DNA of 45,937 nt from Fibrobacter succinogenes (lineage in GTDB: Bacteria > Fibrobacterota > Fibrobacteria > Fibrobacterales > Fibrobacteraceae), in contig CACWPM010000025.1 in the NCBI GenBank assembly GCA_902762795.1, positions 1 to 45,937 on the forward strand, given 5' to 3'. The notes beneath the pieces are model-generated. The model was given only the letters and a program-made list of their open reading frames with translations, ran no database searches and had not been told where the DNA came from. Below, piece after piece: positions 1 through 45,937 of this stretch. Position 1 is the first letter of the stretch, and every line of letters starts with the position of its first letter. Made by a program: the position numbers and the translations under genes.

Positions 1-1
1 T

Positions 2-196
2 TTCTTCGAGAAGTATAATTTGAAGGGCAAGACGATTCACCCGTTCGTGACCCACGAAGGTAGCGGCCTCTCGGGTGTTGCCCGCCTCAAGAAGGTGACC
101 GGCGCGAATGTGACCCCCGGCCTCGCCATCTACGGACATGTCGCACAGAATGAACGCGAAAAAGCGCAGAAGGAAGTCGACAAGTGGGTAAAATAG
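2..196 (+). CDS. Flavodoxin-family protein, C-terminal fragment (cut by window edge)
   Basis: The open frame runs in from the left edge and stops with TAG at 194-196, leaving the last 64 residues. The visible part has the C-terminal pattern of a long-chain flavodoxin: a beta strand (TIHPFVTHEGSGLSG) followed by a Gly-rich turn, then a short strand (PGLAIYGH) and a Lys/Glu-rich terminal helix. It would carry FMN and act as a cytoplasmic one-electron carrier or reductase. The stop overlaps the GTG start of the next gene by 13 bases, so the two are probably co-transcribed. The FMN-binding N-terminus lies outside the window, so the subfamily cannot be assigned. Confidence 0.75.
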   Translation, partial: FFEKYNLKGKTIHPFVTHEGSGLSGVARLKKVTGANVTPGLAIYGHVAQNEREKAQKEVDKWVK

Positions 197-837
197 CCCG
201 CCGTACATTAGATATCGCAATGACCGTTCTCACCCTCGTTTTGATGGGTGGGAACGGTCTTTTTTATAACGCTTTCAGCGAAACACTGGATAGCGGGCTT
301 ATCCACGAAATCTTGGGCGCTGTACTGTTTGTTTTGTGGGTGATTCACGTTGTTTGGAATCGTACGTGGATCAAGGGAATTCTCAAGGGCAAATACAACG
401 CCTTGCGAATTGTGCGGACTGTTATTAACGCAGGCGTTATCGGATGCGTTCTGTTCTTGATAATAAGCGGTGTGATGCTTTCGAATCACGTGTTTACTTG
501 GCTCGGTATTGAAAGTGGTGCAAGTTTTGCATGTACGGCCCACATGCTTGCGAGTCACGGGTATCTCGTATTTGTCTCGCTCCACATCGGATTGCATTTA
601 TCGCTTTTTATTAGAGGTCGCGCCGCAATGGGAATTGCTGCGGCTCTTGCCGCTTACGGAATTTATGCCTTTGTCGCTCGCGGTCTCTGGAAATACCTTA
701 CGCTCCAGCAACCGTTCTTCTTCCTTGATTTGGAACGCGGCTATCTGCTGTTCACGCTTGACTACATCGCCATCATGGCACTGTTCGCGGTGGTGATGCA
801 CCTTGCGATGACGGCGATGGTTAAATACTCACGCTGA
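184..837 (+). CDS. DUF4405 / flavinylation-associated cytochrome-like membrane protein
   Basis: This 217-residue protein has about six predicted membrane helices. Histidines sit inside or at the ends of helices (GLIHEILG, WVIHVVWN, HMLASHGY, VSLHIGLHL), the expected arrangement for haem b ligands in the DUF4405 cytochrome family. It probably passes electrons across the inner membrane. The start is GTG at 184, inside the end of the flavodoxin gene, with GAAGGAAG a few bases upstream as ribosome binding site; a later ATG (residue 13) would remove part of the first helix. Coupling to a flavodoxin suggests a flavin/haem redox pair. The partner and substrate are unknown. Confidence 0.7.
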   Translation: MGKIARRTLDIAMTVLTLVLMGGNGLFYNAFSETLDSGLIHEILGAVLFVLWVIHVVWNRTWIKGILKGKYNALRIVRTVINAGVIGCVLFLIISGVMLSNHVFTWLGIESGASFACTAHMLASHGYLVFVSLHIGLHLSLFIRGRAAMGIAAALAAYGIYAFVARGLWKYLTLQQPFFFLDLERGYLLFTLDYIAIMALFAVVMHLAMTAMVKYSR

Positions 838-884
838 CAAAAATGTGAAACTTCGCCCTTATAAAAATTCTATTTTAAATATCG

Positions 885-1313
885 ATGAAAACCATTAAAC
901 AAAATTTCCTTTTGATGATTGCGGCAGCATTTTTTGCAATTCTCGCCGCCGTTGTTGAGGGGTCTTTTGTTTATGACTACGATGTTGAATTAAACTCAAG
1001 CGTCGAATTAAGCGATGCCGAATTCAACCAAGGCTCAACTCCCGAAAAATCACATTACCTGTCGCGGGAAGTTTCGTCCGAAGCAGTTCTGCTCACTCGC
1101 AGAGCTGGGCAACAATCGCTTTCGCGCACTTTACGGAACGCAGGTTTCCACGGAGTCGGCGGTCGCGATGCAGCAGCATTTAAATGGGGTGCAAAGCACA
1201 CCGTCCAAAAAGTTTTTGCATCGATCGGAATACATAACGGCTTTCCGACACCCCTTGCATATCAAATTCCCAAAGAATATTACGTATTCACATTAAAACG
1301 AATACTTTGTTAA
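885..1313 (+). CDS. Hypothetical secreted or membrane-anchored protein
   Basis: A 142-residue protein that I do not recognise. Residues 1-27 (MKTIKQ followed by a hydrophobic stretch of Leu, Met, Ile, Ala and Phe) look like a signal peptide or membrane anchor. The rest is polar with no visible motif except a Gly-rich patch (GFHGVGGRDA) near residue 90. It begins 47 bases after the cytochrome gene on the same strand, so it may share the transcript. A second open frame overlaps it in another phase (1015-1296), so an old frameshift is possible. Confidence 0.45.
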   Translation: MKTIKQNFLLMIAAAFFAILAAVVEGSFVYDYDVELNSSVELSDAEFNQGSTPEKSHYLSREVSSEAVLLTRRAGQQSLSRTLRNAGFHGVGGRDAAAFKWGAKHTVQKVFASIGIHNGFPTPLAYQIPKEYYVFTLKRILC

Positions 1314-1389
1314 CAAGTTCTTTCTCTCGATACACATTCCGCCGCACAAACAAGCGGCAAAATTTAAACTTTTAACAAAGAGAAAGAAC

Positions 1390-1791
1390 ATGGAAAACAT
1401 TTCCAAAATGGAGATGGCGACAGCCCTCTTCAATCAAATTTATATCAAAACCGAAAAAGCCTTTTTCGGCCTCAAAACCAAAGTCACTTACGCCCCGACA
1501 AATTCTCCTGTCGTAGGGACCGCATTGGAATTCGCTCCCGCAGAAGGGCATAAAGCAAAAGCAATTCTCGAAGCCTCCCCCGCCGAACTCGACGCCGTCC
1601 TGCAAAAGAATGGTCGCCCCAAAACAAGCGATAACGGAAACATGAAACTAAATCTCTGTTATTCGCGAGACCATGAATTCGCAGCATTCCACTTGCAACA
1701 ATTCTCGGGATTCGAATATCACACGGTTGTCGAAACGCGATTTGCCACAGGCGATGAAGCGAAAAAACTGCTTCACGCATTCATCAAGTAA
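1390..1791 (+). CDS. Hypothetical small cytoplasmic protein
   Basis: A 133-residue soluble protein with no signal peptide, membrane helix or Cys pair. It has alternating charged helices and short strands (LEASPAELDAVLQKNGRP in the middle; DEAKKLLHAFIK at the end). I do not recognise the family. AAAGAGAAAGAAC precedes the ATG and gives a plausible ribosome binding site. A rho-independent terminator follows 20 bases after the stop, which supports a real, separately ended transcript. Confidence 0.5.
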   Translation: MENISKMEMATALFNQIYIKTEKAFFGLKTKVTYAPTNSPVVGTALEFAPAEGHKAKAILEASPAELDAVLQKNGRPKTSDNGNMKLNLCYSRDHEFAAFHLQQFSGFEYHTVVETRFATGDEAKKLLHAFIK

Positions 1792-1810
1792 ACGCAAAAC
1801 ATAAAACAAA

Positions 1811-1840
1811 GCGGATGTCGAAAGCTCGGCATCCGTTTTT
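1811..1840 (+). terminator. Rho-independent terminator after the 133-aa gene
   Basis: The stem CGGATG-t-CGA pairs with TCG-g-CATCCG around the loop AAGC and is followed by five T on the plus strand. It lies between convergent genes (the plus-strand 133-aa gene and the minus-strand channel gene ending at 1863). Confidence 0.85.
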
Positions 1841-1862
1841 CATTTTTCCACAACCGCTCCGT

Positions 1863-3224
1863 TTACCGGCCCGTCGCTGTCAAGTACGCACAGACAGCCG
1901 TGTAATACCCTGTGACGGCTTCGGTGTAGGAGTCCGCAGCCTGCTGGCGCAATGTTTCAGCTTCGAGCAGATTACTGAGCGTCGCGGTACCCGCATTGTA
2001 ATATTCACGTTGAATGCGGAGATTTTCTTCAGCTTGGGCAATGGCATCACGACTGATTTCAATTTGCTTGAAGGATTCGTTCAGCGCATTCCATTTGGCG
2101 TCAATATCCACCTTAATCAAGTTCTTGTTTTCTACTTCATCAATCGCCGCCTTTTTCGCCTTCAAATCAAGTTTGGCAGTAGAATAACTATTGCTCCACC
2201 AATCCGAAATCGGCACCGTAAGCGACGCAAAAAGCACGCCATTTACAGCATCGTCATCTAACAAGTTCTGATACAAAAGGCTCGCACCCACAGCAACCGT
2301 AGGCAACACCTTGCCGCGTTCCATCGAGCGTTCCTTTTCGGCAGCTTCGCGACTGATGGCAAGCAACTTACTTTCAGCACGGCGTTCAACGGCATCGTCT
2401 GCAGAAATTGCATAAGATTCAGGCGGCGCAACTTGTGAAAGATCAGCATCGGCAAGGTCAAAGTCAGCATTGTCGCGATTCATTTGCCGAGCCAACATCA
2501 ACTTTGCAACCGAGATTCCATTTTCAAGTTTCAGACGATTGCTTTGCAATTTTTTCTTTTCAAGTTCCACACGGAGCAAATCATTTTTCACAGCGACACC
2601 GGCATCCACAGCAACCTGGACATCGCTATAAATTCCATCCACCTGTTTTTCGGCTTCAGCAAGCGTTTTCAACTTTTCCTTAAGCGAAACAATGAGCCAA
2701 TAATAAGTTTCCGTATTCTTGCGGATTTCCGTTTCAGCAAGAGTCTCCTGCAATTTTGCTGCACGAGTTCCAATTTTTGCAAGCTGGTTGCCGTTGTAAA
2801 TTTGCCCGCCCACAAAAATCGACTGAATCAAAGTCAAATGTCCAATAATTCCTTTATCGACCATTCCCATATTAAACGTTGTCGGAAGCCCCGCCAACAT
2901 GGACGGGTCAATTCCCGCCTGCATCATGGCTGGTGCAACTTGTTGTCCGAAGCCTTCCATTTCTTTGGACAGATCCATTTTCTGTTTTACCAAGAAATCG
3001 TTCGAGATAAACGCAAAGCCACCTGCAAACACTTTCGGGAAATACGCCGGAAAGGCGCTTTCTTCGGTCTCTTCGGCCATCTGGCGATTTACTTTCGCGC
3101 TTTTCAAAGTCGCATTATTTTCGCGAGCAATACGCAAACAATCATCAAGCGTATACACATCCGCAGCAAACGATGCGGAAATACTAAAAAGAAAAGTAAT
3201 AATTATGTTATTCAATTTATTCAT
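1863..3224 (-). CDS. TolC-family outer membrane efflux channel
   Basis: This 453-residue protein starts with a signal peptide of about 20 residues (cleavage near SFA-AD). The mature start YTLDDCLRIAREN is typical of outer-membrane factor proteins. Two long heptad-rich helical blocks (about residues 155-260 and 355-445) correspond to the repeated coiled-coil hairpins of the TolC tunnel. Three chains would form the exit duct for the RND pump encoded just upstream. The ATG at 3224 follows an AGGGAGC ribosome binding site. It is the last gene of an adaptor-pump-channel operon, separated from the pump gene by 91 bases of repeat-like DNA. Confidence 0.9.
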   Translation of the reverse strand: MNKLNNIIITFLFSISASFAADVYTLDDCLRIARENNATLKSAKVNRQMAEETEESAFPAYFPKVFAGGFAFISNDFLVKQKMDLSKEMEGFGQQVAPAMMQAGIDPSMLAGLPTTFNMGMVDKGIIGHLTLIQSIFVGGQIYNGNQLAKIGTRAAKLQETLAETEIRKNTETYYWLIVSLKEKLKTLAEAEKQVDGIYSDVQVAVDAGVAVKNDLLRVELEKKKLQSNRLKLENGISVAKLMLARQMNRDNADFDLADADLSQVAPPESYAISADDAVERRAESKLLAISREAAEKERSMERGKVLPTVAVGASLLYQNLLDDDAVNGVLFASLTVPISDWWSNSYSTAKLDLKAKKAAIDEVENKNLIKVDIDAKWNALNESFKQIEISRDAIAQAEENLRIQREYYNAGTATLSNLLEAETLRQQAADSYTEAVTGYYTAVCAYLTATGR

Positions 3225-3315
3225 ACTATAAAGCTCCCTGAATCCCCACCCTACTCTATCGCTACGCTCCAGAGTCGGTCGAGGATTTGTCCTACCACCT
3301 ACTTTTTCCTAATCA
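3225..3315. repeat. Repeat-like spacer between pump and channel genes
   Basis: The 91-base gap contains a 'CGCTACGCTCC' type segment and a tail (CTAATCACTAACCACCAACC) that resembles the tail upstream of the glnN stop near 29892-29935 (TAATGACCAACGACTAAT). No promoter or terminator is evident. It belongs to the same general class of gap-filling repeats seen throughout the window. Confidence 0.45.
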
Positions 3316-6300
3316 CTAACCACCAACCACTTTTCTGCGTCTAAATTTCATACAACTTACGCCCCAATAAGCAACAGGCAACACGGTCAAAATCAAGCAC
3401 ATGGTAACAAGCGTTCCCCAGAAAATAATGATCGCCATAGGCACCCAAAGACCATCCCCACTCACCATCATAGGCAAGACTCCCGCAGAAGCCGCCGCCG
3501 AAGTCAAGAATATCGGACGCATACGCCTAAGTGCCGAATTGTATATGGCATTTCTAGGACTCAAATGTTCCTTGCGTTTCAATTCTTCCGCATAGTCGAT
3601 CATGATAATTCCATTACGTACCATAATTCCAAACAAGCTCACCATACCAAGGACACCCGTAATCGTGAAATCCATATCTGTAATCCACATGGCAACACCT
3701 GTCCCGAAAATAGAAAGCGAAAGTAACGAAAACAGCATGAACGCTATACGAATTTTTCGGAAGTGCCATACCATGATAAAGAACATCATAGCAACCGCAA
3801 CGACGAGACCTTTAAGGAGTCCAGGGAGTGTTTCGATAACAGAGGCCGCTTCGCCACCCAGTTCCAATTTAACCCCTTCGCTAGCGGTCAGCTTTTTCAG
3901 CGTTTCAAAATGCTTTAAAGCAAGGTCATTCGCACTAACATTCTGCGAAACTTCGGCAGAAATTGTCACTGTCGGAAGGCCATTCCTTCTATCGCGAGCG
4001 CCCTCGTTAAACACAGGCGAGAACTTTGCAATCTGGCGGAGCGGTGCATTGGAAAGTCCACCATAAGTTGCAATTTTTTCATTTTCAAGATCCGAGAAAC
4101 TAGCAGAATCGGCATGCGTTCCTTTAAGCACTACCGGCACATTTTTATTGCCTTCCCAAAGAGTGGCAATCGGGAATCCTGCATTGTAACGAGAGGCAAG
4201 CATCGCTTCAAGAGAGAACTGGTTTACCCCCAGCTTTGAAGCGTTCTCATCAAGCGAGACCTTAATCCCGCTCAAGGGTTCTCCACAAGAACTGCGAACA
4301 AGATAAACTCCGGGGAGACTCCGCAAATAATTTTTCACCTTATCACTTGCCACTTTGCGGCTTTCATCCGTTCCATCGGAGATTCTTATTTCTATTGGGG
4401 ATGCGGCATCACTAAAGCTGAGCTGTTTAAAGCGCACAAATACATTTGCAAAATGGTCCACATACTTTTCCGAATACTCCTTGATAATTTCATCAGTAGC
4501 TTGTTCACTTTCGGTATTTACAATGAACTGCGCAAAATTCTCACCCGCAAATTGCGGCGCATAAGTCATGTGGAAACGCGGCGAAGACATTCCCTTGAAT
4601 GTCGTAATGTAGGTGACTCTCGGATCTTTTTCCAAGATACGCTTCATACTATCCGCCACGGCGGAAGTCTGATTGATCGAAGTCCCGTTCGGCAAATAAA
4701 ATTCCACAGAGAACTGGTTTCGTTCCGCAATCGGCATGAGCTTTATGGGGCGAGAAATAATCATGACTGCGCCCAAGGCAACACAAATAACCGCCATGAG
4801 AATGGTCAATTTTGGGAACCTGAAACAAGTTCTCAGAACACGTTCATAGATAAAGTTCGAGATACTCTCAAAAGAGAATTTGCTCTTCTTTTTCGTTTTC
4901 GGTTTTACAAAAGCAAATTGTAAATAAGGAACAATAAATATTGCCACGAGCAAAGAAATCGAAAGAACGATAGTCACCGCCCACGGGAATGTTGTCACAA
5001 AATCGCTAAACATTCCATTCATCGTCACCAAGAACGGGAAGAAGGTAATGCTTATGGCGAGCGTAGCCGAAAAAATCGATTTCAAGAAATGAACGGCGCT
5101 ATGTTCCGCCGCTCTCCAGCGTGTACCAGAACCATAAATTCGTTCTTGATAATCATCCAATATCACGATGGAATTATCCACAATCATTCCCAACGACACC
5201 ATCAAAGCAGCAAGCGTTACACCATTGATTTCATAGCCAAGGCCAAAGAAAAGCCCCAGCGAAATGAAAACAGATATGGGAATAGTCAAAGCCGCGATCA
5301 ACGCAACCTTAAAAGGTTGCAACAGAACGACCACAATAATAACCGCCAATACGGCAACCAGGATTTCTCGCAAGAAATCATCGATGCTTTTGCCGACAAC
5401 TTCCGTTTGGTCCGTAATGCGGAACATCTTGACTTCTTCGGGCAAATTGCTTTCAAATTCAGAAAGCACTCGTTTAATTTCTTTGCCCATTTTCACGATA
5501 TCGTGGCCCTTTTTCATTTCGACGCTAAGCATCACGCACTTGTTGCCATTCACCTCGATGTAGGCTGTACGATCAGGATATTCGCGTTCCACACGGGCAA
5601 CATCTTTCAGCCGCACCACACTTCCATCAGGTGCGCTAAAGACAATTGTTTCGAAAGTTCCCGCAATATTCACAAGGCCTTGCCCCGAAAGGAATGCCGC
5701 CACCGACTTGTAGCCCAGCCCATACTGGGAAAGTTTATCGTTGTCCAGATAAATTGAAATTTGGTCTTTCTGTTCGCCAAAACGCGTAATGCGGCCGACA
5801 CTTTCAAGCGGTCTTAAGTTATCCGCAAGTCCGTCAAGATATTCACCCAATTCACGATAAGTTTTATTCTTACTTTCTATCGCCAAAAGCATCGACGAAG
5901 CATCGCCAAAATCATCCATCACGATTATCGCAAGGACTCCAGCAGGCAAACTCGACTTGAACTGCGAAACACCATGCTTAAAGCGACTCCAAAACCCATC
6001 TTTGTCATACACGTAATCTTCAAGCGCCACTTGAACAATCACCATGCCATCGCGAGTCATAGAAGTCGTTTTGCTTTTTTTGACATCGCCGTAAGTGAAG
6101 ATGTAGTCTTCAAGCGGTTTTGTAACGCGGTCTTCCACTTCTTTCACAGTTGCACCAGGATAAACCGCAATCACAACGCCCTGACGCACCGTAAATTCAG
6201 GGAATTCATTTTTTCGGTTGGCAGAAAGCCCATAAACGCCAAACAGCACCAAAATGCAACAAAGCATAAACACAATGCCGCGATAACGCATGGCGGTTTC

Positions 6301-6324
6301 AACAAAGGAACGTTTCTTTTTCAT
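3316..6324 (-). CDS. RND efflux pump, HAE-1 (AcrB-like) permease subunit
   Basis: At 1002 residues this is the usual length for a hydrophobe/amphiphile efflux RND pump. It has one N-terminal membrane helix (about 13-32), a large periplasmic loop, a helix bundle (about 320-520), a second periplasmic loop and a final bundle (about 820-990). The transmembrane segment SLGMIVDNSIVIL holds Asp383 followed by Asn, the VDN form of the proton-relay site found in many HAE-1 pumps in place of Asp-Asp. It would take drugs, detergents or metabolites from the inner-membrane outer leaflet and push them through the channel encoded downstream. It starts 8 bases after the adaptor stop, so the three genes form one operon. 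Confidence 0.92.
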   Translation of the reverse strand: MKKKRSFVETAMRYRGIVFMLCCILVLFGVYGLSANRKNEFPEFTVRQGVVIAVYPGATVKEVEDRVTKPLEDYIFTYGDVKKSKTTSMTRDGMVIVQVALEDYVYDKDGFWSRFKHGVSQFKSSLPAGVLAIIVMDDFGDASSMLLAIESKNKTYRELGEYLDGLADNLRPLESVGRITRFGEQKDQISIYLDNDKLSQYGLGYKSVAAFLSGQGLVNIAGTFETIVFSAPDGSVVRLKDVARVEREYPDRTAYIEVNGNKCVMLSVEMKKGHDIVKMGKEIKRVLSEFESNLPEEVKMFRITDQTEVVGKSIDDFLREILVAVLAVIIVVVLLQPFKVALIAALTIPISVFISLGLFFGLGYEINGVTLAALMVSLGMIVDNSIVILDDYQERIYGSGTRWRAAEHSAVHFLKSIFSATLAISITFFPFLVTMNGMFSDFVTTFPWAVTIVLSISLLVAIFIVPYLQFAFVKPKTKKKSKFSFESISNFIYERVLRTCFRFPKLTILMAVICVALGAVMIISRPIKLMPIAERNQFSVEFYLPNGTSINQTSAVADSMKRILEKDPRVTYITTFKGMSSPRFHMTYAPQFAGENFAQFIVNTESEQATDEIIKEYSEKYVDHFANVFVRFKQLSFSDAASPIEIRISDGTDESRKVASDKVKNYLRSLPGVYLVRSSCGEPLSGIKVSLDENASKLGVNQFSLEAMLASRYNAGFPIATLWEGNKNVPVVLKGTHADSASFSDLENEKIATYGGLSNAPLRQIAKFSPVFNEGARDRRNGLPTVTISAEVSQNVSANDLALKHFETLKKLTASEGVKLELGGEAASVIETLPGLLKGLVVAVAMMFFIMVWHFRKIRIAFMLFSLLSLSIFGTGVAMWITDMDFTITGVLGMVSLFGIMVRNGIIMIDYAEELKRKEHLSPRNAIYNSALRRMRPIFLTSAAASAGVLPMMVSGDGLWVPMAIIIFWGTLVTMCLILTVLPVAYWGVSCMKFRRRKVVGG

Positions 6325-6332
6325 AGAATTCC

Positions 6333-7391
6333 CTATCGAACAATAGCCTGATTTACCGTTTGAACTCGGTCACCCTCGCCCACCTTGGACATTCCCTTTA
6401 CCACAACGGAATCGCCATCATCAATTCCTTGCACTAAAAGCTGAGAGCCGTTTCCTAGAGATGTCTCAACATTTTTTCTTGTCGTTTTTCCGTCACGGAC
6501 AACCCAAACAAAAGAACGATTGTATTCATCCAAAAGCACCGCAGATGCGGGGAGTTCTACACCAGCGAGAGAATTTTTACTATCGATGAACATTTCCAAA
6601 AGCATTCCCGGCAAAAGCTCGCCACTCTTATTTTTCAGTTCAGCTTCGATTTGGTAAGAACGCGAAAGCGGATTAGCAGAAATTCCCTTATTTGTAATCT
6701 TCCCTTCAAAAGTTTTATCGCCAAGTGCACCGACACGGACTTCTACTTTGTCACCCACATTGAGCATAGCAACATCTTTTTCGGGAACGGAGACAACCGC
6801 CTTGACCGTCGCGATATTCACAATGCGAAACACAGGAGAGCTCGGTACAACATTCTGCCCGATTTCAAGCGATTTGCCCACAACAATTCCCGTTGCAGGG
6901 GCGTAAAGTTTGCAATCATCCAGCGCCTTTTGCGCAAGTTTCTCCGCAGCAATCGCCTGCCTATATTTACTTTCAACATCCATCCACTGGATTTCAGAAA
7001 TGGTCTTGTTCTCATGCAACTTTTCCATACGGGCGCGCGCATCTTCCGCCTGATTTTTCAAAGCAGAGGCAATCTCCAAGGCACTCTTTGCAGAAGTATC
7101 ATCCAAGGTCGCCACGAGCGCACCCTTGTTCATCTTTTTGCCTTCGGTCACATGCACCGACTTCACCGTCCCCGGCGAAGAAAAGCTCACCATCGTTGTC
7201 GCGACTTCGGCAACAGAACCCGCGTAACGCAAAGAACTGCCGACATTTGAATTCTTAGCGACAATAGTTTCGACTTTAACTATTGGCATTTTTTTCTGTG
7301 CGATTTTCTTGTCGTTGCGAGAATTAAAATCACTTTCGCAAGCAACAAGAGACAAAATCAAAAAGGGAAGTATGTACAATTTCGTATTCAT
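6333..7391 (-). CDS. Periplasmic adaptor (membrane fusion) lipoprotein of RND pump
   Basis: I chose the ATG at 7391, which gives 352 residues and a clear lipoprotein signal (ILSLVAC, acylated Cys18). An upstream in-frame ATG at 7463 would put 24 unlikely residues before it. The sequence shows the adaptor order: a lipoyl-like half (VTEGKKMNKGALVATLDD), an alpha hairpin (about 95-145), the second lipoyl half (YAPATGIVVGKSLEIGQNV), then beta-barrel and membrane-proximal domains. It bridges the RND pump and TolC-like channel. It is first in the minus-strand operon and divergent from an AraC-type gene that may control it. Confidence 0.9.
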   Translation of the reverse strand: MNTKLYILPFLILSLVACESDFNSRNDKKIAQKKMPIVKVETIVAKNSNVGSSLRYAGSVAEVATTMVSFSSPGTVKSVHVTEGKKMNKGALVATLDDTSAKSALEIASALKNQAEDARARMEKLHENKTISEIQWMDVESKYRQAIAAEKLAQKALDDCKLYAPATGIVVGKSLEIGQNVVPSSPVFRIVNIATVKAVVSVPEKDVAMLNVGDKVEVRVGALGDKTFEGKITNKGISANPLSRSYQIEAELKNKSGELLPGMLLEMFIDSKNSLAGVELPASAVLLDEYNRSFVWVVRDGKTTRKNVETSLGNGSQLLVQGIDDGDSVVVKGMSKVGEGDRVQTVNQAIVR

Positions 7392-7427
7392 ACTTTCAAA
7401 AATATGATTTAGGCACGTCAATTTTAA

Positions 7428-7461
7428 GGTTAAAATTTCGCCAAAAACAGAAATTTTTACC
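7428..7461. promoter_or_regulatory. Imperfect inverted repeat between efflux operon and AraC-type gene
   Basis: GGTTAAAATTTC and GAAATTTTTACC are 11/12 complementary, separated by 10 bases. The site lies in the divergent intergenic region (7392-7547), 37 bases upstream of the adaptor start and about 87 upstream of the regulator start. It is a reasonable operator for the neighbouring AraC-type protein, but this is inferred only from symmetry and position. Confidence 0.4.
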
Positions 7462-7547
7462 ATTATTTGCGCTTTTTCACACCTGTTTAGGAAAATTTGA
7501 GGTAATTTTTACAACGAGAATTTTTTGAATATCTGTTTTTAGATTTT

Positions 7548-8444
7548 ATGAAAAGAAAGCCTGCAAACACAAATAACATAAAAAAAGCCGACCTTTCCCT
7601 GCTTGATTTTTTAAAGCAGTCGAGTACTGTTCCTGGGAAAATTGTCTTTTTCGAAAGCATTGAAGGGCTAGACACATCTGGCTATTTTTACATACAAGGT
7701 CTTGCATTATTTTTAATTGAAAAAGGCCACAGCACAATCGAAGTGAACACAACGACATACGAGTTGGAAAAAGGATGTATTTTTGTCGCATTTCCAGGTC
7801 AAATCATTCATGTTATTAGTATAAGCGACGATATTAAACCATTATGTATCGCATGTTCAATAGACATGATGAACGACTTAATGTCTCAAGTCAAAGATAG
7901 CATACAACTTTTTCAGCATGCAAAACAATCACCATTCCAGCAAAGAGATGGCGAAGATTTTGAACAAATAAAAAAATCGTTCAGACACATACAAGAAAAA
8001 ATAAAAGTCACCAAAGACAACCGCTACCACTATCAAATTATCAAAAATCTTGTAATATCCACCGCATTCGAATGCCTCAATATTCTAACCGAAAAATGTA
8101 TTGAACCACAAGGATCCAACCGCAAGAAAGCTTTGTTCAACGCATTCCTGCAAAAAGTCGAAGAAAATCACCGCGAGAATCATAGTGTCAAGTATTATGC
8201 CGACGAACTCTTCATCACCCCAAAATATCTTTCTACAGTCATTGAAGAAATGAGCGGCAAAGGCGCAAAACAATGGATTAATGAATACATCGCCCTAGAC
8301 GCAAAAGTCCTTTTGCAGTCATCGCAAAAAGACATTCAAGAAATTTCAAACGAGCTAAACTTTATTGATGTCAGTTTCTTCGGAAAATTTTTCAAACGCA
8401 TGACAGGGATGACGCCCAAAGCCTTCCGCGAGAAAAAAGAATAA
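7548..8444 (+). CDS. AraC-family transcriptional regulator
   Basis: This 298-residue protein ends in a canonical double helix-turn-helix AraC domain (about 200-295): first helices YADELFITPKYLSTVIEEMSG, second segment IQEISNELNFIDVSFFGKFFKRMTGMTPKAFR. The N-terminal half (about 25-120) looks like a cupin-type sensor (IEVNTTTYELEKGCIFVAFPGQ). It is transcribed away from the RND efflux operon, the usual arrangement for a local regulator responding to a pump substrate. The gene is AT-rich relative to the efflux genes. No strong Shine-Dalgarno sequence precedes the ATG. Confidence 0.88.
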   Translation: MKRKPANTNNIKKADLSLLDFLKQSSTVPGKIVFFESIEGLDTSGYFYIQGLALFLIEKGHSTIEVNTTTYELEKGCIFVAFPGQIIHVISISDDIKPLCIACSIDMMNDLMSQVKDSIQLFQHAKQSPFQQRDGEDFEQIKKSFRHIQEKIKVTKDNRYHYQIIKNLVISTAFECLNILTEKCIEPQGSNRKKALFNAFLQKVEENHRENHSVKYYADELFITPKYLSTVIEEMSGKGAKQWINEYIALDAKVLLQSSQKDIQEISNELNFIDVSFFGKFFKRMTGMTPKAFREKKE

Positions 8445-8470
8445 GCGGTTTGCGTAGTTCGCAAAAAAAA

Positions 8471-8497
8471 TGTATGGATTCTCCTTCGGAGAATGAC
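8471..8497. repeat. Short hairpin repeat, copy A (flanks ECF operon)
   Basis: A 17-base palindrome (ATTCTCC-ttc-GGAGAAT, 8478-8494) lies within a 27-base unit that begins TGTATGG and ends AATGAC. The same 27 bases occur exactly, in inverted orientation, at 11687-11713 on the other side of the ECF transporter operon. It may also act as a transcription barrier after the AraC-type gene, but it has no T-run. Confidence 0.75.
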
Positions 8498-8535
8498 TAA
8501 TCATTATGATATTGAAAATTATTCAATTACAGTCT

Positions 8536-10065
8536 CTATAGTTTTCCGGTCATCATCTTGATGAGCTGATTTTCATTTCCTGAAAGCGGATACTGTTCCA
8601 CGATTTTTCCATGTTCCATACGAATCACAGATTGGCAACTGTTCAAAATAAATTCGGGGTCGTGCGTAATCACGAGTAGCGTTTTTCCACTAGCGGCAAG
8701 CTTTTTAAGAGTTGCAGAAACAGCAAGCATTTGCCTATAGTCAAGACCGCTTGTGGGTTCATCAAAGACAACGACATCGCAACCGCTCGAAATTCCACTG
8801 CCGATAGCGACACGCTGTTTTTGCCCGCCCGAAAGAGCCATCGGATGATTGTCCGCATATTGTTTGAGATTGAGACCTTCAAGAATTTCAAGAGCCAACT
8901 TTTCATCTTGCGGTTTCATGCCGAGCAGGACTTCGTCCAAGACGCTCTCGGTAAAAAGTTGATGGTTCACATCTTGCATAATCAAGTAAGTACCGCATTT
9001 GCGGGCTGCACGTTTTTGACGCCACGAGCCCTGCAATCCACAAAGCACCTGTGCAAGCGTCGATTTGCCCGCGCCGTTATGACCAATCAACGCCGTAATT
9101 TGCCCGCACGGGAGTTCAAGACAATCAATATCCAAAATTGGATGCTTGTGATGGTAAGAGAAAGTGAGGTTGCTAAATATAATGGATTGCTTCGCTTTGC
9201 TCGCAATGACGTCGCGAGGCTGGTGATCCCGTCGCAATTGTGAACACGAGAAATAATGGATTCCCTCCGTTTCACTCCGAGGATGACGGTTTACAGAGTG
9301 ACAGGCAGCGTTCAGCATTTCCAAATTCATGCATCGAAGTCCAAGGCTAGATGCGTATGCAGGGCCTTTGGCTTCAAGTTCTGCGAGAGTCCATTCGTAC
9401 GCAATTTGCCCGTCCTTCACATAGCAAATTCTATCGACGACATCACGCAAATAGTAAAGGCGATGTTCCACAATGACAACCGTCTTCCCCGCCTTTTTCC
9501 ATCGCGAAACAATTTCCTTCAAATCCTCAATCGTCTTGAGGTCCAAATTCGCAGAAGGTTCATCGAGCACAAAAATTTCAGGGCCCGTCGCCGAAACAGA
9601 CGCACACGCGATTTTCTGCTTTTCGCCACCCGAAAGGTTAAAGATGCTACGGCCAAGCAAATGCTCTAAATGAAATTCCTGGACAACATTTTCCACACGC
9701 TGTTTAATTTCTTCGGGATCCATTCCCAAATTTTCGCAGCCAAAAGCAAGTTCGCAATCCGTATCGATGTTGAAAAATTGCGAACGCGGATTCTGGAAAA
9801 CAGAGCCTACAACTCTTGAAATTTCAGCAAGCGTCATATCGGCAGTATTCTTGTCGCCGAGCAGCACATCGCCATCCATCGTTCCAGAATGGTAATGCGG
9901 GATCAAACCATTAATGAGCTTTGAAATCGTCGTCTTTCCGCAGCCCGATTCACCCGCCAGCACAACGCACTCGCCCGAACGAATCTCCAAATTCAAATTC
10001 TTGAGAATCGCATCGTCAAGGGAATCAGTGTAAGAGAAGGAAATGTTTTTTAAAGAGATGTTCAT
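8536..10065 (-). CDS. ECF transporter ATPase, two ABC domains fused
   Basis: The ATG at 10065 is chosen over an upstream TTG. The protein has two complete ABC ATPase domains. The first has Walker A GESGCGKTT, signature LSGGEKQK and Walker B FVLDEPSANLD; the second has GHNGAGKST, LSGGQKQR and VVFDEPTSGLD. It therefore replaces the separate EcfA1 and EcfA2 subunits, powering micronutrient uptake with the T and S proteins encoded upstream. The linker (about residues 256-302) is odd: it is translated from the dispersed repeat DNA at 9160-9310 and reads RDVIASKAKQSI. The downstream end is only marked by hairpin copy A. Confidence 0.88.
   Translation of the reverse strand: MNISLKNISFSYTDSLDDAILKNLNLEIRSGECVVLAGESGCGKTTISKLINGLIPHYHSGTMDGDVLLGDKNTADMTLAEISRVVGSVFQNPRSQFFNIDTDCELAFGCENLGMDPEEIKQRVENVVQEFHLEHLLGRSIFNLSGGEKQKIACASVSATGPEIFVLDEPSANLDLKTIEDLKEIVSRWKKAGKTVVIVEHRLYYLRDVVDRICYVKDGQIAYEWTLAELEAKGPAYASSLGLRCMNLEMLNAACHSVNRHPRSETEGIHYFSCSQLRRDHQPRDVIASKAKQSIIFSNLTFSYHHKHPILDIDCLELPCGQITALIGHNGAGKSTLAQVLCGLQGSWRQKRAARKCGTYLIMQDVNHQLFTESVLDEVLLGMKPQDEKLALEILEGLNLKQYADNHPMALSGGQKQRVAIGSGISSGCDVVVFDEPTSGLDYRQMLAVSATLKKLAASGKTLLVITHDPEFILNSCQSVIRMEHGKIVEQYPLSGNENQLIKMMTGKL
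9160..9310. repeat. Dispersed repeat translated in frame inside the ECF ATPase
   Basis: Two repeat units lie end to end: one with GGATTGCTTCG ... CTCGCAATGACG (9182-9213) and one with GGATTCCCTCC ... GAGGATGACGG (9258-9289). The same end sequences (GGATT... and ...AATGAC/ATGAC) recur in intergenic copies at 8471, 10078, 10895, 11687, 14332, 16949 and 27049-27130. Here they sit between the two ATPase domains without breaking the frame. Confidence 0.75.
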
Positions 10066-10071
10066 AGACAA

Positions 10072-10141
10072 ATAAGATGGATCGCTTCGCTAGCCTCCCA
10101 CGCTGTCGCTCGGAGCAGGTGTGGCTCGCAATGACATGACA
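10072..10141. repeat. Dispersed repeat between EcfT and EcfA genes
   Basis: The unit begins GGATCGCTTCGC and ends CTCGCAATGACATGAC, with a GC-rich centre. It nearly fills the 73-base gap between the T-component stop and the ATPase start. The ATPase start and its leader directly abut it. Confidence 0.7.
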
Positions 10142-10144
10142 GTT

Positions 10145-10945
10145 CTAACTACGATATAAAAACATCACAATTACAGCAATACAATAAGCCCACACAACAA
10201 AATCCACCCAGCGAAACCCAATATCAGCAACGCAGGTGCGTTTCGTTTCTGTCGAAAGTCCTCGCGTTACGGCGGCAATCGAAAGTTCATCGCCAATTTT
10301 CGTAATAGAAACCAATAGCGGTACTAGCCGATATTCAAGAAACGCCACCGGATTTTTTATAGTCCGCAAACTGAACAAACGGATTCCGCGCATCCGCATC
10401 GCATTGCCAATCGCACGGGCTTCATCATACACCGTCGGGAAAAATCGAATCATTACAATTAAGGGTATCGTCACCTTGTTCAAAATATGCATCCGCGACA
10501 TACACGCCAAAAATTCATTGACCTTGGTAGTTGTTATCACATAATAAAGTACAGCGCAAGCCGGCATAATACGGTACATCAAGAACAACGACGCAAGAAT
10601 AATCGTACCCGAAGTACCAATATCCAAATTTTTCACCTGACCAAAGAAAAAGCCAGCACTCAAATAAACAAAAAAGAAAGTGCAAACAAATTTCCACTTT
10701 CCCTCAAGCAACAGCAAAATAGACGCTACAGCAACCATCAACAAACTATAGACTAGCGGGGCGGTAAAAATCATCCCATTCGCCGCTAGTGCTAAAAACA
10801 ACTTTGTCCGCGCATCTAATGCAAACGCAAGATTCCTAGATTGCTGCTCCTTCGAACCTAACGCGGCTAAGGGGCTAAAGCCCCAAGTCTTGTTTATCGT
10901 CACTTCGTTCCTCGCAATGACGTAAAAGGTGAGAGTTGCGGACAA
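10145..10945 (-). CDS. ECF transporter transmembrane T component
   Basis: Hydrophobic protein with about five membrane helices and the two Arg-containing coupling motifs of EcfT (AMRMRGIRLFS and AAVTRGLSTETKRT), which grip the ATPase domains. The core begins near LDARTKLFLALAANG. The first 45 or so residues (MSATLTFYVIARNEVTINK...) are translated from repeat DNA, and the only in-frame start I find is a TTG at 10945 inside that repeat. The repeat may have replaced the native 5' end, or the true start may be a non-standard codon near 10820. It pairs with the S protein just upstream and the fused ATPase just downstream. Confidence 0.82.
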   Translation of the reverse strand: MSATLTFYVIARNEVTINKTWGFSPLAALGSKEQQSRNLAFALDARTKLFLALAANGMIFTAPLVYSLLMVAVASILLLLEGKWKFVCTFFFVYLSAGFFFGQVKNLDIGTSGTIILASLFLMYRIMPACAVLYYVITTTKVNEFLACMSRMHILNKVTIPLIVMIRFFPTVYDEARAIGNAMRMRGIRLFSLRTIKNPVAFLEYRLVPLLVSITKIGDELSIAAVTRGLSTETKRTCVADIGFRWVDFVVWAYCIAVIVMFLYRS

Positions 10946-10995
10946 GCTGTAGCTTGTCCATAACCGAACCGACAGTCATGCACTACGTGCAATGA
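10846..10995. repeat. Cluster of dispersed hairpin repeats at the 5' end of the EcfT gene
   Basis: Contains three units: GGGGCTAAAGCCCC-type symmetry near 10869-10884, a CACTTCG...CTCGCAATGACG unit near 10900-10923, and GTCATGCACTACGTGCAATGAC near 10976-10996, with a palindrome-like AAGCTGTAGCTT near 10943-10954. They fill the S-T gene gap and run about 100 bases into the T-component frame. Confidence 0.65.
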
Positions 10996-10997
10996 CA

Positions 10998-11612
10998 TCA
11001 TTTTGCAAGTCCGATGCGTTCAAAATGCCTCTTCATCACGCGACGAGCAATAAAGCCTCCTACCACAGCGCCTGCGGTCCCAAATCCAAAAAGTCCAATC
11101 AAAGGCCAATAGCTGCTCGAAAGTTCCGCCAAGTGAGCGATATAGGCACTATCACAAACAGAACTGCAATACGCCAAATATTCCTCGGTCGAAGCCCAAA
11201 GCGGAATCATCATCGAAGAAGGTACAAAGCTAATCATCACATTGGCAAACAGGCAACCAACAAAATTTTTATGGAACAGCTTTAAGCAAAAGCCCGCCAA
11301 AACGCCATACATCACACAAAGTAATCCATAAGAAATTCCGTGGCCAGAGAACACCATGACAACGCCGAAAAGGGTGCAGAGCAACACGCAGCAAAGTAAA
11401 GGCCTTTCGACTTTCGAAAAGAAAAGGAACAGTGGGACACTCGTCACCAAGCTCACCGCACATGTGGAAACCACAATAAACGCCGGAATAAAACCGATGC
11501 TCGCTCCAAGTCCAGAAAGTACAAGGTAAAGGGCTCCAAAAATACCCACATTCACGAGATCGCGCACCAACGTATTCGAAGATTTTTTACCAGTAATTCT
11601 CGTATTGCTCAT
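10998..11612 (-). CDS. ECF transporter S component (MptD / Trep_Strep-type family)
   Basis: A 204-residue integral membrane protein with about five or six helices. It starts with a short basic tail and then LVRDLVNVGIFGALYLVLSGLG, the N-terminal helix that docks S components onto EcfT. It resembles the family annotated as MptD or Trep_Strep putative S components, whose substrate is not established. First gene of the S-T-A operon. No vitamin riboswitch is recognisable upstream, so the substrate cannot be deduced. ATG at 11612. Confidence 0.75.
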   Translation of the reverse strand: MSNTRITGKKSSNTLVRDLVNVGIFGALYLVLSGLGASIGFIPAFIVVSTCAVSLVTSVPLFLFFSKVERPLLCCVLLCTLFGVVMVFSGHGISYGLLCVMYGVLAGFCLKLFHKNFVGCLFANVMISFVPSSMMIPLWASTEEYLAYCSSVCDSAYIAHLAELSSSYWPLIGLFGFGTAGAVVGGFIARRVMKRHFERIGLAK

Positions 11613-11686
11613 AGCCCATTCTCTATTGTTGTCAAATACTCCATACCGTCACACATAGTAATTCTGAAACCGAATTCCTTAAACTT

Positions 11687-11713
11687 GTCATTCTCCGAAG
11701 GAGAATCCATACA
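11687..11713. repeat. Short hairpin repeat, copy B (inverted copy of copy A)
   Basis: Exact reverse complement of the unit at 8471-8497, centred on ATTCTCC-gaa-GGAGAAT (11690-11706). It lies in the 331-base gap between the S-component start and the MMPL exporter start. Confidence 0.75.
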
Positions 11714-11801
11714 GTTCTAATCACATTTGTTTTCATGAGAATCTCCTTACAGTCCAAATTGCATTTTTTTCGGGCGTAAATAGAGAAATTTTCCCATTAA
11801 A

Positions 11802-11910
11802 TTCTACTCCAATTAGACGCAATTTAGCCTCGTTTAACTTTTCACACACATACTATATCAATCAATGTCTCGAACGCGTCCGATTGGAGTAGAAAAGCAT
11901 AACATGTTAT
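11802..11910 (+). promoter_or_regulatory. Control region of the MMPL exporter: long inverted repeat plus palindrome
   Basis: Left arm TTCTACTCCAATTAGACGC (11802-11820) and the right arm at 11876-11894 are complementary at 17 of 19 positions, with 55 bases between. A perfect 12-base palindrome, ATAACATGTTAT, follows at 11899-11910. A GGGAGGATG ribosome binding site precedes the ATG at 11944. The block ACTCCAATTAGAC inside the left arm recurs exactly at 20895-20907, upstream of the DUF3793-flavodoxin operon. The rest of the 331-base gap holds only hairpin copy B. Confidence 0.5.
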
Positions 11911-11943
11911 GTTATTTTCGGGCAAAATTTTTGGGAGGATGTT

Positions 11944-14301
11944 ATGCAAGTTTCTCGCATTAATAAGGTTTTCGCCCGTATAGGGCGTTTTCAAGTCAAA
12001 TTCCGATGGCTAATTTTACTCGCAACAATTCTTGTGACTCTCGCCGCATGCCTCGGGCTTCCGCAACTGCAAATGACCGCCAGCGAAGAAGAATGGTTTG
12101 ACGACTGGGATAAAGTCAAAATTGACCAAGCACATTTCAATGATGTTTTCGGCAGCGAAGATTCATACATGGTTCTCGTCCGTGCTAACGATGTTTTTGC
12201 ACCTGAAGTCTTAAGCGCCATTGACCGACTTTCCAAGCGCCTCGAAAACGAAGTCCCTTACGCCGACCGCGTTGTTTCACTCACACACAACTTATCCATC
12301 CCTATTGCAAATAACGAAGGCTTCGAAGTCATTGATCCGTTTGAAAGCGGCATCCCGACAGATTTTTCACAACTCGCCGCTAAGAAATCGCTCATCATGA
12401 GCCGCGAATCGCTAGTGAACAACATCGTCTCCGATGACGCCAAGGAAACATGGGTCATCCTCTCGTTAAAATCGTACGAAGGCGGCGTTGATTTCGGCAA
12501 AGACAGCATTGCTCCATTCGCCCGCAACGTCATCCTCTCCGAAGAATTCCAAAGCGATAAATTCCAGTTCTTGCCAACCGGCATGAGCTACACAGAAATG
12601 GAAGAAAACGAAGTCATCTCGCGTGAATGCGCCATGCGCATTATCATCGGTTTCGCCGTTATGCTCGCATGCCTTATTTTATTCGTACGCTCTTTGCGTG
12701 GAGTCATCGTCCCCGCCATTGCAACTGTCGGAGGAATCGCATCCGTACTCGGCGTAAACGCTTGGCTCGGTATCGTCGGCGACGAGAGCATGGTCGCACT
12801 TCCCGTACTCTTGGGCATGGCACTTTCGGTCGGCTATTCCATCCATTACATCAATTCGTTCCGCATGCATTTTAGGCGTCCGGGCAACCGCCGCGAATCC
12901 GTCATAAACGCCGTCGAAGAAACCGGCTGGCCAATTCTTTTTACCGTCATCACCACCGTGGCCTCGCTGATTTCGTTCCTGTTCGCAGGCATCCGCCCCA
13001 TCCGCTGGATTGGCGGTATTTCGGCAGGCATCGTCTTCATGGTCTATCTGTACGTCATCATCTTGATTCCGATTCTTATGAGCTTCGGCAAAAATGCAAA
13101 ACCCGACCCGACAGAAGTAAAAGCAGCTGGAGCCACCAAAGCCGACATCCTCTTTGAATTTTTCGGACGCAAAGTTTGCAGGCACAGCGGAATCGTCGCC
13201 GCCATTTCAGCTGCCATAATGCTAGCGCAAATCCCGGGCGTGATAAACATTGATGTGAACATGGATTACACAAAAACGATGGGCGAAAAAATCCCGTTCG
13301 TCACAAGGCTCATGGACATGCTCAGCGGCAAACTCGGAAGTCTCTACGATTTCAACGTAATGATTGAATTCAACGACGGCGACGCACTGAAAGATCCCAC
13401 CAACATGAAACGCATCGAATCCCTCGAACAAAAACTCGGCACGCTCCAGCTCACAAAAATTTCAGGCAACAAGCCCCGTGTGCAATCCGTTACGAGGCTC
13501 GTAAAAGAAATGAACCGCACGCTAAACGCCGACAGCACGGAATACTACAAAATTCCCGACGCACAAGACATGCTCACGCAACTGCTGTTCCTCTACGAAA
13601 TTTCAGATGCCGACGCGCTCTTTGAACGCATGGACGAAGATTACAAAACGACATTTATCCACATAGAACTTTCCGGATACGATGCCAAGAAAATCGTCGA
13701 AGACCTCGATTCCGCAAAATCGTATGCCGCGCAAATTTTCCCGGACGCTAAAACTTCAATTGTCGGCGAAGTCGTGAACTACGCTGAAATGAACGGCAAG
13801 CTCGTAAACGGTCTCTTGCGTTCGTTCGGAGGTTCATTTGTCATCATCGCCATCATGATGATTCTCGCATTCGGGAGCATCAAGGCGGGCCTTATCGGCA
13901 TGATTCCAAACGTGGCCCCCGTACTTTTAATCGGTGGCGTCATGGGCTATTCGGGAATGCCGCTTGACATGATAACGATGATTGTGATGCCGATGATTTT
14001 GGGCATCGCCGTTGACGACACCATCCACATGAACAATCACATCAAATACGGTTACGAGCGCACGGGCAGCTACAAAAAAGCGCTATTGCTTTCTTACCGC
14101 GAAATCGGAAAGACAATGGGCATGACGACTTTCATTCTCTGCGCGATGTTCTTCGTGTTCATCTTCAGCCCCATGGGCGCACTGCACAACGTCGGATTAC
14201 TCTCCATCATCGGCCTTGCAGCCGCCCTCGTCGCCGACTACACGCTCACCACCGCCCTTGTATATGTCACCAAGCCCTACGGGAAAGAGAAACGCAAATA
14301 A
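11944..14301 (+). CDS. MMPL-type RND superfamily exporter
   Basis: This 785-residue protein has two similar halves. Each has one membrane helix, a periplasmic loop and a five-helix bundle (about 225-385 and 640-780). The bundles contain LLGMALSVGYSIHYINSF and ILGIAVDDTIHMNNHIKYG, the paired MMPL motifs that carry the proton-relay region (Asp-Asp in the second). Families of this kind export lipids or hydrophobic compounds. No adaptor or outer-membrane partner is encoded beside it, so it probably works alone or with lipid-binding partners. A strong GGAGG precedes the ATG. Repeat DNA and two hairpins follow the stop. Confidence 0.85.
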   Translation: MQVSRINKVFARIGRFQVKFRWLILLATILVTLAACLGLPQLQMTASEEEWFDDWDKVKIDQAHFNDVFGSEDSYMVLVRANDVFAPEVLSAIDRLSKRLENEVPYADRVVSLTHNLSIPIANNEGFEVIDPFESGIPTDFSQLAAKKSLIMSRESLVNNIVSDDAKETWVILSLKSYEGGVDFGKDSIAPFARNVILSEEFQSDKFQFLPTGMSYTEMEENEVISRECAMRIIIGFAVMLACLILFVRSLRGVIVPAIATVGGIASVLGVNAWLGIVGDESMVALPVLLGMALSVGYSIHYINSFRMHFRRPGNRRESVINAVEETGWPILFTVITTVASLISFLFAGIRPIRWIGGISAGIVFMVYLYVIILIPILMSFGKNAKPDPTEVKAAGATKADILFEFFGRKVCRHSGIVAAISAAIMLAQIPGVINIDVNMDYTKTMGEKIPFVTRLMDMLSGKLGSLYDFNVMIEFNDGDALKDPTNMKRIESLEQKLGTLQLTKISGNKPRVQSVTRLVKEMNRTLNADSTEYYKIPDAQDMLTQLLFLYEISDADALFERMDEDYKTTFIHIELSGYDAKKIVEDLDSAKSYAAQIFPDAKTSIVGEVVNYAEMNGKLVNGLLRSFGGSFVIIAIMMILAFGSIKAGLIGMIPNVAPVLLIGGVMGYSGMPLDMITMIVMPMILGIAVDDTIHMNNHIKYGYERTGSYKKALLLSYREIGKTMGMTTFILCAMFFVFIFSPMGALHNVGLLSIIGLAAALVADYTLTTALVYVTKPYGKEKRK

Positions 14302-14317
14302 GCAAGTCCGCTAATGC

Positions 14318-14385
14318 AATGTCATCCCCGACGTCATTCTCGACCCTGGAGTGCGTAGCACGATAGGGGAGGGAATCCATAATTT
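14318..14385. repeat. Dispersed repeat after the MMPL exporter
   Basis: Runs from GTCATCCCCGACGTCATTC through GAGTGCGTAGCACGATAGGGG to GGGAATCCATAA. The ends (GTCAT... and ...GAATCCAT) match the inverted orientation of the unit seen at 8471-8497. It lies 17 bases beyond the exporter stop. Confidence 0.65.
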
Positions 14386-14405
14386 CTCTCATTAAGATTT
14401 TTTTC

Positions 14406-14471
14406 AATAAAAGGTGCCCCCCCCCTTTTATTAGATATGCTGTAAAAAAGGTAGCCTTTCGACTACCTTTT
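14406..14471. terminator. Two adjacent hairpins between convergent genes
   Basis: The first stem, AATAAAAGG / CCTTTTATT (14406-14432), has a loop containing a run of nine C. The second, AAAAGGTAG / CTACCTTTT (about 14446-14471), has A-run and T-run flanks on both strands and can terminate in both directions. They separate the plus-strand exporter from the minus-strand Rpn pseudogene. Confidence 0.7.
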
Positions 14472-14519
14472 CGCAAGCATTTTGAGTTTTTACGCTTTCA
14501 ATTTGAAGAGCACTGGTCT

Positions 14520-15535
14520 TCACTTACCACAAATTTGTTCTTCCGTCAGATTAAATCTGCGAACGAGAGTTTCTAAGGGAACCCCATCTTCATAAAGTCC
14601 CCTAGCCGTTTTAAGCATTTCTTCTTCAGCTTTTTTCCGTTCTTCGTCCACTTCTTTGCGAGCTTCGGCAAGTCTTTGACGAAATACATCACCGGCACTA
14701 ACAAAACCGTATTTTTGTCCAACACTTACAAAAGCCATATCCAGCTCCTTGAGAACACCTTCATCAACGTACTCTTTCAAATATATGTTTATTTTTTGCA
14801 ATAGACAAGACGCCTCATTACGGTGCATTTTTCGCAAGGAATCACGGAATTGAGGCAAAACCTCTAACAGCTTTTCCTTATTGAACGCATAGTTGTGCTT
14901 CGCACAACCCCAAAAACTCGGTCACGCCGCTTTGAATAAATTCAAGCTGCACGACACTCGCCAATTTTGGTTTTCATTGCGACAACGCCCATTCCAGTTG
15001 CAACGTCTTCGCATGTCAAACAGTCGCTATCGGGTATATCCGCCATATTCACAAAAGCGCAATGGAAGGGCAATACAGAACCACGAAAATACTCCGGATA
15101 ACCCTCTTCAAGTCTCTTAAGTGGATTCCAATTTTCCCGTCCATTATAAAAGATAATTGCCATCGTCGGAATTCCGCTAAATGCACGATTCTTATCATAA
15201 ATCTTCATCACAGAATTGACATAACGAGCAATCTGATCAAGAACATTTGGATCCCGTCCCGATTTATGTTCCAAAAGAACCCCAACCAAAATCGGTGCAC
15301 CTGTTGATACATTCACACGAAACGCCAAATCCGCTTCACCCGTATCGTCAACCTCTGAATACGAATCTGGAATACGGACAAGAGTATCCATATTTATAGT
15401 CGATATGAATTCGCCAACATCAAGATTTACTTTGCCAGCAAGTTCCAATAGATTCCTAAGATGTCCAACATCAGAAAACAGCCAACGGAAAAACGGATCG
15501 TGGATTCGCCTCGTCGCATTATTTTCTTCGCCCAT
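14520..15535 (-). pseudogene. Rpn-family (PD-(D/E)XK, transposase_31) nuclease, frameshifted
   Basis: The 5' part (15535 to 14942, 197 aa) has the Rpn nuclease core: HDPFFRWLFSD at the start, then EADLAFRV and LVGVLLEHKSG, supplying the D...E-x-K catalytic set. It stops early after GECRAA. The same protein appears to continue in a second phase (LEFIQSGVTEFLGLCEAQL) and then a third (NYAFNKEKLLEVLPQFRDSL), which reaches TAA at 14520. Two frame changes, near 14945 and 14893, are therefore needed to restore a full protein. The 3' part alone (14858 to 14520) could still be translated from an internal ATG. Intact relatives are DNA nucleases linked to recA-independent recombination and phage defence. 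Confidence 0.75.
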
Positions 15536-15572
15536 ATAATTCCTTTCTCAAGAAGAGAATCAACACAAACAC

Positions 15573-15588
15573 CTGAGTAAAAACTCAG
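15573..15588 (-). promoter_or_regulatory. Small hairpin in the Rpn leader
   Basis: CTGAGT-aaaa-ACTCAG forms a perfect 6-bp stem 38 bases upstream of the Rpn ATG, in the 214-base gap that otherwise holds only a terminator and AT-rich sequence. On the minus strand the loop is TTTT. Role unknown. Confidence 0.4.
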
Positions 15589-15637
15589 ACTTCATTTAGC
15601 AAAGGATATAAGAAAGGATATAAATAACGATATAATA

Positions 15638-15667
15638 AAAATCAGCCGCATTTAATCGGCTGATTTT
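15638..15667 (-). terminator. Rho-independent terminator of the HEPN-like gene
   Basis: AAAATCAGCCG pairs with CGGCTGATTTT around a 7-8 base loop, with A and T runs on both sides. It lies 83 bases past the stop of the minus-strand gene at 15750 and can work on either strand. Confidence 0.75.
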
Positions 15668-15749
15668 AATTTATAAAACTAAACAGATAAAAACAAGAGG
15701 TCAAAGAGATTTTCGTTCATTTTGCAAACAGTTGTTTGCAAAAGATTCT

Positions 15750-16751
15750 TCAATCATGATCTTTCCAAAAATTTTTGCAGTTAATACCACAAAGACTTAA
15801 ATCCTCTATATTTGACCTAATTTCAAAAGAACATGTTTCACATTTAAGCTTTTCAGGAATAGAATGAGAATAGCAATCGTTTTCATCAAAAGATGTATCA
15901 TCTAATTCATATTTCAAAAATGTGTTCTGCCCACAAACAGGACAATCATAAACATTTATCAACAATTCATTACAAGCACCCTCTACTTTTGCATTCACAA
16001 TCTTCATTTTTTCATAATTACAATTTACTTTGGCCCCCCTTTCTAAAATAGAACAATTATCATCTATTTGAATTATTGGATTATGATAAGCAGCACGTCC
16101 CATTTCCTTCAACAGTGCTATTTTTTCGTAATTTACGGGAGGATTACCAATTTCATTAATCAAAGAAGCAATCGGATCAACACCACATTTCAGATTCTTA
16201 TAAATCCACTCTTTATTTTCCGAATACCAATCTAAGTCCGTTACCTGTTTAACAAGGGGAAGTATTTTTCCGCAAATAAAACAATCTAATTTTGGATAAA
16301 AAAGATAATACAAGCCCCTATGCCATATACGATTTCTTAATCCATTTAATTTTTTCAGAACTTCTTCTTTAGATAAAAGAAAATCTATTTTCTTGATAAC
16401 ATCTTCCTCAGGGTTTGCTTCTTGAATATTTTTTAATCTTTTCAATGCATCGCGAAACCCTATTGATTGTTTTACAGCAAATAATCTATCAATTCTTCTA
16501 ACAGAGTCTTTTAAAATCAATTCGAAAAAATTTTGAAATTGAGTTATTGTTGTAAAATAGAGTGACTTGTATAGATTACTATCAAACTTTCCTGGTTTGG
16601 CCAATTTGGAAATTTTAATTGGATTTTGAAAATCTTCAAACGACACTCGATATGTTTCAAAATAGGCATGCAAAGCCGTTTTTAATGATAAAAAAGCAGC
16701 ATTATCATCCGCAATCCAACCTTCTTTGTCTTTTTCATTTGCACTAAGCAT
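15750..16751 (-). CDS. HEPN-like protein with C-terminal zinc ribbons (hypothetical)
   Basis: This 333-residue protein belongs to no family I can name. The helical N-terminal half contains LRNRIWHRG, an R-x4-H motif (Arg139, His144) of the type that forms the RNase active site in HEPN domains. Several Cys pairs follow: CFIC near 156, then CPVC, CETC and a final C-x3-C (CGINC), consistent with one or two zinc ribbons. The gene is strikingly AT-rich next to its neighbours and sits beside an Rpn remnant, so transfer is likely. A cytoplasmic RNase or nucleic-acid-binding role, perhaps in defence, is inferred only from the motif. Confidence 0.55.
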   Translation of the reverse strand: MLSANEKDKEGWIADDNAAFLSLKTALHAYFETYRVSFEDFQNPIKISKLAKPGKFDSNLYKSLYFTTITQFQNFFELILKDSVRRIDRLFAVKQSIGFRDALKRLKNIQEANPEEDVIKKIDFLLSKEEVLKKLNGLRNRIWHRGLYYLFYPKLDCFICGKILPLVKQVTDLDWYSENKEWIYKNLKCGVDPIASLINEIGNPPVNYEKIALLKEMGRAAYHNPIIQIDDNCSILERGAKVNCNYEKMKIVNAKVEGACNELLINVYDCPVCGQNTFLKYELDDTSFDENDCYSHSIPEKLKCETCSFEIRSNIEDLSLCGINCKNFWKDHD

Positions 16752-16903
16752 CCATTTAACCTTTTACGCAACTATTGAATAAGCATCTTCTCGACTATAC
16801 AAATAGCAATATAGATTCTTTACATCATCGTTGTACATACAAAGCACTAAACAACGCAAGAATCAATATTCCCCTACTATTATAACCGTTTAAACGTATA
16901 AAA

Positions 16904-16932
16904 AAGTATTCCCTAAAACAAAGGGAATACTT
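16904..16932 (-). terminator. Rho-independent terminator of the P1B-ATPase operon
   Basis: Stem AAGTATTCCCT / AGGGAATACTT with a 7-base loop is followed on the minus strand by six T. It lies about 50 bases past the ATPase stop. The spacer between (about 16945-16978) is another dispersed repeat (GGATCCTTCGCG ... AGGATGACG). Confidence 0.85.
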
Positions 16933-16983
16933 AAAACAAGAATTGACTGGATCCTTCGCGTTGCTCAGGATGACGAATGTCAA

Positions 16984-19083
16984 TCACTCCACTTTCAACT
17001 TGGTCATGCTTTTTGCACAAATGCCCATGGTCGATACGTTGTGCAAGAATGCTGACGTTGTCGGAGAAAGCAGACCGAAGAATCCGCCTACAAGCAAGCT
17101 CGTATTGAACGCCACGATAAAGCGGTAGTTCATCATGATGCGTTCCATCAGCTTTTGGCTCAAGAGGCGCAGTTCCACGAGGTCTTCGAGATTCTCGCGG
17201 CGGAGCGTCACATCGGCAGTTTCGCGAGCAATGTCCGAAGCATCACTCATTGCAACAGAAACATTTGCCGCGGCAAGTGCTGGAGCATCGTTGATGCCGT
17301 CTCCCACCATAATAACACGCTTGCCTTCGGACTTCATTTGTTCTACATAGCGGTGCTTATCTTCGGGCAGGACTTGTGCAAAGAACGTATCAATTCCCAA
17401 ACGTTCCGCTACGCGTTCAGCCGCATTTTTGCTATCGCCCGTAATCATCACCACGTTCTTGATGCCATTTTCACGCAACCTGCGAATGGCAACCGCAGCT
17501 TCTTCGCGGGGCGGGTCGCTAATGCACAAGGCTCCAGCAAGTTCGCCACCGATGCCAAGGTAAATCACAGACGCAGCCCCCGCTTCTTTATCGATGATGC
17601 GCTGGTCCTCTTCGGACACAATCACCTTTTCGTCTTCGATGACAAAATGCTTGCTGCCGATGACCGCACGTTTTTCGTCAAGCGCCGTTGCAATGCCATG
17701 CGCCACAATGTACTTGACATCCGCATGTTCTTCTTCGTGAGCGATTCCGCGTTCAAGCGCCGCTTTCACAATCGCACGTGCCATACTATGCGGGAAATGT
17801 TCCTCGATGCACGCCGCAATTTTCAAGATTTCATCTTCGCTGCGACCGCCAAACGGGATAATCTTTTCAAGACGCGGTTCCGCCTTCGTAAGCGTTCCCG
17901 TCTTGTCAAATACAATCGTATCGGCAAGCGCAAACTCTTCCAAGTACTTGCCGCCCTTCACAGTCATGTCCATGTCCGCCGCTTCACGCAATGCAGAAAT
18001 CACGGAAATCGGTGTCGAGAGCTTTATCGCGCAAGAGTAATCCACCATCAAAATGGAAACCGCACGCGAGATGTTCTGCGTGAACAAAAGCGTAAGTCCA
18101 AAACCGAGGAAACTGAACGGCACAATGCTATCGGCCAAATGTTCGGCACGACTCTGCACGCTCGCCTTCAAGTCTTCGCTGTGGTCAATCAGCTCAATAA
18201 TCTTCTGAATTTTCGTATTGCCATTGACCGCGCGCACCTTCACGACAATCGCACCTTCTTCCAGAACAGTTCCCGCAAACACCGTTTTGCCGCGAGTTTT
18301 CATCACCGCCTTAGATTCACCCGTCATCGTCGATTCATTGACAAGCGCTTCGCCTTCCATGACGCGGCCATCCACAGGAATCATGCTGCCTGAACGCACA
18401 CGCACCAAGTCGCCGACCTGGACATTCTTGAGTTCAACCAGCGTATCCACGCCGTCTTTCACGACCCAGACTTTATCGACTTTTACGGCAAGGCTCCCTG
18501 TAAGCGCCGTACGCGTACGCGCCTTGGTGTAATCTTCAAGCAAGCTCGACACGCCCAAAAGGAACATGACCGTCCCTGCGGATTCATAATGACGTTGTAA
18601 CAGCGAAGCACCAATCGCAGCACCGTCCAACACATCGACGGTGAGGTTTCCGCTCGCAAGCGTCGAAACGCCACGCGCCACATAACGCAGCCCGCGAACC
18701 ACCGTAATTGCCGTGCGGATCGGGAACGGAATAAACCAGCGCAACAAATAACGACGCGCAATCATTCCCATGAGGCTAGCTTTAAAGCCATCATCAAGAG
18801 ATTGCAACTGGTATTCCGTTTCGCCATCGCATTCCGGTAGCAATTTGGGGTTCAGCGATTTTGCAAATTCAAGAATCTGGTTACGACTCGCGCCGTAATC
18901 GCCGTTCTGCGGCTCATATTCAAGTAATAGCCCGCCATTGGCGCTATGCACCACGGCACTTTTTACGCAAGGCACGCCAACACACGCCTTGTGAACACGC
19001 GCTTCATACTCACGATCAAAAGCATACGCTCCGACGCGCAAACGCAAACGCCCCGGCTTATCGTAAACGATTTTGAATTTCAT
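16984..19083 (-). CDS. P1B-6-like metal ATPase, ferrosome FezB-like
   Basis: This 699-residue P-type ATPase has phosphorylation site DKTGT (Asp393), TGES in the actuator domain and GDGINDAPAL in the hinge. The N-terminus (about 1-70, starting KIVYDKPGRLRLRVG) has a metal-domain-like fold but no CxxC. The metal-site membrane helix reads DYSCAIKLSTP (Ser350-Cys351-Ala352), so the usual CPC is replaced by SCA. As I recall the published classification, SCA marks the P1B-6 group, which includes FezB of iron-storing ferrosomes. The preceding gene encodes a DUF6110 protein and iron genes surround the pair. I infer iron transport into a storage compartment; another metal remains possible. Confidence 0.8.
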   Translation of the reverse strand: MKFKIVYDKPGRLRLRVGAYAFDREYEARVHKACVGVPCVKSAVVHSANGGLLLEYEPQNGDYGASRNQILEFAKSLNPKLLPECDGETEYQLQSLDDGFKASLMGMIARRYLLRWFIPFPIRTAITVVRGLRYVARGVSTLASGNLTVDVLDGAAIGASLLQRHYESAGTVMFLLGVSSLLEDYTKARTRTALTGSLAVKVDKVWVVKDGVDTLVELKNVQVGDLVRVRSGSMIPVDGRVMEGEALVNESTMTGESKAVMKTRGKTVFAGTVLEEGAIVVKVRAVNGNTKIQKIIELIDHSEDLKASVQSRAEHLADSIVPFSFLGFGLTLLFTQNISRAVSILMVDYSCAIKLSTPISVISALREAADMDMTVKGGKYLEEFALADTIVFDKTGTLTKAEPRLEKIIPFGGRSEDEILKIAACIEEHFPHSMARAIVKAALERGIAHEEEHADVKYIVAHGIATALDEKRAVIGSKHFVIEDEKVIVSEEDQRIIDKEAGAASVIYLGIGGELAGALCISDPPREEAAVAIRRLRENGIKNVVMITGDSKNAAERVAERLGIDTFFAQVLPEDKHRYVEQMKSEGKRVIMVGDGINDAPALAAANVSVAMSDASDIARETADVTLRRENLEDLVELRLLSQKLMERIMMNYRFIVAFNTSLLVGGFFGLLSPTTSAFLHNVSTMGICAKSMTKLKVE

Positions 19084-19250
19084 AGCGATTAAAAACCTGA
19101 AAAAATAAACTGTAGGCTATGGGGTATGGGCTCGTTCGCCTTCGGCTCACTTTGGGCTATGAGCTTAATGTAATGGAATAGCCCAAGCGTAGCGACCTCA
19201 AAGCGAAGCGTGCTGAAAGGAGCTTTAGCTCCGACCCCATCGCTCAAAGC
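19084..19250. repeat. Repeat-rich spacer between DUF6110 and ATPase genes
   Basis: 167 bases without an ORF. Contains TGTAGGCTATGGGG-type and AAAGGAGCTTTAGCTCC-type units (hairpin AGGAGCTttAGCTCC near 19218-19232) and the phrase GGGCTAT twice. No terminator with a T-run is visible, so read-through from the DUF6110 gene to the ATPase gene is likely. Confidence 0.5.
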
Positions 19251-19475
19251 CTACTTAATCCCTGCTTCTGCCTTGGCGTCGTTGCAGATATCGGCAGCTT
19301 CGTCCTTCATATCCTGGAAAGCGGCCTTGGCATCAGCTGTAAACTTCATGCCATGAGCAAGTCCCTGAACGGCAAGTTCGCGGGTTTTCTTTGCCTTGAG
19401 CACTTTCTTAGCGACTGCGGAACCCACAGCGCCAGCAATTACAAGCCAGAATTTTTCGTTTTTGAAAACAGACAT
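19251..19475 (-). CDS. DUF6110-type small membrane-associated protein (FezA-like)
   Basis: A 74-residue protein. Residues 8-25 (FWLVIAGAVGSAVAKKVL) form one Gly/Ala-rich hydrophobic helix. A basic stretch and an acidic amphipathic tail (FQDMKDEAADICNDAKAEAGIK) follow. This is the pattern of DUF6110 proteins that are encoded next to P1B-6 ATPases. A good ribosome binding site (AAGGAGAATGAT) precedes the ATG. It is first in the two-gene operon with the ATPase, so it is probably a structural or accessory protein of the same membrane compartment. The DUF assignment is from memory of the pattern. Confidence 0.7.
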   Translation of the reverse strand: MSVFKNEKFWLVIAGAVGSAVAKKVLKAKKTRELAVQGLAHGMKFTADAKAAFQDMKDEAADICNDAKAEAGIK

Positions 19476-19487
19476 ATCATTCTCCTT

Positions 19488-19520
19488 ATTAAAGAAAAAT
19501 CAGCGGAACACCAGTCCGCT
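19488..19520 (-). promoter_or_regulatory. Terminator-like hairpin in the fez-like leader
   Basis: On the minus strand, AGCGGA pairs with TCCGCT (19502-19520) and is followed by GATTTTTC, then the ribosome binding site of the DUF6110 gene. The position in the leader, about 27 bases before the ATG, suggests attenuation, but the 6-bp stem is modest. Confidence 0.4.
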
Positions 19521-19621
19521 TTAAAAAATTAGATACTCTCCCCTCTAATTGCAAATTACAAATAAATTAAACACGTGACTTACGCGACCCCGCGTCGCAG
19601 TTGAGTTTCACGCGATTGACG

Positions 19622-19682
19622 CTAACATTGTTAGTGAATTTCTAACAATGTTAGACTCTCTAATTTTGTTAGAGAGTCTAAC
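19622..19682. promoter_or_regulatory. Array of seven alternating CTAAC / GTTAG half-sites
   Basis: Half-sites start at 19622 (CTAAC), 19630 (GTTAG), 19642 (CTAAC), 19650 (GTTAG), 19660 (CTAAT), 19669 (GTTAG) and 19678 (CTAAC), i.e. 8-12 bases apart. The last four also form a 14-bp-arm inverted repeat (GTTAGACTCTCTAA with its complement, 5-base loop). It lies upstream of the DUF6110/ATPase operon and just past the flavodoxin stop. An operator cluster for the DtxR-like regulator is my preferred reading. A terminator for flavodoxin is the alternative, but there is no T-run. Confidence 0.55.
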
Positions 19683-19709
19683 ATTTCATGGATCATCGAA
19701 ACTCAACAA

Positions 19710-20138
19710 TTACGAAAGCGCAAGAACCTTGCCGAGTTCACGGCACTTTTCCTTGCCAGCGTCATCCGGAGCGCCTTCAATCGCAAGCGGATCATCAGCA
19801 AGAACAAGCCCTGCATTTGCAGCATCTTCTCTCCACGGATTCATCCATTCACCACCGCCCCAGCCGTAAGAGCCGAACAAAACAACCTTTTTACCAGAAA
19901 TCTGCGTCTTCAGCTGATCATAAAGCGGCTGAAATTCGCTATCTTCAAGTTCTTCCGCACCCATTGCCGGGCAACCCAAAGCAAACTTGTCAAATTCCTG
20001 AGCCTTATCTACACTAAAATCAGACGTATTGAAAAGCGTCACTTCAGCGCCAGCGGCACTTGCGCCCGCGACAACTTCATTTGCCATGACTTCGGTATTT
20101 CCCGTTCCAGTCCAATAAATAACAGCAATTTTATTCAT
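19710..20138 (-). CDS. Short-chain flavodoxin
   Basis: A 142-residue protein with the FMN phosphate loop WTGTGNTEVMA (about residues 9-19), the second FMN loop GCPAMGAEELED and the third YGWGGGEWM. Length and motifs match short-chain flavodoxins, cytoplasmic electron carriers that commonly replace ferredoxin under low iron. It starts 25 bases after the DUF3793 stop, with AAAAGGAT upstream, so the two form one operon. Its place in the iron block, downstream of a TTAG-N6-CTAA site, supports iron-responsive expression. Confidence 0.9.
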   Translation of the reverse strand: MNKIAVIYWTGTGNTEVMANEVVAGASAAGAEVTLFNTSDFSVDKAQEFDKFALGCPAMGAEELEDSEFQPLYDQLKTQISGKKVVLFGSYGWGGGEWMNPWREDAANAGLVLADDPLAIEGAPDDAGKEKCRELGKVLALS

Positions 20139-20163
20139 TTTTATCCTTTTTGTTATCGGTTAA

Positions 20164-20724
20164 TCAACTTGCTACAGTCAATTCCTCCAAAGAATCGCCT
20201 TGTTCAAATCGTTCATTGAAAATTTTGTGACATTTTTTGTAAACTTCAAATATATGCATTGAATTCGGCACATCGTTATAAACCTTCCAGCACCCAATCA
20301 TCTTGTAATTTTTTCCGCCATAGGCGATAAAATCCTTAACATCATCTAAAGGATATCCTAAAAACACACCCACTTCATGTGGGAAACAGACAGAATGCAT
20401 CATGCGTACTTGAAAAAAATTCAATAAGGATTCTACATCGTATTTGGCATACCCAAACCCTTTCAAAAAATTTCTTACTTCACAACAATTTCCCAAATTC
20501 TGCAAAGCACTATTTCGATAAACATAAATAAAATAACGCCCGCATCGTTCTGCAACAACGCGAGCATTAACTCCCTTAGGATTCAACATTTGATTCCAGC
20601 GAGCCAAAATTTTGCAAAGCACAACACCATTTGCACTATCAAGGCAAAAAAGATTACCCAATTTAAGCCCCGCAAGTGTCGGGGCACATTGCCTAACTAA
20701 ACGGAAATCAAAATTTTTATTCAT
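20164..20724 (-). CDS. DUF3793-family protein
   Basis: I chose the ATG at 20724 (186 residues), starting MNKNFDFRLVRQCAPTLAGLKLGNLF, the conserved beginning of DUF3793 proteins. A longer frame from 20781 would be translated out of a terminator stem and is unlikely. The body has scattered conserved-looking Cys residues and a central GVFLGYPLDDVKDFI block. The function of DUF3793 is unknown; from memory it often accompanies flavodoxin and Feo genes in anaerobes. The leader contains an RNA-like element and a terminator only 30 bases before the ATG, so expression may be attenuated. Confidence 0.75.
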   Translation of the reverse strand: MNKNFDFRLVRQCAPTLAGLKLGNLFCLDSANGVVLCKILARWNQMLNPKGVNARVVAERCGRYFIYVYRNSALQNLGNCCEVRNFLKGFGYAKYDVESLLNFFQVRMMHSVCFPHEVGVFLGYPLDDVKDFIAYGGKNYKMIGCWKVYNDVPNSMHIFEVYKKCHKIFNERFEQGDSLEELTVAS

Positions 20725-20754
20725 GAACAACCTAATTAACAAACAAATAAAGTC

Positions 20755-20787
20755 AAAAATCCCGCCTGTAGCCTCCGCCACGGCGGG
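20755..20787 (-). terminator. Terminator / attenuator in the DUF3793 leader
   Basis: CCCGCC (20761-20766) pairs with GGCGGG (20782-20787) and is followed on the minus strand by ATTTTT. It directly abuts structured element copy 1 and ends 31 bases before the DUF3793 ATG, so it would stop leader transcripts unless bypassed. No gene separates it from the promoter-proximal region. Confidence 0.75.
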
Positions 20788-20849
20788 ATAACCTATCTAG
20801 TATATATGAGGTAACGAATTCCTATACACTAGCAGAGATTCTATGGCAA
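20788..20849 (-). ncRNA. Candidate structured RNA element, copy 1 (leader of DUF3793-flavodoxin)
   Basis: Read on the minus strand it begins TTGCCATAGAATCTCTG. An outer stem AAUCU/AGGUU (20836-20840 with 20790-20794) encloses a 10-bp stem CUAGUGUAUA/UAUAUACUAG (20823-20832 with 20797-20806). It runs straight into a terminator. Copy 2 at 21002-21062 is about 90% identical. Its two differences inside the long stem keep pairing, one by a compensatory change. This looks like a cis-regulatory RNA but matches no riboswitch I recognise. Confidence 0.55.
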
Positions 20850-20856
20850 TTATCTC

Positions 20857-20884
20857 TCTGGATATTATTTTAGATAATTCCAGA
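20857..20884. promoter_or_regulatory. Inverted repeat upstream of DUF3793 operon
   Basis: TCTGGATATTAT and ATAATTCCAGA pair with a single bulge around the loop TTTAG. It lies directly upstream of RNA element copy 1 on the minus strand, either as part of the leader RNA or as an operator. Confidence 0.4.
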
Positions 20885-20923
20885 ATATTTTGCCACTCCA
20901 ATTAGACTTAAAGCAATCCAAAA

Positions 20924-20937
20924 TTAGATTAATCTAA
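20924..20937. promoter_or_regulatory. DtxR-like operator, TTAG-N6-CTAA
   Basis: The perfect 14-base palindrome TTAGATTAATCTAA lies 200 bases upstream of the DUF3793 start. Spacing matches the sites at 22379-22392 and 26225-26272. The 13-mer ACTCCAATTAGAC lies beside it at 20895-20907 and is shared with the MMPL exporter promoter. Confidence 0.55.
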
Positions 20938-20965
20938 CAATACTTATAAAATATCATTCATTTAC

Positions 20966-21001
20966 ATAAAAAAATTCCCGCCTTAGAAAAACTATGGCGG
21001 G
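20966..21001 (-). terminator. Rho-independent terminator after the porin
   Basis: CCCGCC (20977-20982) pairs with GGCGGG (20996-21001), extended by imperfect TAG/CTA pairing, and is followed on the minus strand by seven T. It follows structured element copy 2 without a gap. Confidence 0.85.
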
Positions 21002-21062
21002 ATAACCTATCCAGCATATATGAGGTAACGTTTCTATACGCTAGCAGAGGTTCTATGGCAAA
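21002..21062 (-). ncRNA. Candidate structured RNA element, copy 2 (3' end of porin transcript)
   Basis: Same architecture as copy 1: outer stem AACCU/AGGUU (21048-21052 with 21004-21008) and a 10-bp stem CUAGCGUAUA/UAUAUGCUGG (21035-21044 with 21011-21020). It begins 2-3 bases after the porin stop and ends in a terminator. Compared with copy 1, a C-G pair replaces U-A and a U-G wobble replaces U-A in the long stem, so the fold is preserved. Confidence 0.5.
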
Positions 21063-21064
21063 CT

Positions 21065-22186
21065 CTAGAATGCGAAGACAGTTTCAAGGCCGAGTTTGAG
21101 ACCTGCATCATCCGCATCATCGCCAACAGGGACATTCACCATCGCAAAGCCCGTGAATTCGAGGCCATCAATCGGAGTTGCATAAGCGCGAAGGCCTACG
21201 TTAAACGTAGAAACGTCATCGTTCTTCTGCAATGTATTCGTATGGTATTCGAGAGGCAGTCCAAGAGCAAACGCATCGGAAATGCGCACGCTCGGTTCAC
21301 CATAGGCAAAGAAGTATTCCGGAATTTCTTCGCCATGAACAGTTGGATTCTTCTTGTCAATGATGGCATAGAACACAGAGCCCTTGACATTCACCTTACC
21401 CAAATCCAAAGAAGGTTCGGCAAGGAACGCGTTCGTTGCCTTAGGGGCATCTTCATCAAGAGCATCTACATGCAAACCATACACGAAGTGGAACGCAAAC
21501 GCATCTATCTTCAAGTTCGCATCGAGTCCCGCATGAAGTTCATTATGCTTCGCTTCCTGATAAGACTTGTAATCGACAAACGGACGCAAGGAACTTTCAC
21601 CAAGACCAAGTTCATAGGCAAGATGGATATCGTAAGCAACGCCTACGCAAGTTTCTTCACCATCTTCTTCAACGCACACTTTATTGTCGTTGTCACCGCG
21701 ACCAAAGCCGATCCCAAAAACAAGGCCATTATAGTCAAGTTCTACTCCCCGGATATCGTGTTCAGCCATTCCAGCAGCGTTATCTGCCGGGTCATCGTAA
21801 TTATAATAATTGAGGAAAGCGCCTTCCGAGAAGGTCAAGTCACCAAACTTCACGACAAATTTATCGCTGTGAGTGTATTGGACAAACGCTCCATTATAAA
21901 TTGCAGTCGGGTCAGTCGTTTCTCCGTCAGCCTCCAACTGTACGGATGCAGACCACTTGTCATTGAATTTCACATCAACATTCAAATCAAAAGTCGATGC
22001 ATACTCATGGCTCTTGATGTCTTCATTGATAACATCGCCCGTATAGGCGTCAAATTCAACTTCGCCCGAGAACTTGACTTCCGGGCCCTTTGCTTCACCG
22101 GCAGCTTCATCAGCGAAAACTGGAGCGGCAAGGAAAGTAACGGCTGCAATGCCAAACACTAGGTTAGAGGTAAAACGAGTCTTCAT
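21065..22186 (-). CDS. Outer membrane beta-barrel porin-like protein
   Basis: A 373-residue protein with signal peptide 1-25 (cleavage APVFA-DE). Its 12-16 or so amphipathic beta strands alternate with acidic loops (KVCVEEDGEETCVG, GDNDNK), and it ends in Phe (ETVFAF), the usual barrel-assembly signal. It resembles Fibrobacter-type outer membrane porins, but no specific family is certain. Acidic loops and a DtxR-like box upstream (22379-22397) suggest a role in cation or iron supply. A short hairpin (AACACT-ccgtc-AGTGTT, 22225-22241) lies in its leader. Confidence 0.75.
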   Translation of the reverse strand: MKTRFTSNLVFGIAAVTFLAAPVFADEAAGEAKGPEVKFSGEVEFDAYTGDVINEDIKSHEYASTFDLNVDVKFNDKWSASVQLEADGETTDPTAIYNGAFVQYTHSDKFVVKFGDLTFSEGAFLNYYNYDDPADNAAGMAEHDIRGVELDYNGLVFGIGFGRGDNDNKVCVEEDGEETCVGVAYDIHLAYELGLGESSLRPFVDYKSYQEAKHNELHAGLDANLKIDAFAFHFVYGLHVDALDEDAPKATNAFLAEPSLDLGKVNVKGSVFYAIIDKKNPTVHGEEIPEYFFAYGEPSVRISDAFALGLPLEYHTNTLQKNDDVSTFNVGLRAYATPIDGLEFTGFAMVNVPVGDDADDAGLKLGLETVFAF

Positions 22187-22378
22187 AATTCACTCCCGTG
22201 ACGGAATTTTTTATTTGCTTTTGTAACACTCCGTCAGTGTTTTTACAATTTGTGTTACAAAATCCTAGGCATTCGCCTTTTTACCCTTTTTAGAGCAAAG
22301 CGCGTGCCAATTTTTTTCAACTCAATCCACTCAGAATCATCATCTTCAACGCGCATATATTAGTTCTCTCTATCTTTG

Positions 22379-22397
22379 TTAGTTTAGTCTAATTTAA
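22379..22397. promoter_or_regulatory. DtxR/IdeR-like iron box upstream of porin
   Basis: TTAGTTTAGTCTAATTTAA matches the IdeR/DtxR-type 19-mer TTAGGTTAGSCTAACCTAA at 15 of 19 positions (consensus quoted from memory), including both TTAG and CTAA. It sits in the 281-base gap between feoB and the porin, which also holds the feoB terminator and the porin leader hairpin. Confidence 0.6.
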
Positions 22398-22406
22398 GGC
22401 GTTTAA

Positions 22407-22443
22407 TTAAGGGCTGATGACTTTTGGGGCCACCAGCCCTTAA
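22407..22443 (-). terminator. Terminator after feoB
   Basis: TTAAGGGCTG pairs perfectly with CAGCCCTTAA around a 17-base loop, 24 bases past the feoB stop. The T-run after it is short (TTAATTAAAC), so termination strength is uncertain. Confidence 0.65.
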
Positions 22444-22467
22444 TAGTGATTCTTGACTCTAATATGA

Positions 22468-25400
22468 TTAGTCTTCGAAACGCCTTTTCTTATTAGCGTT
22501 CAAACCAAAGAGTTTGAGGAACACGAACGTAGCCACAAGCACAATGATCGAACATACAATCCAGAATACATCGCCTCCCACCGGGACCTGATAAAGGAGT
22601 ACCGCCACAGACCATGCAAGAACGGTCTGTACCACAGCCATCAACACACCAAGACCAAGCCCGATTTCACGCACCACGACGCCCATCGCCGCAAGGCACG
22701 GCACATAGAGCAGGATGAAGATGAGGAATGCAAACACCTGCCAGTTAAATCCATCGACCGGGTTTCCGTTCTTGTCCGGGTTGTGGAAGTAAGAACGGAG
22801 ATTTTCGTAGATATCAGCAGTTTCGCTCAGGTCACCTTCTTCGAGAGCGCCGATTTCATCTTCGTTCAGCGTGAGACCAGCGGCAGCGAGCTTCGCAAAG
22901 ACTTCTTCGCGAGCCTTGTCGGCACCTTCATCTTCGCTGAAGGTCTCGATAGAAGCATATTCTTCGCAAGTAATCGCCTTTGCAGCAAGCACCTTGTCAA
23001 GAGTTTCCTTCTTAAGTTCGGCAGCATTCTGGGCTTCGAGTTCGCCAGAGGTTCCGAGAATGTCCGTGAGGGAACCAAAGACTTCACCCAGATTTTCTGG
23101 AATCGTGCCAAGGGCTTCCTTGAATGCACCGAGAATGTCCGGCGCACCGCCTTCTTCCTCTTCTTCGGCAGGGCATTCGTCCACACCAGCGATGAGAGGC
23201 TTTTCTTCGGCAGGGGCTTCTGCAGATTCTGTGGCCGGTTCAGCTGCAGCGCTGTCTGCAACAGCATTAGCGCTATCTGCGACAGCAGAGTCAGCAGCGA
23301 CTACATCACTTCTCTCGTCTTTCGTCTCTCGTCTTTCGTCTGCAATGGGGCGTTGCGGGGTGTCCCCGCTAGAAGGGGTAGCGACCGACTCGGCGGGCGC
23401 GAGGGGAAGGCCTTCCCCACTATTACCCACACTCTCGTCTCTCGTCTCTCGTCTTTGGACATTCGGCTCGGTCATGCCCAACTTCGTTGGTCGCGACTCT
23501 CGCCTTAATTGGTTGTCGTCTGATGCATCGCCAGGACCTGCCATGGAGTACAAGGAGTTCATCGTTCCAATCACAGCTTCCTTAGCGAGAAGGCCCGTGA
23601 ACAACGACACAGAAGCCGGCCAGTTGTTCGATTCCACACCGAACGGTTCAAAAATCGGAGTGATTGCCTTACCAATTGCGGAGAGCAGGCTGTTTTCGGA
23701 ATCGCCATTACCCGCGGTAAATTCGCTTTCCGTCTGGACCTTAGATTCGTCAATCACGACACCTTCGGGGAGCGGGACTTCCTTTTCGTCCTGCACCATC
23801 GCGTAGCCCTCTTCGGACTTCACGATTTCAGTCTTTTCGCCGTTGATTTCCGTATAAAGTTTATCGACAAAGCCAAAGCTGTTGAGGAAGCCGAGAACAG
23901 CAACCGCAATCGTAATCACCTTACCGGCACGGATAACATAATCACGCAAACGGAGCCAGGAATGAATCATGAGAGACTTGAATTTCGGCAGGTGGTATGG
24001 CGGCAACTCCATTACAAAGTTGCTCGCCTCGCCAACAAACAAGGATCTACGAAGAATCAATCCATACACGATTGCAAAAAGAACACCCGCAAGGTAGAGC
24101 GCAAACACAACCGTCCCCGCCTGCGTTCCGAAGAATGCAGCCGCAAACAGCGCATACACCGGGAGGCGAGCGCCGCAGCTCATGAACGGCACAAGGAAAA
24201 TCGTGAGGAAACGTTCACGCTTGGATTCGAGCACACGGGAACCCATAATGCCCGGCACGCCGCAGCCAAAGCCCACCATCATCGGCACGAATGCACGCCC
24301 CGGCAGCCCGAGAAAGCGCATAAAGCGGTCCGCGACAAACGCCGCACGCGCCATGTAGCCAGAGTCTTCCAGGAACGAAAGGCAGAGGAACATGAAGAAG
24401 ATGACCGGGATGAACGTCGAAACCGTCTGGATACCGGCACCGATACCATCCGCGAGAATGGCAGATACAAAGCCCGGAGCATGGAACACGTCCGTGAGCA
24501 AGTAACCAAGACCATCCACGAAGATAGCGCCAAACAGCACGTCAAAGAAATCGATGAACGCACTGCCAATCGTCACTGCAACCCAGAACACCAAATACAT
24601 CACCAAGAGGAAAATCGGGAGCGAAGCCCAACGATTGAGCAAAACAGAATCCAGCTTGTCCGACCAAGTTCTCTTTGTACGGTTCGAAAGAATCGTCTTG
24701 CTTGCAATTTCGTGCGCCATGCTGTAGCGGGAATCCGCCATTGCAAATTCGCTTTCTTCGCCAAGAATGGCAGTCACTTCAGCCTTATTAATCTGGACTT
24801 TGGCTTCTGCAAATTTATCCGCATAGCTCTTTTCGTTGCCCAAGTACATGAGCGAAACCCAGCGGGCATCCGTATCCAAAAGCTTTGCAACCGGAGCAAC
24901 CTTCGGTTTCAAATACTCGATAGCGGCTTCAACCTTCTCGCCGTAATCAATCGCCTTGGGCTTCATCTTCTTGCCCGCGATAACATGCGCCATCTGGCTG
25001 ATGAAATTCGTGATGCTCCTTTCATTCACGGCTGAAAGCGGAATCACCGGCACACCGAAACGTTCCGCAAGGATATCCAAGTCCAAATGCAGGCCGCGCT
25101 TTTCAGAAATGTCGATCATGTTCGCCGCAATCACCATCGGGATTTGCATATCGACAAGTTGCGTCGTCAAGAACAAATTGCGTTCGATATTCGAAGCATC
25201 AATAATATTGATAATTAGGTCGGCCTCGCGAGTGAGCAAGTAATCGACAGCGGCACGTTCGTCTTCGGCATTGGCAAAGAGCGCATAAGTACCCGGCAAG
25301 TCCACAACGCGGATATGCTGGTCGCCAATTTCAAAAAAACCTTCTTTCTTTTCGACAGTCACGCCCGGCCAGTTACCAACACTCTGGCGAGCGCCCGTAA

Positions 25401-25473
25401 GAGCATTAAATAGAGCCGTTTTACCGCAGTTCGGGTTACCGGCAATGGCAATAGTAAAAAGCTTCGGAGCCAT
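22468..25473 (-). CDS. feoB: Ferrous iron transporter FeoB with enlarged repeat-derived loop
   Basis: This 1001-residue protein is about 200 longer than typical FeoB. The N-terminal G domain has GNPNCGKTALFN (G1), DLPGTYAL (G3) and NMID (G4). A helical GDI-like domain and the Gate/nucleoside-recognition membrane regions follow (about 270-560, then 600-640 and 905-990). It imports Fe(II) across the inner membrane. The extra length lies in a loop after KEAVIGTMNSLYSM: residues about 651-726 are translated from repeat DNA (RRETRDES ... ERRETKDERS), followed by an Ala/Glu-rich stretch. Its ATG overlaps the feoA stop (TAATG), so translation is coupled. Confidence 0.95.
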   Translation of the reverse strand: MAPKLFTIAIAGNPNCGKTALFNALTGARQSVGNWPGVTVEKKEGFFEIGDQHIRVVDLPGTYALFANAEDERAAVDYLLTREADLIINIIDASNIERNLFLTTQLVDMQIPMVIAANMIDISEKRGLHLDLDILAERFGVPVIPLSAVNERSITNFISQMAHVIAGKKMKPKAIDYGEKVEAAIEYLKPKVAPVAKLLDTDARWVSLMYLGNEKSYADKFAEAKVQINKAEVTAILGEESEFAMADSRYSMAHEIASKTILSNRTKRTWSDKLDSVLLNRWASLPIFLLVMYLVFWVAVTIGSAFIDFFDVLFGAIFVDGLGYLLTDVFHAPGFVSAILADGIGAGIQTVSTFIPVIFFMFLCLSFLEDSGYMARAAFVADRFMRFLGLPGRAFVPMMVGFGCGVPGIMGSRVLESKRERFLTIFLVPFMSCGARLPVYALFAAAFFGTQAGTVVFALYLAGVLFAIVYGLILRRSLFVGEASNFVMELPPYHLPKFKSLMIHSWLRLRDYVIRAGKVITIAVAVLGFLNSFGFVDKLYTEINGEKTEIVKSEEGYAMVQDEKEVPLPEGVVIDESKVQTESEFTAGNGDSENSLLSAIGKAITPIFEPFGVESNNWPASVSLFTGLLAKEAVIGTMNSLYSMAGPGDASDDNQLRRESRPTKLGMTEPNVQRRETRDESVGNSGEGLPLAPAESVATPSSGDTPQRPIADERRETKDERSDVVAADSAVADSANAVADSAAAEPATESAEAPAEEKPLIAGVDECPAEEEEEGGAPDILGAFKEALGTIPENLGEVFGSLTDILGTSGELEAQNAAELKKETLDKVLAAKAITCEEYASIETFSEDEGADKAREEVFAKLAAAGLTLNEDEIGALEEGDLSETADIYENLRSYFHNPDKNGNPVDGFNWQVFAFLIFILLYVPCLAAMGVVVREIGLGLGVLMAVVQTVLAWSVAVLLYQVPVGGDVFWIVCSIIVLVATFVFLKLFGLNANKKRRFED
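23296..23520. repeat. Repeat DNA translated in frame inside feoB
   Basis: Two blocks of TCTCGTCTTTCGTCTC-like tandem heptamers (23313-23341 and 23433-23457) flank a segment with GC-rich symmetry (GGGGTGTCCCCGC; GGGGAAGGCCTTCCCC at 23401-23416). These look like intergenic repeat material rather than FeoB coding sequence, yet the frame stays open throughout. Confidence 0.6.
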
Positions 25474-25757
25474 TACACCCTCTTCAATTTAAGAACGTTC
25501 GCTTCTTGTCTGCGAAGCGACAAACGGTACGACAAAACACTGACTTCAATCGGATCCCCGAGAGGCGCCACCTGCAAGACTTCCAGCGTCACGCCACGTA
25601 CAAGCCCCATCGACAAGAGCTTGGACTTGTAGCGGGCATCGCCCTCGTTGTAGCCGACAATTTCAACCTTGTCGCCACGCTTGAGATCCGAAAATTTCGG
25701 TTCCAAATCCCATTTTTTAGTTTGCGACTTGCCGCCGCAACCACAATTGCAACCCAT
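25473..25757 (-). CDS. feoA: FeoA with Cys-rich N-terminal tail
   Basis: A 94-residue SH3-like FeoA protein (core about 22-94, DLKRGDKVEIVGYNEGDARYKSKLLSMGLVRG). It assists FeoB at the inner membrane. The first ten residues, MGCNCGCGGK, hold three Cys in a CxCxC-type cluster that could bind metal or an Fe-S cluster; such a tail is also found as a separate FeoB-associated Cys-rich peptide. It sits between the DtxR-family gene (2 bases away) and feoB (1-base overlap), all one operon. Confidence 0.92.
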   Translation of the reverse strand: MGCNCGCGGKSQTKKWDLEPKFSDLKRGDKVEIVGYNEGDARYKSKLLSMGLVRGVTLEVLQVAPLGDPIEVSVLSYRLSLRRQEANVLKLKRV

Positions 25758-25759
25758 TT

Positions 25760-26188
25760 TTATTTCCTTTTTTCGCCTTTTACATTTTTCTTCACGACGG
25801 CGTTCGCGTTATTTTTCTTCATAAATTCTTCAATCGTAGCAAGCGTTTCCGCCGAAAGGATGTGTTCCATACTACAAGCATCCTTGTCCGCAATCGCTTC
25901 AGAAACACCCAGACGAATCAAGAATCCCTTGAGGAGAATATGGCGATTCAATACATCGGCGGCCGCTTTGCGACCTTCTTCCGTGAGCTCCACTCCACTG
26001 TAAGGTTCTTGCGTCACAAGCCCAAGCTTTTTAAGTTCGAGAATAGCCTTTGCCACGGATGGCATTTTGACGGACAGAGCCGCCGCAATATCCTTGACAC
26101 GGGCAATTCCGTTCGCCAAGCGAAGCATGTGCACCATTTCCAGATAGTCTTCAAGACTCTGGCTGAGCTTCAAGTGATTGTTTTCCAT
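25760..26188 (-). CDS. DtxR/MntR-family metal-dependent repressor
   Basis: A 142-residue protein with a winged-helix N-terminal domain (LEDYLEMVHMLRLANGIARVKDIAAALSVKMPSVAKAILELKKLGLV) and a dimerisation/metal domain (about 75-125) with the His/Glu/Cys-bearing block ADKDACSMEHILSAET. It lacks the C-terminal SH3 domain of full-length DtxR, as MntR does, and FeoA next door is itself SH3-like. It leads the feoAB operon and probably represses it with Fe(II) as co-repressor. Palindromes at 26214-26272 directly upstream are likely autoregulatory sites. Confidence 0.88.
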   Translation of the reverse strand: MENNHLKLSQSLEDYLEMVHMLRLANGIARVKDIAAALSVKMPSVAKAILELKKLGLVTQEPYSGVELTEEGRKAAADVLNRHILLKGFLIRLGVSEAIADKDACSMEHILSAETLATIEEFMKKNNANAVVKKNVKGEKRK

Positions 26189-26213
26189 ACGATGATCCTT
26201 TAACGTTAACGTC

Positions 26214-26272
26214 GTCTAATTTTATTAGACATGACTAAATTTAATAAGCCTAGACTAATTAGTCAAGGCTAA
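26214..26272 (-). promoter_or_regulatory. Cluster of DtxR-like operators upstream of the DtxR-feoAB operon
   Basis: Contains GTCTAAT-ttt-ATTAGAC (26214-26230), TTAG-ACATGA-CTAA (26225-26238), the palindrome GACTAATTAGTC (26253-26264) and TTAG-TCAAGG-CTAA (26259-26272). They overlap 26-84 bases upstream of the regulator ATG, where promoter elements are expected. Confidence 0.65.
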
Positions 26273-26293
26273 ATTTTTATATTTTTTATTTAT

Positions 26294-26449
26294 TGCCAAA
26301 GCAAAGCTTCAATTATACCCGCCATACACGCGCAAATCATCAGACATTTCCTTATCTTTTGCATATATATGGAGAATTTGACTATTTATAAGGAATTTTG
26401 AATGCCTCCTTATTATAGGACAATCTTTGCCAAAGCAAAGCTTTTTGCT
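26294..26449 (+). promoter_or_regulatory. xpt leader with 16-bp direct repeats and hairpins
   Basis: TGCCAAAGCAAAGCTT occurs exactly at 26294-26309 and 26428-26443. The second copy forms a hairpin (AGCAAA ... TTTGCT, 26434-26449) ending 11 bases before the ATG. Between them TATAAGGA and TCCTTATTATA can pair (about 26389-26418). The conserved core of the purine riboswitch is not seen, and there is no Shine-Dalgarno sequence. Possibly a control region of unknown type. Confidence 0.4.
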
Positions 26450-26460
26450 AGATTTCAAAC

Positions 26461-27042
26461 ATGAACTTCCTTGAGCAAAAAATCCTTGCCGATGGCATCG
26501 TCAAACCCGGCAACGTCCTTAAAGTCGACAGTTTCCTAAATCATCAAATCGACATCCGCCTGATGCACAAAATCGGCGAAGAATTCAAACGTCGTTTTGC
26601 CGACGTAGAGTTCAACAAAGTTCTCACCATCGAAGCCAGCGGCATCGCCATCGCGGCATTCATCGCCTACCTGAACGATGTTCCGGTAGTCTTCGCCAAA
26701 AAAGGCCAGACCGTCAACAGCACCGACGACAAATACGTGGCAAAGGCCTACTCTTTCACGCACAAAAAGTTCAACGATATTTTCGTTTCCCGCCCTTACC
26801 TCAAGCCGACCGACAAGATTCTTATCGTGGACGACTTCCTCGCCGACGGCGAAGCAAGCAAGGCCCTGATCGACCTCGTGAAACAAGCAGGAGCCGAACT
26901 CGTCGGAGTCGGCATCGCGATTGAAAAAGGCATGCAGCCCGGTGGAGCAAAGCTCCGCGCCGCAGGCGTACGATTAGAATCTATAGCCATCGTCGATCAA
27001 ATGGATGCAGAAACTGGATTTATCAAGTTCCGAGAACAGTAA
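26461..27042 (+). CDS. xpt: Xanthine phosphoribosyltransferase
   Basis: A 193-residue cytoplasmic enzyme converting xanthine plus PRPP to XMP in purine salvage. The PRPP-binding loop ILIVDDFLADGEAS (about 120-133) and the N-terminus LEQKILADGIVKPGNVLKVDSFLNHQID are characteristic of Xpt rather than of adenine or hypoxanthine transferases. It is followed after 134 bases of repeats by an NCS2 permease on the same strand, the usual xpt-pbuX pairing. Confidence 0.95.
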   Translation: MNFLEQKILADGIVKPGNVLKVDSFLNHQIDIRLMHKIGEEFKRRFADVEFNKVLTIEASGIAIAAFIAYLNDVPVVFAKKGQTVNSTDDKYVAKAYSFTHKKFNDIFVSRPYLKPTDKILIVDDFLADGEASKALIDLVKQAGAELVGVGIAIEKGMQPGGAKLRAAGVRLESIAIVDQMDAETGFIKFREQ

Positions 27043-27150
27043 ATCATAGATTGCCACGGGCCCATGCTGGGCCCTCGCAATGACGACAGGACAAACTAAA
27101 GATTGCTTCGCCCCATCCGGGGTTCGCAACGACGCTATAGAGAGTTTAAA
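27043..27150. repeat. Two dispersed hairpin repeats between xpt and the permease
   Basis: Unit 1 (27048-27085) is AGATTGCCACGGGCCCATG ... GGGCCCTCGCAATGACGAC, with GGGCCCatgctGGGCCC-type symmetry. Unit 2 (27095-27132) is AGATTGCTTCGCCCC ... GGGGTTCGCAACGACGC. Both have the family ends ATTGC... and ...CGCAAYGAC. Confidence 0.75.
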
Positions 27151-27176
27151 CATCGTAAGTTTATACAAGGTGAAGT

Positions 27177-28484
27177 ATGAAAACTTCAGACAACATTTAC
27201 CAGCTTGACGGACGCGTCCCCCTTTTGCAAGCCATTCCGTTCGGATTGCAGCACGTGCTCGCCATGTTCGTGAGCAACATTACGCCAATCATCATTCTCG
27301 CCAACGTTGTCGGGATTGAAAAAGGCCTCACCGCCTCGCTAATCCAGAACTGCATGATTATCGCGAGCATCGGCACGCTTATCCAGCTCTATCCCGTCTG
27401 GAAAATCGGTTCCCGCCTCCCCATCGTCATGGGCATAAGCTTCACGTTCCTCTCCGTCTCCATTTCTATCGGAGTATCGCAAGGCATGGGAACACTCATG
27501 GGTGCAGTCATTGTCGGCGGTATCGTTGAAGGACTTCTCGGTCTCTGCGCCAAATACTGGATCAAGCTCATCCCGCACATCGTCGCCGCTACCGTAGTGA
27601 CATCCATCGGATTCTCGCTTTTGCCCATCGGCGCCAATTCATTCGCCGGAGGCCAGGGCGCCGCAGACTTCGGTTCCGCACAGAACTGGATTGTCGGAAG
27701 CGTTACGCTTCTTACCTGCATACTCACGCAAGTTTTCGCAAAGGGGTTTCTCCGTTCGCTCTCCGTATTAGTCGGCCTCATCGTCGGTTACATCTTGGCA
27801 CTCTGCATGGGGATGGTCGATTTTTCAGGACTTACCAGCAACGGCTTTATTGCGCTTCCCAAGTTTCTCCCGTTCACACCGGAATTTAATTTAGGCGCAA
27901 TTCTCTCTGTTGTCGCCATCTACCTCGTGTCCGCTACAGAAACCATTGGCGATTCCAGCGCCCTCTGCAATGGAGCCCTCAAACGACAAATCCACAAAGT
28001 CGAAATGGGCGGCGCCATCAGCTGCGACGGCTTTGTTAGCACCATCTCCGGGCTCTTCGGCTGCACCCCGATTACATCTTTCAGCCAGAATGTAGGGCTA
28101 GCCTCGCTCTCTGGCGTCGTGAACCGCTTCGCCATTGCGACAAGCGCAGGCATCATGCTCCTTGGCGGCCTTTTCCCGCCCGTAGGCACACTCCTCACGA
28201 CCATCCCGCAAGCCGTCCTCGGCGGTTGCACCATCATGATGTTCGGTTCCATCCTCTTTGCAGGTTTTAGCATGATTGCAAAAAGCGGCTTTTCGCAACG
28301 TAACATGATTATCGTCAGCTTGTCCTTAAGCACCGGCCTCGGATTCACATCCGCATCGCAAATGTTCAAAATCTTCCCGCAGATTATCCAGACCATATTT
28401 GCCGAAAACTGCGTCGCCGTGGTATTCATTCTCGCCGTGGTATTGAATCTGGTATTGCCCAAGGACAAAGAAGAAGGGATGTAA
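27177..28484 (+). CDS. Xanthine/uracil permease, NCS2 family
   Basis: A 435-residue protein with 12-14 predicted membrane helices. The NCS2 signature FGLQHVLAMFVSNITPIIIL lies in the first helix and SATETIGDSSALCNGAL with the substrate-binding Glu near residue 258. It imports xanthine (or uric acid/uracil) with protons. Position after xpt favours xanthine, and the two would feed purine salvage. AAGGTGA precedes the ATG. A terminator follows at 28534-28557. Confidence 0.9.
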   Translation: MKTSDNIYQLDGRVPLLQAIPFGLQHVLAMFVSNITPIIILANVVGIEKGLTASLIQNCMIIASIGTLIQLYPVWKIGSRLPIVMGISFTFLSVSISIGVSQGMGTLMGAVIVGGIVEGLLGLCAKYWIKLIPHIVAATVVTSIGFSLLPIGANSFAGGQGAADFGSAQNWIVGSVTLLTCILTQVFAKGFLRSLSVLVGLIVGYILALCMGMVDFSGLTSNGFIALPKFLPFTPEFNLGAILSVVAIYLVSATETIGDSSALCNGALKRQIHKVEMGGAISCDGFVSTISGLFGCTPITSFSQNVGLASLSGVVNRFAIATSAGIMLLGGLFPPVGTLLTTIPQAVLGGCTIMMFGSILFAGFSMIAKSGFSQRNMIIVSLSLSTGLGFTSASQMFKIFPQIIQTIFAENCVAVVFILAVVLNLVLPKDKEEGM

Positions 28485-28533
28485 GAAAAGCGGCAAACAA
28501 CTGCAAAATTTCAAGCAAAAATTGCAATTTCAC

Positions 28534-28557
28534 GTCCGCCACCGAGCGGACATTTTT
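28534..28557 (+). terminator. Rho-independent terminator after the NCS2 permease
   Basis: GTCCGC pairs with GCGGAC around CACCGA, followed by ATTTTTATA on the plus strand. It lies 50 bases past the permease stop and just before the convergent dNTPase stop. Confidence 0.85.
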
Positions 28558-28572
28558 ATATAGAAAAACACC

Positions 28573-29775
28573 TCAAATATTGGACATTTGAGTGAACTTT
28601 TGCTTTTCACCAAAGCTCACGCCGAACGATTTAGGGACAACAATTTCCTTATAGGCGTTCATCAGAAAGTCATCGGTCATTCCAGAAACGTAATCGGCGA
28701 CAATGCGCGGAAGCGAAGTCTTTTCCTTGTACTCTTCACCGAGCGAATTACACCATTTATTGATTTCTGTCGTTTTATCCACACCAGAATTAAGTTCGCC
28801 ACGGCATTCTTCCAAAACCACTTGAAACATCTTTTCAATTTTTTTATCCTGGGATGATTTTTTGGGGTTATGGTAAATGTTCTCGTAATTCCAGCTTTTC
28901 AGCCGTTCAAGCGCATTGAAAATATCCGCCGAGAAACCTAGGGTTTCTTTATCCATACTATTATTAACAAGGTCAACGACAAGTGTGTTGACGATGTCTT
29001 TATTTTTATCGCCGAGAACTTCCGTGATTTCGCGAGGAATATCTCCGCGAGCCACCAGTTTCAATATGATGGCGTCTTCGATATCACGGCCAACATAAGC
29101 AATCACATCCGAGATTCTCATGACGCATCCTTCCAACGTCATCGGAACCATATCTTTTGATTTGAACGAGCCCTCCAAACTTTTCTTGTATTCTTCCAAT
29201 AAAATTTCCGGAGTCTTATTCCGATTACAGCCATAGCGATTCTGCAGGATCTCTCCGTTATGGCAAATAATTCCGTCAAGTACTTGGGCGGTAAGGTTTA
29301 AGCCTTTCCCGTACGCTTCGAGTTCGTGGAACAGTCTAAAACTTTGTACGTTATGCTCAAAGATTCCTGCGTTTTCTCTTTTAAGGAACGCCGAGAGAAT
29401 TCGTTCCCCGTCGTGCCCGAAAGGCGTGTGACCGACATCATGTCCCAAGGATATCGCCTCAATCAAATCTTCGTTCAAATTCAAAAAACGTCCGATAGTC
29501 CTTGCAATTTTAGAAACGAGCTGCACATGGAGAACTCGGTGCGTAATGTGGTCATTTTCAACAAGGTAAAACACTTGCGTTTTGTCAATATACCGGCTGT
29601 AACAATAAGAATGGATAATCCTGTCCGAGTCATGGAAAAAATTCGGGCGAATATCTTCTTGTGCCCCGTGAAACCGGATGGCCTCTGAAGACTTGCAAGC
29701 GTAATCCGCCAATGTAGTTTCCTTACCGTCCAAGCGTAATTCAATTTTATTTTTTACAGCAGCGTTCCATTCCAT
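28573..29775 (-). CDS. dGTPase-like HD-domain deoxynucleotide triphosphohydrolase
   Basis: A 400-residue HD-superfamily protein. The metal-binding set is visible: HRVLHVQLVSKIART (first His), GHDVGHTPFGHDGE (His-Asp and further His), and a later conserved Asp near VMRISDVIAYVGRDIEDA. The protein length and GHDVGHTPFGH match the dGTP triphosphohydrolase family, which removes tripolyphosphate from dNTPs and controls the pool. It stands alone between a terminator upstream (29840-29871) and the permease terminator downstream. The substrate among dNTPs cannot be read from the sequence. Confidence 0.88.
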   Translation of the reverse strand: MEWNAAVKNKIELRLDGKETTLADYACKSSEAIRFHGAQEDIRPNFFHDSDRIIHSYCYSRYIDKTQVFYLVENDHITHRVLHVQLVSKIARTIGRFLNLNEDLIEAISLGHDVGHTPFGHDGERILSAFLKRENAGIFEHNVQSFRLFHELEAYGKGLNLTAQVLDGIICHNGEILQNRYGCNRNKTPEILLEEYKKSLEGSFKSKDMVPMTLEGCVMRISDVIAYVGRDIEDAIILKLVARGDIPREITEVLGDKNKDIVNTLVVDLVNNSMDKETLGFSADIFNALERLKSWNYENIYHNPKKSSQDKKIEKMFQVVLEECRGELNSGVDKTTEINKWCNSLGEEYKEKTSLPRIVADYVSGMTDDFLMNAYKEIVVPKSFGVSFGEKQKFTQMSNI

Positions 29776-29839
29776 AAGTTTTATCCATTGGAGTTTCGTT
29801 CATTCCCTATTAGGGCTAATAAAAAATACAAATCCAACA

Positions 29840-29871
29840 AAAAAAGCCGCGAGGCATTCCCGCGACTTTTT
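29840..29871 (-). terminator. Rho-independent terminator after glnN
   Basis: AAAAAG-c-CGCG pairs with CGCG-a-CTTTTT, with A and T runs on both sides. It lies 57 bases past the glnN stop. The bases between (29885-29935) are the CTAATAACTAATAACTACTG-type repeat. Confidence 0.85.
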
Positions 29872-29927
29872 CATTTTTGCACAAACCATTAGCCAATAAC
29901 TAATAACTACTGACTAATGACCAACGA

Positions 29928-32045
29928 CTAATATATGAAAAGCATCTCGCGATACTTCGGCAGAGGCCAGAGTTCGTTCGGCACGATCTTTTCGAGACCG
30001 TCCACTTCCTTGCGGAGAGCGGCAATCGAATCGACAATGCCTTCATGGAGTCCACCGAGAGATTTTTCCATCACGTCAATCGCAGCGAGCAAACGGCTCA
30101 TGCCTTCGCCGAGCGATTTTGCGTAACCGTCAAGTCCCGGGAAGCCCTGGTTAAGAGCCATTTCGTTTGTCTTGAGCGCCTTGGAGTAAGCCTCGACAAC
30201 AGCCGGCAAGATGATGTTTTTCGCCATGTCACGGGCGATTTCACCTTCGATATGGATGCGCTTGTGGTAATCTTCCACATTCACTTCATAACGGGAAACC
30301 ATTTCGGCACGGTTCATCACGCCATACTTTTCAAAAAGCGCAATGTTTTCGTCCTTCGTCAAAGCCTTGAGCGCTTCCATAGACGTGCGGATATTCGGGA
30401 GGCCGCGTTTTTCAGCTTCCTTCACCCATTCTTCGGTGTAGCCGTTGCCATTGTAAAGGATGCGCTTGTGTTCCTTCACGATCTTTTGCAAAATCTTCTG
30501 GAGGCCCGTGTGGAAGTTCTTGTCATCGAGCTTTTCGAGTTGTTCGGCAATCATGTCGAACGCCTCGGCGACAATCGTATTCAGAACAACGTTCGGTTCA
30601 GAGCAGCTTTGGCTAGAGCCCGGTGCGCGGAATTCGAACTTGTTGCCCGTAAACGCAAACGGAGATGTTCTGTTGCGGTCGGTGGCGTCACGCGGAAGCG
30701 GCGGAAGCATATCGGAACCGAGTTTCATCGCACCCGCTTGCTTGCTGGATTTGGGAACGCCTTGTTCAAGCTGTTCAATCACGTCGGTGAGTTGGTCGCC
30801 AAGGTAAATGGAAATAATAGCCGGAGGTGCTTCGTGGGCACCAAGACGGTGGTCATTTCCGGCACCGGCGCAAGTCATGCGGAGCAAATCGGCATGCGTA
30901 TCGACAGCATACATGATCGCGCAAATTGCAGTGAGGAACACAGCATTCTGGTGCGGGTCCTTGCCCGGATTGAGAAGATTGCCCTTGCCGTAAGAAAGGC
31001 TCCAGTTGTTGTGCTTGCCGGAACCGTTCACACCAGCAAACGGCTTTTCGTGCAACAGGCAAACGAGACCGTAGCGGTCCGCCACGTTGCGGAGCGTTTC
31101 CATCACGAGCATGTTGTGGTCACAAGCGAGGTTCACTTCTTCAAAAAGCGGAGCAAGTTCGAACTGCGCCGGAGCCACTTCGTTGTGGCGGGTCTTCGCC
31201 GGAATACCAAGCTTCCACAGTTCCTTTTCCACATCGTTCATAAAGTTCAAGATGCGGCTCGGGATGCTGCCAAAGTAATGGTCATTCATTTGTTGGTGCT
31301 TCGCAGGGGTAGCACCGAAAATCGTGCGGCCGGCCTGGTACAAGTCCGGGCGTTGCAGATAAAATCTCTTGTCGATGAGGAAGTATTCCTGTTCGGCGCC
31401 AAGCGTAACCGTCGTCTTCTTCGGGCCAGCCTTGAAGCAAGTCATAAGGCGGCGGGTCGACTTCGAAAGCGCTTGCAAGCTGCGGAGGAGCGGAGTCTTC
31501 TTGTCGAGCGCTTCGCCCGTGTAGCTGCAGAACGCCGTCGGGATGCAGAGCGTGGCTCCATTGCCGTGACGCTTGATGAACGCCGGGCTCGTCGGATCCC
31601 AAGCTGTATAGCCACGAGCTTCGAACGTGGAGCGAAGCCCACCACTCGGGAAACTCGAAGCATCCGGTTCGCCCACGATCAAGTTCTTGCCGCTAAACGT
31701 CATAATAGCCTTGCCCGCAGACGGTTCAAGGAAACTGTCGTGCTTTTCGGCAGTAGAACCCGTCAACGGCTGGAACCAGTGCGTAAAGTGAGTTGCACCG
31801 CGATCCATGGCCCAGCGTTTCATGGCGTGAGCGACATCGCCAGCAATACTCGGGTCCAGCGCAATGCCTTCGTCAATCGTCGCGAGCAACTTCTCGCAAA
31901 TATCCTTCGGGAGGTAAGTGCGCATGGCATCGGCGTTGAAAACGTCTTCGCCATAGAAATCGACGTTTGCAGGAGTGGCAGACATCGCGGCACTCACCGG
32001 GGATGTTGCGATATCGTAGATGGCTTTATTACGACTATTGTTCAT
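29928..32045 (-). CDS. glnN: Glutamine synthetase type III
   Basis: A 705-residue protein of GSIII length, catalysing ATP-dependent amidation of glutamate. Visible are the N-terminal GSIII domain (about 70-170), the nucleotide/Glu site region [28 protein letters not shown] and [13 protein letters not shown]. The family forms large oligomeric rings distinct from GSI. It is transcribed away from a receiver-less sigma-54 activator 400 bases upstream, with tandem operators between, which suggests nitrogen control. The coding strand is GC-rich and leaves a long meaningless open frame on the opposite strand. Confidence 0.97.
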
Positions 32046-32089
32046 TTTTTACCCTATTCTATCAATGTTTCTGTCCAGCAATCCTTTCT

Positions 32090-32190
32090 TCTTGTCATCC
32101 CCGTTCCGGAACAAGTCCGGAATGACAATCGGGGATTTCCATTTTTTAAAACGGAGAATCCGCTTTCGCGGGCATGACAAAGCAAATCAA
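32090..32190. repeat. REP-like hairpin repeats upstream of glnN
   Basis: GTCATCCCCG-TTCCGGA-acaag-TCCGGAA-TGACAAT-CGGGGAT shows nested symmetry (TTCCGGA with TCCGGAA; ATCCCCG with CGGGGAT), followed by GGAGAATCCGC ... GCGGGCATGAC. Same family ends (GTCAT, ATGAC) as elsewhere. Confidence 0.65.
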
Positions 32191-32292
32191 CTAATCCAGA
32201 ATAGCGGAACACTGACTTTTTGTTTTACGAGCTATAAGTTAGCAATGGTTACGAAGCTTTGCACTGTACAAAAACACCTATTTCCCGTGCTT

Positions 32293-32341
32293 TTTATTAC
32301 ATTTTTGTAAAAATATATCACTTTATTACATTTTTGTAAAA
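32293..32341. promoter_or_regulatory. Tandem operator-like repeats between glnN and the sigma-54 activator
   Basis: The 20-base unit TTTATTACATTTTTGTAAAA occurs exactly twice (32293-32312 and 32322-32341), 29 bases apart centre to centre. Each holds the palindrome TTACA-tttt-TGTAA. The region lies 248 bases upstream of glnN and 104 upstream of the activator. The symmetry is like that of CRP/FNR or NtcA-type sites, but the binding protein is unknown. Confidence 0.55.
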
Positions 32342-32388
32342 CAAGAACGATAATTATTACTATATTATTCACGTTCATCTCTCCTAGA

Positions 32389-32420
32389 GCTGCGTCGGGC
32401 TGCCGCAGGCCCGGCGCAGC
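32389..32420 (+). promoter_or_regulatory. GC-rich hairpin in the activator leader
   Basis: GCTGCGTCGGGC pairs with GCCCGGCGCAGC (one G-T pair) around an 8-base loop, 25 bases upstream of the activator ATG and without a T-run. It contrasts sharply with the AT-rich sequence before it. Together with the tandem repeats and REP-like units it accounts for the 399-base gap. Confidence 0.55.
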
Positions 32421-32444
32421 AACAGAGATTCCCCAAAACGCAAA

Positions 32445-33584
32445 ATGGATATCGAAACCCTTGAAAACACGACTTTCGCGGCCATTGTCGAGAAAATCCA
32501 AAAGGTTCGCAAGCGTGGCGAACTTCTTGAGGGTATCCACGGGATTTTAAAAAAGAACTTCAAATCCGTAGAGGCACTCCACGAGATGGAATGCCAAAAA
32601 ATCCGCAACATCATCGAGGGCATCCCCGGAGAACTCATCGGCAACACGCGCGAAATGCGCGAAGTGAGCAAGCTCGTCCGCCAAATCGCGCCCACCGCAG
32701 CCACGGTACTCATCCGCGGCAAGGCCGGCACCGGCAAAGAATACGTCGCCCGCAGCATCCATGAACTTTCGGATCGCAAAGATTCTCCGTTCGTAGCACT
32801 CAACTGCGATGCCCTCACTGAAGGCGCCAATTCTTTTGAAAGTGAACTTTTCGGATTTGAACGCGGAGCATTCACAGGCGCCACCAACCGTCACATCGGC
32901 AAGGCAGAACAGGCGAACGGTGGTACACTTTTTCTAGACGAAGTCGCCGACTTGTCGGTTCCCGCACAAATCAAACTTCTGCAATTCATCCAAGAACAAA
33001 GTTTCAAACGTCTTGGCAGCAACATCATCCAACGCTGCAACATACGCCTCATCGCCAGTACCGGAAAAAATCTGGAATCAATGATGCAGCACGGCGCATT
33101 TCGCGAAGATCTTTACTACCGCCTGAACATTTTCCAGATTTCGCTCCCCGAACTCATCCAGCGCAAGACGGATATTTTACTTTTAGCGGACCATTTCATC
33201 GAAAAGATGAATTACAAATACGGCAAGAAAATTTTGCGCTTAAGCTCACCCGCTATTGACATGCTCATGAGCTACCACTGGCCCGGGAACGTTCGCGAGC
33301 TCGAAAACTGCATCGAACACGCATGCCTTGCGACAACTGACGTCTGCATCAACGCCTACGATTTGCCGCCCACGCTGCAAACCGACGTCACGTCAGGCAC
33401 CTCCGTACTCCCCGAAGGCAACAGCCCTCTCGCCACGCTGATGGACAGCTACGAGCGAGAAATTCTAAGCGAAGCACTCCGCCGTCATGACGGCAATATG
33501 AGCGCCGCCGGGCGCGATCTTTCCGTAAGCCCACGCATGATGTTATACAAAATAAGGCGGCTAGGAATAGCCGCCTCGAACTAG
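32445..33584 (+). CDS. Sigma-54-dependent activator without receiver domain
   Basis: A 379-residue protein. After about 70 helical residues it has an AAA+ domain (about 60-300) with Walker A GKAGTGKEY, the sigma-54 contact loop GAFTGA (141-146), Walker B GGTLFLDEVADL and arginine-finger region FREDLYYRL. It ends in a Fis-type helix-turn-helix (LSEALRRHDGNMSAAGRDLSVSPRMMLYKIRRLG). It lacks the phosphorylatable receiver of NtrC, so control must come through the short N-terminus, expression level or a partner. Divergent placement beside glnN suggests a role in nitrogen gene activation. A perfect 8-bp stem (33556-33575) lies inside its last codons. Confidence 0.85.
   Translation: MDIETLENTTFAAIVEKIQKVRKRGELLEGIHGILKKNFKSVEALHEMECQKIRNIIEGIPGELIGNTREMREVSKLVRQIAPTAATVLIRGKAGTGKEYVARSIHELSDRKDSPFVALNCDALTEGANSFESELFGFERGAFTGATNRHIGKAEQANGGTLFLDEVADLSVPAQIKLLQFIQEQSFKRLGSNIIQRCNIRLIASTGKNLESMMQHGAFREDLYYRLNIFQISLPELIQRKTDILLLADHFIEKMNYKYGKKILRLSSPAIDMLMSYHWPGNVRELENCIEHACLATTDVCINAYDLPPTLQTDVTSGTSVLPEGNSPLATLMDSYEREILSEALRRHDGNMSAAGRDLSVSPRMMLYKIRRLGIAASN
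33556..33575 (+). other. Stem-loop in the last codons of the sigma-54 activator
   Basis: GGCGGCTA-ggaa-TAGCCGCC is a perfect 8-bp stem lying inside the coding sequence just before the stop. It may stabilise or end the transcript. There is no T-run after it, and only 44 bases separate the two convergent genes. Confidence 0.5.
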
Positions 33585-33628
33585 AACAATCTTCAAAATT
33601 TCATTTGATAGCCAACAGCCGATTTTCA

Positions 33629-36600
33629 TTACAAATTGCAAACAACCTGCATGGCATCAGTCGGGCTGAAATCAACGCGATACACCTTTGAATATTGATG
33701 GATGACAACGCTACGAGCGAGAATACGCCCATAAATCGTCTTTGTGACCTGTCCCATGACAACTTTCGCTTTCGGTGCAAAAATTGTACCAGCCCACACG
33801 CCCTCCGCAAAGATTTTCTGCGAAGAGTGGTGCGCTAATTTGAAACCCTTAGCGACATTAATCCAGTACTGGGCATTGCTCATCGGCTCGCTTTTATACT
33901 TGTGCCAAATAATTTGTCCGTTCGTATGCAATACCGTCCCCTTGCCAGGTTCCGCAAAGCGGATTGTCGCATCAGCATCCACTTGAAAAAGGGAAGCTAT
34001 AAACATTTCGCCCGGTTCGATAATCAATGTTCCGCCAGATTGTACCTGGAGCTTGTTGAATTTATCCCCATTCTTCAAACGGTATATTTCCCCGTTACGC
34101 ACAATTTTGATCCTTGACTCTAAAATTGTCGGCATGGCAGTCGTATAAGCGAAGGTAAATCGTTTACTCCATGTAGATGCATAAGCTAAACTAATATTTC
34201 CCTCAATCGATGATCCATTTTGTATGCTTATATAATCCAAAACATTTCGTGATTTCAGGTATATGGCTTTGGCAGAATCCATATTGTTGACTTTTTTAAA
34301 AATATCCATAAAATCTTTAACAACATTCGGAACTCCATATATGTTCACATTTCCATGAACAACAGAAGAACTGCGTAATACGGGATTCGAATGCTCCCCC
34401 GGAAACTCTATGCCAAAATCCTCACTTCTGACATCGATATTTCCAACATGGGCGCGAGCACCAATGGAAATGGGGGCATAAGAAATATCATATGAGAAAA
34501 TATTTTCGTCAGACGCACCTATATTGCAATAGGAATTGCTTTCCGTTTGCGAATCGTAACATTTCACACCGTCATTAAACTTCACGAATTCACGACCAAA
34601 GATTGTATATTCTTCAGGGACATCCATATTGATAACATCAAAGCGTCCTTTAAGACCGTCCTCAATCCCATCGTCATCGTCATCAGGGTCTAGTTCCGCA
34701 AGAACATGATTTTTATTCCTGTCAGCCGTGTTATAAAAAGAATCAAAATCCATATAACTCTGATACGGTCCCGCTGTAAGTCCTTTATCATTTCTCTTAA
34801 CATCATCATAAGGGTTATACGCAAGGTGAGCCGCATTTTCTAAGTGTTCAGATCTCAAGTAATTATAAATTTCCCGCTTATCTTCAATACCATCATTATC
34901 GGAATCGGCGAGGTACGGATTCGTATGAAACCTTTCTTCTTCTTCAAAATTCGTAATTCCATCATCATCAGAATCAAGATAAACTCTCTCATCAGACATT
35001 TCGACATCGCCGTATGTTACATCCGGAATCAGATACTGTTCGATCGCTTTATCTTTATACAAAGAATTAGCAATATGACCATCATTATCCCCAAATGCAT
35101 AATAGAACGCATAATTATCGGAATCGCCTACATAGCCGTAAATAACCATTGCATGGTATGGTATAGTTACATAAACAAGCTTATTGCTATCAATAGCTTT
35201 TTTCACAGTAGCGTAAGAAGGCGCTCCTTTGGAATAATTCAAGCTATTGGTATGTAAAGCCCACTTTAAGGCTCCACCCAAATTTCCCATGGGATATTTG
35301 AGAGGAGAATTCAAATCATCAAAAGAATTTCCATCATCATTAAATGGAGAAAGTAGGGGATCACCCTCCACGAATTTAGTATGGTAAACAATTTCATCCT
35401 GGGTGAGGTTTCCTCCGTAAAAATGGTTCATGACTTCAATCGCTACGGCCCAGCATCTCGCATCTTCAGCATATTTCACCGTTTTCAAATCAATGTTTGG
35501 CCTATCCCAAGAATACATGTAAGGAGGCTCATACCACCAATACGAAAGATTCAACATTTTTGTATCTCGTCTTGCAGCTATTTCGTGGATTGAAAGCTGC
35601 TTATAAATTTTAGTGTTGATATTTGCACTTACAATCATTAAATTTTCATATAACTGAAGATCAACACAATCACCATTCTGTTGTTTTTTATAGCACCGAC
35701 TTTCAAATTCTTCTCCACCTAACACAGTCCATGAATAATTGCCTGGAACAAGTTGCAATACAACGGAAGTACTCGACGTCACTTGATTGTAGATATCATT
35801 ACCGTTTTGGTTGCGAACGATTAATCTGTACGAATCGACTCCATCCACAGGTAGCCAACTAAACAGCACGTTATTGTCACCTGGGATTTGTTTAAGAACG
35901 GGCTCATTCGCCGAAGTCCTGATAGGCATCGGAATAGAAACGAGATCCGAAGGGTCATCGTTACTCGTAAAGCAGAACCATTCACTTGTATTCACACCAA
36001 GCTTATTCGATCGAAGGCGGAAGAATGTATTCTTTGTATAATCGGCATTAAACTTATGGACATGAATTTCAGCAGGGAAATATTCAAGAGAATCCCCCCA
36101 TATGCCAGCGGTGACAGCAGCAGCAGCATGAGTCCCTGGAGTCCCCCATGCGATATACGATATCATAGATGAATCCTTTTTCAAGGTGGCATCCCCAATA
36201 TTTTTCCAAGCAAATTTTGACAACACTATCGACTTTGGAACTTTACCGCAAGCAGTCTGGTTCTTACAAACTCTAATTATTTCATTGGTATCAAGAGAAC
36301 CTCTCCCGATTGAAAACGCAGAATCGTTTACATCAACAAGTCTGTAACTAGACAAAGCAACGGACGTATCGCCCATATTTTTGATCTCTATCCAAGCATC
36401 TCCAGAAAACTTGAGACCCGAAATTTTGACATTTTCCGGCTTCGGCTCAAACTTTACATCCGGTTCCTGACCAAAGATGACCTTATCATCAGAGAGTAAT
36501 ACGACTTTCGTATTTTTTGCAAGCCTGGAAGAAATCTGGTAGCTGTAATCTAGCGATTTTCCCCAATTGGAATATTTCTTGTTATGCAAGGCGAGGCTGA

Positions 36601-36946
36601 ATCCTGCCATGTCAGGATAATAGCCCTTAGGGATAGAGGGGATACTCAATTCGAAATACGAAAGGTCGCCATTCACATTGTTCCTAGAAACCGTGGCACC
36701 CGCCAAATAATAACATTCAAGCGTATCCGGTTCCGACCCCCTGTGGAAATAGTAGCGAAGCTTCGCATTGTTAATAGGGGCATTCGAATCATTAAAAATC
36801 CTGAGCCGAATTCCCATGATAGATGGATTGTTTTGCTGTTCGTCATAGAACTCGACAGACGTAGCAAAAGCCTGGCAAACTAGTGCAATAGCCAACGCAA
36901 AGCTGTTTTTTTCATACTTTCTCCTTACGTTTTCAAGTAACATCAT
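33629..36946 (-). CDS. Large secreted papain-like protein with CBM-like, lamin-tail, FN3 and Ca-binding modules
   Basis: A 1105-residue multi-domain protein. In order: signal peptide (SFALAIALVCQAFA), CBM3-like beta domain (about 30-150), lamin-tail-like domain (WIEIKNMGDTSVALSSYRL, about 165-280), FN3-like domain (about 350-420), papain/C39-type peptidase with Cys498 (DARCWAVAIEVMNHF) and His598 (PYHAMVIYGY), Asp-rich thrombospondin-3-type Ca repeats (DSDDDGITNFEE, DSDNDGIED; about 650-700 and near 755), and a C-terminal beta region. It probably acts outside the cell on peptide or wall material. The in-frame start is an ATG at 36946 with no ribosome binding site; a well-placed AAGGAG-ATG at 36915 is out of frame by one base. 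Confidence 0.7.
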   Translation of the reverse strand: MMLLENVRRKYEKNSFALAIALVCQAFATSVEFYDEQQNNPSIMGIRLRIFNDSNAPINNAKLRYYFHRGSEPDTLECYYLAGATVSRNNVNGDLSYFELSIPSIPKGYYPDMAGFSLALHNKKYSNWGKSLDYSYQISSRLAKNTKVVLLSDDKVIFGQEPDVKFEPKPENVKISGLKFSGDAWIEIKNMGDTSVALSSYRLVDVNDSAFSIGRGSLDTNEIIRVCKNQTACGKVPKSIVLSKFAWKNIGDATLKKDSSMISYIAWGTPGTHAAAAVTAGIWGDSLEYFPAEIHVHKFNADYTKNTFFRLRSNKLGVNTSEWFCFTSNDDPSDLVSIPMPIRTSANEPVLKQIPGDNNVLFSWLPVDGVDSYRLIVRNQNGNDIYNQVTSSTSVVLQLVPGNYSWTVLGGEEFESRCYKKQQNGDCVDLQLYENLMIVSANINTKIYKQLSIHEIAARRDTKMLNLSYWWYEPPYMYSWDRPNIDLKTVKYAEDARCWAVAIEVMNHFYGGNLTQDEIVYHTKFVEGDPLLSPFNDDGNSFDDLNSPLKYPMGNLGGALKWALHTNSLNYSKGAPSYATVKKAIDSNKLVYVTIPYHAMVIYGYVGDSDNYAFYYAFGDNDGHIANSLYKDKAIEQYLIPDVTYGDVEMSDERVYLDSDDDGITNFEEEERFHTNPYLADSDNDGIEDKREIYNYLRSEHLENAAHLAYNPYDDVKRNDKGLTAGPYQSYMDFDSFYNTADRNKNHVLAELDPDDDDDGIEDGLKGRFDVINMDVPEEYTIFGREFVKFNDGVKCYDSQTESNSYCNIGASDENIFSYDISYAPISIGARAHVGNIDVRSEDFGIEFPGEHSNPVLRSSSVVHGNVNIYGVPNVVKDFMDIFKKVNNMDSAKAIYLKSRNVLDYISIQNGSSIEGNISLAYASTWSKRFTFAYTTAMPTILESRIKIVRNGEIYRLKNGDKFNKLQVQSGGTLIIEPGEMFIASLFQVDADATIRFAEPGKGTVLHTNGQIIWHKYKSEPMSNAQYWINVAKGFKLAHHSSQKIFAEGVWAGTIFAPKAKVVMGQVTKTIYGRILARSVVIHQYSKVYRVDFSPTDAMQVVCNL
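36906..36912 (-). other. A7 homopolymer at the natural start of the 1105-aa gene
   Basis: On the minus strand, AAGGAGAAAGT-ATG is followed by seven A. With A7 this ATG reads MKKTALRWLLH and stops. With eight A it would read MKKNSFALAIALVCQAFA, a clean signal peptide joined to the long frame. This suggests a slip-prone start. Confidence 0.65.
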
Positions 36947-37066
36947 AACGTTGTGTTAAATGAAATATGGCATTATTATAAAATTTTAATCAAAATGGGC
37001 ATGTAAAATAATGTAATTGTTTAGACAAATGCATTTTAGGGCGCGCAGCCTTTATATCAAACTATT

Positions 37067-37080
37067 AATTTACGTAAATT
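37067..37080. promoter_or_regulatory. Perfect 14-base palindrome upstream of the 288-aa lipoprotein
   Basis: AATTTACGTAAATT lies 40 bases before the lipoprotein ATG. A related TTAATTTCGTAAAT follows at about 37093-37106. The 173-base gap between divergent genes is otherwise AT-rich. AGGAGAAGAAGG is the lipoprotein ribosome binding site. Confidence 0.45.
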
Positions 37081-37119
37081 TTTTAGTTATATTAATTTCG
37101 TAAATATAGGAGAAGAAGG

Positions 37120-37986
37120 ATGAAGATAAATTTTTATTTGGCATGCTGTGGGGCCATCGCGATAGCATTATCCGCCTGCTCAAGTGACAATGGCACCGAT
37201 GCCAGTGCAAACGAACCCGCCCCAATTGCAGAAATTTCAAGTTCATCAATCGCTGAGCAATCCAGTTCTTCACTTGAACCGCTTTCTCTTTGCAAAATTA
37301 ATGGAGACTGGGGTGGTTGGGGATGCATTCAAGCCAAAAGCTATGGAGAAGGCGACTTAATGTCAGAATATGACCGAAAAGTAAAAACGGACATATATAT
37401 AGACTCCTCCACCAAGTTTGGCAACCATGCGGGCGAATTCTTTTTTGAAACAGATTCCATAGAAGGCGGCAAGACCCGGATTTTTTTTGGCCCCGATAGC
37501 TCACCCGAATCTGATGGCGTTTTTGCAGCAAATTATCAATTGAATCGAGGGAACTCAACCAAAGATCCATACCTTAATATTGGCTTTTACATTGCGGGCT
37601 TCGATTCTAGCGGGAACTTACTGTCAGCTGATATATCCAACTGGAACGGAATTTGTATGTTGTACAGAGGATCCATCGATCCCGTTTTACAGCTTGACTT
37701 AGGCGATTCCCTCAATAAAAAACTGGGTTACGCATTACCATCGGTAACAGTAACTACGATTAAAATAAATGGTCATTTAAATCACAAGCCTCCAGAAGAC
37801 AACAAGCCTCTGTGTTATGAATGGAAGCAATTCAAACAGCCGGATATCGAAGGAGAACACGAGATTATTTCTGGTGAAGAGGCGGCAAAACATGTTGCAA
37901 GAATCATATTCCGTTTAGAGTCTAAAACTGATGTTGACAAAGGATATTTTTATTTCTTAGCCATCGGCACAAACAGGGATGAGTAA
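37120..37986 (+). CDS. Lipoprotein with Ser-rich linker, unknown function
   Basis: A 288-residue protein. The lipobox ALSAC places the acylated Cys at residue 20. It is followed by a linker with two Ser4/Ser5 runs (SSSSIAEQSSSS, about 40-51), typical of Fibrobacter surface lipoproteins. The remainder is a globular, beta-rich domain with no motif I recognise (WGGWGCIQAKS, NWNGICMLYRGS). It probably sits in the outer membrane. It is divergent from the large secreted papain-like gene; whether they cooperate is not known. Confidence 0.65.
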   Translation: MKINFYLACCGAIAIALSACSSDNGTDASANEPAPIAEISSSSIAEQSSSSLEPLSLCKINGDWGGWGCIQAKSYGEGDLMSEYDRKVKTDIYIDSSTKFGNHAGEFFFETDSIEGGKTRIFFGPDSSPESDGVFAANYQLNRGNSTKDPYLNIGFYIAGFDSSGNLLSADISNWNGICMLYRGSIDPVLQLDLGDSLNKKLGYALPSVTVTTIKINGHLNHKPPEDNKPLCYEWKQFKQPDIEGEHEIISGEEAAKHVARIIFRLESKTDVDKGYFYFLAIGTNRDE

Positions 37987-37996
37987 CAAGTTCTAT

Positions 37997-38027
37997 GAAA
38001 AAAGGTGGCATGAGACCACCTTTTTTC
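37997..38027 (+). terminator. Strong rho-independent terminator after the lipoprotein
   Basis: GAAAAAAGGTGG pairs with CCACCTTTTTTC around CATGAGA, followed by T-rich sequence. It can also serve the convergent minus-strand gene ending at 38109. Confidence 0.9.
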
Positions 38028-38108
38028 ATTCTGTCATGTCCACAAAAGCGGGTAACACTATTTCATCAACATGAAAGCGAAGCCTACTCTGCGGACACAG
38101 TCCAACAA

Positions 38109-39182
38109 TTATCTCACAAGAGCAATGCCGTAAACCGGGAGCATGTCCTTCGGGGCACCAATCTTTTTCACCTTGCCGTTGTCATAAGAGAAGAGGCCTC
38201 CCTTAGAGCCACGGTCACCAATGTAGAGAACACCGTCAACATCGTCAAAGACAAGAGAGCCTTCCACATCGCTGACATCAGAAACTGTCTTCACAGACTT
38301 TTCCGAGAGATCCACCTTAGCAAGAGGAACATCGCCATATCCCTTATAAATTGCGGCATAGGCAACACCATCCGGATCTACGGCAAACGCATAGACACCG
38401 CCGCCGAGTTTCTTTCCGTCAACAACCATAGAAGTCTTCTTCTTGGCAAAATCAACGACTTCAATGCCACGAGCATCATCGGCATCCGTTCCGTAGCTAG
38501 CATTGTATTCACCCTGAGATGCCACATAAAGTTTGCCGTTAGCAAAGCCCATCGCCATCGGGTTTTTCTTTGCAAGCTTAATCGTATCCAAGAGTTCACC
38601 ATCTTTAAGTTTATACATGGCAAGGAGACCCGGAGCCGGATAGGCATAGTTTTCCGAGCGCTGGAAAAGAGCGAACAAAGTATCGCCACTCACTTCAAAG
38701 TCAACAAGGTTCGGGGTTGTCGCCTTGCCCTGATTGAATTTATCCGTTTTCACCGTCTTAGTAATTTTTCCATCCTTGACTGCAACCTTCACAAACTTGG
38801 CAGCACCTTCCAAAGCCACCCAGACTTCATCCTTATTGGCCTTTACGACATCGCTCGGATTCGAAGCGTCATCCAAGTCAATCTGCCACTTGACCTTATT
38901 ATCCGAAGGATCGACGAGAACAAGGTTGTCTGCAGAAAGTCTTTCAAGGACAAAGAGATTTCCATCAACACCGACAACCTTGGAATCCTGGTTGAATTGA
39001 ACGGACTTTTCAGAGACGCCGTCATCGCCAACCCAGCGAAGTTCGCCTGTTTTGTAATCAGAACCGAATACGTAAACCGAAGCCGGTTTCAGCGGATCAT
39101 CATCGGCAGATGTGGAATCCGAGCAAGCCGTCATGTAGAGGGCAAGGGACGATGCCGTAGCAAGTGTGAGGAATTTTTTCAT
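38109..39182 (-). CDS. Beta-propeller surface lipoprotein, BtuG-like
   Basis: A 357-residue protein. Lipobox YMTAC (Cys20), a short Asp/Ser linker, then repeated four-strand blades with Val/Asp-rich YncE/PQQ-like motifs (GNLFVLERLSADNLVLVDPSD, GKLYVASQGEYN, GVAYAAIYKGYGDVPLAKVDLSEK). It lies 71 bases downstream of a TonB receptor whose leader is a cobalamin riboswitch. In Bacteroides, BtuG is just such a propeller lipoprotein that captures B12 for BtuB. I infer the same role here from architecture and operon; sequence homology to BtuG has not been tested. Confidence 0.65.
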   Translation of the reverse strand: MKKFLTLATASSLALYMTACSDSTSADDDPLKPASVYVFGSDYKTGELRWVGDDGVSEKSVQFNQDSKVVGVDGNLFVLERLSADNLVLVDPSDNKVKWQIDLDDASNPSDVVKANKDEVWVALEGAAKFVKVAVKDGKITKTVKTDKFNQGKATTPNLVDFEVSGDTLFALFQRSENYAYPAPGLLAMYKLKDGELLDTIKLAKKNPMAMGFANGKLYVASQGEYNASYGTDADDARGIEVVDFAKKKTSMVVDGKKLGGGVYAFAVDPDGVAYAAIYKGYGDVPLAKVDLSEKSVKTVSDVSDVEGSLVFDDVDGVLYIGDRGSKGGLFSYDNGKVKKIGAPKDMLPVYGIALVR

Positions 39183-39253
39183 AGTGGTTCCTTTTTATGT
39201 TTTTCGCAGACGATGTAGATTGCATGTTTTGCAAGCCCCATTCTGCGCGGGGT

Positions 39254-41338
39254 TTAGAACCCCTGTGTTAATGTTAATTTGTACTCTCTCCCCGGAGTTG
39301 GGTATGATATATAGGGATTTCTATATGTTTCATTTGTCAAATTCCGGAGAGCAAAAACAAGACGTGTTTTTTCAAAGGGTGTAAAGCCAAGCGAAAAATG
39401 ATGCAAGTCCACGGCAGGCTGCCTGATGCGATTGGCTCGGTCATCGAAAATCTCCGTACGGTATTCCGATGTCCACGTAAAATCGAGACGGTACGGAAGA
39501 TCCAGTCGAGCCTCGGCGTAATACGAGCGCGAAGGTTCATTCGGGAGCTTTTTGCCGTTATAATATTTTTCTTCGCTACGGTCTTCCGCATTCTGGAACG
39601 TTGCACGCAAAATCACAGAAAGCCACTTTTTCGGTTTGCTTTCCAGTTCCGCTTCAAACCCGCGTACATGCGACTCGCCGACATTCATCGGCTTTGCAAA
39701 TCCCGCACTCACGAGCCAGTAAATTCCGTTTTCAACTTGCGTTTCGAAATACGTCGCACGAATCGCCGTATTGCTTTTCGGAATCATGTAGTAACCGCCG
39801 ACTTCAAAACGCAACGCCGTTTCATTTTGAAGATCCGGATTCGACAGCATCCCAGGATAGACTCCGTAAAGTTCCATCAGCTGCGGCATACGAGCAAAAC
39901 GCCCAAAACTCAAATTGCCGCCATAGCGTAAGTTCGGCGCATCATAACGTACAAACGCGCGTCCTGTCCAAGTGATATCGCGTTCTTCTGCAGTTTCAAG
40001 CGTCAAAGATGATGTCGGCTGTACAAATTTTCCGCCATGCAAGTCGTCCTTGACAATCAACGCAGAAGCTTCGCCACCGATAGAAAAATTTTTGACAATA
40101 TCATAAGAAATATCGCCAGAAATATTCGTCGAAACTCGCATGAGGTTCCAATCGCTAGACGATGTTCCCCTATTCGAATAGTAAGCAGCATCAAGCGACA
40201 AGCGCATGTTCGCCTCGAGATGGTCGCCGGAATAGTTTGCAACAACTTCAGGAACAAGGCTGTAACCTGCCGTTCCATACACTTGCATTCCCGGCAAATC
40301 ATATCCAAGATGGTCCAGCGGATAGTACGAATGCGAAGTCGCCTTTTCGAACTTGCCTGTCAATGAAAGTTCTAGCCACAGCCATCCCCGTAGCTGCGGC
40401 AGTTCAGCACGATAAGTCGTCTGTGCAAATTCGCCCTTGTAGCCAGCCACCGTTGTCTGGTAATCGTCGCGTCCCGGATTCCCGCCTTCCGAACGGCTGA
40501 AGTTAAAATTCAAAGTCGAAAATACACCATTCGCATGTAAAACACGAGCCTTGAAGAGTCCCGAATATTCAGTAAATTCCGCATTCCGACGTTTATCCTT
40601 AAAATCATCGTTCGGATTGTACGGAGTCCCGTTTTGACTTTTGAATTCATAATCGTTATCGCTATGCCGCACAGAAAGTGAAGCATTCACCGAAGCGCTA
40701 TCTGTCAAGCGCGATAGCAGTTGCGTCGACGCCTCCCACGTGTCGTGGCTACCATAGCTTAACAGCAAACGGCCCGATTTTTTTTCTTCCGGTTTGAGCA
40801 CGGCTTCAGCAGGTTTCGAGCCTTTTGTAATAAAGTTAATGGCGCCTCCAATACCACGTCCCCCAAATTTCGCCGGCACACGGTCCTTGTAGACTTCAAT
40901 CTTTTCAATCTGGTTTAAGTCAATCGTTCCGAAATCGACTGCGCCACCGGACGCATCGTTCAGCGGAATGCCATCCATGCACACGACAATGTTCTTTGCA
41001 GAGACCCCGCGAATGCTCACGGTCTGGAAACTCCCGACACCGCCTTGACGCGTGTATTGTACGCCCGGGAGCGCAGCCAGGACTTCCGCTGCAGAAAGCG
41101 AACGGCCTTCCCACGCCTGCGGCAAAATTTCGGCATAGCTCGACGATGCTTGCAACGGTTTTTCTTCACTAGACGACGCCTCGTAAACCGAGGACTCGCC
41201 TAAATCTTGAACAAACTCTTCTGCAATGGAAAAAACGCTTGCAAGCAATACGGTCGCGCCTACGCGAACGCAAAAACGACTGCACGCAGTCAAATATCCA
41301 CGCAAATGCGTGGCTATGCAAAGCGATGTCTTTCGCAC
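39254..41338 (-). CDS. btuB: TonB-dependent receptor, BtuB-like (cobalamin uptake)
   Basis: A 694-residue protein with a plug domain (about 70-180: LPGVQYTRQGGVGSFQTVSIRGVSAKNIVVCMDGIPLND ... VYKDRVPAKFGGRGIGGAINFIT) and a 22-strand-type barrel ending in Phe (YKLTLTQGF). It imports a bulky ligand through the outer membrane with TonB energy. The cobalamin riboswitch immediately upstream makes B12 or a related corrinoid the likely ligand. The annotated start is a GTG at 41338 with no clear ribosome binding site; the signal peptide is somewhere within the first 50 residues (VGATVLLASVFSIAEEF), so a downstream start is possible. Confidence 0.88.
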   Translation of the reverse strand: MRKTSLCIATHLRGYLTACSRFCVRVGATVLLASVFSIAEEFVQDLGESSVYEASSSEEKPLQASSSYAEILPQAWEGRSLSAAEVLAALPGVQYTRQGGVGSFQTVSIRGVSAKNIVVCMDGIPLNDASGGAVDFGTIDLNQIEKIEVYKDRVPAKFGGRGIGGAINFITKGSKPAEAVLKPEEKKSGRLLLSYGSHDTWEASTQLLSRLTDSASVNASLSVRHSDNDYEFKSQNGTPYNPNDDFKDKRRNAEFTEYSGLFKARVLHANGVFSTLNFNFSRSEGGNPGRDDYQTTVAGYKGEFAQTTYRAELPQLRGWLWLELSLTGKFEKATSHSYYPLDHLGYDLPGMQVYGTAGYSLVPEVVANYSGDHLEANMRLSLDAAYYSNRGTSSSDWNLMRVSTNISGDISYDIVKNFSIGGEASALIVKDDLHGGKFVQPTSSLTLETAEERDITWTGRAFVRYDAPNLRYGGNLSFGRFARMPQLMELYGVYPGMLSNPDLQNETALRFEVGGYYMIPKSNTAIRATYFETQVENGIYWLVSAGFAKPMNVGESHVRGFEAELESKPKKWLSVILRATFQNAEDRSEEKYYNGKKLPNEPSRSYYAEARLDLPYRLDFTWTSEYRTEIFDDRANRIRQPAVDLHHFSLGFTPFEKTRLVFALRNLTNETYRNPYISYPTPGREYKLTLTQGF

Positions 41339-41344
41339 CGTTTA

Positions 41345-41374
41345 ACAACCCGTGGCGCAAAGCGCCCGTTGTGC
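41345..41374 (-). promoter_or_regulatory. Expression-platform hairpin next to the btuB start
   Basis: On the minus strand, ACAAC-g-GGCGC pairs with GCGCC-acg-GGTTGT around TTT, between the B12 box and the GTG start. It is well placed to hide the translation start when the riboswitch is bound. There is no T-run, which argues for translational control. Confidence 0.6.
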
Positions 41375-41588
41375 CTTACAGTTCTTCTGACTCGGGAATC
41401 ACTCTACATCCAGCCCCTTCACACCCGCCTTTGCAGAACGGAAGCCGACCTGCGACGAGCATTGGTTTATGCTGGTTTCGTCCTCCCTTACAGCGGCGAG
41501 ACCGTTCCCGGCTTTCACGGGATTCTCTTATATCGCATTCTTGGCGAACGCAATACAGCGTTTTACCGCATAAGGCATTACCTATGAA
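41374..41588 (-). promoter_or_regulatory. Cobalamin riboswitch
   Basis: On the minus strand the conserved core reads GAGAATCCCGTGAAAGCC, then GGGAACGGTCTCGCCGCTGTAAGGG, matching the GGxGAAxxCC ... CGCCxCTGTAA pattern of cobalamin riboswitches. A variable arm follows, and the B12-box equivalent GAGTCAGAAGAACTGTAAGG lies at 41374-41393. It fills most of the 328-base gap between the DMT transporter and btuB. The 5' boundary is estimated. Confidence 0.9.
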
Positions 41589-41627
41589 AAATATAGTAAA
41601 CAATTCGGGGCATTGTCACCCCATGTC

Positions 41628-41649
41628 ATGCCCGTCACCGAACGGGCAT
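41628..41649 (-). terminator. Hairpin after the DMT transporter
   Basis: ATGCCCG pairs perfectly with CGGGCAT around an 8-base loop, 18 bases past the transporter stop. It looks like the dispersed hairpin family (flanked by GTC and CTCC) and has no T-run, so termination is uncertain. Confidence 0.5.
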
Positions 41650-41666
41650 CTCCCTTTCATGAAATC

Positions 41667-42608
41667 TTACTTTCGCGGTTTCCATTCCGCAAGTACCATG
41701 CCCGCAACAATGGCGACTGCACCCGCAATCGCGACAACTGTAATATGTTCGTCAAGCGCAATCACCGCCGTAATAATCGTCACAAGCGGAATTGCGTATA
41801 TATAATTGCTCGCCAGGACCGTTCCGAGTTGCTTCAGCACCTTATTCCAGATGAGGTATCCGAACAGCGATGAGAAAACCGTAAGGCAAAGGAAGTTGAG
41901 CGACACGACAGGTTCCGCAAAGTTCTGCCAAGGGACTCCGAGAAAACTCCCAGCACCCGCTTCATTTGGCGCAAACGCCGTTTCGCCAAGCATAATGATC
42001 ACCGACGAAAGCGCCCCATAGAAAAACATTTTCCGAGTTATAAACAACGTAGAATATTTCTCATTCAGAGGCCGTACAATCAACGAATAAATCGTCCACA
42101 TGCACGCTGAGCCAAATGCAAGCAAATCGCCAACCGGCGAAAGTTTTAGGATAAATTTTCCATTCAGCACCACGAGCACCATGCCGATAAACGTGATTAC
42201 GCACCCGAGAATTTGCCGTTTGCCAAGGCGTTCGCTCTTGTAAATGAGCCCGCCAAAAATCATCGTCAACAGCGGATTTGTGCAGACAATCAACGACACA
42301 TTGCTCGATGGCGAAATCGAGAGCGCCGTATTTTCTGACCAAAAGTAAAGCGTGCAACCCGTCAGCCCGCACAAGCATAAAATCAGTTCGTGTTTCCAGT
42401 TTTCGCAACGGAACTTTTTATGAGTCATTGCGAGCAACAACAAGTACGTCACCGTAAAGCGCAGCGTGAAAATCTGCACCGCCGAGAAGCCGTGATTCAA
42501 AAGCACCTTCGTGCTCACAAAACTCGTTCCCCAGAACGCAATCGTCGTGATGGCGAGAATGTGCCAGAGGGCGCCGCCCTGTCGTCTTGTGGATACGGGC
42601 AAGCTCAT
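41667..42608 (-). CDS. EamA/DMT-family transporter
   Basis: A 313-residue inner membrane protein with about ten helices in two EamA halves (first about 13-135 with WGTSFVSTKVLL, second about 155-300 with VFSSLFGYLIWNKVLKQLGTVLASNYIYAIPLVT). DMT proteins export amino acids, nucleobases or other metabolites; the substrate is not visible. Its ATG overlaps the stop of the upstream gene by four bases (ATGA), so the two are translationally coupled. Confidence 0.88.
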   Translation of the reverse strand: MSLPVSTRRQGGALWHILAITTIAFWGTSFVSTKVLLNHGFSAVQIFTLRFTVTYLLLLAMTHKKFRCENWKHELILCLCGLTGCTLYFWSENTALSISPSSNVSLIVCTNPLLTMIFGGLIYKSERLGKRQILGCVITFIGMVLVVLNGKFILKLSPVGDLLAFGSACMWTIYSLIVRPLNEKYSTLFITRKMFFYGALSSVIIMLGETAFAPNEAGAGSFLGVPWQNFAEPVVSLNFLCLTVFSSLFGYLIWNKVLKQLGTVLASNYIYAIPLVTIITAVIALDEHITVVAIAGAVAIVAGMVLAEWKPRK

Positions 42609-43660
42609 TCAGGTGTTGCCAGCAAGTGGTCCAAGAAGATTTTCTGGGCACTCGTATCGTAGATGACGACATCGAAGAGGTTGCCGTCGATTCCAGTCCT
42701 GGATTCTACCATGAGGCCCGCGCCGTGACCTTTCGCGGTGGGGAGGAATGCAACCTTGCCATCGTTGAGCTTACGCTTTTCGAGGTAGCCTTCTTCGGCG
42801 TACCAGTCACGGATTACCTTGTAGTAAATGCGCTCCATGTTCGATGCAGGATCGATAAGCGCGTTCAGGCGCCTCGCAATTTCGCTTACGGGTACGGGAA
42901 TCGTGTCGGTCGGGTAGTTCGCAATCTGTTCGGCGGTCAGGGAGAACTTCGGGCGTTCCTGGCGCGCGGGCTTTTTGCCTTCCTGCCCGTCCGCGCTAGA
43001 GGCCTTCTCGTTCCCGTTTGCAAAGCGTACGTTCGCAAGGTTGACGCATTTCTGGATGTTGTCCAGGATGTACTGCTGGGCATTCCGCCAGCACTGAGTG
43101 AACACGTTGTGGTGCCCGCGGATGTCGCCTTCCGTCTTCTCGAAGCCGAAACTTTCTCCGTGAGGCGTCGGGAGGTTCGCCTCCTTGCCGTTGTCGGTAG
43201 CCTGCCTCGAAAGGATGCCTTCCTGCACGAGGAAGTTCGCCACGTCGGCATAAAGCAGGTGGTTCATGTACACATTGCGCGGGAGCAGCTCGTTGATGTT
43301 GCGCACCACGCGGGAAATGGAGACAGGATAATCGAAGATACGGTAGCGCGAAAGCATCTCGCTGTCGATTGCGAGCGGAACCATCTGCGCCTTGGCGGCC
43401 TTCTTCTCGGCCTTTTCGGATTTTGCGGGTTTGTCGGCCTTCGCGGTTGTCACGGCCTGGGAGCTGTCTTGCACGACGATATCGCTGTGGTCCAGCTGCT
43501 TTTGCAAAAGCGATGCCACGTATGCGAGGCACTTGCTGATTCGTTCCTGCTTGCAAGCGTCCCCTTCGGGCAAAAGCTCACCAGTCAGCGGGTTCACTCC
43601 GCAAGAAAGTTTTCTAAGGTATGTCTCGGCTCGTTCGATAATCGCATTTTCAGAAGGCAT
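42605..43660 (-). CDS. Hypothetical protein with two tandem winged-helix-like modules
   Basis: I chose the ATG at 43660 (351 residues); an in-frame GTG lies at 43672. Not a family I recognise. It contains an internal duplication: residues about 100-178 (YPVSISRVVRNINELL ... YADVANFLVQEGILSRQ ... LPTPHGESFGF) and about 245-323 (IPVPVSEIARRLNALI ... YKVIRDWYAEEGYLEKR ... LPTAKGHGAGL), separated by a Lys/Ala-rich linker. Each module looks like a helix-helix-wing fold ending in a 'P-T-x-x-G' turn. A second basic linker (KADKPAKSEKAEKKAAKAQ) precedes the first. Nucleic-acid binding is possible. Confidence 0.6.
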   Translation of the reverse strand: MPSENAIIERAETYLRKLSCGVNPLTGELLPEGDACKQERISKCLAYVASLLQKQLDHSDIVVQDSSQAVTTAKADKPAKSEKAEKKAAKAQMVPLAIDSEMLSRYRIFDYPVSISRVVRNINELLPRNVYMNHLLYADVANFLVQEGILSRQATDNGKEANLPTPHGESFGFEKTEGDIRGHHNVFTQCWRNAQQYILDNIQKCVNLANVRFANGNEKASSADGQEGKKPARQERPKFSLTAEQIANYPTDTIPVPVSEIARRLNALIDPASNMERIYYKVIRDWYAEEGYLEKRKLNDGKVAFLPTAKGHGAGLMVESRTGIDGNLFDVVIYDTSAQKIFLDHLLATPE

Positions 43661-43900
43661 CAATAAATCCACTTTTTTAGTAACAAATGTAAAGATAGAA
43701 AAAAGGAATATATCTACCCCTAAATTTCGAAGAATTTCCGAAATTTGCCCTCATATTTGCCTTAGATGGATACGGAGCGATTTACTTTGCGTTTTTATTC
43801 AAAAAAATTAGTTTACGAATTTGAAAAATGCTTTAGAATTTTTTTTATTTATATTATAAACAAAGCAAAATCCAGGCTAAACGTCTAACAAGGGAGCGAT

Positions 43901-45148
43901 ATGAACAACGATGATGTTTATTGCGTAGAGGATTACTATCTTGACGAATCTAACAAAAAATTACATTTGATTCTTTTTAATACCTCCGCATTCTATCGTG
44001 ATATTGCCCGAAGAATGCAAACGGATCATGACGATATCTTGCGAAGGTCTGCAAATCGTTACGATGAAAATTATGAAGAAGCGATGCTGGCAGTAAACGT
44101 TCATGAGTTGTTTGAAGAAGAAGTTCTTGATGCCCATGCCGCCCATATGCGGTTATTTGGCAGCAGGCCTGTACAATACGTTACTAAAGCTGAATTGGAA
44201 GGAAACGTCCTTAACGCTCGGAATAGCGGACGTGAAATTCACCAACTTACTATAAAGAAATCTCTTAACGATTCAAGATTTTATAGGAGTCAGCTAAACA
44301 GCCCTTCAGAAAACAGATTTCCGCGAAATATACTGAGTGGCTTTGTCGCTAAATACGCTGCCATTGTCAATGTTGGATGTGGAAACTGTTGCTTTGTTTT
44401 CGATGAAAATAATGTTTTGGTGATTGACTGCTCGAATAGGGATAAAGGCGGCGGCCAGTTCCAGGATAATGTTAAAGCGGCCATTGATTGGGTACAAAGT
44501 ATTCAGAAAAAGTGCTTCCATATAGACTGTTTTTTGTTGACGCACCCGCATTACGACCATTATTCGGCGGTGCGCGATTTTGTGGAGTACGGCTTTATTG
44601 ATAAAAAGACGTTGTGCTTTATCAATTTGCAGTACCAGTGCTCGGTGGGGGCGTACACTCAAATGTTGGTTTCCCTAAAAAAATTGGGGACGTACACTGA
44701 AGATCCGATCACCGGAAAGGTCGCCGGACCTTTGTCAATACTGCACCCTAATGTTTCTCCGACTAGATGCAGGAAGGTAAACAACGCTTCTATTATTTCT
44801 GAGGTGATTACGGAGCACCACAATATTATTTTCCCAGGAGATATTGAAAACAGCATAACAAATGAAGGATGGAATATTGTTCCTAAGAAAGCAATGAAAA
44901 CTGTTGCAAATTCGTCTTACTATGTGCTTTCTCATCATGGTAGCCACAATGGTTTCGGGACGAAATTGAATAATCCTTTATTTTCGTTCTGTTCCACTCG
45001 TCCCAACGTGTATAACGGTATTCCGGATTCCGCTACTTTAAGCGTTTTTCAGAATCTTATGAGAACGGATGTGATAATACCTTCTTCCCAAAAACCTTGC
45101 CAATACATTGGGGTGGACCTTGAGGGAGAGACTGCTACTTATGTGTAG
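43901..45148 (+). CDS. Metallo-beta-lactamase-fold (ComEC/Rec2-type) protein with unknown N-terminal domain
   Basis: A 415-residue soluble protein. From about residue 148 it has an MBL hydrolase domain: metal site THPHYDH (His215, His217, Asp219, His220), a GDIEN turn near 314 and LSHHGSHNGFG near 343, the arrangement of the ComEC C-terminal nuclease-like domain. The first 145 residues are acidic and helical (RMQTDHDDILRRSANRYDENYEEAMLAVNVHELFEEEV) and not recognisable. GGGAGCG precedes the ATG. It stands alone after 228 AT-rich bases in which I see no clear feature. Function is open: nuclease, phosphodiesterase or a defence effector. Confidence 0.65.
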   Translation: MNNDDVYCVEDYYLDESNKKLHLILFNTSAFYRDIARRMQTDHDDILRRSANRYDENYEEAMLAVNVHELFEEEVLDAHAAHMRLFGSRPVQYVTKAELEGNVLNARNSGREIHQLTIKKSLNDSRFYRSQLNSPSENRFPRNILSGFVAKYAAIVNVGCGNCCFVFDENNVLVIDCSNRDKGGGQFQDNVKAAIDWVQSIQKKCFHIDCFLLTHPHYDHYSAVRDFVEYGFIDKKTLCFINLQYQCSVGAYTQMLVSLKKLGTYTEDPITGKVAGPLSILHPNVSPTRCRKVNNASIISEVITEHHNIIFPGDIENSITNEGWNIVPKKAMKTVANSSYYVLSHHGSHNGFGTKLNNPLFSFCSTRPNVYNGIPDSATLSVFQNLMRTDVIIPSSQKPCQYIGVDLEGETATYV

Positions 45149-45224
45149 AATTTTGGTTGTCCATAAGCGAGAGTGAAAAAAATACAAAGTCGCAAATGCA
45201 AAACTGTAAATGCAAAACCGCCAC

Positions 45225-45279
45225 ATTTATGCAAATATCTGCATAAATGCATTGACAAGACATAGCCTTTTTCTATATT
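45225..45279 (+). promoter_or_regulatory. Sigma-70-like promoter with operator upstream of the sulfhydrylase
   Basis: TTGACA (45252-45257) and TATATT (45274-45279) are separated by 16 bases. Just upstream lies a perfect inverted repeat ATTTATGCA-aatatc-TGCATAAAT (45225-45248), and before it two direct repeats of AAATGCAAAAC (about 45194 and 45208). A transcription factor acting at the -35 region is likely. No SAM riboswitch was recognised in the remaining leader. Confidence 0.6.
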
Positions 45280-45358
45280 TGCCTATCAAAATGGTGTGGT
45301 CTCTCGTCTAACATACCTCACTATCTATATTTGGTTTTGAATTTAACAAGAGGCAAAA

Positions 45359-45937
45359 ATGTCCAAGATCGAAACTCTTTGCATCCAGGGCGGTTGGCAG
45401 CCGAAAAACGGCGAACCGCGCGTTCTCCCCATCTACCAGAGCACCACTTTCAAGTACGAAACCACCAATGACATGGCGGACCTGTTCGACTTGAAGGCCA
45501 GCGGCTACTTCTACACGCGTCTGCAGAACCCGACCAACGACGCTGTCGCGAACAAGATTGCCGCACTCGAAGGCGGTGTGGCAGCCATGCTCACGAGTTC
45601 CGGTCAAGCTGCGAACTTCTACGCCGTTTTCAACATCTGCGAAGCAGGCGACCACTTCATCAGCACTTCCGCTATTTACGGCGGTACGAGCAACCTCTTC
45701 TCCGTGACGATGAAGAAACTCGGCATCGAATGCACGTTCGTGGACCAGGACGCCTCCGACGAAGAAATCGAGAAGGCTTTCCGCCCGAACACCAAGTGCC
45801 TCTTCGGCGAAACGGTCGCCAACCCGGCCGGCAAGGTTTTGGACCTCAAGCGCTTCGCTGACATCGCCCACAAGCACGGCGTTCCGATGATTGTGGATAA
45901 CACGTTCCCGACCCCGATTCTCTGCCGCCCGATTGAA
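45359..45937 (+). CDS. O-acetylhomoserine sulfhydrylase (partial, cut by window edge)
   Basis: The visible 193 residues begin MSKIETLCIQGGWQPKNGEP and show the Cys/Met-metabolism PLP enzyme fold: YFYTRLQNPTNDAVANKIAALEGGVAAMLTSSGQAA (phosphate-binding and cofactor region), SAIYGGTSNLF and GETVANPAGKVLDL, then the DNTFPTP segment that precedes the PLP lysine. The catalytic Lys lies beyond the edge. It forms homocysteine from O-acetylhomoserine and sulfide in the cytoplasm. The N-terminal 'QGGW' and YQSTTFKYE favour the O-acetylhomoserine type over cystathionine gamma-synthase. AAGAGGCAAAA lies before the ATG. Confidence 0.88.
   Translation, partial: MSKIETLCIQGGWQPKNGEPRVLPIYQSTTFKYETTNDMADLFDLKASGYFYTRLQNPTNDAVANKIAALEGGVAAMLTSSGQAANFYAVFNICEAGDHFISTSAIYGGTSNLFSVTMKKLGIECTFVDQDASDEEIEKAFRPNTKCLFGETVANPAGKVLDLKRFADIAHKHGVPMIVDNTFPTPILCRPIE

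Follow-up and report, generated by a model that had tools for sequence, protein, structure and literature searches.

A conserved structured RNA at the iron locus of Fibrobacter as a candidate iron-sparing small RNA

RyhB and PrrF are small RNAs (sRNAs) that act in iron starvation to bring down iron-sulfur enzymes, among them aconitase and complex I; they depend on Fur and Hfq and are not known to have a C-rich hairpin loop. In Staphylococcus, the iron-sparing sRNA IsrR pairs with the Shine-Dalgarno regions of mRNAs for iron-containing enzymes (PMC9410917). FsrA of Bacillus subtilis is cited in the same article as an iron-sparing RNA that binds Shine-Dalgarno sequences through a C-rich motif and needs Fbp chaperones (PMC9410917). 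Here, a window of 45,937 nucleotides from Fibrobacter succinogenes (the whole stretch of DNA that was analysed) was investigated for an RNA-like element that occurs twice within an iron locus. Fibrobacter is a major rumen cellulose degrader, and a literature search brought up no titles that deal with sRNAs or riboswitches in Fibrobacter itself. The locus is laid out as follows.

19710-20138, minus strand: flavodoxin gene (PF00258)
20164-20721, minus strand: DUF3793 gene (PF12672, E 1.9e-52)
20755-20788, minus strand: intrinsic terminator of copy B of the element (CCCGCC..GGCGGG and a T tract)
20782-20849, minus strand: copy B (made up of the 5' tail TTGCCATAG, an outer and an inner stem, the latter of 10 bp, a loop containing GTTACCTC, and a 3' tail running into CCCGCC)
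20808-20815, minus strand: loop GUUACCUC of copy B, the candidate seed; the identical 8 bases lie at 21022-21029 in copy A
20867-20874, minus strand: promoter-like -10 of copy B (TCTAAAAT)
20924-20937: DtxR-type palindrome TTAGATTAATCTAA upstream of copy B
20968-21002, minus strand: intrinsic terminator of copy A and the porin mRNA (GC-rich hairpin and T tract)
20996-21061, minus strand: copy A, beginning 3 bases past the porin stop (21065)
21065-22186, minus strand: porin-like outer-membrane gene whose 3' UTR carries the element (matching no Pfam family; "porin" is a label kept from a first-pass annotation)
22379-22392: DtxR-type palindrome upstream of the porin gene
22468-25473, minus strand: feoB
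25473-25757, minus strand: feoA
25760-26188, minus strand: DtxR-family iron-dependent repressor gene
26225-26272: three DtxR-type boxes upstream of dtxR-feoA-feoB

The first-pass annotation, made from the letters of the window, had described two minus-strand elements of about 90% identity, each running directly into a GC-rich terminator, one before DUF3793 and the other after the porin stop. All of this was borne out. The copies agreed in 61 of 68 alignment columns with a 2-base indel (about 90% identity over a ~67-base element), both continued into a hairpin with a T tract, and the terminator of copy B ended about 34 bases before the DUF3793 ATG (20721). As a repeat, the pair was far beyond chance (BLAST E = 4e-19, within-genome search), and BLAST and covariance-model searches of the genome returned exactly these two copies, both at the iron locus, with feoB, feoA and the repressor gene upstream of them on the same strand. 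The pair-preserving differences reported between the copies (C-G/U-A, U-G/U-A, and C to U opposite G) were likewise confirmed. The loop complement TGAGGTAAC is present on the plus strand at 20807-20815 and 21021-21029. When each copy was folded with its own terminator, it was more stable than shuffled sequences (z = -3.25 and -4.07). The annotation had proposed an outer 5-bp and an inner 10-bp stem; the inner one appeared in the minimum-energy folds of both copies, and the outer one folded in copy A only, its place in copy B being taken by neighbouring pairing, which marks it as the weaker part. A search of Rfam 15 with the element returned no family above the gathering threshold, and at a relaxed E-value only chance matches.

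The TTAGN6CTAA boxes of the locus fit a DtxR-type regulon. Across the window's own clade (clade 1, the window and 14 other loci), such a box was located at -86 to -89 before the element in all 15 loci, and TCTAAAAT at -24 to -26 in 13 of them; this box sits about 65-75 bases ahead of the presumed transcript start. More broadly, the palindromes at 20924-20937, 22379-22392 and 26225-26272 appear to mark the iron regulon of the genus. Short GTTAGA/CTAAC repeats between the flavodoxin gene and a P-type ATPase gene (19600-19700, minus strand) are possibly more iron boxes or a terminator. Elsewhere in the window, a cobalamin riboswitch is encoded at 41360-41590 on the minus strand (RF00174, 72.5 bits).

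A covariance-model search, which the first-pass annotation had put forward as a check, was carried out with a model built first from the two window copies and then refined with 20 sequences. It placed the element in about 29 Fibrobacter-family genomes at good scores, nearly always once per genome and always within the iron locus (the dtxR-feoA-feoB-porin block or its split parts). Weaker matches in G034, G030 and G029 proved genuine but divergent members once their sequence was read, and two further members, in G038 and G039, were recovered solely by reading porin tails. Two weak matches (G035:C34 and G008:C38) were left out because their flanking sequence is not the iron locus. Twenty-two sequences were aligned to the covariance model. 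In this alignment, 98.7% of the cells were paired and seven of the 15 pairs carried compensatory, both-side changes; none of 500 shuffles reached any of five pairing measures, and sliding the pairing partners lowered pairing to 25-47%. A plain MAFFT alignment gave the same stems. Since the covariation exceeds both the shuffled and the slid controls and the stems recur in the plain alignment, the structure is real, and a conserved structured RNA at this locus is a near certainty. Scattered copies, which the annotation had named as evidence against its reading, were not seen. Its proposal of an undescribed RNA linked to iron genes was supported by the covariation, the Rfam result and the DtxR-type boxes.

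The sequences fell into two clear subgroups that share their outer parts (TGCCATA, AACCTC, and at the far end CCCGCC) and the loop GUUACCUC and differ in their stems. This loop was kept in 21 of the 22 aligned members, with GUUACUUC in the remaining one, while the stem sequence changed around it. A further set, group 3, has a wholly different stem and again a C/U-rich loop (UCUCCU, UUUCCUU or CUCUCCUCC); the terminator is kept, as is the 5' tail in most members.

Placement of the element differed among these lineages. Clade 1 follows the order dtxR-feoA-feoB-porin, plain terminator, iron box, -10-like TCTAAAAT, element, its terminator, DUF3793 and flavodoxin. Its plain post-porin terminator mostly retains the element's outer letters (TTGCCATAGGATGAAAATCCCGC) without the hairpin, for example at L037:6886-6908, L040:6202-6224 and L041:6142-6164, where TTGCCATAG survives alone. 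In two clade-1 genomes (G086, G072), the element stays beside DUF3793 and the porin is on a different contig that lacks it, and in G075 the porin, also on another contig, retains a hairpin-less relic. Clade 2, which includes one other genus (G108), carries a single copy directly past the porin stop. DUF3793 comes next in five of its genomes (G028, G051, G053, G055, G058), where an iron box separates its ATG from the element, and is not nearby in G047, G049, G050, G052 and G108. In group 3 (G029, G030, G034, G038, G039 and a second contig of G084), the element also follows a porin stop, with no DUF3793 behind it in the first five. Wherever it follows the porin (copy A, clade 2, group 3), the element starts 3-45 bases past the stop codon and has its terminator in common with the mRNA. 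Being found without DUF3793 and, in G086 and G072, without an adjacent porin, the element is an independent unit. Of all the genomes read, only that of the window has the full element at both places. Trees of porin, FeoB and DUF3793 placed the window inside clade 1, and copy A is therefore either an old copy that was kept or one that was re-copied later. The G084 assembly holds a clade-1 element on contig C20 and two DUF3793 genes. Its contig C32 (L122), which may be a contaminating contig, has a group-3 element behind a porin with 54% identity. Porin paralogues that lack the element often carry TTACCTCGCATAATGCGC directly past the stop, which has UUACCUC in common with the loop, and then an unrelated terminator (L133, L137, L139, L142, L143, L146, L148, L151 and L157).

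The position directly past the porin stop looks ancestral, and the element has a strong fold beside a terminator. Both features would suit a stability element, in which hairpin and terminator protect the porin mRNA and were later re-used at the 5' end of the DUF3793 mRNA, without any action in trans. Such an element would need neither a nearly invariant loop (21/22) on a stem that turns over nor the promoter-like site and iron box of its own that it has in clade 1, and we consider this explanation unlikely.

The first-pass annotation had raised the possibility of an attenuating riboswitch, a hairpin in cis that senses a metal or a flavin and controls read-through into DUF3793-flavodoxin. Fifteen clade-1 loci do have the element and its terminator downstream of a promoter-like site and about 30-40 bases ahead of the DUF3793 ATG. 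Against this, ten genomes have the element with no DUF3793 behind it (five in clade 2, five in group 3), and the leader position expected of a riboswitch in all lineages gives way to a place 3' of the porin in clade 2 and group 3. Where DUF3793 does follow in clade 2, the iron box separates it from the element; in G055 and G051, both read by eye, a promoter-like -35/-10 pair lies there too (TTGACC-17-TAATCT in G051), with its -10 inside the iron box. The element is also a single long hairpin that is conserved in the loop and has neither a junction nor a conserved pocket, and inspection of the alignment and of the folds revealed no conserved strand farther upstream that could pair with the terminator arm and act as an antiterminator. 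With no leader position in clade 2 and group 3, a constant terminator that lacks a competing strand, and a single hairpin, the riboswitch reading is unsupported; the element is very probably not a riboswitch, and attenuation of DUF3793-flavodoxin is improbable. Some leader role is possible in clade 1, because DUF3793 there closely follows the terminator (about 35 bases) with no obvious promoter of its own. Pairing of the loop in cis with the DUF3793 ribosome site was considered and dropped, the match being only 4-5 bases (ACCU/AGGU) and absent from the clade-2 sequences read.

Binding of a stem-loop by aconitase is known, and a hairpin with a conserved loop inside an iron locus could similarly be the binding site of a protein such as an aconitase-type iron sensor. 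The loop, however, is not the CAGUGN of the iron-responsive element, and no conserved C bulge occurs at the right place. Its sequence shifts among the groups yet stays C/U-rich, a pattern that suits base pairing better, and protein binding is slightly less probable still than attenuation. A mobile terminator repeat, the other possibility raised in the first-pass annotation, has the two copies of the window in its favour but can practically be dismissed, as the window genome has just these two and other genomes one locus each rather than scattered copies. Separately, TTGCCATA...CCCGCC was examined as a general Fibrobacter terminator motif and rejected, with two unrelated exact matches in the window's own genome vs. 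one for a reversed-pattern control.

We lean towards the element being the body of a terminator-bounded small regulatory RNA in the DtxR-type iron regulon, working like FsrA, IsrR and RyhB. As judged from comparative sequence data, action in trans as an sRNA is itself probable, and an iron-sparing role is put forward more tentatively. The RNA would be roughly 100-110 nt long and consist of a 5' tail, the long hairpin with its C/U-rich loop, and the intrinsic terminator. In clade 2 and group 3, the porin mRNA, driven from its iron box, would either release this RNA or carry it as its 3' end. In clade 1, the RNA would have been set behind a promoter of its own, beside an iron box between porin and DUF3793, with the window genome keeping both placements. 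Under iron shortage, the RNA would accumulate, and the loop GUUACCUC, being single-stranded and assisted by the 5' AACCUC, would pair with the Shine-Dalgarno sequences of iron-rich enzymes and block their translation. Candidate targets are the complex I genes nuoB and nuoH and aconitase, and in clade 2 also IlvD and the dtxR mRNA. An iron-sparing response of this kind would complement induction of the iron-free flavodoxin encoded next door.

The loop GUUACCUC was among the best-conserved unpaired parts of the element and is an anti-Shine-Dalgarno sequence; taken together with the 5' strand AACCUC, it looks like the 16S rRNA anti-Shine-Dalgarno. Targets were searched for as the loop complement GAGGTAAC 0-9 bases from an ATG in nine element genomes, and matches that start real genes were kept, with the gene family checked for NuoB, NuoH, aconitase and IlvD. 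Recurrent matches were nuoB, nuoH and aconitase, and in clade 2 also nuoI, ilvD and dtxR. Genes of these kinds are classic targets of iron-sparing RNAs. Pairing was perfect over 8-11 bases (nuoB, nuoH, acn, ilvD), and duplex energies were -13 to -17 kcal/mol for the targets vs. a median of -5.1 for 34 window genes. In clade-2 genomes G051 and G055 (L055), the ribosome site of the dtxR mRNA is a full complement of the loop (GAGGTAACAATG), and pairing there would close a feedback circuit.

A check of 30 genomes compared those with and without the GUUACCUC loop. The perfect complement was present at the nuoB Shine-Dalgarno in 15 of 19 genomes with the loop vs. four of nine without, and at acn in 11 of 16 vs. 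two of eight. For nuoH, the site occurred in 18 of 18 genomes with the loop (the one in G108 lying at a start farther upstream than that aligned) and in eight of nine congeners without it. Genome-wide, GAGGTAAC preceded an ATG 177 times vs. 103 for the control in the nine element genomes; nine genomes that lack the element gave 130 vs. 83. Because the sites also occur without the loop and the genome-wide excess is alike without the element, the target sites may not depend on the RNA, and co-occurrence of seed and target was set aside as too weak to prove targeting. The list of targets was drawn up post hoc, and the nuo genes seem to belong to a single operon. These Shine-Dalgarno sequences are in part a feature of the lineage, and the targets are a hypothesis for which the matches are suggestive only.

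We tentatively describe the element as an undescribed Fibrobacterota family of iron-sparing sRNAs under a DtxR-type regulator, which may have been born in the porin 3' UTR and become free-standing in one clade, with both states in the window genome and a loop that may target complex I, aconitase and IlvD. If so, the C-rich loop that masks the ribosome sites of Fe-S enzymes arose again in another phylum, here linked to a regulator of the DtxR type and not of the Fur type, and the window's clade and clade 2 would represent two stages from a 3'-UTR RNA to an independent gene.

Compared with sRNAs derived from mRNA 3' ends (reviewed in PMC9438474), copy A and the elements of clade 2 and group 3 are alike in starting 3-45 bases past a stop codon and using the mRNA's terminator, whereas the clade-1 element differs in having a promoter-like site of its own. 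IsrR is similar in its C-rich single-stranded hairpin loops, the C-rich stretch 5' of a hairpin, the intrinsic terminator and the iron-regulator boxes upstream (PMC9410917). It differs in having three hairpins under Fur, where the Fibrobacter element has one hairpin and DtxR-type boxes and, in part of the genus, lies in the 3' UTR of a porin-like gene; no sequence similarity to IsrR was noticed in a comparison made without alignment. The locus of FsrA is unlike that of the Fibrobacter element, and the element differs from RyhB and PrrF in matching no Rfam family. We propose that the Fibrobacter element is unrelated to FsrA, IsrR and RyhB, though it would work alike.
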